IMG/VR virus record: IMGVR_UViG_3300050015_000237
Coordinates: 1 to 46,059 of that record
DNA length: 46,059 bases
Strand: one strand, 5' to 3'
Source of the DNA: a virus
Shown here: positions 1 to 46,059 of the stretch, one piece after another
Layout: each line of letters starts with the position of its first letter
Position numbering within the stretch: the first letter of the stretch is position 1
The notes under the pieces: model-generated
Database searches by the model: none
The model's input: the letters and a program-made list of their open reading frames with translations, nothing else
What the model was told of the DNA's origin: nothing
Program-made: the position numbers and the translations under genes

Positions 1-2011
1 TGATCAGAACTACATCTTAGATATAAAGAATCTGACTAATCAAGCCACTCAGTGAGGAGTAGAGCCAGAAGATATGAAGTCATTATGATACGTTCTGGAT
101 AGATGGGCAAAGATGGATAGTAGACGCAAACAGGAAGAGCATAAACGGAGTACATTTGATATGCAATTCGACTCAGCGACACAGCCAAGAAGAGATGGTA
201 GAGCTAATCCTAATATCCAATTTGAGCAGATCCTTATAGATACCTATACATGAACACTACCAGAATGATTACCTGTTAAGGTAACAGCAAGAGGCTGAAG
301 AGTGGATGGTATAGAATTGGAGTTAAGTAAATATATCCTCCAGGAGTTTATGGAGCGTGAAGATAGTATAGAGGAGATAGTTAGATTTGATAATCTAAAG
401 GCAAGATACTGAACAGGTATCCTTTTTTCGTGATTATGGTGTGAGAGTATGTATGTCAATAACGAGGATAGCGGGTATATGGAAGCGGATGTTAAGCAGG
501 ATAGAAAAGAGGTATGGCATATATGAGTAAAGAGTCGAGATATAAGGAGATGTTGGTTTGATGAGTCAGTCAAGAAACGATCTGATGCAATGGATTGTAT
601 CTGAGAGGAGACAATCAGGATGGAGGAGTTCAAGATGAGATATATGGAGACTAATGATGAGTCAAAGAAATGATATAAATACATCCAGAATGTACATACA
701 GATAATAGTAAGCAGTATGACAGCACAAGCGATAATAAACTGTTCTATAACGAGATAAGATTATGGCATTACTTCAATAAATTGGATGGCACGTATGTTA
801 TAGTAGCGAACAAACTACGACCAATCTTTGTAGGCAAGATGACGACTAAGCATGGATTCCTACCATTAGTGCCGATACAACATTATTGTAATCCAGAGAG
901 TATATATGGAATAGGTATCCCAGAGAGATTTGCGACTATCAAACCATATATAAATAATCTTCTAAAAGCTACATTAGATGGAATATGGTTAAATAGTGGT
1001 AATCTTATATTCATGGGATGAGATACGGTGACAGATGACGAGATATATATAGAGCCAGGCGAGACAAATATCATCAAGATGACAGGTGATGCTACAAAGA
1101 TACAACCATACTCAAGCAATATCAATGTAGATCAGGTAGTAAGGATATTGGAAGTTATGGAGGACTTCGGAGTACAGACTACAGGACTTAATCCTAAAGC
1201 ACAGTATGATGCAGGTACAGATAAGGCGTTCATTATGTGAGTTATGAAGGAAGAACAGAACATGAGAGCGAAGTCAGTAATAAGGAATAGGAATATAGGA
1301 TTAGATAGAGCGTTCACGATTATGCTCTGTAATATCTTGCAGTTCGCTCCTACATTATATGCTAAACATATCTTCAATGAGAAGCAACTGATGGATTTTA
1401 AGTGGTATGAGATAAGAGTACCAGGTAAAAGACTATCAAGGCAGTGAAATGAGGATGATTGAAAAGTAATAGGATTACAAGACGCTCCATGATATGACGA
1501 TTATTTCAATCTAAAGACAGATATATTGCTTCATGCTAACGGTCTGAATGTAGAGATAGATACGCCAAGTACACCTAATACCCTAAAGACAATTGAGAGA
1601 GACGATATGCAAAAGTATGTTAATTCTAAGGTACAGATAGCACAAGCAAAACAAGCGTTTATGGCTGTTTGAGATGAGAAGGCATCAGGGGATCTGGATC
1701 AAGTAAGCAAGAAATTAGATGAGTTATATGATATAGACGTAGATCATATCATCATGAAGTCAGATGAGGAACTAAAGAGGGCTAATGTAGCAGATATAAT
1801 GAGTACAGTACAGGGGATAGGGACAACTCCGCCACAAGCAGGGATGCCGCCTCCAGGACAGTGACTAGCACAATGATGACCATCAGCTTTATTATCTAAT
1901 CCATCAAATGCAAATCCTATGACTCCAAATCCAACGCAGAAGCAAGCGACTCCAGGAGCAACAGCAAATCCATTCTGAGGTAAACCGTCTACGCCATTTT
2001 GAGGAGCGTAG
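1..2011 (+). CDS. Portal protein (main part; gene starts at 45834)
   Basis: The portal forms the ring at the capsid vertex through which DNA enters and leaves. This piece is open at the left edge. The start lies at the other end of the window (45834), and joining across the circle gives about 685 aa, similar to large P22-like portals. The body is mixed alpha/beta with a run reading LRPIFVGKM, then HGFLPLVPIQHY and IPERFATIKPYINNLL, typical of portal cores. The C-terminus is Pro/Gly/Gln-rich. About 20 in-frame TGA codons are read as Gly; the stop is TAG. It follows the large terminase and precedes scaffold and capsid genes, the usual order. The family call rests on context and remembered pattern, not a search. 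Confidence 0.85.
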
Positions 2012-2015
2012 TATA

Positions 2016-2243
2016 GTGTTTGAGAAGATAGGGTTGCCATTAAGCGATCTTGATAAGATGCACCCAGAGCAACTGAATGATCTAAGGAGAAGAATGATAG
2101 CAATAAGAAACGAGACACTGGTAGAGGCACTAAAGGAGAAAGACAAAGAATATCGACATGGTGCTTATGACTGTATGGATAAGATGATAATAAGACTAAA
2201 CAAAATATTGATGAGTAAATGATGAGAAGAGACCAATACCTAA
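2016..2243 (+). CDS. Small hypothetical protein after portal
   Basis: A 75-aa helical, charged protein starting at GTG four bases after the portal stop. It reads MFEKIGLPLSDLDKMHPEQL at the N-terminus and passes two consecutive TGA codons (GG) near its end. The tight spacing suggests translational coupling to the portal. It may be a small head-morphogenesis factor; I do not recognise the family. Confidence 0.6.
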
Positions 2244-2719
2244 AACAGTTTTTATCCTTATATACTATTATGATAGATAGGGAAAAATATAATAAGGAAT
2301 ATTATAAGATTAATAAAGAATATTATAAAAAAAAGATAAGGGAATCTAGAAATAATAATCCTGAAATGAAATCTAATCAAAATAAAAGATATTATGAGAA
2401 ACACAAAGAAGAACATAAATTAAGAGTAAGAAGCAATAAAGCTACGAACACCTACAGAAGATCAAAAAATATATTAGAATTTGATGATAAAACGATAAAT
2501 CAACAATCTTTACAATATCTATTAGAATATCAAAAATATAAATGTAAATTATGCAATTGTGATTTAAGAAAGGTAATTAAACACATGGATCATGTAATGC
2601 CCCTATCTAAGTGATGAATAAATTCAATATTTAATATTCAATGGTTATGTGCCAGTTGTAATATGAAAAAGCATGCTAAATTGCCCACAGGGCAACTAAG
2701 TATATTTAATACCTTTTAG
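2219..2719 (+). CDS. HNH endonuclease (freestanding homing type)
   Basis: A DNA-cutting enzyme of the HNH fold. The C-terminal third shows CKLCNC, then HMDHVMPLSKGG, then N...N.QWLCASCNMKKH, a textbook HNH with two zinc knuckles; the GG is two TGA codons. The N-terminal half is Lys/Tyr/Asn-rich and much more AT-rich than its neighbours. It sits between portal and scaffold, a typical spot for selfish endonucleases. The start is uncertain: ATG 2219 overlaps the previous gene, and ATG 2270 (MIDREKYNKEYY) is equally possible. Confidence 0.85.
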
Positions 2720-2737
2720 ATTCTTAACCTTTATGGA

Positions 2738-3454
2738 ATGGATCAAGACCAAGTTAAGCAACCTTTGGAGGCTGTAAAGCCTAACCAAGATTGAGATGAT
2801 GAGTATGTGAAAGTACCTAAACAAGATTATGAGAAGCTAAAAGACGCTGACAGTAAATGGAGAGGACAATCATCAGAAAATCAGAGATTAGCTGCATTGG
2901 CAGAAGTAGTCAAGGACAATACTAAGTTCTACAAGCTCTTATCTACGGACAGGGCTAAGGCAGACTTTGTAGCACAGCATTATGGTATGAATAGCGATCA
3001 GATGAAAGAGACGCTGGATAAATACTATAATGACCATCCAGACGAAAAGAAAGCACCATCAGAGGATGATCTCTATGAGAAAATGAGTGCCAAGCAAGAC
3101 GAGAAAGAAGCAAAGAAATCTCTTAACTCTTTTATTAAGGAGAAGGGGTTTGCTAAGGACACTAAGTTTGGCAAGGCATTTATGGAAGAAGTAGACGATT
3201 ATATGGATGGTAAGAAGCGGACTGAGGAGACAGTCGATAGGGCTTCACGCAAAGCGTATGCTTATATCAAAGGTCTAGGTAAGTTCACAGAGGAACTAGA
3301 GAAGGTAGAAAGGAAACTGCCATGAGCGTGATGACTAAGTGCTGGAGCTAGGAAAGGATGAGTAGATGTAAACGAACTCACTAGCAAGCGACAAACCTAT
3401 AAGGATTCACACAAAGGTAGTATACTGGATCATGTTCACGCACAGAAAAAGTAA
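2738..3454 (+). CDS. Capsid scaffold-like protein
   Basis: A 238-aa, highly charged, Lys/Glu-rich, mostly helical protein with an acidic N-terminus (MDQDQVKQPLE) and a basic C-terminal segment (TSKRQTYKDSHKG). Charged helical proteins with a basic tail placed between portal and major capsid protein are normally the internal scaffold that guides capsid assembly. There is no protease motif. The ATG at 2738 is chosen because it is followed at once by acidic sequence, and the ATG at 2733 is out of frame. Function is inferred from position and composition only. Confidence 0.65.
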
Positions 3455-3481
3455 TCTTTTAATTTAGTAACCAATAGTAAA

Positions 3482-3889
3482 ATGGTATTTATCCCATTAC
3501 AAAGAGACAGCGGAGCTACAAGAACATATCTTACAGCATTAAGCCAGACCTTTGTTAAATGACAGGCGTTAGTATTCTCAAGTGGATATGTCACACCTGC
3601 AACATCAAGTGCGGCTGAGGTATTTCTTACTGCTAATGAGGCAGTAACATTAAGTGCATCAGTGCATCAACCAATAAAGTGTCTTAATTCCTATGCAGCT
3701 AATATTACTTATACAGTAGGATGTGCAACACAACCAGTACAATCTACGCATTGTGGTAATAAATATGACCTTTCAACAGGACTTCTATTAGATTTAACAG
3801 GGACTACTCATAAGGTGTTCTTGGTAGAAGAAATTGTAGATACAGTCAACTACATAGTTAAATGACATTTTGTCAAGAAACCAACTTAA
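3482..3889 (+). CDS. Virion decoration-like protein A
   Basis: A 135-aa beta-rich protein (MVFIPLQRDSGATRTYLTAL), a paralogue of the next gene with identical length and start region. Conserved blocks include QALVFSSGYVTPA, IKCLNSYAANI and THCGNKYDL. It lies just upstream of the major capsid gene. Small beta-sheet proteins in this place are often capsid decoration or stabilising proteins; that role is inferred. One glycine in VKGQ and one near the end (KGHFVKK) are TGA. Confidence 0.55.
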
Positions 3890-3918
3890 TATCTTTTAAT
3901 TCAGTAACCTAAATTATC

Positions 3919-4326
3919 ATGGTATTCCAACCAATGAGAAGAGATAGCGGAGCAACGAGACAGTATCTTACTGCAGCGTCTACAACTATCACAAAACAAC
4001 AGGCATTAGTGTTTGCTAGTGGATATGTAACTCCAGCACTTGCAACATCACCTGAAGTATTTGTAGTTTCTAACGAAGCTATAACTACAGCAGCAGCTAC
4101 ACATAAGGCTATTAAGTGTTTAAATACTAACGCTGCTAATATTAGCTTTGAAGTTCTAACTAATATCACACCAGTTCAGGCGACACACGTAGGTAATAAA
4201 TATGATCTTATTGATGGAAAATCTATCAATTTGTCATTCAGTACATATGCTGTCTTCCTTGTAACTCATATCAAAGATGTAGCAAACAAGATTGTAGGCG
4301 GGTTTTTTGTAAAGAAAGCTACCTAA
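3919..4326 (+). CDS. Virion decoration-like protein B (paralogue of A)
   Basis: 135 aa, the same length as the preceding gene and clearly a tandem duplicate: MVF.P..RDSGATR, QALVF.SGYVTPA, IKCLN..AANI, HVGNKYDL and FFVKK are shared. No TGA codon is used here, so it is readable under the standard code as well. It is followed directly by the major capsid gene. Two diverged copies could decorate different capsid positions. The role is inferred from location. Confidence 0.55.
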   Translation: MVFQPMRRDSGATRQYLTAASTTITKQQALVFASGYVTPALATSPEVFVVSNEAITTAAATHKAIKCLNTNAANISFEVLTNITPVQATHVGNKYDLIDGKSINLSFSTYAVFLVTHIKDVANKIVGGFFVKKAT

Positions 4327-4362
4327 ATTTAATTCTTTTTTAACTTTTAACAATTATTTAAT

Positions 4363-5358
4363 ATGTGAGTTTTACAAACCTCTGATTTCGCTGATATAAC
4401 CAATCACTTGATCATGATAGACGAAGTGTTTAACGATGCTCAGCAACAGGCAGTCGATAAGCAAGTAGGTTTACAAATCTTCGATACAAAACAAAACAAC
4501 CACAGGAACGATACAGTCAAACTTAATCATGGATTAGGTGGAGTAACGTATATTCCTGAGAACGCTGATTATCCTGAAGCAACAGGAGCAGAAGGCGACA
4601 AGATTTCGTTTACAAAGTATAAATATGGAGTCAATGTTATCATAACATTGGAGAACAGAATATACGATGAATATGACGAAATTGAGACTAATGTAAGGAC
4701 AGTAGTAGATGAAGGATATAACAAGATCGATCAGTCATTGGCTGACATTTTGACTAACGGATTCTCTGCAACATCTTATACAGACGTATTCGGACAGACT
4801 GCATCAGCAGTATGACCAGATGGATTATGTTTGTTCCATGCAGCACACACAAACACAACTACATCAAATACTTACTCTAATATCATTACTGATTCTGGAG
4901 TAACTAATCCAGCATTCGCAAGAAGCGGAGTAGTTGAGACAAGAGTAAGAGGATTGAGATACAAAGATCCTCAGAATGTCATTAGACCTATCTACTACGA
5001 CACAATCTTAGTAGCACCTGAATTAGAAGACTTCGCTGATAGGACTATCAACTCAGTCCAGATAGCAGGAAGTGCTAATAACGACACTAATAGATACCTC
5101 AATGGAAAGATGAAGATCCAATCTTGGTCTAAGCTTTCTGTCAGAAGTGATGGAACAGACACAAGTGCTTATCGGTTCATGTATGATTCAAGTATGGTTA
5201 AGAAAACCCTCAAGGCTTTCTTCGCTAGATACCCTGAATTGTTACCTCCAGCAGAGTATGATCCTAATAAGAACTGGAATTACTTATTTCAATTCATCTA
5301 TTCAAGAGGCTTCTCACGAGCTCCTTACATTCAAGGAAGTAATTCAACGCTATCTTAA
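4363..5358 (+). CDS. Major capsid protein
   Basis: A 331-aa protein beginning MGVLQTSDFADITNHL, with TGA for Gly at codon 2 and again at VGPDG (4813). It has the look of HK97-fold capsid proteins: an alpha-helical N-terminal arm, an extended loop rich in polar residues, then VRGLRYKDPQNVIRPIYYDTI followed by LVAPELEDFADRTI, close to the LVVPPELE-type signature of many phage capsid proteins. Placed after the scaffold and decoration genes, it is the only mid-sized candidate for the capsid subunit. Reading TGA as stop would split it into two pieces. Confidence 0.85.
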
Positions 5359-5389
5359 TAAGATAAAAAAGGGTTGCTTAGCGGCGTAA

Positions 5390-5432
5390 AGATAGGAGGG
5401 TGTTAGATACCCTCCCGTCTCCCTTAATACCT
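5390..5432 (+). terminator. Hairpin after capsid gene
   Basis: A 7-bp stem (GGAGGGT...ACCCTCC, 5395-5415) with a 7-base loop follows the capsid gene and is followed by CGTCTCCCTTAATACC rather than a clean T run. It may be a weak terminator or an RNA-stability hairpin that sets capsid mRNA level. Confidence 0.45.
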
Positions 5433-5454
5433 TTTACAATCTAACTGTATAAAG

Positions 5455-5853
5455 ATGGAACAAATAAAATGATATGAGTGATTATATTTAATTGATTCAG
5501 ATAGTAATGTTTATAGTGAATGAAGATTTAGAGATACAAGTCCTAAATTAACATGAACTACTAAGCGTTGGGTTGGTTGAAAGAAATTAAAACCAGTCCT
5601 ACAAAAAGATTGATATTTAACTGTAACGCTATATAAAAATAAAAAGTCAAAAGTATATAGAGTACATCGTTTAATGGGATATGTATATTTATGATTAGAT
5701 ATAAATGATAGTTATATGTTTGTATGTCATAAAGATGACAATCCACTAAATAATAATATCAATAATCTATTCTTATGAACCAATAGTGATAATATGAAAG
5801 ATCACCGATATAAACACCCAGAAAGGCATTTTAGAAAGAGCTTTATTTATTAA
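5455..5853 (+). CDS. NUMOD4-type HNH homing endonuclease
   Basis: A 132-aa site-specific endonuclease. It opens with KGYEGLYLIDSDSNVYS, the NUMOD4 DNA-recognition motif, then shows VHRLMGYVYLG and VCHKDDNPLNNNINNLFLGT, the HNH_3 core with its N-N-L block. Several glycines are TGA. The gene is AT-rich and lies between the capsid gene and the connectors, a position typical of freestanding homing genes that spread between related phages. Similar genes lie at 31630 and 33655. Confidence 0.85.
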
Positions 5854-5865
5854 ACCAATAATACA

Positions 5866-6117
5866 ATGACAGTAGTCAACGCAGGAACTGGTACGGGGTT
5901 AAATTGACCAAAGCAATGACATATAACAGTTATTCTTAGGGATTCACCTACAAAGGATGTATTGTTTTTCAAAACAGACACAACGATGCCCAATGCGGTA
6001 GGTGGCTATGCGGTATGATGTATAGGAATCTATACAGGAGGTGGCTCAAAAGTCACATTATACTGCAATGAAGCAACAACTAATACATCATGTAGCTTTG
6101 TAGCACAACGTACATAA
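5866..6117 (+). CDS. Small virion-type protein, unknown
   Basis: 83 aa, beta-rich and Gly/Thr-rich (MTVVNAGTGTGLNGPKQGHI), with no motif I recognise. Its place between capsid and connector genes and its composition fit a small capsid or head-completion protein. Confidence 0.5.
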
Positions 6118-6199
6118 TCAGTTCAATTACTTCGGGTGGGGAGACTCACTCGAAGGCTTGAGCTTATTGTAAGCTTAACTTTTTAACTCTTAACTCTTT
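6118..6199 (+). terminator. Double hairpin, possible terminator
   Basis: Two hairpins in tandem: a 9-bp stem CTTCGGGTG/CACTCGAAG (6130-6155, one G-T pair) and AGCTTA-TTG-TAAGCT (6161-6175), the second followed by TAACTTTTTAAC. The second resembles an intrinsic terminator between capsid and connector genes. Confidence 0.45.
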
Positions 6200-6574
6200 A
6201 TGAGAATGGGTAATATGGCAGGATGAACACCAGATCGGTGAAAGCTTTATAATCAAGGCAGATGTAAGTATATGTGAGTCGCCTGGTCTAATGACGAACA
6301 AAAGGAGATTCAAGCATCTAAAACACCTCAGGAAGTCATTAATAGACTCAGGGAAGGGTATATAGATGCTAATAAGGCAGCAATTATAGATCCAACGGCT
6401 GCAATAAGACAGAATAAAGTTGAATGGAATGCTGCAGCAGAAGAATACGAGATAGTCTATGGTAAAAAACCACATCATTTCGCTACGATAGCTACAATAA
6501 GGAAGAAGATAGCAGAAAAAGAGACCAATAAGCCACTAGAAGAGCCAAAAGCTAAGAAAGCGGCAGAAAAATAG
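6200..6574 (+). CDS. Head-region protein, unknown
   Basis: 124 aa, helical, with a Gly-rich start (MRMGNMAGGTPDR) and a Lys/Ala-rich tail. The centre (ASKTPQEVINRLREGYIDA) looks like a short helical domain. It sits where head-tail adaptor genes are normally found. Function unknown. Confidence 0.5.
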
Positions 6575-6595
6575 TTTATTTCATTATTATATAGA

Positions 6596-7513
6596 ATGGC
6601 AGAAACACTACTTAATGTATATACGGAGGTCTACACTATGTTAGGGGAGAATGCTTCTGCAACAAGTTCTACGTTTAATCTAACTACGTCAGTAATCCCC
6701 CTTATAAACAAGATTCAAGGGATGATATGTAATGGTAGAGTAAGTGATGAGCTGACAGATAAAGATATAACGTGTTCATATCTACCCTTTTTGTATAAAC
6801 AGTTTTTCATCCAGAATGTAGTACCACAAAAGCTAACAAGTCCATCGACTGTATGAGGAACAACGCTGTATTTTAACTGTACATGATTTGCTACTAGCTG
6901 ATACCTGTTTATAGCGGGGAATCTGATAAGATATACAGGTAAACACGTAAGTAATACATATGTTACAGGAGTAACGGGGATAGAATTAGTATATGATACA
7001 AACGCAGTAGTCCAGCAAGCATGGGCATTGCCAACAAATGCTACATTCCCTATGGATTTGTGGTATCTGAATAATAGTTATAAGGTAGAATATATAGATT
7101 TCAGGAATGATATAGATTTGCCTATGTATTTTTCAGTAATCCAGGATAATGGAGGTACAGGATCAAAATACATAGTTATAATGTGATATAGAGACACAAA
7201 AGACCAATTCAGACTGGATTATTGGAACGCACCAACAGCGATGACTGTAGATGCCTCAGTTTGTGCGTTACCTGATAATCGGGGAACATTAGTAATATCA
7301 CCTATAGTAGCAGGTAAGCTATTGCTCAGGGATGGGTTCGATATGATTAAGTGACAATGAGTATTATCGGAATGATATAATAACTTAAAGAATATGTATG
7401 CTAAATATACAGAGCAGAAGAAGAAGTTTAAACAAAAGGTCAAGACAAGAGCATTTGATAACTATTACTCAGGAGTGTCTCCAAACCAAAACATTTATTA
7501 TAGGGCTTCATAA
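6596..7513 (+). CDS. Head-tail connector / tail protein candidate
   Basis: 305 aa. The N-terminus (MAETLLNVYTEVYTMLGENA) is helical, the middle is beta-rich (VKVEYIDFRNDIDLP) and the C-terminus is a Lys-rich helix ending in SGVSPNQNIYYRAS. Two segments would be cut by TGA under the standard code. The next gene starts in its stop codon. Position suggests the adaptor or tubular protein that joins portal to tail in short-tailed phages; I do not recognise a specific family. Confidence 0.55.
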
Positions 7514-9603
7514 TGGCAAGATTTGATCGCTATACGATAAGGAAGATATTAAAAAGATACGATACTGTTCAGTTGAAGAGTCCTTTTTCCAGATGATTGA
7601 TAGCAGATAAGGGGGTGCATCTGATCCCAGAGCAATATTCACCTAATCTAAAGAATGTAAGAATAGTGAATAGCACAACGACTGTAAGAAATTGATATAG
7701 GACATTATCGGCAGATCCATTGTGATTGCTTAGTAAGGTTGTTAGATGTTTGGTCTCTACTACTAATCTTTATGTTGTATTGGATAAGAAGTTATATCAG
7801 GTAAACACAACAACAGGAGTCCTGACACAGAAAGCAGGTACAAGTACATTCAGTAATGATGTCAAGACAAGAGCGGTAGTATATGGAAAATATATCATAT
7901 TTAATGATTGATTAGATTATCCCTATGTTTATGATGAAAAAGCTGATACGCTTACTCAGTTGAATACTAGCATAACAGGGACGTTGAAAGTGAATGCTGG
8001 TTCTACTGGCTATCAGGTAGGTGATATAGTGAGTATAACGCAGGCTAGTGCAAGAAACGGACAAGCGATAGTTACAGAGATAGATGCAGCAGGGACGGGT
8101 ATAGTACAAAAAGTTCAGGTTTATATTCCATGAATAGGGTATTCAGTAGCTACAGGATTAGCGACAACAATAGTCAATCGTTCCTGACCTAGTGGATTGA
8201 CATTAGATATTATTGGTATGGCAACGCCTATTACGACAAAACAGATAGCAACAGCAGGTATTAATGCTGGGAATGCAGGGACGGGGTATACGGCAGGGGA
8301 TATAGTAAATGTAACACAGACTGGTTGAAATAATGGTCAGATAAAGATATTGACTGTCACAGCTACAGTCCCACAGACAATAAGTGTAGTAAATCCAGGT
8401 GCATGATATACAGTGGCGACAGGATTGGTTACTACAGGCTGAACATGAACAGGATTAAAGATAGATATATCTACATTAGTGAACCCTATGACAAGATTTG
8501 GGGAGGTATTCTCTTATGCTACTTTTGAAGTAGGCTGATGAGATAATAAGAATGCTATGTGGATCTCTCCAGGAATAACACATATCAGACCAGAATATGC
8601 TGTAGATTTCAATTCCAATGGATCTGATATAGTACGAATGAAATGACCTATTGCAGCGGTCAAGAGTACATTGGATAGATTGTTTATCTGGACAGATAGG
8701 AGTATAGAGTATATAGATAAGACAGCATTGGGAGCAGCATCGAGATATACAATCCCTATTGCATGAACGAACACACCAGCAAGCCCAGATTTAGTAGTAA
8801 GTGCTGATGATAAGATATTCTTCTGGACAGATGATAATAGAATGAAATCATTGAATTATATAGCATGAATAACAGAGGCACAGGTGGGTGATCTGACAAA
8901 TAGAGAGAACCAATGAATAGATGACCTTCTGGCTACTTTAGACAGCGATCAGAGCTGAGGTTTCGGCTATTATGACAAGGAGAAGAAATTAGTTTATTTC
9001 TATCTTAAGACTAAGGGTGAACAGTTTAACAATATCTGTATTGTTTATGATCCTGTTTATGACTCTTTCCTTTATGATACAAATAAATTCTTTTGAACTT
9101 CTACAAAATTGAATGGTAACTACTATTGCTGATCAGATATGAACGCATTTATCTTCCAGGATGCAGTAGGATTAGATGATGATTGACAGTCTATATCTCG
9201 GGAAAGAGATACACCATTACTAAGTCTAGGGAATCCAAACTTAAGGAAGGTATTTAGAGAGATAAATATCTTTTGAGAAATAGACGAACTAACTACTATA
9301 ACTATGAGTGTATTAGTAGATGGGGTAACAGTATATACATGAACGATAACAAAGAGTGGGGAATGAGTGGCTGGGATAGGTAATAATCCTATATGAGATA
9401 ATATGGTCTGAGCTAACTTCCCATGATGAACGACAAGTATAGCACCATTCGAGAAGAGATTGACATACACAAATCTCTACTCTAAAGGGAAGACAATACA
9501 GATTAAATTCAGTGGTGATAATCTATGAGGGAATCGGTGTCTTAGCTGAATGTCATTGAAGTATCAAGCACTTGGTGACTCATTAACAAGTGACAAGCGA
9601 TAA
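7513..9603 (+). CDS. Large tail protein with beta-propeller-like body and two GY-repeat inserts
   Basis: 696 aa, starting in the stop codon of the gene before it. The N-terminal segment (SPFSRGLIADKGVHLIPEQ, then NVRIVNSTTTVRNGYRTL) and later runs such as LDRLFIWTDRSIEYIDK and ADDKIFFWTDDN look like blades of a propeller, as in tail stabilisation or nozzle proteins of P22/T7-like phages. Two inserted repeats of about 60 aa (residues ~155-235 and ~250-320) have the pattern NAG..GY..GDIV...Q...NGQ....V...PG.GY.VATGL, a module seen in phage tail and baseplate proteins. More than 25 glycines are TGA. Probable tail nozzle; inferred. Confidence 0.6.
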
Positions 9604-9627
9604 TTTTTAATATATAACTAACAACAA

Positions 9628-11331
9628 ATGAAGTCATTATTCTCCTTTAGATTGACGAATAGGTTATTAAGCACAGGTAGTTCAGTAACCATATCAAATG
9701 TAAGATTTCGGAATACAGCAGCTACATTCACTAACGAGAGTCTTGTCTTGACTACTGATGATGGTACTACATTTGAGATGTGTACATGATCGGCATCAGC
9801 AGGAACGCTGACTCTACTAACAAGATGATTGGATAACTCAGATACAAAGAATCCAGTACCAGCCAACCAGAAAGATCGGTGAGCAGGGACATTAGTTTAT
9901 GTAGCAGCATTAGCATCAGATATATTTGATAAAGATGCAGCAGGTATACAGACACAAAGTGGATGAGTGATATTTTCAGGGAATAATAGCTTTACTAGGA
10001 CTAATACCTTTGCAAGTACAACAGTAGCGACATTACTCTTGCAGAACGTGACAACAGCACAGATGAACGCTCTTACAGGGGTGACTAATGGTGCTATGGT
10101 ATATAACACAGATGCTGGTAATACATATCAATATATAGGTGGTGCTTGGGCAGCGGTAGCATCGTGAGCTACGGCAAACGCTACAGAGACAGTAGCAGGT
10201 AAGGTGGAAGAGGCGACACAAGCAGAATTTGATGCAGGAACAAAGACAGGTAGTCAGGCAGACTTATTCCCAACACCTGATAAGATCCAGAAGATGATAA
10301 ATACAAGCACGGCAAAGACTACGCTAGTGGATGCCGACTTGATAGGGATAGCTGATAGTGCAGCAAGTGGGGTAAATAAGAAAATGACATACGCCAATCT
10401 AAAGACGCAGCTCAATACTGATAATAACTTATTGAATCTTTTATATTTCGGTGATGGTAGCGATTGAGACGTAACAATATCAGGTACAGTAACTCTTAAT
10501 AGAGATATGTATTACAATAATCTCACAATCCCTACAAGTCAGATATTGAATCCTGCAGGATATAAGATTTATGTTAGAGGGACTTTGTCAGGAGCAGGTA
10601 AGATACAAAGGAACGGTAATAATGCTACTGGACAAACAGCAGCTACGGTATTATGAGCCTGATCGTTAAATGCAGAATCAGCACCAAGTAATGGTTGAGC
10701 AGCAGGTAGTTCGTCAGTATGAGGAAATGCTCCTGGAGTAACAGCGTGTAATCCTTGCTATACTGATACTGATTGAGCAGCATGAGGTATAGGTTGAGGA
10801 GGTAGTAATAGTACGGGATGATCATGAGCAACAGGAATATCAACATTGGGAGCTTTAGCACAAACAGCAAATAATATATATTTGATAGTAAAAGCGTTCT
10901 TTAATCCAGCGTCTGGTATATCTACATCAATACTTCCATGAACATTATATAAAGGTATGCCTGGTAGTGGAGGTTGAGGATGATGAGCAGGAGTAGGTGG
11001 GACATGATGAGTAGGAGGATGAGGTTGAGGTAATGGATGATTTATCTGGTTAGCTGCTTACATCCTAAACCGAACATGAACATTTGAGTCTATTTGAGGT
11101 AATGGATGAGCATGAGGAAACGCTACAGGATCGAGTTGACCATGAGGAGGATGAGCAGCAGGTAGTGGAAACATTGTCTACTATATATACCACACTCTTA
11201 CAGTAGCGGGTAGTACATCATTTACATGAGGAACAGTAGGAGCAGCAGGTACTGGATGATCTAGTGCTAGTTGAGCACCAGCAGCATGAGCAGCAGGTAA
11301 GTCATGAGAATTAATAGCAATAGCAGTATAA
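9628..11331 (+). CDS. Tail fibre / adhesin with glycine-rich C-terminal domain
   Basis: 567 aa. The N-terminus (SLFSFRLTNRLLSTGSSVTI, then TFEMCTGSASAGTLTLLTRG) resembles the particle-attachment part of tail fibres. The middle carries MVYNTDAGNTYQYIGGAW, common in fibre proteins. From about residue 330 the chain is extremely Gly-rich, with runs such as GSGGGGGGAGVGGTGG and GGNGGAGG, separated by aliphatic strands (FIWLAAYILN, IVYYIYHTL). This recalls the polyglycine-II sandwich of T-even gp38-type adhesins. Most glycines in these runs are TGA. Likely receptor-binding protein; no catalytic motif seen. Confidence 0.65.
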
Positions 11332-11354
11332 CTTTAATCTTTCTAACATAACCA

Positions 11355-14132
11355 ATGGCGTGAACAATAAGTCAGGCATCATACAACGCAATAGTGAGCC
11401 AAGCAGCAAAACAATGAATAAATGCTTGAACTGTTGCTAGTAAAGCCAGTAGTCTATGAATAACAACAACACAGCCAGTCGCATGAAATGTTATGTCTGG
11501 CAATCTTACTACAGCCAATAAGATACCTTCAACAGGGACGACTAATCCTTTTACCTGAGCACCATTGACTACGACAACAACAGGGAATACAGGGCAGAAT
11601 ACAACAGTTTCTCCTAATAATTCTCCTGTAGTTCCAGTAGTCGGCTGACCATTGACTAAGATTTGACCTACATCACAGATAACACCAACAACACCTAAAG
11701 TAGATACAACAACACAAGCTACGCTTCCATGAGATGTCTTTGGTGCAGCAGCGATAGCTAAAGAGAAGCTACAACCATGATATATGGATTTAAGGAATAC
11801 CAAGATAGCAACAACACTCCAAAAGGCATGAGTAACAGATGAGACAGGAGTAAAACAATTTCTTGAGACACAACCATGATTTACACAAGCCGATCCTACC
11901 CAACAGGCAAACACAATAGCTAATGTAGTAAAGGCTATGGGAATCACACCAGCAGCAACACCTACACCAGCAGCAATACTACCAACATGATTTGTAGCTG
12001 CATTATCGTCTATGGCACAAGCAAGTGGCTTCGCTTCAGTAGCAGATATGAAAGCCCAATTAGGGTCAGATTTTAGTGATTTAGCTCAATACTATCCAAC
12101 AGATAACGATCCAGAGAAAGTAAACTTGTTCAATAGTATGCTTCAAGGCATGATAAACGCCAAGAGGACAGAAGTGGGAGCATCTGCTAATAGTGATGCT
12201 AATATGCAAGCGATAGAGACTAATTATTGAGTCTGAGGTGATGTAGTAGCCGCAGATCGGAAACAGATACAGAACTGATTAGACACAGGACTAAATATAA
12301 CCCAGATAGCAGGTAAATTAGGGAAGCCAGTAAGTTATGTAACAGACTTGCTTCAAGGCAAACCACAAGCATTGCCTGATCTATCAGCAGAACAGCAGAC
12401 AAAAGCTACCCAATATCTCTCAGCAGCACAAGATGAGAGACAGACAGTCTTAGACCAGCAGAAAAGAGATGCAGGGATACAGTTACAGAACCTAACACAA
12501 GACTATCAGGAAAATATGACTGCACAGACAGCAGCTAACCAACAGACAGACGCAGGGATGTCGCATATAGCAGCAGCGACAGGATCAGGGATGACAGATT
12601 CAGGGATAGCGGCTATTGATTATGCACATCAGCAGGGACTTAAAGCACTTCAGGATATACAGAAGACTATGGATAGATGAAGTGTCCAGATAGCCAACCA
12701 GTTGAATGATGCAGTAGACGCCTTCAACTACAATACAAAGCTCTATAATATGTATTATTCTGACGCTATAGATTCAGCTAAGAGTGGATTCTTTCAAGAG
12801 ATGCAGAAAGTCCAGACCCAATATGGAAACGATATAAATGCTTACTATACGTCAGTACAAGGACTAGCTAAGACATTTCTGGATAACACAACCCAGATAA
12901 ACAAGGATAGAGCAGACTTGCAGATGAAAGCTAACGACCAATTGATGCAAATCCAGAGAGACGCCGTAGATGCTAATTACAAGCAAGAATCATTGAATTT
13001 ACAGAGCCAGGCACAACAACTAAATGTAGCTCAAGAGCAATATGCAGAGACTGGGCAATCAGCATTATCAGGGGAATGATCTACCACATCATTAGATATT
13101 CCAAGAACAGGTACAAACGTAGGGGTGGATACTAATAACTTCGGGAACATAACATCCTCAGCTCCATGAAGTATAGGAATGTATCAATCACCCAATGGAA
13201 GGAGTTATGCTGTATTTGCTAATGCACAAGATGGGTATAACGCCTTAGTATCTGATATAAACGCAAAATGTAGTGGAAATTCTACAAAATGCTCTCCATC
13301 AACTACAGCAGCAGATTTTTTATGAGTGTGGGTAAATGGTAAAGCATGAAGCGTGACATCGGATAGCTCTTACTATAAGAAGTTCGAGGCTCAGGTAGGG
13401 GCAAATAATATGAATAAGCCAATAAGTAGTATCGATCCTAACGCATTAGCTAAATGAATTATGGCAGGCGAATGAACATTGGATGCCTATAATAAAGGCG
13501 GAAAAGATTTGAGTTCTTATGTAGGTCAATGACAAACGCAACAAAAAGCATTATCTCCATTGCCTGCATATAAAGACGAACAAGTAAAAGCAGTTGACTC
13601 CGCTCTAAAGGCAGATAAGGATGTAGTAAACTTTGTATGATATGTTCAACCAGCTTATGAGCAATTAAAGAATTATACTGTTGCTGATTTGACTGATTCA
13701 AAACAAGGGGCTATAAATGCTAACGATTTTCTATTCAATCTGGCTCAATTTTATATACCAGGAGCTAAGAGATGAATAACTGGAGTAGCTGATTTTATGA
13801 AGTCTTGATTAGGACAAGAAGTTCAACACTACGGAATAAATCTCACAAGATTGGTTAATGGTACTTCTACATTAACAGATAATGAAGCAAAATGATTAAT
13901 AGCTATTGCAGATAAAACGTACAATACTGCAAAACAGACAGTAGCAAATAAATACACACAAGATGCTGCATGGTTGAGTTCTAGTTATGGAATAGATAAC
14001 GCAGATAGGAGATTGAATGATCCTACAAAAGATTATGCAGGGATAGGTAATACAACAGATACAACACAATCAGGTAATCTCACAGCAGGATTCCAATCTA
14101 AGTATTCTTCATCTAATAACACAGCACAATAA
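11355..14132 (+). CDS. Large ejection-type protein with muramidase-like domain
   Basis: 925 aa, Ala/Gln/Thr-rich and mostly helical. The first ~200 residues are low-complexity Thr/Pro/Gly. Residues ~280-570 are long Gln/Ala/Asp-rich helices, as in proteins ejected with the DNA. Around residue 590-650 is NFGNI....PGSIGMYQSPNGRSYAVFANAQDGYNALVSDI, then TTAADFLGVWVNG, the pattern of a lysozyme/transglycosylase-like domain found in phage structural proteins. It could cut peptidoglycan during entry. The next gene starts in its stop codon. Domain assignment is by eye. Confidence 0.6.
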
Positions 14133-16126
14133 TGGTTGATTTATGATTTATGAATAGTCCATTAAATACAGCGTGAGCATCATTTCCATGATGACCACTT
14201 TCTCAGATATGAGTAAATACACAAGGACAGAAGATACAACAGAAAGCACAAGCAGTTTCAACAATACCCAGTGCTTCGTTGACATCTCCTATATCTCCAG
14301 CACCGATAAAGACACCAGGAGGGATGTCTTGAGCTAGTCTTTTTGCTAAACCTATGCCTACTATCCAGATGCCTAGTCCAGTACAATCTTGAATAGGGTG
14401 ATTGAATGCTCCAACAATAGGTAGTTCGTTTGCTACACCAGCAGGAGCGACACAAACACAGGCTAATCAGATGCCTACATCAGTACAACAGAATATAGGT
14501 AGTGATATATCGAGCAATAAGACTCCTGATATATCGAATAATTTATCGACACCCACCCCTATTACTACAACAACTCCAAATATCACAGATAAAATATCTC
14601 AAGATGACTATAATTTATTGTCTCCAGCATGACAGGCATTTGTCAATCTAGCAGAGAAGAGATCATATCTAGCTAATCAAATAAGACAAAGTGACACTAC
14701 TATACCAAGTACAGTAACAGATGACCAGTTAGTAAATGATTATATACAACAAAAGTGAAGTGACTTCTTTCAAGCCGATCTTAATACATTAAACACTTGA
14801 AAGATAACAAAGTCCGATCAGATGGTATTTAATAAGAGCGTTGCAGATAAAAATGACTTCCAGACATTTATAACACCTATGGTTAGATTCCTAAAAGGTG
14901 TTGCAGATGTATGAGCTTGAATAGGTGACTTTATAGGTAGAGTTACGAATACAACATCAGAGAAAGATATACAATCAGGTCATGCTTTCGATGAGGCTAT
15001 GGCTCAGAATCTATTAGGAAAGAAAGCAGGAGCGGAGAAGTATATAGAAGGTGCAGGACAATTAGCTTGAGTAACTGCCCTTACAGCACCAGTATGAATG
15101 GCAGCAGCGGCAGGAGTTTGATGAATATTAGGAACGGCTACAACTATTGGCTGATGAATAGCTAGATGAGCATTAGCATGAGGAATAACCTGATTATGAG
15201 GTACTGAATTGTGATCTATTGGGATAAGATGAAGAAATGCTACCCCAGCACAATTAGCTGTGTGAACAGCAATTGGTTGAGTGATTGGGTGAACGGTAGG
15301 ATGAATACAAACAGCAAGAGCATTAGCTCCACAGAATGTCCAAAACAAAATAACAGAAGCTATTACTCCTAAAATGGGTGCTTCAGAGGCTAAGAGTGCA
15401 ATAATACAGTGAAGAGCTACAAGTGCTCAAGGTTGAGTTTTTTGATGAGATGCCGATGTAATTCCATCGGATAATGTACAAAGAGCAACAGATGTTATAA
15501 ATACTCAGATAGAAAGTCCATCTACCGATCCAGCTAAATTGTATGGTCAAATGGATGACTTTATATGACAAAAGGCTACAGAATTACGTTGACCACTTTC
15601 TAATATGAGTCTTGGAGATGATATGACGGCAGCGAAGCAAGATATAGTAGATACAGTACAGAAACAAATTATAGATAACCCCGCTATGAGCAATTTAATT
15701 CCATCCAGTCAGATTAAGGCTACACAATGAGCACTAGAGGCGTTACAGAAATCACAGACAGCAGAAGATTTATGGAATGCAAGAATATCATTAGATTTAG
15801 CTACTCCACAAAATGTAAAAAATGCAACAGAAACGTCTACAGATATATTGCAGATGAGGCAAAGTGTCTGGTTGGATGTAAGATCACAAATGAACCAAAT
15901 GTTGGACAATGTGGTATCTCAGAATTGAAGTATAGACATTAAAAATACATTTGCAGATATGAGTTCACTATATAACGCCCAACAAAATATTTTAACTAAG
16001 GCTACTCAGATACTTAAGCCAGTACCATGATGGATAAATCTTAAACAGTTAAGAAATTGGGCATTATGATTATGAATTTGAGCTGCATGATTGGGTGGAT
16101 TAAAGAACATATTTAATTGATTATAA
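14132..16126 (+). CDS. Internal virion / ejection protein with glycine-zipper membrane segment
   Basis: 664 aa. The first ~150 residues are Pro/Ser/Thr/Gln-rich. Residues ~305-400 are dense in small hydrophobic residues with GxxxG spacing (LTAPVGMAAAAGVGGILG, GGGIARGALAGGITGLGG, TAIGGVIGGTVGGI), suited to membrane insertion. The rest is helical. Paired large helical proteins, one with a membrane segment, fit DNA-ejection proteins of short-tailed phages that form a conduit across the envelope. The glycine zipper is encoded largely by TGA and disappears under the standard code. Confidence 0.55.
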
Positions 16127-16132
16127 AATCCT

Positions 16133-16333
16133 ATGAAAATAACAGCACCTAAGCCAAAAATAACAGATTCCAGGAGATGACTCAGGGCTAAGATCCCCAA
16201 GAGTAAATCAATCAGAACTAATCCATTGAATAATAGGCTTATATATCTGCCCTATCTAAGCGATATATCCAACCAGCAGATAGCTGACGATGGATCAGGA
16301 GATAATTCAGATGACGAAGAATATGATGATTAA
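16133..16333 (+). CDS. Small basic-acidic protein
   Basis: 66 aa with a Lys/Arg/Pro-rich first half (MKITAPKPKITDSRRGLRAK) and an acidic tail (DDEEYDD), starting six bases after the preceding gene. Probably a small virion protein; family unknown. Confidence 0.5.
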
Positions 16334-16355
16334 CTTTATATCTTAATCTATATAG

Positions 16356-16526
16356 ATGCCACTAACGAATAATGTTTGAGCTAATATCCGTGAGCTAAAA
16401 AAGGACAACAAAAGGAAAGGCAAAGCAAGATGAGCTAACGGTAAGGTAAGAAGCCAGAAACAAATTATTGCAATCGCCATTAATGCTGCTAAAACTAAGA
16501 TAAAAGGAAACCCGTTGAATAAGTAA
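16356..16526 (+). CDS. Small basic protein, histone-like phage family
   Basis: 56 aa, very basic. It reads VGANIRELKKDNKRKGKAR then KQIIAIAINAAKTK. Short phage proteins with an N-I-R-E-L start and an IAIA..AA.K end occur widely in late regions; their function is not established and may involve DNA or capsid binding. Confidence 0.55.
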
Positions 16527-16552
16527 TATCTTTTAATCATTAAATAATAAAC

Positions 16553-16831
16553 ATGGAAATTCCAGAAAACTGTACTGATAAACAGATTCTCAGAATGATT
16601 ATGATCTCTGAGCTTAACACAATCAATGAATATGAGCAATTACTCGAAAAGACCTCAGACGAATCTATCAAGATCATAATAGATAAGATAATAGACGATG
16701 AGAAAGATCATCTGGAGCTTGCAGAAGATAAACTTGATGAAATCGACCCAGAAGAGGAGAATGAGACACCAGAAGATGAAGCAAAAGAACAAACAGAAAC
16801 ACAAACAAAAAATCCACTCAACATGATGTAA
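16553..16831 (+). CDS. Ferritin-like / encapsulated-ferritin-like small protein
   Basis: 92 aa. Two helices carry ISELNTINEYEQLLEK and IIDKIIDDEKDHLELAED, matching the E..A..YE and DEEKxH metal-site pattern of rubrerythrin/encapsulated-ferritin-like two-helix proteins, followed by a disordered Glu-rich tail. Those proteins dimerise to make a di-iron site and are cargo of encapsulins, which share the phage capsid fold. Here it lies among virion genes, so it could be packaged. No TGA codon is used. The match is by motif only. Confidence 0.55.
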   Translation: MEIPENCTDKQILRMIMISELNTINEYEQLLEKTSDESIKIIIDKIIDDEKDHLELAEDKLDEIDPEEENETPEDEAKEQTETQTKNPLNMM

Positions 16832-16856
16832 TTTTTATTTTTTAATACTTTATAAA

Positions 16857-17231
16857 ATGAGTTGACAAAACAATACGTTTAGACCTATGTGAGACACAGC
16901 AGGGTCATACGAATACAAACAGTTTACACTAGGAGCAGGAGCATCAGATTATGATGTTAAGGCTACCCAGTCAGCTTTATTTGGATGATCTACATCTCCA
17001 ATGAAGCCAGTGACAACTAATCCAGCAACACAACAGCAGATAGTAAGGAGAGTGGCTAGGATTATCGCTAGTGCTAAGATCGGTATCAAATTTAACGCTA
17101 CAAGCAATCCTGAGATTATCATGGAATCATCAGAGAGTCCTTTTGTAGAATGTAATATCGACATTTCAAACATCTATCTCAAAGATGAGAATGGAGCAGG
17201 AGCAACAGTAGGTATTTTACTTTATAAATAA
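16857..17231 (+). CDS. Virion protein, beta-rich, unknown
   Basis: 124 aa. MSGQNNTFRPMGDTAGSYEY opens the chain, followed by RRVARIIASAKIGIKFNATS and IDISNIYLKDENGAGATVGI. Composition resembles the decoration-like proteins upstream. Glycines at codons 3, 12 and in FGGS use TGA. Probably a minor structural protein. Confidence 0.5.
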
Positions 17232-17239
17232 TTTTCTAA

Positions 17240-18127
17240 ATGGCTGATGACATAAAACAGTTGAAAGAGGAGATTATAAAGGCTCGTGATGAGCGTGATT
17301 TCCTGATAAAGCAAGAAGCTGATAAAAAAGCGTCTATTGCTGTGCTGGAGAAGAGAGAACAGGAATTGCTTGCTTCTGTTGATGCTCTACCAGCTAAACT
17401 TGAGAAAGATATGGAGCTGAATAAGCAAGACATAGAAACCCGTAGAAAAGAGGGATTAGCTGATCTGGATATAAAACAGAAAGCGATAGAGGCGACAAAA
17501 CAGAGAAATGATGATCTCTTGAGTCAGAATACTAAAATATTGGAAGAAATTAAGAAAGAAAATGATGATAAGAGGGATTTATTGGTTAAAACCCAGTCCT
17601 CATTGTTAGATAGATGACAATTAGAGGCGTTGAAAGTAGAAGTGGATAGACAGACCATAGAGAACAAAGATCGAGATGTTTTAATGACTAAAAGAGAGAG
17701 TGATTGTGATATTAGAGAATCAGCTATCTCAGTAAGAGAAGAGAAGTGTTTAGCGAGGGAGAAAGAGCTATCTGCTAAAGAGGTAACAGTTAAAACTGTC
17801 TTAGATGAGACACAATCTAAATCTGATGAAGTAGACTCTATAAATAAGCAGACAAAAGAGACAAATAAGGAGGCTAAGAAGATAAAGGAGCAATTGGACT
17901 TATTATATATCACTAATAGGGATGAACAACAGCAATTAACCATGAGAAGTGAAGAGATAGACAAAAGGGAGAAAACCATAATAGATAAAGAAAAATCTAT
18001 TGAGATGGATAAGAAAAATCTCGCTGGTGAATGGCAAAGATTCAAAGAAGAGTCTTCTAATCTGGTAATGATAATGAAAGCAAAGCAGATAGAATGATGG
18101 GAAAAACTTTTATATACTAAGGAGTAA
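17240..18127 (+). CDS. Long coiled-coil protein
   Basis: 295 aa, almost entirely Lys/Glu/Asp/Gln-rich heptads from MADDIKQLKEEIIKARDERD to the C-terminus, predicted as one long coiled coil; only two TGA glycines interrupt it. It lies between virion proteins and fibre genes, so it could be a fibre shaft, whisker or fibre chaperone. No enzymatic motif. Confidence 0.55.
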
Positions 18128-18129
18128 GA

Positions 18130-18261
18130 ATGGCAGAAAGCGATAGGATTGCAATTACGGACGGTAATGGTAACAACAAACTAGCTAGTGTTGTTGTCAG
18201 CACCGATGATCCTACAAAAAATGCTTTAGTTGTTTTGAACGCCGATTGAACAAACGCATAA
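18130..18261 (+). CDS. Short fibre-base protein (copy of the next gene's N-terminus)
   Basis: 43 aa. The sequence ESDRIAITDGNGNNKLASVV then STDDPTKNALVVLNADG aligns along its whole length with residues 2-42 of the next gene. It is therefore a stand-alone copy of a fibre attachment module, or a fibre gene cut down to its stub. Confidence 0.6.
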
Positions 18262-18284
18262 GGTTTATCATATAATATAAAAAA

Positions 18285-18932
18285 ATGTCCGAATCAGTAA
18301 GAACAAGTATTGTTGACAAAGATTGAAATAATAGGCTTTTAAGTGTAGTCCAATCTACTGTAGATCCGACAAAATACGGAATTGTGGTCTGCAATCCTGA
18401 TGGTAGTAAATTGGGACAGTGATGATGAACTGGGAATGTCGTTGGTCCAGCAACAAACACAGCTGATTACATACCTCAATGGAACTGAGCGAACTCTAAA
18501 ACACTGAAAGACTGACTAGCTGTTCCTGTATGATGATTGGCTTGATTAACAGCATTAGGGGGAAAAGAGGATGCCTCTAATAAAGCAACCACATTCTGAA
18601 CTATAAATGATACCTTATATCCCACAGTTAAAGCGGTAAATGATGCAATAACCTCAGCTGTTGTAGGGTTACTAGACTATAGAGGCTCGTTTGACGCCTC
18701 TACTAATCTATTCCCTGCTACTTGAGGTTCAGGAACATTATGAGCGATACTTAAATGAGATTTCTGGATATGCTCAGTAGCCTGAACACTCTGAGGTACA
18801 GCGGTAACGCCTTGAGATCTAATTATAGCGTTACAAGATACACCTGCACAAACAGCAGCTAATTGGGATTTGATAGAATATGATAGATGAACTAGTGTAT
18901 ATAATCCAGTATTAGCAGCTATATTTATGTAA
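18285..18932 (+). CDS. Tail fibre protein
   Basis: 215 aa. The N-terminal module (ESVRTSIVDKDGNNRLLSVV, STVDPTKYGIVVCNPDG) is shared with the preceding gene; the centre reads TADYIPQWNGANSKTLKDGL, a common fibre-repeat phrase; the C-terminal domain (VVGLLDYRGSFDASTNLFP, GDFWICSVAGTLGG, PGDLIIALQDTPAQTAANWD) is a known fibre distal domain type. About 15 Gly are TGA. It probably projects from the tail and touches the host surface. Confidence 0.65.
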
Positions 18933-18955
18933 TTTTAATCTTTAAATAAATTCCA

Positions 18956-19345
18956 ATGACTACAACTTCAGCAAAGAAAGGTAAACTATCAGGAAGTACT
19001 GATGGTATGCCAATTAAAGTAACAGGTACTGTATCAAGTGCTTCAGTAACAGCACATACAGCTATCGCCTCGACCGTTTCGTGAAATTATGATGAAGTCT
19101 GGCTTTGGGCTTACAACAGTCAAGCTGCGAGTGTGGCTAATCAGGCTAATGTAAATCTAACGGTACAGTTTGGTGATACTACTACACCAGATCATGATTG
19201 TGTGATAGATATCCCACCCCAGAAATGACGGATACCAGTAATAAGAGGTATTCCATTACAAAACGGGAAGATAGTAGCAGCTTATGCAAGTGTAGCTAAT
19301 GTAGTAAATTTAGTTTGATATGTAAACGCTATAACCGATGCTTAG
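18956..19345 (+). CDS. Structural protein near fibres, unknown
   Basis: 129 aa, beta-rich, Ala/Val/Thr-rich (TTTSAKKGKLSGSTDGMPIK, YDEVWLWAYNSQAASVANQA, NVNLTVQFGDTTTPDHD). The ending LVGYVNAITDA overlaps the next gene by 8 bases. Resembles small fibre-tip or decoration proteins; function unknown. Confidence 0.5.
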
Positions 19346-20291
19346 TGACAAACTCAGAAGCGATTGACGTGAACCAAACCCTAATCTTGTGCTTTCCCCT
19401 GTTTATTGATATGTTTCTGGATGACATACATGATGACTTGCAACAACCGCATATCGTATGTCTTTTTCAAGTTGAGTTACTGTTACGAATAGTGTGAGTA
19501 AATTAAGTGTCAATCGCTATTGGGTAACTTGATGTAGTGATAAAATTTGTTATGGATATTTCAATTGAGGATATAGTACAGCTTGTACAGTTACTGTTGA
19601 TAGAATTTTATTCAGTTCATGAGTAACATCAGCAAATTCCGTATCGAATCTTAGTGTTGCAAGATACCCATGATGTTCTTTGAGTGATTGAAATCTCCAT
19701 TGATATATGATGAGTTGAGTGTTGCAGAGTTCGATCGGTACACTTTCGACTGATAGAATTTCTTTTTCCACAGGAATAACTGCTCTAAACACAGTGTCAA
19801 ACGTAAGTGTAAAAGGACGATGATTTGTGTCGATTTCAGATCTGATGAATTGATATTGATATTCGTGCGGATGAAATAGAACAAATTTAACTGATAGAAT
19901 TTTATATTCAACAGGGGTAAACGCATCAAACACAGTATCGAAGCCAAGTACGGATAGACAGAATCTGTGATGAGCTTTTTGTGATTGAGTTTGTTATTGA
20001 TATATGCTATGATGAAATACAGGGACCACATATTATGTAAATGGGGATCGTATGTTATTATCATCATGAGTAAATTCTTCGAACACTGTTTCCAATTTGA
20101 CAACAAAAAGGAGATCGGGTGCTTGTTTTGCTAATGCTTCATATTGATATATATCTTGATGAGATACATGAGGACTTACAGCAAGTTGTGAAAGAGTTTT
20201 ATTCTCGACATGAGTATGCTCTGCGAATACTGTTTGAAATCTTACTACTGCAACAGCTTATTTGGCAGGATTAGCAGATTATTCAGTATAG
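19338..20291 (+). CDS. Kelch-like repeat tail fibre
   Basis: 317 aa. The start is ATG 19338, overlapping the previous gene by 8 bases. About six repeats of ~50 aa follow a pattern GY..GG..G.........RILFS(S/T)GV..(S/A)NTVSNLS..R, close to the Kelch/beta-propeller repeats of some phage tail fibres. Nearly all repeat glycines are TGA, so under the standard code the gene vanishes. The coding strand is T-rich, unlike the A-rich neighbours, which hints at separate origin. Likely a receptor-binding fibre domain. Confidence 0.65.
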
Positions 20292-20346
20292 TTTGACTTT
20301 ACAATAAGGATATATAAATATATAATATTTATCCGTAAAACATCCA

Positions 20347-22059
20347 ATGACAGAAATTTCAAAAAAAGTTTTAGACCAGATGTATAATGACTTCGATGCT
20401 ATACAGATGCCGAGAACGCCATACGCTTTGAAAGAAATGGTAATATGATCTCATTATACACCAGAACAATGCCGAGCACAAATGGTATTGGAGATGAATG
20501 TAGCATATTCAAATTTGCGTACAGCAAAATGTAATGCGAGATTGAAAGAGATCGAGATCAGCAAAATGAAAAGTAAAACCGAGAAACAAAAACTCGAAAA
20601 AGAACTCAAAGAGATAGAGCTTGAATCATTGAATCTCGCTCGCACATGAGCATTAAGAGAATTCACATTTCTATTCGGCTTGCGAAGTAAATGAAAAAAA
20701 CATTATACAAGAGATCAATTGAATAATGCAAGTCCAGAAGAATATCGCATAAGATTGGAAACACAAGCACAGCATGACATACTAAGCTCTTGAAAAATAA
20801 GTGTAGGTAATCTTGAATGATTACGTCAGATCAAACAGATAGATAAGTATGCAAATATGTTGAATATGAAACAACCTGCTTTGGTAGAATCTGGCATGGA
20901 TCCTATCGAAGAAAGATACCTCGAAGAATGACAATTGAAAGCAACTATCATTATCCCATCTGAGAAACCATTAGTAGATTGAACTCCCTTAACACAAGAT
21001 ATTATGTTGCCGACTAATGTAGAATTTAAGATACGCAATATCCATTCAGCACCAGTAGCAGAAAACTATTGTGCAGGCATAGAGATGGCAATCAAGGAGG
21101 GTTGTACCCACGTACTGACTTGTGAGGATGACCAGGTGCTTGAAGAGGATAGTATTATAAGGTTATTTGATTTCGCTCTAAAGAATCCTGATTGTTGTGT
21201 ATGAGCATATTATCTAAAGAAAGAGCCAGTAAAGAAATGAGTACATATCCACGTTGTTTGAGCTCATAGACAGTTCCTAGAAGATGATAATCAGATACAC
21301 GAAGTAAAGACGTTAGCTATGGGATTAACATTATACCCAGTAGAGATACTGAAAAAGGTTTGATACCCATATTGCAAGACTACTACACATTTATCACAGG
21401 ATAGTTACCTATCACAAAAGATAAGAGATTTATGATATAAACTTCTTGTGGATTGCTCAATAAAAATATGACATAAGGATAGAGTGACAGGTAAGATATT
21501 CTGAGAGGTTAAGAAACCATTACCTAAAGCTATGCAAGTACCAGAAGAGTTGGCAGGGATGTTGGAGTATGTTAAAGGCAAGAAAATGATATTAGAAATC
21601 GGTACGGCACTAGGTGGCACAATTCACCAGATGATGAAAGTAGCTGACCCTAAAGCTCATTTTGTATCAATAGATATGCCTGATTGACCATATTGAGGAG
21701 AGTTTGGACAACCCGATATAAAAGAGATGAGAAAGTGGTTGCAGGAAGGTCAGAAGTTGAGTGTGATAAGGTTTGATAGTAAGCATGAGTCCACGATAAA
21801 AGAGGTGAAGAAGATATTAGGTAAGAAAAAATTTGACTTCGCTCTTATAGACTGAGACCATACTTACGAAGGTGTAAAATGAGATTATGAGTTATATAAA
21901 TGATTTATAAATTGACCAATAGCTTTTCACGACATCGCTCACCATAATCAACTTGATGTATGAGTAGAGAGATTTTGGAACGAACTCAAAGGTAAGAAGA
22001 CAGAGATAATCAAAGACAGAAGCCAGTGACGAGCCTGAATATGAATTTTAGATACTTAA
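20347..22059 (+). CDS. Glycosyltransferase-methyltransferase fusion
   Basis: 570 aa. Residues 1-~200 are helical and highly charged, unlike an enzyme domain. Residues ~200-385 resemble a GT2-like glycosyltransferase: ATIIIPSEKP, ENYCAGIEMAIKEGCTHVLT then the metal-binding CEDDQVLEEDS, GYPYCKTTTHLSQDSYL. Residues ~400-560 are a class I SAM methyltransferase of the Methyltransf_24/cephalosporin-hydroxylase-like kind: MILEIGTALGGT, VSIDMPDG, FDFALIDGDHTYEGVKGDYE, IAFHDIAHH. It may modify a virion or host-surface glycan. It reads through without a stop, so the fusion looks genuine. Confidence 0.7.
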
Positions 22060-22068
22060 ACAAAACCA

Positions 22069-22344
22069 ATGCCAGAATCAATAAATAACTTACCAGATCA
22101 CGATAAATTAACAACCTTAGTAGAAAAGGTAGATAATCTTGCATCTAGTCAGGATAAATTCCATGCAGAGATGAGAGACAGTTTAGATGACTTAAAAAAT
22201 AATTATCAGGGAAGACTTAATGACCACGAGACAAGGATAGGGAAGCTAGAGGGAGCGAGGATAAAAACCAATACATTGGTAAGTATAGGGATAGGAATAC
22301 TCTCATTACTTGCGACTCTCCTTATATATCACATAGTGAAATAG
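22069..22344 (+). CDS. Holin-like protein, XhlA type
   Basis: 91 aa: a hydrophilic coiled-coil N-terminus (LTTLVEKVDNLASSQDKFHA) and one C-terminal membrane segment (TLVSIGIGILSLLATLLIYHI). This architecture matches XhlA-like hemolysin/holin proteins. It is followed 25 bases later by a second small membrane protein, so the two may work together in lysis timing. Confidence 0.6.
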   Translation: MPESINNLPDHDKLTTLVEKVDNLASSQDKFHAEMRDSLDDLKNNYQGRLNDHETRIGKLEGARIKTNTLVSIGIGILSLLATLLIYHIVK

Positions 22345-22368
22345 TTTTTACTTTTTAATATATTAAAG

Positions 22369-22578
22369 ATGTCTAGTTTTTGAACCCTAGATTGGTATGA
22401 TCTAGCAAAGTGATTGATTGTATCTGTACTTACTACAGTTCTATGAGGTATCTATGCTGTAGTCCAGACTTGATCCTTCCCCACCATCCCTGAGTGGAGA
22501 TCGATAGGACTAGCTGGAATTGGTGCATTGCTAGCGTACCTTATTAAAAATCTCTTTAGCTGACCTAAGCCAGCTTAA
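22369..22578 (+). CDS. Holin-like membrane protein
   Basis: 69 aa with two membrane segments (LAKGLIVSVLTTVLGGIYAV and SIGLAGIGALLAYLIKNLF) and a short charged tail, the usual shape of a class II holin. Five TGA glycines lie in or near the membrane helices. It partners with the preceding gene and lies upstream of a peptidase gene. Confidence 0.6.
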
Positions 22579-22652
22579 TGCTAGGAGTCCCTGTATTCCG
22601 ATGGTGGCTTACTGCAATGCTTATAATGCTTTATTTTATAATGGGAGCGTAA
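22578..22652 (+). CDS. Tiny membrane peptide ending at the IS border
   Basis: 24 aa, hydrophobic (MLGVPVFRWWLTAMLIMLYF), with ATG overlapping the previous stop. Its TAA falls where the tnpB element begins, so it may be a complete mini-holin partner or the remnant of a longer gene cut by the insertion. Confidence 0.4.
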   Translation: MLGVPVFRWWLTAMLIMLYFIMGA

Positions 22653-22654
22653 AA

Positions 22655-22677
22655 CACAATGGTCTTTAGCCGTTGTG
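22655..22677 (+). repeat. Left-end hairpin of tnpB element
   Basis: Eight-base arms CACAATGG and CCGTTGTG around TCTTTAG. It has the same loop as the right-end hairpin at 23982 and nearly the same stem, which links the two as the ends of one element. Confidence 0.75.
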
Positions 22678-22763
22678 ATGTAAGCGACCTTAGTGGTCAT
22701 TAAAATCTACTTGCATTTGGTCTGGAAATCTATATATTATTTGTGTGATGATAGTATATATGA

Positions 22764-22834
22764 AGTCCATACCGTGAGGCAGGGATATTATACAACAGTA
22801 TATTATCATCACAACCTGCTTTACTATATGGACT
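22764..22834 (+). promoter_or_regulatory. Nested inverted repeat upstream of tnpB
   Basis: Outer arms AGTCCATA/TATGGACT (22764-22771 and 22827-22834) enclose GCAGG/CCTGC and an AT-rich near-palindrome. It ends 8 bases before the tnpB ATG, so it could fold in the mRNA leader and limit TnpB synthesis. Confidence 0.45.
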
Positions 22835-22842
22835 TTTTGTAT

Positions 22843-23880
22843 ATGAAAACATTTCGCTTTAGATTAAAACCAAACAAGATACAAGAAGAAAAACTTGCAC
22901 AAAATTTCTGATGTGCGAGAATGATTTACAATCGGGGATTATGATTATCAAAAGAGAAATATCCTTGACGAGTGAACTTAGCAAACCAATTGAAAGAAAA
23001 GAAAAAAGAATTACCACGATTGAGAGATTGTTATTCACAAGTATTGCAACAATCATTGAAAAATTTAGATACAGCATTCCAAAGGTTCTTCAAAAAGAAA
23101 TCTAAGTATCCGAACTTCAAGAAGAAAAGTAATACACAATCAATGAGGTATCCACAATTTACAAGCATAACAGATACGCATATCAAACTACCAAAGATAT
23201 GAGAAATTAAATGTGTGTTCCATAGGGAATGCAAGGGTAAAATCAAATCAATGACTATCACTAAGACGGCTACTTGAAAATACTATGTGTCTATCCTCAC
23301 AGATTATACTGAACAGAAAACCAATGGTCAGTGAAGCGTAGGGATAGATGTAGGTATCAAAACATTTGCGGTATGTAGTGATGGACAACATTTTGAGAAC
23401 CCTAAGTACCTAAGGAAAGCAATGAGAAGACTAAAGAAACAACAAAGACGATTGAGCAGGAAACAAAAAGGTAGTGCAAACAAAACTAAACAAAGACTAA
23501 TTGTAGCAAGACTGCACGAGAAAGTATCAAATCAAAGACAAGACTTTCTCCATAAGACATCTACTATAATATCAAGACAATATGAAACCGTTTGTTTAGA
23601 AAAATTGAACATCAAGTGAATGCTTCAAAATCATTGTCTAGCACAATCAATATCAGATGTATGACGAGGTATGTTCAAGACAATGTTGCAATATAAGGCA
23701 ATAGTCAAAGAGATATGAACATTCCAGCCATCATCAAAAACTTGTAGTAATTGTTGAAACATAAAGAAAGAATTAAAACTATCAGACAGGACTTATCATT
23801 GCGAGGCTTGTTGAATGGATATGGATAGAGATTTGAATGCTTCTATCAATATCAAAGCAATGGCTACTGTGGAACTTTAG
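22843..23880 (+). CDS. tnpB: TnpB RNA-guided nuclease
   Basis: 345 aa, within the usual TnpB range. The N-terminus reads MKTFRFRLKPNKIQEEKLAQ. The RuvC-like active site is complete: D169 in SVGIDVGIKTFAV, E253 in CLEKLNIK and D-R-D-L-N-A at 328-333. The zinc finger is C301-x2-C304 and C320-x2-C323 (CSNCG, CEACG). About 16 glycines are TGA, including both knuckle glycines, so an active protein is made only in a UGA-Gly host. TnpB proteins cut DNA guided by omega RNA from the element's 3' end and help retain the element. It lies between holin and small genes. Confidence 0.93.
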
Positions 23881-24010
23881 AACTATATAGCAGTAGTGGT
23901 ATCGCAGGAAATGCGAGAACCGATAGGAAACTATCTACGCCTCTGGACAGTAAGTCAATAGACACTGGTTGAAGGAGGAAGCACAACCATCTTTAGTGGT
24001 TGTGTAGTTC
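23881..24010 (+). ncRNA. Probable omega RNA (reRNA) scaffold of TnpB
   Basis: The 130 bases between the tnpB stop and the right end fold well: CGCA-GGAAA-TGCG (23903-23915), GATAG-GAAA-CTATC (23922-23935, GNRA-type loop) and the right-end hairpin at 23982-24004. In related elements the guide RNA covers this region and its guide is the ~16-20 bases just outside the right end, here the beginning of the gene at 24016. The 5' limit probably lies inside tnpB. Inference from family knowledge and visible stems. Confidence 0.6.
23982..24004 (+). repeat. Right-end hairpin of tnpB element
   Basis: Perfect 8-bp stem CACAACCA/TGGTTGTG with loop TCTTTAG, identical to the loop of the left-end hairpin. Confidence 0.75.
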
Positions 24011-24015
24011 ACAGG

Positions 24016-24285
24016 ATGGCTAAATTGCTAAAGTACGTCTTTGTAGAGAGTAAGAGGGATAAGGGTGACTTCTATTGAGCCTTTACTGAATCTGATTATG
24101 CGAACCAGAAGGACACGATCAGAGCGACTAAAGAGGTAAGGAAAACAATCACTCTTGAAACAGCTCTAAAGATTCGTACACTCTTAGACGAGAAGAAACA
24201 TAAAGAGCTTATTTTACTTATAAAGTGAGAATTAGAAGATGTCCTCCACTGAGAGAAAGACAACGAAAACGAACAAGCGACTTAA
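24016..24285 (+). CDS. Small hypothetical protein beside tnpB
   Basis: 89 aa, helical and charged (MAKLLKYVFVESKRDKGDFY, TLETALKIRTLLDEKKHKEL). Its start codon lies about a dozen bases outside the IS right hairpin, so the transposon now supplies its leader and its 5' codons would serve as the omega RNA guide. Function unknown. Confidence 0.55.
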
Positions 24286-24433
24286 CTACCAAGCCACAGA
24301 TCAGAAGCGTGGAGAGTTATTAGAAGAGATGTACGAGATTGAGTGTTTTTTGGACTCCACAGACGATTCTAAAGAACTCAGAGAAATGAACTTGCGTTGG
24401 GAGAGATTAAATATAGAATTACAGAAATTATAG
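24239..24433 (+). CDS. Small hypothetical helical protein
   Basis: 64 aa, Glu/Arg/Lys-rich (QKRGELLEEMYEIECFLDST), overlapping the end of the previous gene by 47 bases in another frame. Ends TAG. Overlap and composition look genuine, but no family is recognised. Confidence 0.5.
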   Translation: MSSTERKTTKTNKRLNYQATDQKRGELLEEMYEIECFLDSTDDSKELREMNLRWERLNIELQKL

Positions 24434-24600
24434 ATCAGGTAGTATTGGTTTCTAACACTGGTACAAGCCTATAGATGGGGAATGTATTTTGGATAGAGCA
24501 TCCCTGAAACACCATGTGAAAATCATGGTACATCCGACACAGGTATACGATAAGCCAGTTAGATGGTGTATACCTGTGAATATATAAGAAGATTATAAAC
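24434..24600 (+). ncRNA. Structured RNA candidate, three hairpins
   Basis: This 206-base gap holds no convincing reading frame but folds: GGAT-AGAGC-ATCC (24491-24503), ACCATG-TGAAAAT-CATGGT (24511-24529) and a perfect 11-bp stem CACAGGTATAC/GTATACCTGTG with a 19-base loop (24538-24578). It is not a tRNA (no T-loop consensus). It could be a small RNA or a cis-acting leader for the gene at 24640. Confidence 0.5.
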
Positions 24601-24639
24601 ATAAGCATACGGCAACAAACCTTTTATTATTTTATTATT

Positions 24640-24972
24640 ATGAGGATGTTGATATTACAAAAAGACTACGTTATCGTAGAATTAAACAAAGACGCTGGTA
24701 CATGGAGTACCGAAGAATGAATGTGACCAAGATGGTGATTAGAATTTACCGTACAATGTAATGGTAAACTTAAGAAACACACAACTGGTTTCAATGTGAA
24801 AGACCTAAGACCCACCACTAAGGATGCACCTTGTAGTTCTAATATGTTTGATATTATGAATTACTACCCTATCTATGAGGCTATCCACTTATTGGAAAGT
24901 CTATGATACCAACTTACAACAGAGGAGATAATTCCTCAGATTGAAGCAGAACTTAAATGGACTGCTGAATAA
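24640..24972 (+). CDS. Hypothetical protein
   Basis: 110 aa, globular (MLILQKDYVIVELNKDAGTW, HLLESLGYQLTTEEIIPQIE). It lies downstream of the structured RNA and upstream of the peptidase. Four TGA glycines. Function unknown. Confidence 0.5.
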
Positions 24973-25025
24973 AGCGTACCGCCGTATGCTTATATGTATA
25001 GTTTTATCCCTTAAATACAAAACTC

Positions 25026-25118
25026 ATGTCAGATTTAGAAGAAGTTATTGCTGAAGAGACTCCAGTAGTAGAGTGAGAAGTTGTTCTTGATCCAGAAACG
25101 GAAATCGGGGCAGAATAA
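25026..25118 (+). CDS. Tiny acidic protein
   Basis: 30 aa, mostly Glu/Asp/Val (MSDLEEVIAEETPVVEGEVV), directly followed by a strong terminator hairpin. Function unknown; its short independent unit could suggest a regulatory or anti-host peptide. Confidence 0.45.
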
Positions 25119-25120
25119 GA

Positions 25121-25148
25121 CAGAAGGCTACTTCGGTAGCTTTTTTTA
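25121..25148 (+). terminator. Intrinsic terminator
   Basis: GGCTAC-TTCG-GTAGCT stem-loop with a UUCG-type tetraloop followed by TTTTTTT. This is the clearest rho-independent terminator in the window and separates the small genes from the peptidase gene. Confidence 0.8.
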
Positions 25149-25164
25149 TAATTTAACCCATAAA

Positions 25165-26130
25165 ATGACTAAATTTCCTTTATGAGCTTTAACTCACGAT
25201 GTTGCCTCTATGGATTTGAGGGACTTCAAAGTTGAGGATGTCTTACCTACACCAACACCAGCACAATTAACTAACCTGCCAAGCGTAATGAACTGGCTAG
25301 GGAATATCGGTTCTACACTCAATCAGGGAAATATCTGAAGTTGTACAGCATTAGGCACTACTCATGCTATGCAGATTATGAACGTAACTGAATGGGAAGC
25401 AGATGATAAACCAGATACTTCTGCTATGGTGAATAAACTGAAGAATGGGGACAATATATTAACATCTAACGATACCTGGAAAGACTTATGGATTAAGATG
25501 TGACATGATTTGATAAATGAGTGATGATGAGATTATGTAGAACACGCTATAGATACTCTACACCAGAAATGAGAACTATGAAAGAACATATTTTGAGAGA
25601 AATATCTATATAAATGTGATGGATATGCTTATTATACCATAGATACTACTCCTACAGGTATACAGCAGTTAAAATTCCAACTGAGCCAATCACCACTGGT
25701 TTTTATAATGAATTGAGGTGATACATTGTGGAACTCAATGGAGGAATGAGAAGTGGTGATGCAAGTTAATACATGATGGAATGGGTGACATTGTATCTGT
25801 TTATGCTGACGAGACCAGACTTGATTCCTATTCCTTAATTCATGGACACCCAATAGCTGAAGTTTATGTATGTTCCACATGAGCTACGATATATTCAACC
25901 AGATGGTAGCACAGCATTCTATTAACTGGAGATGCTGGCGTTTGTTTGACACTCAGGATAGTATTGTCGACCTCAATAAGCATCTAGCTAAAGTTCAAGC
26001 CATGCAATGTTTGAGAGACCTAAAAAAATTATATTCAATAGCTACACCTGCAGTTCAGCACAAGATGGACTCATGGCAAGTAGGGAAGTATTTTGAATGA
26101 GTCTATTGATTTACTGATACAGATCTGTAA
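25165..26130 (+). CDS. Papain-like cysteine peptidase
   Basis: 321 aa. All papain-family (C1) active-site parts are visible: oxyanion Q54 and nucleophile C60 in NQGNIGSCTALGTTHAM, H209 in NGGHCICLCG, and N225 in FLFLNSWTPNSG. Spacing from Cys to His (about 150 aa) fits the family. TGA encodes the Gly just before S59 and C60, and three in a row give GGG at INEGGGDYVEHAI. No signal peptide is seen, so it acts in the cytosol or is released by the holins. It could cut host cell-wall peptide links, a surface protein or a virion protein; substrate unknown. Confidence 0.8.
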
Positions 26131-26229
26131 GATACAGATATATGGTTTCGGTAGCTCCGAGTAAAAGCTAGTGGTGTGGTAAGGACATTACTAGCTTCCC
26201 AAAGAATCTTTATACCTTACCTATTAAAA
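26131..26229 (+). terminator. Hairpin after peptidase gene
   Basis: An 8-bp perfect stem AAGCTAGT/ACTAGCTT (26165-26172 and 26190-26197) with a 17-base loop follows the peptidase. No T run follows at once, so it may be a processing or stability element rather than a terminator. Confidence 0.4.
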
Positions 26230-26307
26230 ATGAAAAAATGAAGTAAAATGACCGATATACATAGATTACAAGCCAAGCTCACATGGATATTAAATGAGTT
26301 GAAATAA
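26230..26307 (+). CDS. Tiny basic peptide
   Basis: 25 aa (MKKGSKMTDIHRLQAKLTWI), with an AT-rich leader like the surrounding genes. Too short for assignment. Confidence 0.3.
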
Positions 26308-26371
26308 GATCAAGAATCAATAATCATGGGATGCAACTTCGCTTTTGCAGGCAGTTGTGTGATTATAGAAT

Positions 26372-26408
26372 AAAAAGCAGAAGGAGTCCATCGTTAGGTG
26401 GGCTTTTT
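26372..26408 (+). terminator. Terminator-like hairpin
   Basis: AAAAAGC at 26372-26378 pairs with GCTTTTT at 26402-26408, with CCA/TGG inside; the 3' arm itself is a T run, as in a bidirectional terminator. It precedes the structured RNA region. Confidence 0.55.
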
Positions 26409-26430
26409 CTGTAAATAGCAACGTGAAGTG

Positions 26431-26600
26431 ATGGTTGGATGTCGATTTATGTCGTTTTTATTTGCAATTCCAGAAAAAATCCGTATCATCCAACTGATCC
26501 GACTAGCCGCACCTTTTTTTAAGAGCCTATTTATCGGCAGCCCGTCTAAGAGTGCAGCAATGTGTTCGGATCAACGGGTTGTCTATAAATAGGTTTTTAT
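26431..26600 (+). ncRNA. Structured RNA candidate with possible pseudoknot
   Basis: Stem 1 pairs GGTTGGATG (26433-26441) with CATCCAAC (26487-26494). Stem 2 is about 24 bp: 26521-26545 against 26574-26598, with the cores CCTATTTAT/ATAAATAGG and GGCAGCCCGT/ACGGGTTGTC, ending in TTTTTATTT. The base TGATCCGA (26495-26502) is perfectly complementary to TCGGATCA (26566-26573) in the loop of stem 2, which would make a pseudoknot. The region is more GC-rich than its neighbours and holds no credible gene. It could be a stand-alone small RNA ending in its own terminator. Confidence 0.55.
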
Positions 26601-26619
26601 TTACTCTAACAATTTTATA

Positions 26620-26769
26620 ATGTGGATTTCTATTCCAGTCCTGATGATTATCATCCTATGTTGTATCTCTAAGGACTTCTTGAATATCATTATTTGATTG
26701 GGTATTCTTTACTGAATTGGATGGTTGTTGTTCCGACTTGTTATAATTATTATATCATTATTCCAATAA
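26620..26769 (+). CDS. Small membrane protein
   Basis: 49 aa with two hydrophobic stretches (VLMIIILCCISKDF and LGILYGIGWLLFRLVIIII). It is the first gene after the structured RNA, in the early-type region. Function unknown. Confidence 0.5.
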
Positions 26770-26797
26770 AGTGGGCTTTTTATTTTACTCTAGTAGT

Positions 26798-27475
26798 ATG
26801 AAAAACAATACAAACTATTTCAGCCACGATTGTAATGCTAGGGAAGACGAAAAGATATTACAATTGAGGTGAAAATATAAATGGGAATGATATGGTATAT
26901 GGCGATTAGTAGTTGAGAAGCTGTCAGAAGCAACAAATTATAAGTTATTACTAACTAATAAGTGAGTTATAAGTGACTTATATCTAGCTAATAAAGAAGT
27001 TATAGAATACTTATTTGAGATTTGATTATTGATAGAAGACGGAATTTCCTTTTGGTCGCCTAGTCTTTTAAAGAGAATGGAGATGAAAAATGGTATAAAA
27101 ATAGCACAAAGTGAATGAGGTAAAGATGGTATGAAGAAAAGACGATGAAAACACAGATCAAAAGCCAAATCGGATAAGTCACTTATAACAAGTAAAGTAA
27201 AGGAAAGTAAAGTAAAGGAAATAAAAGAAGAAGATTATAATAATAATTTTGTAGAATTTTGGGATTTATATAATAGAAAGATCTGAGATAAAAATGACTG
27301 TATAAGAAAATGGAATAATCTTAAACAAGAAGAAAGGGATAAGATTATGAAAATCCTCCCCGACTGGATAGCTCAGTTTTCTGACAAACAATACCAGCCC
27401 CACCCGACCACCTTTTTGAACCAGAAGCGTTGGAATGATGAAATAAAGTCCCAGAAAAAGATTTTTATTATGTAA
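26798..27475 (+). CDS. Replication-initiator-like protein (DUF4373-type N-terminus)
   Basis: 225 aa. The N-terminus reads NYFSHDCNAREDEKILQLRG then YKWEGYGIWRLVVEKLSEAT, the pattern of DUF4373/Lin1244-type winged-helix domains found in phage replication proteins. A Lys-rich linker (KKRRGKHRSKAKSDKS) leads to a C-terminal domain VEFWDLYNRKIGDKNDCIRK, then HPTTFLNQKRWNDEI, also typical of these proteins. No helicase or polymerase is encoded nearby, so it likely recruits host replication enzymes to the origin. Confidence 0.65.
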
Positions 27476-27484
27476 ACAACTATC

Positions 27485-27808
27485 ATGCGGAAACCAAACG
27501 AGGCAACTATTAAGACAAACGAGGACAAGATGAAGCAAGAAATTGATGCTTGTATTTATAGGGCTATGGACAAAATTGATAATTGAAATTTTAGTGAAGT
27601 TAAGGCTATGCTAAAAATTCTAAGGAAAATTCGTTTGGAATGAGAAAATATCTTAACCGTTGGAGTGGGATATAAAACTGATAGTAGACAGTATAAAGTC
27701 CAAACCACATGAGTATTCCAACTTTCAGATATAAACCACCCTAATCTTTATGAAAAATATAAGACATTCCCTATGGTTGAATGATCCAATGGTGCTTTAA
27801 TTTATTAA
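27485..27808 (+). CDS. Hypothetical early protein
   Basis: 107 aa, starting nine bases after the initiator gene. Helical N-terminal half (MKQEIDACIYRAMDKIDNGN) and a beta-type second half (ENILTVGVGYKTDSRQYKVQ). Probably co-transcribed with the initiator; function unknown. Confidence 0.5.
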
Positions 27809-27816
27809 ACTTACTA

Positions 27817-27960
27817 ATGGAAATCCTACTCCAGCACAATAAGCGATACCTAGTAGAAGTGAACTGACGCAAGGGTTGGATCTACTGCAAGACCATAAAG
27901 AAGATGATAAATTTACTCACTTACTGGAACTATGATGCTGGAATTAAAAGAACTACTTAA
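27817..27960 (+). CDS. Small hypothetical protein
   Basis: 47 aa, basic (MEILLQHNKRYLVEVNGRKG), overlapping the start of the methyltransferase gene by 29 bases. Function unknown. Confidence 0.4.
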
Positions 27961-29236
27961 TAAAGTGATCTGCGGGGACTGCTTATCTGTAATGCGTGGA
28001 CTACCTGATGGAAGTATAAAGTTGATATACATAGACCCGCCGTTTGGATTCAAATGAGATGAAAAATTTGGTATGCCTAAATGGAAAGACACGAACAACA
28101 AATCTGATTGTAAACTAATAGACCAATTCAATATAAAAGATTGAGATAAAAGCTATTTACATTTTATGTATAATAGACTTGTAAGAATGAGAGAGCTTTT
28201 GTCGGATGACGGAAGTATTTACTTACATTGTGATTGGCATAAAAATCATCACATAAGATGTTTGATGGACGAAGTATTTGGTGAAGATAATTTTATAAAT
28301 GAAATAGTATGGTGATACCATACAGGGATGAGAGTGAAGACATATTTTAATCGTAAACACGATACATTACTTGTATATTGAAAGACCAAGCAATTTGTAT
28401 TTAATGCACAATATGAAGAGAGGATTTATCCATTCAAACCATCTATGCAAAGTGATGGAGGGGCAAGCATTGAAGAAATAATGAATAAAGATTGAGTTCC
28501 CACGGGGATATTCAAATCAAATCTTTTGTGTAGAGATGTATGGGATATATCCCAAGTATTTAATATGAGCAATGAATATTCAGCATATCCGACGCAGAAG
28601 CCCGAAGCCTTATTGGAAAGGGTAATCAAAGCCAGTAGTAATCCCTGAGATATAGTTATGGATTGTTTTATGGGAAGTGGGACTACTTGTGCAGTAGCTC
28701 AAAAACTTGGTAGAAGATGGATAGGTTGTGATATAAATCAGAATGCGGTGGATATTGCCAGTAAAAGATTAAGAAACATACCACATACAAGTATTATCGG
28801 AAATACCGAAAATAGGGTAAAAAAAGCGGAGACAAGCACAAATTCAAGTAGATCGGGGATTTCCCAATCTACTACGAAAACCTTTGTCAAACCTACAAAC
28901 TTTGATATAGAATGATATACAAAAGAAGAAGAGGAAATCATAAAGAATGCGTGAATTAGCGATAAACAACATATTTCTTATGTAAGAAAATTGTGCGAAG
29001 GAGTAATAGATGTTTGTTTGAATAATTGATTTTGCTATCCATTATTATTATCTGAATTTTTAGAACGAGGAAAGTTTATAAATAAAAGATGATATAGTAT
29101 TAGAAGATGTTGATTATGTGATAATAATTGCATAGAGCATAAAGATAATCCTAATCCAGTATGTTTTGAATGCAAATGATACCACGATTATATTTTAGAC
29201 AAAGTGGATTATGTATGTTGAGTTAAGAAAGACTAA
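27932..29236 (+). CDS. DNA methyltransferase 1 (beta-class, adenine-N6 or cytosine-N4)
   Basis: 434 aa. Motif IV is DPPFGF at residue 35 and motif I is [12 protein letters not shown] at residue 246, the reversed order of beta-class amino-methyltransferases. [15 protein letters not shown] precedes motif I as usual. After residue ~330 comes an extra domain with many cysteines ([26 protein letters not shown]), perhaps zinc-binding and used for DNA recognition. No partner restriction gene is present, so it likely protects phage DNA from host restriction. Confidence 0.88.
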
Positions 29237-29302
29237 AGCACACGACAGTAAGTTTATTTTAGCCTGCTATGCCAGTATAACCTTTTATATTTTAAACTTA
29301 TA

Positions 29303-30043
29303 ATGAACTTAGAAGAATTTAAGAATCAGATTATACAAGGGGATTGCTTGATTGAAATGCAGAAGATACCTGATAAGAGTATTGATATGATACTTTGTGA
29401 TTTACCTTATGGAACTACTGCTTGTTCTTGGGATGTTGTTATTCCTTTTGAGCCATTGTGGGAAGCATATAAAAGAATAATCAAAGACAACGGGGCAATA
29501 GTTTTAACAGCAAGTCAACCATTTACAAGTGCCTTAGTTATGAGTAATCTTGATATGTTTAAGTATGAAATGGTATGGTATAAAGATAGACCAACTTGAT
29601 TATTTACAGCAAAAATACAGCCAATGAAATATCACGAAAATATATTAGTATTTGGAAATTGAAAATTATGTTATAACCCACAAATGCGAAGAGGAAATAA
29701 AAATAATAGTGTTTGAAAATGAATAAGCAAATCAGACCATTATGATTTACCAATACTAACAGATAGAAAAGATAGTGATATGAAATATCCAAAGAGTATA
29801 TTAGAATTCAAAAGAGAACATCCACCAATACATCCAACTCAAAAACCAGTAGCACTATTTGAGTATCTTATCAAAACTTATACAAATGAAGGAGATTTAG
29901 TTTTAGATAATTGTATAGGTTCAGGAACAACAGCCGTAGCTTGTAAAGAATTATGAAGAAACTTTATAGGTATAGACCTGAGCCAAGAATATGTAGATAT
30001 AGCAAACGAAAGACTAAAACATACTACAATATCTTTATTTTAA
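29303..30043 (+). CDS. DNA methyltransferase 2
   Basis: 246 aa. Motif IV is [12 protein letters not shown] near residue 33, then [18 protein letters not shown] and [18 protein letters not shown] (motif I) near residue 210, ending [16 protein letters not shown]. The DLPYG and W-D pattern is common in adenine-N6 enzymes of phages. The C-terminal ~25 residues closely match those of methyltransferase 3 at 37979. It contains five or so TGA glycines. Confidence 0.88.
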
Positions 30044-30052
30044 CCTAACCCG

Positions 30053-30232
30053 ATGTGAAGACACCTAAAGGACAGATTCCCTGAGACCATGAACTATGTA
30101 ATAGTTGAGAGATGAGAGAGCCACTCGTGTTGTTATATCAGGCAAGACCTTTTATATTGAGATTTGAGAGATGCCAAACAAAAAGAACCATCAGAACAAG
30201 AAGAATTGTGAGATGGCGAAGACCATAGCTAA
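30053..30232 (+). CDS. Small hypothetical protein
   Basis: 59 aa, charged (MNYVIVERGESHSCCYIRQD, ending in an acidic tail), overlapping the next gene by 62 bases. Function unknown. Confidence 0.45.
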
Positions 30233-30569
30233 AAGGAGGGACAAATATATCTGCCAAAGATGTGGCTCAAACAAGAATATCCACTGAAGCCATATAATCT
30301 GTGAGAAGCGTGACCATAGACTGGCGTGTGATCCAGAGAATATAATAGCACTTTGCTATTCCTGCCATTTCTTTTTCCGACATAAGCATCCAATAGAGGC
30401 AGCGAAACGACTGGATAGTAAGTTTCCATGACTGGCTGATAGACTATGGGCAAAATTCATAGAGAACCAGTCAAGGGGGAGTATTCCATTGATCCGAGTA
30501 GAAGAGCAGACCGAATCCCTAAAGAGTCAACTAGCAATTTCAGTAGGTAGTAATAGGCAAAAAGTATAA
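30171..30569 (+). CDS. HNH protein (NinG-like)
   Basis: 132 aa. A basic N-terminus, then YICQRCGSNKNIHGSHIICE, RDHRLACDPENIIALCYSCH and FFRHKHP form a compact HNH fold with two zinc knuckles. It resembles NinG/Rap-type and other phage HNH proteins that act in recombination rather than homing. It begins inside the preceding gene. Confidence 0.75.
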
Positions 30570-30594
30570 AAAACACAAAATATATAAAAAAGGC

Positions 30595-30622
30595 TTGCAA
30601 TTTATACAAAAACCCTTATACT
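30595..30622 (+). promoter_or_regulatory. Sigma70-type promoter
   Basis: TTGCAA, 16 bases, TATACT, in a 172-base gene-free stretch after an HNH gene. It would drive the run of small genes from 30743. Confidence 0.65.
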
Positions 30623-30665
30623 TGATACTGACGGATGAGATACAGTCGACCACCACGACATTAAA

Positions 30666-30723
30666 AAAGGTGTTTGATCTTGTCCCTAATACGATACCTT
30701 CAAGCGACAACCAGTACACCTTT
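30666..30723 (+). promoter_or_regulatory. Leader hairpin downstream of promoter
   Basis: AAAGGTGT (30666-30673) and ACACCTTT (30716-30723) form a perfect 8-bp stem in the leader between the promoter at 30595 and the gene at 30743. The rest of this gap shows only a possible 20-codon GTG frame. Confidence 0.4.
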
Positions 30724-30742
30724 ACATCTTAAACCACCTTGA

Positions 30743-30955
30743 ATGCACTGTGCAGACGAAAACGATGGTAAACTATCAGACTGTTGCTGAGCAAAGATCA
30801 GATTAGACAGATGCTCGGACTGTAAAGAATTTTGCTCTCCAGAAGACACTAGAGATTATGATCTTGAGTTAGAAGAGCGTAAGATTAGAGCATCGGAATA
30901 CGAAGACGAGAAAGTAAAAGAGTTTTTAGAATCTGAATGAATTTGAGATGTCTAA
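30743..30955 (+). CDS. Small zinc-binding protein
   Basis: 70 aa. The N-terminus has CC and CxxC pairs (SDCCGAKIRLDRCSDCKEFC), followed by an acidic helix. It looks like a small zinc ribbon, perhaps an inhibitor or adaptor of a host protein. Confidence 0.55.
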
Positions 30956-31133
30956 GAAAGTTAGATTCCATCAGGATTATCCAGAGTGATACAACCCCGA
31001 TTGGGATGTTAAGAGGAAAATTGAGTTTTTAAGAGGAATGCTGCCACCAGCAGAGCCAAAGAGTAGACTGATCAAGGTAAATGGTGAGTGGGTTTTAGAA
31101 GTTAAAACAAACAGATGAAGCGACTCGGAGTAA
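30948..31133 (+). CDS. Small hypothetical protein
   Basis: 61 aa (MSKKVRFHQDYPEGYNPDWD) overlapping the previous gene by 8 bases. Function unknown. Confidence 0.45.
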
Positions 31134-31219
31134 TCCTAATTCTAATACTTTGTTTTGTACGACCTCCTTTGCTGTTTCTATTGGTCTTATGGATAGCAAT
31201 TTGCCTAATATCTAACTAA
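31115..31219 (+). CDS. Single-span membrane peptide
   Basis: 34 aa, almost all hydrophobic (LGVILILILCFVRPPLLFLL), overlapping the previous gene by 19 bases. Function unknown. Confidence 0.45.
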   Translation: MKRLGVILILILCFVRPPLLFLLVLWIAICLISN

Positions 31220-31243
31220 GTTTTATACTTAAATTTACATAAA

Positions 31244-31639
31244 ATGTCTAAAACGAGCAAAATTGAAGAGATCGTAAAGATCAAAGAGCGAGAAGGAGAC
31301 AAAGGCACAGTCTTCTATTTTACTGTAAAGATGGAAAACTGAGACGAGTACCCTATCAAAAAGGGTAAGATGAAGAAAGACTGATACACCGTAGGTCAGG
31401 AACTAAACTACAATGTGGAGAAGGACTGAGAGTACGACAAAATCTTCGTAGTAGAGCCTCAGAGAGAGTTTAAGGGATATACTCCAGCTCCCAAAAACTA
31501 TCCAGCAGACTTTGTATCTATGGGTATGGCATTTTGTAAAGATCTTGTAGTAGCAGGAAAAGTTGAATACAAGGATCTAAATAAGTGTTTTGATAATGTA
31601 TATGGTTTAATGATTGACAAACTATTGGGATGAAAATAG
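31244..31639 (+). CDS. Possible OB-fold DNA-binding protein
   Basis: 131 aa. The first 70 residues alternate beta strands and charged turns (GTVFYFTVKMENGDEYPIKK, YTVGQELNYNVEKDGEYDKI), as in OB-fold single-strand-binding proteins; the rest is helical. It lies in the early region near replication genes. The OB assignment is weak. Confidence 0.4.
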
Positions 31640-32157
31640 ATTGGATGGATATACCATGATATGTATGATTGTATAAAATATCTAACCTATGAACAGTAGA
31701 AAGTTTTGTAAGATGATGAATAATGAAGAACAAAATAGCTTGAGCGTGATATCATATCGTTTGATTACATAAAGATAAAAAGAATCGTAATTATTATATT
31801 CATAGACTGGTTGCAGAAGCATTCATACCTAACCCAGATAATAAACCACAAGTGAATCATATAGATTGAGTAAAAACAAATAATAAAGTTGAGAATTTAG
31901 AGTGGTGTACTCAGTGAGAAAACAATACTCACGCATATAGATTATGATTAAGGGTGCATTGGAATATATGAATGTTCTGATTAAAGAATCCTAACGCTAA
32001 AGGTATAATACAATATAATAAGCACTGATATTTAATAAGAAAATGGGATTATATGAGAGAGATAACTAATGAATTATGATATAAAGAGCCATGAATTTGT
32101 AATTGTTGTAAGTGAAGATCAAAAACATCACATGACTTTATCTGGAAATACGCATAA
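31630..32157 (+). CDS. NUMOD4-type HNH homing endonuclease
   Basis: 175 aa. NUMOD4 start (MDIPGYVGLYKISNLGTVES), HNH_3 core ([38 protein letters not shown]) and a C-terminal NUMOD1-like helix-turn region ([20 protein letters not shown]). About 15 Gly are TGA. It starts inside the stop of the preceding gene and appears inserted in an early operon. Confidence 0.88.
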
Positions 32158-32190
32158 ATTGATTTAAGCTTTATACTTAACCCTCTACCG

Positions 32191-32700
32191 ATGGAAGTGC
32201 TAATACAACAGATTAACGACCTTGTGAGTGAAATACAAAACGATACTAACCGCACTAAACTCCCTCTTTTATCAGAGAAGCTAATCCAGTTATCTAAGCT
32301 CTATGGCGAATCCAAGAGAGAAATGAACGAACTTATAGATCAGATTGATGCTTTTATATCCAAAGACTCATTTCTCATAACTGATAAAGAAATGGATCAG
32401 GCGATGGAGAATTGGAATAGACTTTTTGATATTTCCAACTCAGAGCAAGAAGCAAACGAGATAGATCAGTTAAAACACAACAATCTTCGTGCTTCTCATT
32501 GACTACTAATGAAAGCAGAGAAAGACGACAAGGGTAAGAACGTATATACCGACACTACGTTAAACTATGCCCTTGATATTAAATTCCAGGACAAGGAAGT
32601 CTGATTTATAACGAGTAAGTATAAATTTAAGGTTATTCCTAATAAAATTAAGGTATTAGAGCATAAGATCAATTTTGTGAAGAAGATTAAATGAGCTTAG
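32191..32700 (+). CDS. Hypothetical early protein, helical N-terminus
   Basis: 169 aa. Residues 1-100 are coiled-coil-like (MEVLIQQINDLVSEIQNDTN); residues 105-165 form a beta-type domain (DTTLNYALDIKFQDKEVGFI). It resembles phage proteins that work with single-strand-annealing or host-nuclease inhibitors, but I cannot name it. Confidence 0.45.
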
Positions 32701-32936
32701 TTTTAACCAATAAATCAAATCCAATGAAGATATTTTTAGAAGAAATGATAAAGGCTCATGGTCTTAGTCGTGTAGCAGACATAGGTGGTGTAGAAGTATC
32801 GTCTATAAAGTCATGGCTAATGGATAGGACAAAGATCAGACCAGACACCCTAAAAAGGATGAGATCAGAGCGAGACGTCTGGAATCAGAAGAATATAGAC
32901 TCTTTGACGGATCGGTGTGGTAGGGATAAGTTTTAG
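32691..32936 (+). CDS. Small helix-turn-helix-like protein
   Basis: 81 aa, overlapping the previous gene by 10 bases. HGLSRVADIGGVEVSSIKSW followed by TKIRPDTLKRM has the shape of a helix-turn-helix (a GVxxSxIKxW recognition helix). Possible transcription regulator. ATG 32724 is an alternative start. Confidence 0.45.
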   Translation: MSLVLTNKSNPMKIFLEEMIKAHGLSRVADIGGVEVSSIKSWLMDRTKIRPDTLKRMRSERDVWNQKNIDSLTDRCGRDKF

Positions 32937-32953
32937 TCTTTAACAAAAATACA

Positions 32954-33265
32954 ATGACCTTAAACATCAAAGAAATGACAGAATCGACTCTTGCAAGGAG
33001 TGTAGCCTCCAGAAATTCAGATCAGGCGTTGTTCGATTCTATTGCTATAACGTACTGATATGAAGTGATCCAGAAGTACGGAGTAGTCAAATTCTGTAAT
33101 GACATAACGAGATACAGGAGAGAGTTTCAGAAGTGTGGAATGTACGAAGCCAAGAAGGATGTAAAGGAATCCAGAAGGACTCACAGCAAGTTTTGGAAAT
33201 CTGAGATGCTTGAAGGTCAGAAGAAAACACTACACGAATTGAATCTAAGAAAGAAGATGAAGTAA
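32954..33265 (+). CDS. Hypothetical basic protein
   Basis: 103 aa, Lys/Arg-rich helical C-terminal half (YEAKKDVKESRRTHSKFWKS). Function unknown. Confidence 0.45.
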
Positions 33266-33291
33266 ATTTTAACTTATTAAATGACAAAACG

Positions 33292-33642
33292 ATGAAAACA
33301 GATAAACTAACAAACATCAGACATGGCGATCTTTGACTTATAGGAATAAAGGAGCTTCCTAAGAGGTTAAAGCAAACTAAAAGTAATGTATTGATGGTGG
33401 GTAGTCATGGGAATAATCATTCCTTTGATACGGGGAAACTTTATATAACAACGCCTATTGAGAAACTTAAAGAATGAGAATTTATATTCGGGTATCTAGT
33501 TGCAGAAGGGACGACATTATTACATAAAGATCATGGAGTTTGAAAATGAGAATTAAAAAAAACAAAAATACCCAATTGAATATACGCATTACATAAGCAA
33601 AAGGAATTTACCAATGATTGACTTAAACCTGTTTTAGATTAG
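33292..33642 (+). CDS. Small beta-type protein, partner of DUF6745-like gene
   Basis: 116 aa. NIRHGDLGLIGIKELPKRLK, then VLMVGSHGNNHSFDTGKLYI, EFIFGYLVAEGTTLLHKDHG and IPNGIYALHKQKEFTNDGLK. I recall small bacterial proteins with this order (GD...P, G...HxH, L.H.EH, P.G.Y.....REY) encoded next to DUF6745-type genes. Here only one homing endonuclease separates it from such a gene. No catalytic role is known; the paired histidines (N-H-S and H-K-D-H) could bind metal. Confidence 0.55.
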
Positions 33643-33654
33643 TATATATAAAAT

Positions 33655-34227
33655 ATGATAGAAACACGGAAATCAATTAAAAACTATGAATGAATGTACG
33701 AAGTAAGTAATTTGTGAAACATAAAATCATTGAAAAGGTTTGTAATAAGATGAAATAACTGATATTTTACTGAACAAAAAATACTATCGTTTGGAATAGA
33801 CAACAATTGATATTGTGGTGTATGATTGTGTAAGTCATGAAATAGAAAATCTTATCGTGTGCATAGATTAGTCGCAGAAGCCTTTATCGTAAATAAAGAA
33901 AATAAACACACAATTAACCATAAAGATTGAAATAAACAAAATAATAGAATAGATAATCTTGAGCGAATGTCATACGGAGAAAATAATAAACATTCTTTTG
34001 ATTTTTGACTTAAGAAACCATCACAAGCATTTTTATGAAGGTTTTGAAAAGATCATAATCGCAGTAAAAAAGTTAATCAATATACATTAGAATGAGAATT
34101 TATTAAGACACGATGAAGTTTTATGGATATACAAAGAGATTTGTCATTATGCAGGCAAATGGTATGATTATGCTGTAAATGAATATATAAACAAGCGTAT
34201 TGATATAAACGAAAATTTGTTGATTAG
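33655..34227 (+). CDS. NUMOD4-type HNH homing endonuclease
   Basis: 190 aa. NUMOD4 start (NYEGMYEVSNLGNIKSLKRF), HNH core ([38 protein letters not shown]) and a C-terminal NUMOD1-like segment (VNQYTLEGEFIKTRGSFMDI). Very AT-rich. It is inserted between two genes that are normally adjacent, as expected for a mobile gene. Confidence 0.88.
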
Positions 34228-34254
34228 TTTTTTATTTATTAAATATTTTTTACA

Positions 34255-35745
34255 ATGTTAGAAAAACTCACATCGAAACAAGAAAAGCTGATAGTAAATG
34301 TCAGAGATAAATATCTCAAAGCATTCTTCTGATACAAGAAGATGGATAAGAAAGCAGTAGAGAAATGAATAAAAATGATGTATTGATTAGCTTGATTAAA
34401 GAAGCCTGAGATTATATATCTTCAATCCCCCTTAGGTGTTCAGTATTGTGCTAATTTATTGCAGTCAGTTAAAGTATGATGAGACCAAGTCAGAGACCAA
34501 GTCAGAGACCAAGTCTGAGACCAAGTCAGAGACCAAGTCCGAGCCCAAGTCAGAGCCCAAGTCCGAGCCCAAGTCAGAGCCCAAGTCAGAGCCCAAGTCA
34601 GAGACCAAGTCAGAGCCCAAGTCTGAGACCAAGTCTGAGACCAAGTCAGAGACCAAGTCAGAGACCAAGTCTGAGACCAAGTCTGAGACCAAGTCAGAGC
34701 CCAAGTCCGAGCCCAAGTCAGAGACCAAGTCTGAGACCAAGTCTGAGACCAAGTCTGAGACCAAGTCAGAGCCCAAGTCCGAGCCCAAGTCAGAGACCAA
34801 GTCCGAGCCCAAGTCAGAGCCCAAGTCTGAGACCAAGTCTGAGACCAAGTCTGAGACCAAGTCAGAGACCAAGTCCGAGCCCAAGTCAGAGCCCAAGTCA
34901 GAGCCCAAGTCTGAGCCCAAGTCTGAGACCAAGTCCGAGCCCAAGTCAGAGACCAAGTCTGAGACCAAGTCAGAGACCAAGTCAGAGTCCAAGTCAGAGA
35001 CCAAGTCCGAGCCCAAGTCAGAGACCAAGTCCGAGCCCAAGTCAGAGCCCAAGTCAGAGCCCAAGTCTGAGACCAAGTAAAAAAAAGTGATATGAAATTT
35101 TATGATCGGTGTTCTTATGGGGAATGCTATGATTTATCACGGGTAGGATTTTATGATTACTTCCAACAAATAGGACTCAAGATAAATAAAGACATAAAAA
35201 AAAGATTTAATATATTCAGAGATATGATATTATGATGAGTATTTACGATGCTACAATTCAAAAATGTATGTATAGTCTCAGAGAATCCAATAAAAATATG
35301 TAGAGATGAAAGGGATAGATTGCATAATGAAGAATGATTTGCTATTGAATTTAGGGATTGATATGTACTTAATTATCTACAATGAGTAAATATACCATAC
35401 GATATGTACGATAAGATAGTCAATGATAAGATGAAACCGCAAGATATATTCAAGATAGAGAATGCCGAATTAAGAAGAATAGCTTACGAATATATGGACA
35501 AGGCAAAGATGAAGAAGTTGAAAGATTATAAAGTATTAGATAAATCAAAGGATCAATACAATAATAAAATGGCTATTATAGAGTTTAAGGTAGATTGATT
35601 TGATAAACCCTTTAGATATTACCAATGTATTTGTCCTAGTTCTTGACGTGTATACTTTTTAGAAACAGAAGATATAACTTGTGAGAAAGCGAAAATGGCA
35701 TCTTTTTGATTGTCTAATAATATTTATTTTGATGTCGAAGCATAA
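34255..35745 (+). CDS. DUF6745-like protein with giant (D/A)QV(R/G) repeat
   Basis: 496 aa in one frame when TGA is Gly. Residues 1-76: LTSKQEKLIVNVRDKYLKAF then KPEIIYLQSPLGVQYCANLL, as in DUF6745-type proteins. Residues 77-275: about 50 copies of a 4-residue unit DQVR, AQVR or DQVG. Residues 276-496: YDRCSYGECYDLSRVGFYDY, VCIVSENPIKICRDERDRLH, GFAIEFRDGYVLNYLQGVNI, ENAELRRIAYEYMD and CICPSSGRVYFLET, again matching the family. Related proteins carry shorter x-Q-(L/V)-x repeats. Function of the family is unknown. In the other two frames the repeat gives false SETK or RPSQ reading frames. Confidence 0.8.
34483..35079 (+). repeat. 12-bp tandem repeat, about 50 units
   Basis: The unit is G-M-C-CAA-GTC-N-G-A (M = A or C; the 10th base A, C or T). 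Only two positions vary: the second base of codon 1 (Asp or Ala) and the first base of codon 4 (AGA/CGA Arg, TGA Gly). Unit length is a multiple of three, so copy-number change keeps the frame of the host gene. Confidence 0.95.
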
Positions 35746-35854
35746 GATATAGACTGCAAACATTTTGTTAGCGGGTAATTAGATAATGACTCTTCCAAAA
35801 TCAGAATTTATCTTTATACTCCCTACACGATCATTTATTCTTAACCTAAACAAA

Positions 35855-35923
35855 ATGTCAGAAAAACAGAATGAGATTGAATTAAGAGAAATTGAAGAAT
35901 TAGTAGAAAATCAGATGATTTAA
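35855..35923 (+). CDS. Tiny acidic peptide
   Basis: 22 aa (MSEKQNEIELREIEELVENQ), with the same AT-rich leader type (TTCTTAACCTAAACAAA) as other genes here. An in-frame ATG at 35786 would add a hydrophobic 23-residue start. Function unknown. Confidence 0.35.
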   Translation: MSEKQNEIELREIEELVENQMI

Positions 35924-35927
35924 GCGT

Positions 35928-35966
35928 GACTCACTAAAACGAGTCCCTCAAGTGAGGTTTTATCCT
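35928..35966 (+). terminator. Competing hairpins, possible attenuator/terminator
   Basis: GACTC/GAGTC (35928-35945) and CCTCA-AG-TGAGG (35946-35957) can form together; alternatively CTCACT pairs with AGTGAG (35930-35956). TTTTATCCTTTTT follows. The two exclusive folds suggest an attenuator before the lysis-like genes; otherwise the 35746-35978 stretch holds only the tiny peptide. Confidence 0.4.
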
Positions 35967-35978
35967 TTTTACCACTAC

Positions 35979-36311
35979 ATGAAACGCAACCACCGAATTT
36001 TAATCTGAATTATTATTTTAATCTGATTGCTATTCTGGATCATCCCCACAATCGTATTCTGATGGAAAGTCCAACGCCTAAAGAATGAATTAAGTCAGAA
36101 CGCTAAGGACTGGGCGAGATGCGAATTACTACAAAAGACAAGTCACGAGGATAATGTGGCAATTAGAGCAAAACTTGATAAGCTACTCTGATCTGACTCT
36201 TTTCAATCTGGGGCGACAGTGTCTACGCTCAGCAACCAGACAGCGACACAGAAACTTGACCAATACTTATCTGGAACGCAGACTGAAAGCGTAAGCCAGT
36301 CCCAACAATAG
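35979..36311 (+). CDS. Membrane-anchored protein, inner-spanin-like
   Basis: 110 aa: a basic start, one long membrane segment (ILIGIIILIGLLFWIIPTIV) and a helical external part (WKVQRLKNELSQNAKDWARC) ending in a Gln/Ser/Thr-rich tail. This is the build of an Rz-type inner spanin, although these hosts may lack an outer membrane. The next gene overlaps it in another frame. Confidence 0.5.
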
Positions 36312-36745
36312 AGGGGAGTGGAGTAGAAGAACGTACTAAAAACTATTTAGCTCATTACTGACAGCATTATACAACCCGAAAGAGTGCTTGAGACCGTTAT
36401 GGAATTAAGCCAGAGGTCTTATGATGTATAGCCTGGGCAGATACTTCGCTTGGGTATGCTACTAAGGGTACTAATAACGTTTGAAATGTCTGATCATTTG
36501 ACAGGGGTTGAACCATACATTATAAAACAGTAGAGGATGGCATAAATGCTATGTGATACACCCTTAATAACCAATACCTATGAACTAAACAGACAATATG
36601 AGATTTGAGTTTCGCTTGAGATTGCACTACTAATTGTACGAAGGTTTACGCTACAAGCAACACTTCACGACAGACGAATTTACTCAATTGTCTTTCTACT
36701 ATATATGAAAAGAAAATAGAATCATCGTTTTTATTCCGTAAATAA
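36188..36745 (+). CDS. Secreted muramidase-like protein (start uncertain)
   Basis: Frame open from 36182 to TAA 36745. It begins with a signal-peptide-like stretch (LIGLFSIWGDSVYAQQPDSD; possible cleavage after VYA), then YGIKPEVLGCIAWADTSLGY, TKGTNNVGNVGSFDR, TVEDGINAMGYTLNNQYLG and QTNLLNCLSTIYEKKIESSF, the pattern of lysozyme/transglycosylase-like domains. No ATG, GTG or TTG lies upstream of the signal region, so CTG 36188 or a frameshift from the preceding gene is needed. Likely the secreted cell-wall enzyme for lysis. Confidence 0.6.
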
Positions 36746-36754
36746 CATATATAA

Positions 36755-36961
36755 ATGGACATTACAAAAATGGATTTAATCAATCTCAAAGCCCTGCAGT
36801 ATGATTTCTTAGTAGAATCAGAGCGTATAAACGCAAACATCAGAGCAGTAAACGAGGAGATCGCTAAGAGAGTAAAGGAAGAAAAAGAAGCGAAGCTAAT
36901 AGAGGAGAAAGATTTACCTAAAGATGAAGATTCACGAAAAACAGGAAAGAAAAATGGATAG
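36755..36961 (+). CDS. Small coiled-coil protein
   Basis: 68 aa, Lys/Glu-rich helical (DLINLKALQYDFLVESERIN, EEIAKRVKEEKEAKLIEEKD). Overlaps the next gene by 8 bases. Function unknown. Confidence 0.5.
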   Translation: MDITKMDLINLKALQYDFLVESERINANIRAVNEEIAKRVKEEKEAKLIEEKDLPKDEDSRKTGKKNG

Positions 36962-37121
36962 AGAGCTTCGTATTTATTTGCTTTGGCTTATAGTGATGTT
37001 GATAGCTACAACAATAGCAATCTGGATAAGCACTCAAACAGTCCAAAGCTCCATCCCATCCTGACGACAGGGGAACGTGTGTCGGAAAGATTGTAGTAAA
37101 CCTTTAGTTATTAACCCATAA
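36954..37121 (+). CDS. Small single-span membrane protein with two cysteines
   Basis: 55 aa: one membrane helix (LRIYLLWLIVMLIATTIAIW) then an external tail with CRKDC. Next to the spanin-like and muramidase-like genes, it may belong to the lysis group. Confidence 0.45.
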
Positions 37122-37127
37122 GTAAAG

Positions 37128-37328
37128 ATGCCAATAACTGAAAGCGAACCCAAGCTATGTACTGCTTGTTGATGAAGTGGTAGATGTGCTGATAGTGTTT
37201 CTTCTCATAATCCAATATGTAGACTATGTGATTGAAAATGAGTAATCTATATAACAAGAGTAATAGATTATCAGATAGACCAGATAAAAGATTTTGCTAA
37301 GACTTTATTTCCTAATATAAAGGACTAA
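37128..37328 (+). CDS. Small DnaJ-type zinc-finger protein
   Basis: 66 aa with CTACGGSGRC and CRLCDGKG, two CxxCxGxG-like halves of a DnaJ-type zinc centre. It starts six bases after the previous gene. Possibly a small regulator or chaperone-like adaptor. Confidence 0.6.
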
Positions 37329-37646
37329 ATGCCAATCGACAAAGCCGACAGAGCAGAGATGATTGGAAATAAATTCTGAAGACAACAAGCAAAAGTCATT
37401 GCTAGGTTTGTAAGAGATAGTTTGGAAGATTTACACGCAAAGAATGTAGTTATGACTGATGATAATATGCCTGATATAAATAGAGCAATAAGGAGATGAG
37501 TATATGCCTATATCAGATTTATCCAGCTCCCCAAAGCAAGAAGAGATAAATTAGCAAAATGGGTACAACCACCTGACTATCGGGAAGATGATGTATTTGA
37601 TGATATAGACAAAGAATATGACGCTTTAGCTAGTAAAAACGAATAA
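37329..37646 (+). CDS. Hypothetical helical protein
   Basis: 105 aa, charged (KADRAEMIGNKFGRQQAKVI, RRGVYAYIRFIQLPKARRDK) with an acidic tail. Its ATG follows the previous stop immediately. Function unknown. Confidence 0.45.
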
Positions 37647-37864
37647 TGGATAAAAAAACATATTATGTATGAACTATAAGGTATCTATCTTGAACTAGAA
37701 GATTTGAACCAAGACGGACCTGTACAATTAAAATAGAGGGTGATGATACCCCTTATGCTATCATAATACAACCATCTCTAAGAGAACTTATAAATTGCAT
37801 AGATGAATCTAAAAATAGAATAAAAGAAAATACTATGTGATATGAATTAGAATTTAATTTTTAG
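37646..37864 (+). CDS. Small protein, paralogue of the gene at 39676
   Basis: 72 aa. RFEPRRTCTIKIEGDDTPYA then IIIQPSLRELINCIDESKNR; the gene at 39676 shares RFE.R..CTIKI..DDTPYAIIIQPSL..LI.C. The ATG overlaps the previous stop. Function unknown; two copies suggest a selected early function. Confidence 0.5.
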
Positions 37865-37972
37865 GGGTTTGCTTACACCAACATAAATGCGACAACCAGT
37901 ATGCGTGAAGTACCGCAAAAAGTAGTCAGACTCCTACTATAAAAAGAGTCTATTTAACTCAATTATCCACTA

Positions 37973-38007
37973 AGAGAGATGGAAGAGAAAGCTACTAAGA
38001 AGAATGA
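37973..38007 (+). repeat. 35-bp direct repeat, copy 1
   Basis: It spans the start codon of methyltransferase 3 and recurs at 38791-38825 with one mismatch (base 29). Confidence 0.85.
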
Positions 38008-38776
38008 ACTAGAGCGGAATAAAATCTATTGTGCTGATTGTTTAGAACTAATGAAAGATATAGATGATAATTCTATTGATTTAACAGTAACATCACCACC
38101 ATATGATAATCTAAGGACATATAACTGATTTGCTTGGGATTTTGAATGAATAGCTAAAGAATTATATAGGATAACAAAGGATTGAGGTGTTGTGGTTTTG
38201 GTGGTTTGAGATATGACAGAAAGGTTTTGTGAAAGTATGACATCATTCAAACAAGCATTGTATTTTAAGGAGATAGGATTTAATCTATTAGATACAATGA
38301 TATATTACAAGCAAAACTATGCACCTGCATATCCTACATTGAGAAGATACGCCAATCAATTTGAGTATATGTTTGTGTTTAGTAAGGGTAAGCCCAAGAC
38401 ATTTAATCCTATACAAATGGAGAAAGTAAGAAATAAAGAAGAAAAAGTTTGATATAGGCAGAAAGATTGAAGTATAATAAGAAAGACAAAAGAAATCGGT
38501 AGAGAAACAAAAGATGCTAGTAATGTACGAGAATATGCTGTTGCTTGATGAAATGGTACAGGGCATCCAGCGGTATTTCCTGAGAAACTAGCTGAAGACC
38601 ATATCCTATCTTGGAGCAACGAATGAGATTTAGTATTTGATCCTTTTATGTGAAGCTGAACAACAGCTAAGATGGCTAAGATGAATAATAGAAACTTTAT
38701 CTGATGTGACATAAGCCAAGAATATGTAGACATAGCAAATAAGAGATTAGAAACAACAACAGTAAGCCTATTTTAA
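37979..38776 (+). CDS. DNA methyltransferase 3 (TSPPY type)
   Basis: 265 aa. Motif IV TSPPYDNLRTYNGF near residue 40; motif I DPFMGSGTTAKMAK near residue 222, whose two glycines (225 and 227) are both TGA, the best single proof of the recoded TGA. TSPPY is typical of cytosine-N4 and some adenine-N6 enzymes. The end ([20 protein letters not shown]) resembles methyltransferase 2. The gene is flanked by 35-bp direct repeats. Probably anti-restriction. Confidence 0.88.
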
Positions 38777-38790
38777 CTCCTAGCCAATAG

Positions 38791-38825
38791 AGAGAGATGG
38801 AAGAGAAAGCTACTAAGAGGAATGA
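38791..38825 (+). repeat. 35-bp direct repeat, copy 2
   Basis: Second copy, just after the methyltransferase 3 stop. Here the copied ATG opens only a 12-codon frame (MEEKATKRNEMW), a relic of a gene start. Confidence 0.85.
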
Positions 38826-38828
38826 GAT

Positions 38829-38924
38829 GTGGTAAAGTTATGGGATTGTCCACATTGTTGATGTACTGAAATCCCTTGAAACTTTGCTTGTCCAAAGTGC
38901 TGATATACCGACGTGATCTGATAA
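38829..38924 (+). CDS. Tiny zinc-ribbon protein
   Basis: 31 aa from GTG 38829: LWDCPHCGCTEIPGNFACPK, then CGYTDVIG. Two CxxC(G) knuckles, three of whose glycines are TGA. Too short for the usual gene finders, but the pattern is clear. Confidence 0.5.
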
Positions 38925-38951
38925 GTTTTTAATTACATTATAGATATAAAG

Positions 38952-39119
38952 ATGATATTTGGATGTATAATAATTATTCTTATGCTTAACACAATGATAT
39001 GAATGTTTGTACTAGATTATAGAATATCTCATAGCATAGGGAATTGGAGATTGCTTGATGGAAGCATCAGTAGAGTAGTTAAAAAGATAGAGTTCTGGTT
39101 TATATCAAAAGATTGGTAG
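38952..39119 (+). CDS. Small membrane protein
   Basis: 55 aa with an N-terminal membrane segment (MIFGCIIIILMLNTMIGMFV) and a basic C-terminal part. Function unknown. Confidence 0.45.
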
Positions 39120-39143
39120 TTTTTATTTCATTAAGATAAACTG

Positions 39144-39350
39144 ATGAGTAACCTGATTGAGAAAATTATGAAAGAGATTTACCCTGCCTGTTATGATAAA
39201 GGCGAAATGTTTACAGAAGATATAATCAAGATAGAGCAGATACTCCGCAAGCACCTCCCGCAGGAATGCGAGAAACAAAAAGAGCTGGATGATAGGGATA
39301 ACGACCTAGCAAATATATTCAATACCACAGAAACTAAATGAGATTTATAG
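39144..39350 (+). CDS. Hypothetical charged protein
   Basis: 68 aa (MSNLIEKIMKEIYPACYDKG, QECEKQKELDDRDNDLANIF). Function unknown. Confidence 0.45.
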
Positions 39351-39357
39351 ATTATAA

Positions 39358-39612
39358 ATGGAGAAAGAGATGAAAGAAACAAGTGGGCTATGTAAAGAGC
39401 AATTCTGAATAAGTGAGAGAGTGAGTCAGGAGAAATGTAAGGCTTGTTATGGGAAAAAGACGTATAGCGTATTTGAATGACCACAAGTAATAGAGCCTGA
39501 TTTCAGTTGAGATAAACCAGTAATTCTTAATAAATGAGGCATCAAGGAATATTCCTGCAAAAGATGTGGTGGCGAAGGTACAGAGCCAACTACGCCTGTT
39601 TCCGTGAGTTAA
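39358..39612 (+). CDS. Small zinc-binding protein
   Basis: 84 aa with CKACYG near residue 27 and YSCKRCGGEGTEPT near residue 67, a split zinc-ribbon-like arrangement. Function unknown. Confidence 0.5.
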
Positions 39613-39675
39613 AATCTCACAAGAACGAATTACAGTTAGCCTTCTGTAAAAAGGCACTTTATATTTATTATTCCT

Positions 39676-39879
39676 ATGGATTACTACATAAAAGAAATAA
39701 AATACTTAAAATGAGGGAAGAGATTTGAAGCAAGATGGTCTTGTACTATCAAAATAAAAGATGATGATACTCCCTATGCCATAATTATACAACCATCATT
39801 GATAAAACTGATAGATTGTGTACAAAATTGTAAACAGAAAATAAGAGAGAATAATCCAGATTGTGAATTTAACTTTTAA
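39676..39879 (+). CDS. Small protein, paralogue of the gene at 37646
   Basis: 67 aa: RFEARWSCTIKIKDDDTPYA, IIIQPSLIKLIDCVQNCKQK. A GCCTT/AAGGC hairpin lies just upstream. The sequence block shared with the gene at 37646 marks a duplication within the early region. Confidence 0.5.
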
Positions 39880-39900
39880 TTCCCTAAGTTACAATAAAGG

Positions 39901-40032
39901 ATGGGCACTTCCCCTGCCTGGATTTTGATAATGTCCAATAATGAGAAAGACACAAAAGATCATAATAAATCGGCTTGATTTTTAATAAATAGAGAGTATA
40001 TTAGGAGAAATAAGGTATATTTTATCCTTTAA
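39901..40032 (+). CDS. Tiny hypothetical protein
   Basis: 43 aa from ATG 39901 (MGTSPAWILIMSNNEKDTKD); ATG 39931 would give 33 aa. Basic end. Function unknown. Confidence 0.3.
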
Positions 40033-40037
40033 AGGAT

Positions 40038-40277
40038 ATGCTAAACGCTACAAAAATAAAAAGGAGATCAGAGCAATATCATTATAAAATATGTTTAGAT
40101 CATATATTAATATTTTTACACCAGATTAAATATACTACCGACACTGAAAACGATATGTGTAAGACGTTCAGTGTTAAGGATTATTCATTAGAGCAATTTC
40201 AGAAATGGGTATGTAAGCATATACCTAAATGAGATGATAGATTTACATCATCAAAAAAGGGAACATGGATAAAATAA
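40038..40277 (+). CDS. Hypothetical basic protein
   Basis: 79 aa (MLNATKIKRRSEQYHYKICL, SLEQFQKWVCKHIPKGDDRF), overlapping the glycosyltransferase start by 13 bases. Function unknown. Confidence 0.4.
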
Positions 40278-41062
40278 AGATTTTATTGGGAATGAGAACG
40301 ATGGGTAGTGTCCCTGTAGAAATGACTCGTTGGCTTTTGTTTATGGAAATTCCTGATAATGTAGAGATTTCTGATAATGTAGAGATTTCCTATCGGTTTA
40401 CTCAATCACTTCCACACTGTATATGAGTAAATGATATAATTAGGATGGCAGTTCATAATGAATATGATTATATATTCTTTTTGGATGACGATAATATCCC
40501 TGAATGTAAAGATATATTAAAGAAATTATTGGCTATGGATAAGAAGATAGCAACGGGGATAGTACCTAGTAGGACGCCTATGCAGTGATTCCATACACTT
40601 TGCATATTCAAAGAGCAATTAGACGAGAAAAGCATGATAGCCTATGACCAGTATATAAATTTACCTGAAGAGGATATATTTGAGGTGGCTATGTGTGGAT
40701 TCGGTTGTGTCTTGATCCATAGAGATGTCTTCCTGAAGGTTTATAGGACGTTTCACGATTTTCCGACAGAGATGAGGACTATGTGGTATTATCCATTAGA
40801 GGACAAAATATATAGCGAAGAGGAGATAGATTATAGAAATATAAAGCTACCAGAATGAACGCTAAGGTACAAAAAATACGTTTCTGAAGACATTTGTTTC
40901 ATGGAACGTTGTAAATGGTTGACGGGAGAGAAGATATGGGCTAATGGTAAGATAAGATGTAGTCATATCTGATTACCTAAACTCGTAAGGATAGAAGAAG
41001 ATATAATAAAAGCAAACAAGCTTTATCCATTAACAGTAAGTAAATGGGCTGAACCTCAATAG
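40265..41062 (+). CDS. Glycosyltransferase 1 (GT2-like)
   Basis: 265 aa. MDKIKILLGMRTMGSVPVEM opens the fold; FFLDDDNIPECKDILKKLL carries the metal-binding DDD; AMCGFGCVLIHRDVFLKV and EDICFMERCKWLTG follow, as in GT-A transferases. It contains an exact 18-bp duplication (40353-40388) giving DNVEIS twice. First of three consecutive transferases; substrate unknown. Confidence 0.75.
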
Positions 41063-41730
41063 TAATTCCTGTTAGGGATTGACTTAATCGAACTAAGCAG
41101 ATATTGGATCAGCTTAGGAATATAGATATTAAGAAAGAAATCCTGATAATTGACGATAACTCAAACCAAGAGACGAAAGACTGGCTAAAAGAACAGTTAG
41201 ATATAAGATTATTCACCTATGATTATGATATAGGGGTTTCACAAGCACGAAATCTATGATACAGTGAGGCTAAATATGATAAGGTGCTGATAATCAATAA
41301 TGATCTTGTTTTTGCCCCTAATTGTATCCAAGAGCTATCAAAAGCATTAGATGATCCAGATATAGATATAGCGTGTCCATGAACAACCGAATGACCTCGA
41401 AAGTTTGAGCTTCCCATTGTTATGAGGAAGCAGAATATATGTGGTCGGTGCTTTATGGTGAGGAAATGACTATCCTGCTTCCCGATACCCTCTCAATTGG
41501 ATCTGTGGTACGGTGATGACTGGATTCGACAGATGACGGACAAATCTAGGATAAAAGAAGTAGAAACAGCGTTAGTACACCATTATGTTAGTTCTACCAT
41601 CTGATTAGATTGAAAAAGATCACTGGATGTAGAAGAGAGGATTGCATGAGACACTTTCGAGTTTGCTAAGATGTGTCATGAGAAGGGTTGGAATGATGAA
41701 AGATTTAACAATATAAAGCGAGATGATTAA
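41044..41730 (+). CDS. Glycosyltransferase 2 (family 2)
   Basis: 228 aa, overlapping the previous gene by 19 bases. TSIVIPVRDGLNRTKQILDQ, EILIIDDNSNQETKDWL, GVSQARNLGYSEAKYDKVLI then INNDLVFAPNCI is the classic GT2 order (here NND for the DxD). DLWYGDDWIRQMTD carries a later acidic motif. TGA supplies several of these glycines. Confidence 0.85.
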
Positions 41731-42304
41731 ACTGAGTATACTCACTTGTGCAACTACTGGTAGAACCCAAAATTGATTTCTAGAGAGAATTTACAAACAA
41801 TTAAATAAGCAAGCAGAATGAAAGCCAGTGGAGCTACTTTGATTGATAGATAATAAGCTTATGACTATAGGGGAGAAGAAGAATAGATTAAAAGCTATGG
41901 CTAAATGAGAATACTTGGCTTATGTTGATGATGATGATGAAATTTCTGATGACTATATTGATGAACTATTGAAAGCTATTGAATATGGAACGGATGTAAT
42001 ATGTTTTGGGATGTTATATTGTGAGGATGATAAGGATTGAGTACCTGTTAAGTTCTCAAAGGATTATGAACATACACAAGCAACAGCAGAGCAACCATAT
42101 TATACAAGACAGCCACACCATATAATGTGTCGAAAGAAAGAAATAGCAATGAAAGAGGATTTTGAAGATGTGAATCGGGAGGAGGATACTCACCGAGCAT
42201 CAGTAATGCAGAAGCATATTAAGACCGAATATCAGATAGATAAAGTGTTATATCGTTATTTATTCTCTCACCAGCATACTGAATGTGATCATGCCTCTCA
42301 TTAA
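41723..42304 (+). CDS. Glycosyltransferase 3 (family 2)
   Basis: 193 aa, overlapping the previous gene by 8 bases. IKLSILTCATTGRTQNGFLE, GEKKNRLKAMAKGEYLAYVD then DDDEISDDYIDELLKA gives a GT2 fold with a long acidic metal site. It is shorter than typical GT2 enzymes. Confidence 0.8.
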
Positions 42305-42849
42305 ATGAAATTGGTTTAAAGCAAAATACAGATAAGTCATTTTACCATAAATATATGGATTTTTATGAGAAGATACTCTCAAATGAGGATATAAAGAGCG
42401 TTTTAGAGATATGAGTTTGGGAGGGTGCATCAATAAGAACACGAAGAGAGTATTTCCCAGAGGCAAGAATAATGGGGTTAGATATAGTTCAATGTAATCC
42501 AATAGAATGATGCGAGATAATTAAGGCAGATGCTACTAAACAGGAGTTCGCTGACACAATAGATGAGATAGATTTCGTGATTGACGATTGATCGCATTGG
42601 AGCGATGACCAAATAGCAGCATTTAAGCTCTTGCGACCCAAGACGAAAAGGATATATATAATTGAGGATGTATACCAGGAGATGCAGAGAGGTAATATGT
42701 GAGCAATAGAGTTTTTTAGATGATTTGCTAAGGATAACCAGTTGGAGTATGTAGAGTTTACAAGAACACATGGGGACAATACATTCTCAATGTCTATAGT
42801 TTTACTTCGTAAAAAGATATATGAAAAAGCTATTGATAAGACTGACTAA
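42283..42849 (+). CDS. Class I methyltransferase (macrocin-O-methyltransferase-like)
   Basis: 188 aa from ATG 42283, overlapping the previous gene by 22 bases. LKQNTDKSFYHKYMDFYEKI, VLEIGVWEGASIRTRREYF, RIMGLDIVQCN, IDFVIDDGSHWSDDQIAAFK and IYIIEDVYQ match sugar O-methyltransferases of this kind. Placed after three glycosyltransferases, it probably caps or trims the same glycan. Confidence 0.75.
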
Positions 42850-43087
42850 TAGACTACTAAAGGATAGTGGATTCCAGATAGTAGAGAGGAATTGAAGTTA
42901 TGCTGTGTATATCAGCGAGCAGACCTGAACCAAACATATCTACGTGGAGGAAAAGCACATTATAAAGCAATTATTTATGGTCTGAGTACAAGAAGAAGAG
43001 GATACATGACCAAGTTTAGATTGATTTTCTATTGAAAAATTTTTATCACCTAATAAAAATACAGATGCGAACACAGATCAAGGCTAA
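42821..43087 (+). CDS. Hypothetical protein
   Basis: 88 aa (MKKLLIRLTNRLLKDSGFQI, TKHIYVEEKHIIKQLFMVGV), overlapping the methyltransferase end by 29 bases. Function unknown. Confidence 0.45.
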
Positions 43088-43295
43088 AGGACAGAATCAT
43101 ATTACAGACATAACGGGGTTTGTTGATCTAACAAAAGTAATAGCATTCGACACGATTGATGCTCAGGACGCAGATAAGAAGATATACTATCAAATAATCC
43201 TTAATTATGAGAGTCTACAAGGATGATTATTTTATGAAATGACTAAAAATGACAGAACACTCCTTGTTAAGAAGCTTTTAGATCTCCATAAATAA
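43065..43295 (+). CDS. Hypothetical protein
   Basis: 76 aa (MRTQIKAKGQNHITDITGFV), overlapping the previous gene by 23 bases. Function unknown. Confidence 0.45.
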
Positions 43296-43298
43296 AAT

Positions 43299-43664
43299 AT
43301 GAAATTAAACTGTATTTACACAACAAAATCACGAAAAGAGAATAATACAGATTTTGGTATATGGGATAAGGATATAAAGGAGGATCTCCATAAGCATTCA
43401 ATGATAGTAATACTGAATTGGTGTGCAAGAACGCTAACAAAATCCATGAATAAGAAGCGAAAGGAGATGAGGGTAACAAATATCCTCCATGAGCAAGAGG
43501 ACTGAACAAAGAAGCTAGAGAATATCTATACTCACTTCATAGAGCAAGTAGTAAACAAACCCATAGAAGATAAAGAGATATATCTGGGACAGTTGATTAT
43601 GATTGCGAATATAATGAAAATAAAGGGAATGGTTAAGAAAGATTTATCAGTAAGTAAAAAGTAA
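43299..43664 (+). CDS. Hypothetical basic protein before terminase genes
   Basis: 121 aa, helical and Lys-rich (MKLNCIYTTKSRKENNTDFG, FIEQVVNKPIEDKEIYLGQL). Its stop overlaps the next start. Function unknown. Confidence 0.45.
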
Positions 43665-44074
43665 TGGTAGTAAGAAAGGACAAACAAAAAAATATAGTTA
43701 AAATAACTAAGTCTGTGCTTACTAATCCTTTACAAACAGAAAGGGAATTAGCAAAGGAGGTATGAGTTTCTAATTGAACAGCCCATAACATACTAAAACA
43801 AGTTGAGCAATCTTGAGCAAAAGACCCTAGAATCCTTTGAATATGCGATACGGACTTGGAAATCGTCACATTGGGACAGAATGAAATCAAGAAGAGATTG
43901 ATAAATACTCCTAGTAAGATAGGTGTAAGGGATATTGTGTCAGCAATGGAGAGTTGAACCAAGAGATATACTATATTTAGAGGGGATCTAACGGATAAAG
44001 ACGGAGCTTTTAAGCAAGAGCTGACGGAGGAACAGATAGAGAAGATTATCAGTAAGTACAAATTAAATGGATAA
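43664..44074 (+). CDS. Small terminase subunit candidate
   Basis: 136 aa. A helix-turn-helix (QTERELAKEVGVSNGTAHNI) is followed by a helical middle (DLEIVTLGQNEIKKRL) and a C-terminal tail (FKQELTEEQIEKIISKYKLN). DNA-binding HTH proteins of this size directly upstream of the large terminase are normally the small subunit that recognises the packaging site. Inferred from layout. Confidence 0.6.
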
Positions 44075-44126
44075 TCTACACACATTATACTATTAAGTAT
44101 GTATTTATTACATAATATACAGTAGA

Positions 44127-44282
44127 ATGTATGTATATAACATTAAGCAAATAGCAGAGAAATATAGCCTCAATCGGAGAACAGCAAAAAAGAAAAGCGA
44201 AAGTTTGGAGAAGGTTTATAGAATAAATAAGAGATGAAAGGTTATATTTGTAGGATATTTAATAAGAGAACAAAATGGATAG
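44127..44282 (+). CDS. Small DNA-binding-like protein
   Basis: 51 aa (YNIKQIAEKYSLNRRTAKKK), an HTH-like helix pair similar to excisionase/MerR-type starts, then a beta-type end. Overlaps the large terminase start by 8 bases. Could regulate or assist packaging. Confidence 0.5.
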
Positions 44283-45771
44283 ACAAGACTTACAATTCTT
44301 TATACAACGTGCTAGAGATGATCTCATCTCATTTTCTATATATTGTGATCCAGCAGCCACGAATCCCGAGAAAGCATATAGTCCTAAACCATACCATGAG
44401 CTTATAGCCGATATTCTGGCGGGGATATATAATAGTGAATTAGATAAGGTTATAATCTCAGTACCACCACAGCACTGAAAGTCTACGGCAGTATCTATCA
44501 ATTTCCCGGCATGGGCATTAGGCAAGAATCCCTCTATTCAGTTCGCTCTAGCATCTTATGGATCGGATTTAGCAGAATGATTCTCGCAGAAATGTAGGGA
44601 TCTGATAAAATCACCACAGTATAAGTCAGTGTTTGGAGGCATTCTCAAAGATGACAGTCAGGCGAGGAACGAATGGTATACAAACAAATGATGAAGATAT
44701 ACAGCGGTAGGTATAGGGTGACCGCTTACAGGTAAGCCAGTAGATATTCTCGTGATTGACGACTACCTCAAGGATTGGGAGGAGGCTCAATCTAAGACCA
44801 TGAAGGAGAAGATATGGAATCGGTACACATCAGTAGCGTTGAGTAGATTACACGCTAAGAGTAAACAGATTATAATAGCTACAAGATGGAGTGAGGATGA
44901 TCTGATAGGTAGAATAATAGAGAAAGAGCCTGAGGGCTGGACTATCATCAATATTCCTGTGTATAATGATGATGGTACGACAATACGACCTGAGAAGTTT
45001 CCACCTGATTTCATAGCAGAGAAGCGTAAACTGTCAGGAGAGATAGTATTTCAGGCATTGTATATGTGAAACCCTACACCACAAGGATCAGGTACATTTA
45101 AGCGTGAGTATTTCCAGTATTACGATATATCGGAGGTTATGAATGCTGATGGTACATATAAGAAAAAGCTTAAAGTGATAACTTTTGTTGATCCAGCTAT
45201 AAGTATCAGACAGGAAGCTGACAATACCGCTATAATTACTATTGGTCACGACCCTACCAATAATAACATCTATGTATTGGATGTGTTTGCAAAGAGGATA
45301 GAGCCAGACGATATAATCAATAATTTATTCAGGATAGTTAATACTTATGCTCCTGAGAGGGTGGGAATGGAGAACGTAAGTTATCAGAAGATGCTGATAT
45401 TGGAGGTAAAGAAGCAGATGAATGTCAGGAATAAGTATTTCACAGTAGATGAGGTTGTGCCTATGGGTGAGAAGGAAGCAAGGATCAAGGCGTTGTTAGA
45501 GCCAAGATATGCTAACTGTAAGATATTTCATCTAAAGAACAATAATGAGACGACAGAGTTAGAGTGAGAATTATTGACATTCCCAAGATGAAGGCACGAC
45601 GATAGGATTGATGGGATCGCATCAGCAATAAAGATGATAGATACGGTAAATATCCATCTAAGGAACGATAAAAAGCCAGTAAAAACGTATAGCGATCCAT
45701 TAACATGACAGACCAAAGTAATGCAAAGGAGATGAGAGTCTAAGGAATGGCGAGATTGGAATAAAAAATAG
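44275..45771 (+). CDS. terL: Large terminase subunit
   Basis: 498 aa, the DNA-packaging motor. Walker A VPPQHGKST with Gly68 as TGA and K69; Walker B DILVIDDYLKD (D162-D163); coupling region IIIATRWSEDDL; nuclease acidic residues from FVDPAISI (D306) and later GRHDDRIDGIASAI. The order matches the family. It overlaps the small HTH gene and is followed by a promoter and the portal gene. Confidence 0.95.
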
Positions 45772-45798
45772 TTGCAAATTACAGAAAAAGAGTATAAT
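45772..45798 (+). promoter_or_regulatory. Sigma70-type promoter before portal
   Basis: TTGCAA and TATAAT with a 15-base spacer (slightly short) begin one base after the terminase stop, 36 bases before the portal ATG. It would start the late head operon. Confidence 0.6.
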
Positions 45799-45833
45799 TG
45801 AAGTAGTAGATTTACTCAGTTATACTTTTTTTT

Positions 45834-46059
45834 ATGGCAACTAAAGAAGATATATTAAACAATAGTAAATCAAAGAAATCTGATCAGAACTACATCTTGG
45901 ATATAAAGAACCTGACGAACCAAGCTACCCAATGAGGAGTAGAGCCAGAAGATATGAAGTCATTATGATACGTTCTGGATAGATGGGCAAAGATGGATAG
46001 TAGACGCAAACAGGAAGAGCATAAACGGAGTACATTTGATATGCAATTCGACTCAGCGA
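45834..46059 (+). CDS. Portal protein (start; continues at position 2)
   Basis: ATG 45834 opens MATKEDILNNSKSKKSDQNY and runs off the window. From 45881 it repeats window positions 1-179 in the same frame, so the full gene is this piece (45834-45880) joined to 1-2011. A T-rich leader precedes the ATG. Confidence 0.85.
45881..46059 (+). repeat. Terminal overlap with window start
   Basis: 179 bases equal to positions 1-179 except for seven differences (at 19, 31, 37, 40, 46, 49 and 52), all synonymous third-codon changes; the last 127 bases are identical. It marks a circular or permuted molecule of 45,880 bp sampled from more than one variant. Confidence 0.9.

What the first reader, a model, noticed from the sequence alone, without database searches (positions are those of the whole stretch)
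22653..24010. Intact TnpB nuclease element in a recoded phage, with hairpin ends and probable omega RNA
TnpB has its D-E-D residues and both zinc knuckles, with ~16 TGA glycines. The hairpin ends share loop TCTTTAG, but no tnpA is present. The element is therefore adapted to the recoded host, yet needs a Y1 transposase from elsewhere. It lies between holin genes and the gene at 24016, so its omega RNA guide would match phage DNA.
Basis: partly seen in the sequence, partly recalled or inferred. Interest (0 to 1): 0.75.

Follow-up and report, generated by a model that had tools for sequence, protein, structure and literature searches.

The report
Recoded phage carrying a TnpB transposon
A phage whose genes use a rare genetic code carries a small transposon encoding TnpB, an RNA-guided DNA-cutting enzyme; the transposon is of an ordinary kind, but its gene is written in the same rare code (TGA as glycine, CGA/CGG as tryptophan), so it has probably lived in such hosts for a long time.

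Summary
A 345-aa TnpB (22843-23880) with D169/E253/D330 and four zinc cysteines lies between two subterminal hairpins with loop TCTTTAG, and no Y1 transposase is found in this near-complete phage contig. Corrections: there are 11 TGA glycines, not about 16. The right end is 24012|24013, fixed by a guide/cleavage pair (GAAG/TCAC) that covaries across relatives; an omega-RNA stem beside it also covaries. The left end is 22635-22640, after a TTNT target (probably TTTAT). The code is not plain table 25: in a 77-80% identical sister phage, CGA/CGG exchange with TGG 24 times and with an Arg codon once, so CGA and CGG mean Trp (table 37, Absconditabacteria); all five Trp codons of tnpB are CGA/CGG. 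Best reading: a tnpB-only IS200/IS605 element, mobile in trans through a TnpA like that of phage contig L152, which has near-identical ends. TnpB would cut only empty copies of this phage locus, retaining or spreading the element; its own copy lacks the target motif. No empty site was found and no activity was tested. A new member of a known kind; the recoding is the interesting part.

The parts
22635..24012 (+). Whole tnpB-only IS200/IS605-type element; left border uncertain between 22635, 22638 and 22640, right border firm
   Evidence: Guide/cleavage pairing rule and its covariation in relatives
22630..22639 (+). TTTATTTTAT: contains the left cleavage/target motif (TTNT; TTTAT at 22630-22634 or 22635-22639, ATTTT at 22633-22637), retained in the phage flank or the extreme left end
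   Evidence: Relatives insert 3' of TTAT with guide AAAA; spacing 16-20 nt in relatives
22651..22654 (+). Left guide AAAA (GL)
   Evidence: Position at the 5' foot of the left hairpin; pairs with TTNT by the IS608 rule
22655..22677 (+). Left-end hairpin, loop TCTTTAG, followed by ATGTAAGCGAC (22678-22688) shared with L152
22754..22844 (+). Leader hairpin that pairs part of the start codon; competing stem 22744-22758/22799-22813; probable repressor of read-through translation (inferred)
   Evidence: z -6.1 to -6.8; alternative fold
22843..23880 (+). tnpB, 345 aa, 11 TGA (Gly), 4 CGA and 1 CGG (Trp), no TGG
23863..24012 (+). Predicted omega RNA scaffold (5' end not fixed; overlaps the end of tnpB)
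   Evidence: Fold of 23860-24030 z -4.7; covarying stem
23940..23980 (+). k-turn-like 3' stem of the omega RNA: CCTC (23940-23943) pairs with GAGG (23975-23978)
   Evidence: 14 distinct 4-mers stay paired in relatives, 97% vs 70% in shuffles; sub-threshold RAGATH-18 match
23978..23981 (+). Right guide GAAG (GR)
   Evidence: Covaries with the right cleavage site
23982..24004 (+). Right-end hairpin, loop TCTTTAG
24009..24012 (+). Right cleavage site TCAC (CR), last bases of the element
24013..24032 (+). Predicted guide segment AGGATGGCTAAATTGCTAAA (phage flank, includes the start codon of the gene at 24016)
   Evidence: Follows from the right border and from ISDra2 guides; single occurrence

Best explanation
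A 1.37-1.38 kb tnpB-only insertion sequence of the IS200/IS605 family, inserted in a small-gene cluster of a phage whose host uses the Absconditabacteria genetic code. It has no tnpA but keeps the single-stranded end signals that a Y1 TnpA of the kind in phage contig L152 would read, so it could be moved in trans. Its transcript ends in an omega RNA whose last ~20 nt copy the phage sequence just outside the right end. TnpB with that RNA would cut a phage genome in which the site is empty, where the TTNT motif (probably TTTAT) directly precedes the target, and repair from an occupied copy would restore or spread the element. Shown here: gene, active-site residues, end signals, right border, conserved RNA stem, genetic code. 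Inferred: expression, cleavage, mobilisation in trans, the homing outcome, the host.
For: TnpB domains and residues, fold of TnpB; paired hairpins; GR/CR covariation 33/24/8/3; borders mapped in multi-copy relatives; L152 with the same ends plus a Y1 TnpA; covarying omega RNA stem; own site lacks the motif, no other target; CGA/CGG=Trp from 24 exchanges with TGG against 1 with Arg and 5/5 Trp codons of tnpB recoded. Retention and drive by TnpB shown for other elements: PMC8612924, PMC11870625.
Against: No empty site and no second copy found; a 5-residue deletion found in few relatives; no expression or cleavage data; left border open by 5 nt.
Confidence: 0.75

Rival explanations
1. Immobile, domesticated homing nuclease: the element no longer transposes and is kept because TnpB eliminates or converts co-infecting phages with an empty site.
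For: No tnpA in a near-complete genome; 25 of 34 related phage records have no Y1 match either; long residence under code 37.
Against: Both end signals keep exact guide/cleavage complementarity (left side TTNT/AAAA), which is expected only if a TnpA still acts or acted recently.
Confidence: 0.3
2. Decaying relic: recent insertion or leftover with a TnpB that no longer works.
For: 5-residue deletion next to a RuvC strand; strong leader hairpin over the start codon.
Against: Full frame through 11 TGA codons, all catalytic and zinc residues, high-confidence fold, preserved RNA stem.
Confidence: 0.15
3. TldR-like RNA-guided repressor: a nuclease-dead TnpB used by the phage for gene regulation.
For: Such proteins are phage-encoded elsewhere (PMC13418256, abstract); the guide covers a start codon.
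Against: RuvC residues complete, transposon ends kept, guide is simply the insertion flank.
Confidence: 0.03

Closest known systems
ISDra2 TnpB (Deinococcus radiodurans, IS200/IS605)
   Same: Best named natural relative in the PDB (E 1.5e-61), same fold, RNA overlapping the 3' end of tnpB and the right end
   Different: 345 vs 408 aa; no tnpA; TTNT (TTTAT) instead of TTGAT motif; code TGA=Gly, CGA/CGG=Trp
IS608 ends (Helicobacter pylori, IS200/IS605)
   Same: Subterminal hairpins, guide tetranucleotide at the 5' foot, cleavage sites read by pairing (PMC5934647)
   Different: AAAA/TTNT and GAAG/TCAC here, AAAG/TTAC and GAAT/TCAA in IS608; no tnpA here
Element in phage contig L152 (IMGVR_UViG_3300031551_000001)
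   Same: Left end GGAGCGTAAAA-hairpin-ATGTAAGCGAC and right end GAAG-hairpin-TAGTTCAC; TnpB 44% identical
   Different: Has a Y1 TnpA; standard genetic code
tnpB-only elements of cyanobacteria (e.g. L012, L017 Microcystis)
   Same: ~1.3 kb, tnpB only, TTAT target and AAAA left guide, 42-44% identical TnpB
   Different: Right end GAAT/TCAA; standard code; chromosomal
IS607 TnpB with RAGATH-18 RNA (ISFba1)
   Same: Sub-threshold resemblance of the last RNA stem (29.6 bits, gathering 44.9); same protein fold (8iaz)
   Different: No serine recombinase; IS200/IS605-type hairpin ends

Membership tests
IS200/IS605 family (tnpB-only, IS1341-like group) | TnpB with RuvC D-E-D and zinc cysteines | tested here: met
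IS200/IS605 family (tnpB-only, IS1341-like group) | Subterminal single-strand hairpins at both ends | tested here: met
IS200/IS605 family (tnpB-only, IS1341-like group) | Guide tetranucleotide complementary to the cleavage site, right end | tested here: met
   GAAG/TCAC, covarying in relatives
IS200/IS605 family (tnpB-only, IS1341-like group) | Guide tetranucleotide complementary to the cleavage site, left end | tested here: inconclusive
   AAAA fits TTNT at three spacings, 15, 17 and 20 nt
IS200/IS605 family (tnpB-only, IS1341-like group) | Insertion 3' of the target motif without duplication (empty site) | tested here: inconclusive
   No empty site found; borders of relatives fit
IS200/IS605 family, autonomous members | Y1 (HUH) TnpA | tested here: not met
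   No PF01797 match in the record; tnpB-only members lack it by definition
TnpB RNA-guided nucleases | RNA-guided, motif-dependent DNA cleavage | not testable with these tools
   Needs protein and RNA
IS607 / RAGATH-18 TnpB | Serine recombinase TnpA | tested here: not met
   No PF00239 match
IS607 / RAGATH-18 TnpB | RAGATH-18 RNA above the curated score | tested here: not met
   29.6 bits against 44.9
TldR | Inactivated RuvC site | tested here: not met
   Triad complete
Genetic code 37 (Absconditabacteria: TGA=Gly, CGA/CGG=Trp) | TGA stands at conserved Gly | tested here: met
   G23 86/86, G145 73/86 in tnpB; terminase G68, G139, G140, G439 in 6/6
Genetic code 37 (Absconditabacteria: TGA=Gly, CGA/CGG=Trp) | CGA and CGG stand at conserved Trp and exchange with TGG | tested here: met
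   24 exchanges with TGG vs 1 with Arg in L182; terminase CGG183 W in 6/6; TnpB CGA275 W in 77/86
Genetic code 37 (Absconditabacteria: TGA=Gly, CGA/CGG=Trp) | Host tRNAs that read CGA/CGG as Trp | not testable with these tools
   No tRNA in the phage; host genome not available

The most novel reading that the evidence does not exclude
An RNA-guided homing element confined by the genetic code: its mRNA gives working TnpB only where TGA means Gly and CGA/CGG mean Trp, so the drive can spread only among phages and other replicons of Absconditabacteria, with the code acting as its host-range lock.
Probability: 0.25. Interest if true: 0.55.

Novelty: new member of a known kind. Interest (0 to 1): 0.4.

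Why it matters
TnpB genes in phages are common (393 of 50,697 phage records match this TnpB). Less ordinary is a phage lineage, and a transposon in it, that uses a sense-codon reassignment (CGA/CGG to Trp) as well as TGA to Gly. The study of Absconditabacteria phages found in the library predicted genes with codes 11 and 25 only (PMC10746230), while the Trp reassignment was described for host genomes (PMC8629427). Proteins of such phages translated with table 25 carry wrong residues at conserved Trp positions, and a TnpB expressed from a table-25 design would be wrong at five sites. The end rules worked out here also give a definite, testable guide and target motif.

Tried and rejected
Exact search of IMG/VR for the right hairpin: none. 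Searches for related phages through terminase, the 570-aa gene 20347-22059 and the 24016 gene: none; through the 331-aa gene 4363-5358 one close sister (L182) was found but it does not cover the locus, and the 12 records found lack both flanking genes at the sensitivity used. RAGATH-18/IS607 membership rejected. Plain table 25 rejected. My first left border (22640, 15-nt spacer) was downgraded because relatives show 16-20 nt. A script for leader-fold statistics over all relatives timed out and was replaced by 14 single folds. Pfam bit scores alone were ambiguous for the code (with Trp: terminase -0.9, OrfB -2.1, zinc domain +4.3, HTH +2.3, Lin1244 +2.7 bits). A first script for the omega RNA stem failed and was replaced.

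Full report
WHAT WAS CHECKED. The window is a 46,059-base IMG/VR virus record. The frame 22843-23880 is open for 345 codons when TGA is read as an amino acid, with 11 TGA codons. Pfam finds the three TnpB domains HTH_OrfB_IS605, OrfB_IS605 and Cas12f1-like_TNB, and the best named natural relative in the PDB is ISDra2 TnpB (E 1.5e-61). D169, E253, D330, C301, C304, C320 and C323 are invariant in a 46-sequence alignment. An AlphaFold model built on that alignment has mean pLDDT 92 and matches the TnpB-RNA-DNA structures 8h1j, 8iaz and 8exa. The protein is 5-6 residues shorter after A286 than 159 of 168 relatives; in the model this only shortens the loop between helix 275-285 and strand 287-291. 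The count of about 16 TGA glycines was too high, although 16 is the number of all recoded codons once CGA/CGG are included.

THE CODE. CGA and CGG do not behave like arginine codons. In tnpB, CGA275 aligns with Trp in 77 of 86 relatives and CGA59 with Trp (40) or Phe (46), and tnpB has no TGG at all. In the phage terminase CGG183 aligns with Trp in 6 of 6 relatives and CGA238 in 3 of 6. The deciding test used a sister phage contig (L182, 18 kb, 77-80% identical DNA over most aligned stretches, same gene order): over 15 orthologous genes, a CGA/CGG codon in one phage is TGG in the other 24 times, an Arg codon once, another residue 4 times, and CGA/CGG in both 14 times. So this phage reads TGA as Gly and CGA/CGG as Trp, the code inferred for Absconditabacteria (PMC8629427; the NCBI table number 37 is my own knowledge). 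The host is most likely an Absconditabacterium; that is an inference from the code. All five Trp codons of tnpB are CGA/CGG against 42% in the rest of the phage (p about 0.013), so the gene has probably long been under this code.

THE ENDS. The hairpins at 22655-22677 and 23982-24004 share the loop TCTTTAG and are far beyond chance. In IS608 the cut sites are not read directly by the protein but by pairing with a guide tetranucleotide at the 5' foot of each hairpin (PMC5934647). At the right end this rule predicts guide GAAG (23978-23981) with cut site TCAC (24009-24012). Among relatives the fourth positions covary: GAAT/TCAA 33, GAAG/TCAC 24, GAAA/TCAT 8, GAAC/TCAG 3, against smaller numbers of unmatched pairs, part of which are false hairpins. 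GTAGTTCA is invariant in a 17-sequence alignment that includes the window (those sequences were picked by TAGTTCA, so this part is by construction), and independent copies of related elements stop matching right after this site. The right border 24012|24013 is therefore firm. At the left end the guide is AAAA (22651-22654). Multi-copy cyanobacterial relatives with mapped borders insert 3' of TTAT with guide AAAA, and a sister clade 3' of TCAT with guide GAAA, at 19-20 nt from the hairpin; viral relatives have 16-20 nt. Here TTTATTTTAT (22630-22639) offers TTTAT at 20 nt, ATTTT at 17 nt and TTTAT at 15 nt. I cannot choose without an empty site; the motif is TTNT in every case and TTTAT in two of three.

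WHERE IT SITS. The small ORF starting at 22578 is now 24 aa long. Removing the element from 22635 or 22638 would join it in frame to the gene at 24016 (shown for 22635); removing it from 22640 would not. So the insertion may have split one small membrane-protein gene, but this is a guess: an in-frame join arises by chance about one time in three. The gene before it (22369-22578) is hydrophobic and holin-like only by eye.

THE GUIDE RNA. The stretch 23860-24030 folds better than all 200 shuffles (z -4.7). Rfam's RAGATH-18, part of the guide RNA of IS607-type TnpB (PMC11061315), gives a sub-threshold match at 23940-23980. Independently, the outer 4-bp stem just before the right hairpin, CCTC/GAGG here, occurs in relatives as 14 different sequences that stay paired (97% of positions against 70% in shuffles; the partner was chosen as the best of a few candidates, and the shuffles were treated in the same way). 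The predicted guide is 24013-24032, AGGATGGCTAAATTGCTAAA, found once in the window and nowhere next to TTAT. The element's own copy has TCAC before it, so it should be spared; an empty allele would have TTNT before it and should be cut. This is the retention scheme proposed for ISDra2 (PMC8612924) and the plasmid gene drive shown for IS200/605 (PMC11870625). For this element it is inference.

TRANSPOSASE. No Y1 transposase and no serine recombinase is in the record, which is close to complete: its last 179 bases repeat its first 179 at 96%, and L182 bridges the junction. In 25 of 34 related phage records no Y1 match exists either, though many are fragments. But phage contig L152 has a Y1 TnpA (E 2e-34) between a left end GGAGCGTAAAA-hairpin-ATGTAAGCGAC and a right end GAAG-hairpin-TAGTTCAC, as here, with a 44% identical TnpB. 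Such a TnpA could move this element in trans. L152 reads with the standard code, so direct exchange with this host is not implied.

LEADER. Between the left end and tnpB lies a hairpin of -40 to -42 kcal/mol (z -6.1 to -6.8) that pairs part of the start codon, with a competing fold of -27 kcal/mol whose stem can form first during transcription. Weaker leader folds exist in relatives. A role in keeping read-through transcription of the surrounding phage genes from making TnpB is plausible from classical insertion sequences (own knowledge), but not tested.

VERDICT. A new member of a known kind.

Noticed in passing
1-179 and 45881-46059: The last 179 bases repeat the first 179 at 96% identity and sister contig L182 runs across the junction, so the contig is close to a complete, circularly permuted or terminally redundant genome although IMG/VR classes it as linear.
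   Followed up: yes
whole window; L182: The phage uses CGA and CGG as Trp in addition to TGA as Gly: 24 exchanges with TGG against 1 with Arg in orthologous codons.
   Followed up: yes
34255-35745: ORF with a long DQVRAQV-type repeat in which the first base of one codon switches between AGA, TGA and CGA, i.e. Arg, Gly and Trp in this code.
   Followed up: no
22744-22844: Very stable leader hairpin with a mutually exclusive alternative stem just before tnpB; looks like a switch or a guard against read-through transcription.
   Followed up: partly
L098:4180-4520 (minus strand): Right end of the same type (GAAG, TCTTTAG hairpin, TCAC) in a viral contig without a TnpB match by tblastn: perhaps an RNA-only or MITE-like derivative.
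   Followed up: partly
L098:4163-4269 (minus strand): Rfam family HgcC (RF00062) aligns, below its cut-off, with this right end including the CUUUAG hairpin and GGUCA; HgcC may be a TnpB right-end RNA.
   Followed up: no
23698-23700 (after TnpB A286): TnpB is 5-6 residues shorter here than 159 of 168 relatives, between a helix and a RuvC strand; effect on activity unknown.
   Followed up: partly
22578-22652 and 24016-24285: Two of the three possible left borders would make the small ORF at 22578 and the gene at 24016 one continuous frame, so the element may split a gene.
   Followed up: partly

Follow-up and report, generated by a model that had tools for sequence, protein, structure and literature searches.

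Variable four-residue arrays of phage DUF6745 proteins, in fused and separate form

The window analysed here is a complete virus record of 46,059 nucleotides (IMG/VR virus record IMGVR_UViG_3300050015_000237, positions 1-46,059). One of its genes places a long tandem array of twelve-base units between two conserved domains, in a frame that is open only if TGA is a sense codon. This raises the question of what such a protein might do with dozens of four-residue units (tetrads) that differ from each other at fixed positions. The features relevant to it are as follows:

34255..35745, + strand: DUF6745-family gene, 496 residues, whose frame requires TGA to be sense (TGA = Gly, code 25)
34255..34482, + strand: N-terminal family domain, residues 1-76, helix-helix-strand, with a '..SP..' motif at 58-59 (by homology to relatives)
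34483..35082, + strand: tandem array of 50 twelve-base units encoding [R/G]-[D/A]-Q-V tetrads (in-frame count and TRF)
35083..35742, + strand: C-terminal DUF6745 domain, residues 277-496 (PF20530 match)
35335..35337, + strand: TGA codon corresponding to Gly361, Gly in 36 of 37 relatives
33655-34227: HNH/NUMOD4 homing endonuclease gene, immediately upstream of the array gene
31630-32157: HNH/NUMOD4 homing endonuclease gene
27932-29236: N6/N4 DNA methyltransferase gene, the first of three
29303-30043: N6/N4 DNA methyltransferase gene
37979-38776: N6/N4 DNA methyltransferase gene

Reading frame, flanking domains and neighbourhood

Between 34255 and 35745 on the + strand there are 29 in-frame TGA codons, and neither TAA nor TAG occurs until the end of the frame, which bears out the proposal of the first-pass annotation that a single 496-residue frame exists if TGA is read as sense. 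In an alignment with 37 relatives, the TGA columns 369 and 377 are Gly in 35 of the 37 each; since these columns and column 361 are thus nearly always Gly, the sequence comparison supports the reading of TGA as Gly in this phage. These three in-frame TGA codons accordingly fall at conserved Gly positions, as would be expected of a code-25 (TGA = Gly) phage. Across 24 ORFs of the window, TGA accounts for 393 of the 805 Gly codons, and the stops are TAA (18) and TAG (6). Phages of Absconditabacteria and Gracilibacteria that use code 25 are already known (PMC10746230). Elsewhere in the window, the frame of a TnpB-like IS605 OrfB transposase (PF01385, PF07282; 22693-23880, + strand) needs 11 TGA codons read as Gly.

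Both ends of the protein had been ascribed to DUF6745, and both indeed belong to the family, but the Pfam model covers the C-flank only. The whole protein matches PF20530 (DUF6745) over residues 334-419 with an E-value of 1.1e-14 (54.7 bits, gathering cut-off 27), a match that takes in neither the N-domain nor the array, and the C-flank alone does so with 3.2e-15 (56.4 bits). Against the phage relatives, the best match of the C-flank has an E-value of 1.4e-20. The N-flank was matched by no Pfam model in our scan; about 35 phage relatives have a homologous N-domain (the best match in a small database, to L046, has an E-value of 2.6e-9), and the N-flank is a separate conserved domain of the family. 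The window protein has the N-domain ending in an SP motif ahead of the array or linker that typifies the phage subfamily. Within the C-domain, His357, Asp368 and Asn403 are invariant in 38 aligned sequences, and the DUF6745 core pattern RLH..GPA..RDG..HG..P aligns with the window protein, with the D, G, N and E/RR (N..E.RR) positions kept and a departure at GPA, which reads GFA. A back-translated search with the C-flank alone returned no match, and no mention of DUF6745 or of the repeat strings was found in the literature searched.

Unlike the window protein, the DUF6745 members of Streptomyces and Deinococcus are without an array and adjoin genes of the STM4011-4015 families; on Deinococcus/Streptomyces plasmids, DUF6745 genes (L152 3359-8360, L006 and L009) lie next to STM4011-STM4015 (radical SAM, hydrolase and others). 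The bacterial genomes G006 (Candidatus Obscuribacterales), G136 and G179 hold 11, 7 and 8 DUF6745 matches, respectively, and the copies that were read have no clean array.

The region of the array gene contains methyltransferases and glycosyltransferases, with the terminase farther on, and in relatives the DUF6745 gene neighbours a replication initiator (a mycobacterial prophage), an integrase or a uracil-DNA glycosylase (Microcystis phages). These neighbours, in the window and the relatives alike, suggest that an accessory or early role is likelier than a structural one. They also bear on the idea that the protein sits on the virion or cell surface, with the array acting as an adhesin or a decoy that is shaped by selection on host range. 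Surface proteins often have fast-varying repeats, and the window does encode glycosyltransferases; yet the gene stands among homing endonuclease and methyltransferase genes, follows the replication initiator in the mycobacterial prophage and lies beside the uracil-DNA glycosylase in the Microcystis phages, and its conserved N-terminus belongs to a folded domain. We regard a surface role as very improbable.

The array in the window and across the family

TRF reports 49.8 copies of a 12-bp unit at 34481-35078 (matches 91%, score 874); the array has a G+C content of 55% against 36% for the whole window; the other open frames over it, on both strands, are shadows of the repeat. Counting each unit from its Asp/Ala codon, codon 2 is CAA in all units and codon 3 is GTC throughout except in the last unit, whereas codon 1 is GAC (28), GCC (21) or GTC (1) and codon 4 is AGA (25), TGA (15), CGA (9) or, in the last unit, AAA (1). 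Variation at only two bases of the unit, as first described, thus holds for the two sites apart from a single unit with Val, but the second base is not two-state (Arg/Gly): it takes the three states A, T and C, and the change between AGA and CGA is synonymous. The two sites are linked over the unit border, with TGA followed by GAC 14 times and by GCC once, and CGA followed by GCC nine times and never by GAC.

The first-pass annotation further held that the Gly option is itself created by TGA. All 15 Gly residues of the array are encoded by TGA, but the option as such does not originate with TGA; in relatives using the standard code, the matching position is occupied by Gly, Arg or Trp, through GGG, AGG, CGG and TGG. 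The recoded phage has just Arg and Gly at this variable residue, its T variant giving Gly and not Trp.

An initial alignment-based search of viral contigs yielded 57 relatives, many of which have tetrad arrays at the identical place, from the SP motif to the GQHDxxW start of the C-domain. The units vary by phage (XDQV/XAQV, XDQL/XGQL, XDSV/XASV, XSSL, XSAV, XDSL/XVSL). The tetrad array is a habit of the family, more general than had been supposed at first. Our survey comprises 124 distinct arrays of 8-85 units each; the 50 units of the window lie near the top, yet arrays of 58, 58, 62, 83 and 85 units occur, and the array can no longer be called an extreme expansion. The window's own unit was not found in the other viral contigs searched. 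The array of one relative (L065 3491-4600) mixes four-residue units (GDQV, YNQV) with three-residue ones (AQV), which makes it informative on how the repeat may fold.

The variation is concentrated at two positions. Averaged over the 124 arrays, the heterozygosity of unit bases 1-6 is 0.63, 0.14, 0.04, 0.06, 0.44 and 0.04, and that of bases 7-12 is 0.02, 0.01, 0.016, 0.015, 0.005 and 0.024. The two most variable bases are 1 and 5, i.e., the first base of residue 1 and the second base of residue 2, in 102 of the 124 arrays, and also in 58 of the 73 arrays not found via the DNA pattern. Among 3545 units, residue 1 is G in 1131, R in 1044 and W in 790; residue 2 is mostly D or A, the alphabet of the relatives being mostly D/A/G/S. 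The silent bases 6, 9 and 12 are nearly fixed inside arrays and different between arrays, which is the mark of concerted evolution.

Diversity-generating retroelements introduce variation at fixed codon positions of a phage protein, and the tetrad arrays resemble them in this focusing of variation. However, just two of the unit's adenine positions vary and whole units are gained or lost, which led us to reject this mechanism; no reverse transcriptase was detected among the scanned window proteins.

The arrays turn over in both length and order, with the proviso that many contigs end within the array and many assemblies are short-read, such that array order and length may be wrong. Four mycobacterial prophage records have flanks identical at 333/333 and 647-648/648 bases where comparable; three of them have complete arrays, of 46, 19 and 62 units, and in the remaining record the contig begins inside the array. 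Nocardia farcinica IFM 10152 and NCTC 11134 have flanks that are about 97% identical and quite different arrays, one without GDQV and the other largely WAQV-GDQV. In the window's own clade, L178 and L192 have flanks identical at 237/237 and 768/771 bases and arrays of 30 versus 35 units in a different order. The one-unit difference between L023 and L024 (GA|RA|RD) is explained by a single 12-bp duplication in another register. Two records from one Nocardia strain, L007 (739-1929) and L275, are set apart by a frame break inside the array, where an annotated start lies within the repeat; this break is either a sequencing error or a real indel.

Fast turnover in 12-bp steps is what would be expected if the array were a minisatellite evolving neutrally in a permissive linker, growing and shrinking by slippage under selection on the reading frame alone; likewise, the linker can be as short as about 15 residues, and array-less cores are common. 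Nevertheless, across differing arrays the silent sites hardly vary and two amino-acid-changing sites do, a combination that would be hard to obtain by neutral slippage alone. Moreover, tetrads also stand alone as capped genes and in overlapping operons beside array-less cores (see below), and the decayed arrays of cyanobacterial chromosomal members (L082, L086, L105) retain the period of four, with Leu still at every fourth residue and period-4 stretches that persist without clean DNA repeats. We therefore judge a neutral origin improbable.

Separate tetrad genes beside array-less cores

Our DNA-pattern scan also picked up tetrad-only ORFs lacking both DUF6745 flanks. These stand-alone ORFs are about 50-130 residues long and arranged in rows; their products start with MKSVKKQV, MNQVGYQV, MISVKDQL or MTPIKDQV and frequently end in EQTR, KKELR or EET. 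In many phages with an array-less DUF6745 core, they form sets of 2-11 small, frequently overlapping genes that adjoin it. For instance, L194 has seven overlapping tetrad genes followed by an array-less core, most of their products being 65 residues long (a cap, 13 units and a cap), while contigs 3300002835_000416 and 3300025889_000291 have 11 and 9 tetrad genes, respectively, on the same strand. The 79 units of L194 comprise 22 dipeptides, and because every dipeptide seen at least three times has a single codon pair, the units appear to have been copied intact. This trans form, with separate tetrad genes beside array-less DUF6745 cores, is new here.

Within the stored flanks of up to 4 kb that the neighbour test covered, tetrad genes lie near 0 of 64 array-bearing cores and 16 of 77 array-less cores (Fisher p 5e-5, kinship ignored). 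In a reverse search starting from the tetrad-gene cap, an array-less DUF6745 core was recovered in 10 of 12 usable loci. In two further array-less phages, a diverged tetrad stretch lies at a distance of 12-13 kb, the control with the reversed pattern yielding 0 in 48 records; several array-less phages have no tetrad gene in the available record, which may be incomplete. When the cis, trans and none states are placed on a 117-row tree of the C-domain, at least 24 changes of state are required. The trans label requires 10 changes, and well-supported branches force at least 5 of these. When a stand-alone tetrad protein served as a tblastn query, isolated phages gave no match, perhaps through low-complexity masking.

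As tetrad genes lie beside a share of the array-less cores and beside none of the array-bearing ones in the test, the array may act either in cis or in trans. The occurrence of a module fused in some genomes and as separate neighbours elsewhere would be a classical sign of functional partnership.

This distribution also bears on a further alternative, namely that the array sets the distance from the N to the C domain, as a length ruler or spacer. In HsdS, twelve-base tetrapeptide repeats (TAEL) between two domains set the half-site spacing (PMC3874165), and the window array resembles those of EcoR124I/II in its 12-bp tetrapeptide unit between domains and its whole-unit changes. However, TAEL comes in 2-3 units of one sequence, as opposed to the 8-85 variable units of DUF6745 arrays, a range far beyond a fine ruler, and no trans action would be possible for a spacer, yet array-less cores have separate tetrad proteins. 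Pfam and NCBIfam scans of the window protein revealed no HsdS target recognition domains. Thus, a spacer seems highly unlikely.

Candidate functions of the tetrad module

The nearest working analogue is the Rpn system, and it is on account of this analogue, together with the cis form here and the trans form elsewhere, that we propose a partner-specificity module. Each Rpn repeat combines a hydrophobic residue with three that are charged or Gly; the repeats are encoded by 12 bp, are hypervariable in number and occur in the toxin (the long protein) as well as in the antitoxin (the short one); an extra repeat in one partner abolishes pairing, and one in both restores it (PMC10327210). The tetrad family is like Rpn (RpnL/RpnS) in its hypervariable 12-bp four-residue repeats, present in a long and a separate short protein, in the variation of repeat number among near-identical relatives and in the single hydrophobic residue per unit. 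The two differ in the unit (KGIE versus X-X-Q-V), in gene layout, as RpnS arises by translation from within rpnL whereas the tetrads have several genes of their own, and in their carriers, as Rpn defends bacteria whereas the tetrad/DUF6745 carriers are mostly phages. No Rpn (YhgA-like) nuclease domain was detected in the window protein in Pfam and NCBIfam scans up to an E-value of 1, and these databases revealed no sequence relationship to Rpn, HsdS or any other characterized system.

By this analogy, we tentatively favor the reading, at a likelihood a little short of even, that the array is a recombination-diversified tetrad module that sets partner specificity and is paired with the DUF6745 core. 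An X1-X2-Q-V module would work with the two-domain core either fused to it (cis) or as small neighbour proteins (trans). Residues 3-4 of the tetrad would provide a constant frame, while residues 1-2 would carry the variation (R/G and D/A in the window, mostly G/R/W and D/A/G/S in the relatives). The length and order of the array would change rapidly as 12-bp blocks, in whatever register, are duplicated or lost, and the two variable residues would also be re-paired in this way. The array would then present an Rpn-like partner-specificity surface, with repeat number deciding which long and short proteins pair, and DUF6745 would be the constant effector, probably acting inside the infected cell. 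We infer pairing or recognition as the function of the array. On the other side, about half of the complete cores sampled have no cis array; the array is thus dispensable for the core, which counts against a pairing module. So do the several array-less phages with no tetrad gene in the available record, the possible errors in arrays from short-read assemblies and the low-to-middling confidence of the predicted array helices (see below); a strict four-residue period, moreover, gives an alpha helix no straight hydrophobic face.

A long solenoid or helical rod had been suggested for the repeat, with structure prediction as a check; the prediction gave helices of low-to-middling confidence. In the AlphaFold model of the window protein, based on 38 sequences, the N and C domains are confident (pLDDT 87-95 for most of the N-domain) and the array helices have a pLDDT of 43-77; that of L021 is the better one overall, with a mean pLDDT of 87 and an array at 57-72 along most of its length. 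Both models split the array into two long helices. Foldseek comparison of the two models with the PDB gave a best E-value of 0.64, dominated by the long helices, with no fold match.

These models weigh on a different possibility, in which the array binds a changing molecule of host or phage, and not another copy of itself, through a surface that can be diversified, for example a beta-solenoid with Gln-Val stacked inside and the variable residues outside, comparable to TALE or leucine-rich repeats. Such a surface would fit with the two variable residues of each unit and their restricted alphabet, in which W, R, Y, G, D and S are prominent, as well as with the shuffling of intact units in L194 and the many arrays rich in poor helix formers (GSSL, GSAV, HGAV). 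Yet AlphaFold predicts helices in two members, the solved analogue Rpn is helical, and a wholly different order despite near-identical flanks is awkward for one precise target. We consider this binding surface unlikely.

The partner-specificity reading has a wider form, which we offer as conceivable though less likely than not: that the DUF6745 core and a recombining tetrad repertoire, ranging from a fused array to cassettes of up to 11 genes, constitute an undescribed and widespread phage system for evolvable recognition or a self/non-self pairing code, kept despite TGA recoding. Four-residue repeats of 12 bp are already known to provide partner specificity in Rpn and DNA-site spacing in HsdS; the tetrad unit described here belongs to the phage side and to an unrelated family, varies far more, and is present, fused as well as separate, at well over a hundred loci. 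Should the pairing reading prove true, this would be a fast-evolving molecular code that is readable from sequence and directly testable, and would offer a first handle on DUF6745, a Pfam family of unknown function. The recoded phage would then have kept the Arg/Gly variation of such a code, with TGA for every array Gly.

Several other database matches trace to repeat composition. A PADLOC nicking endonuclease match of the window protein (1e-11) falls largely in the repeat and looks compositional; a PADLOC type I specificity match of the relative L010 (4e-4) lies within the repeat and reflects composition, as do the EnY2, DUF668, GvpQ and PHROG matches to the window array. A tblastn match to an unannotated stretch of the Blattabacterium plasmid pMADAR_001 (L271 62-380) is a 12-bp array (GCAGGTACGTAC x 26.6) readable as (RTQV)n, and was set aside as a relative on account of its differing unit and unannotated place. 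Finally, tetrad proteins for which PHROG returned no match occur in a third context, at L177 13148-13426(-), L208 4623-4997(-) and L215 14346-14627(-), where QV tetrad arrays are joined to a different short C-domain (ATSYWAIKVVLGLPIKHWFFDFLKLG...GKAKVFGKxGKYLGEY).
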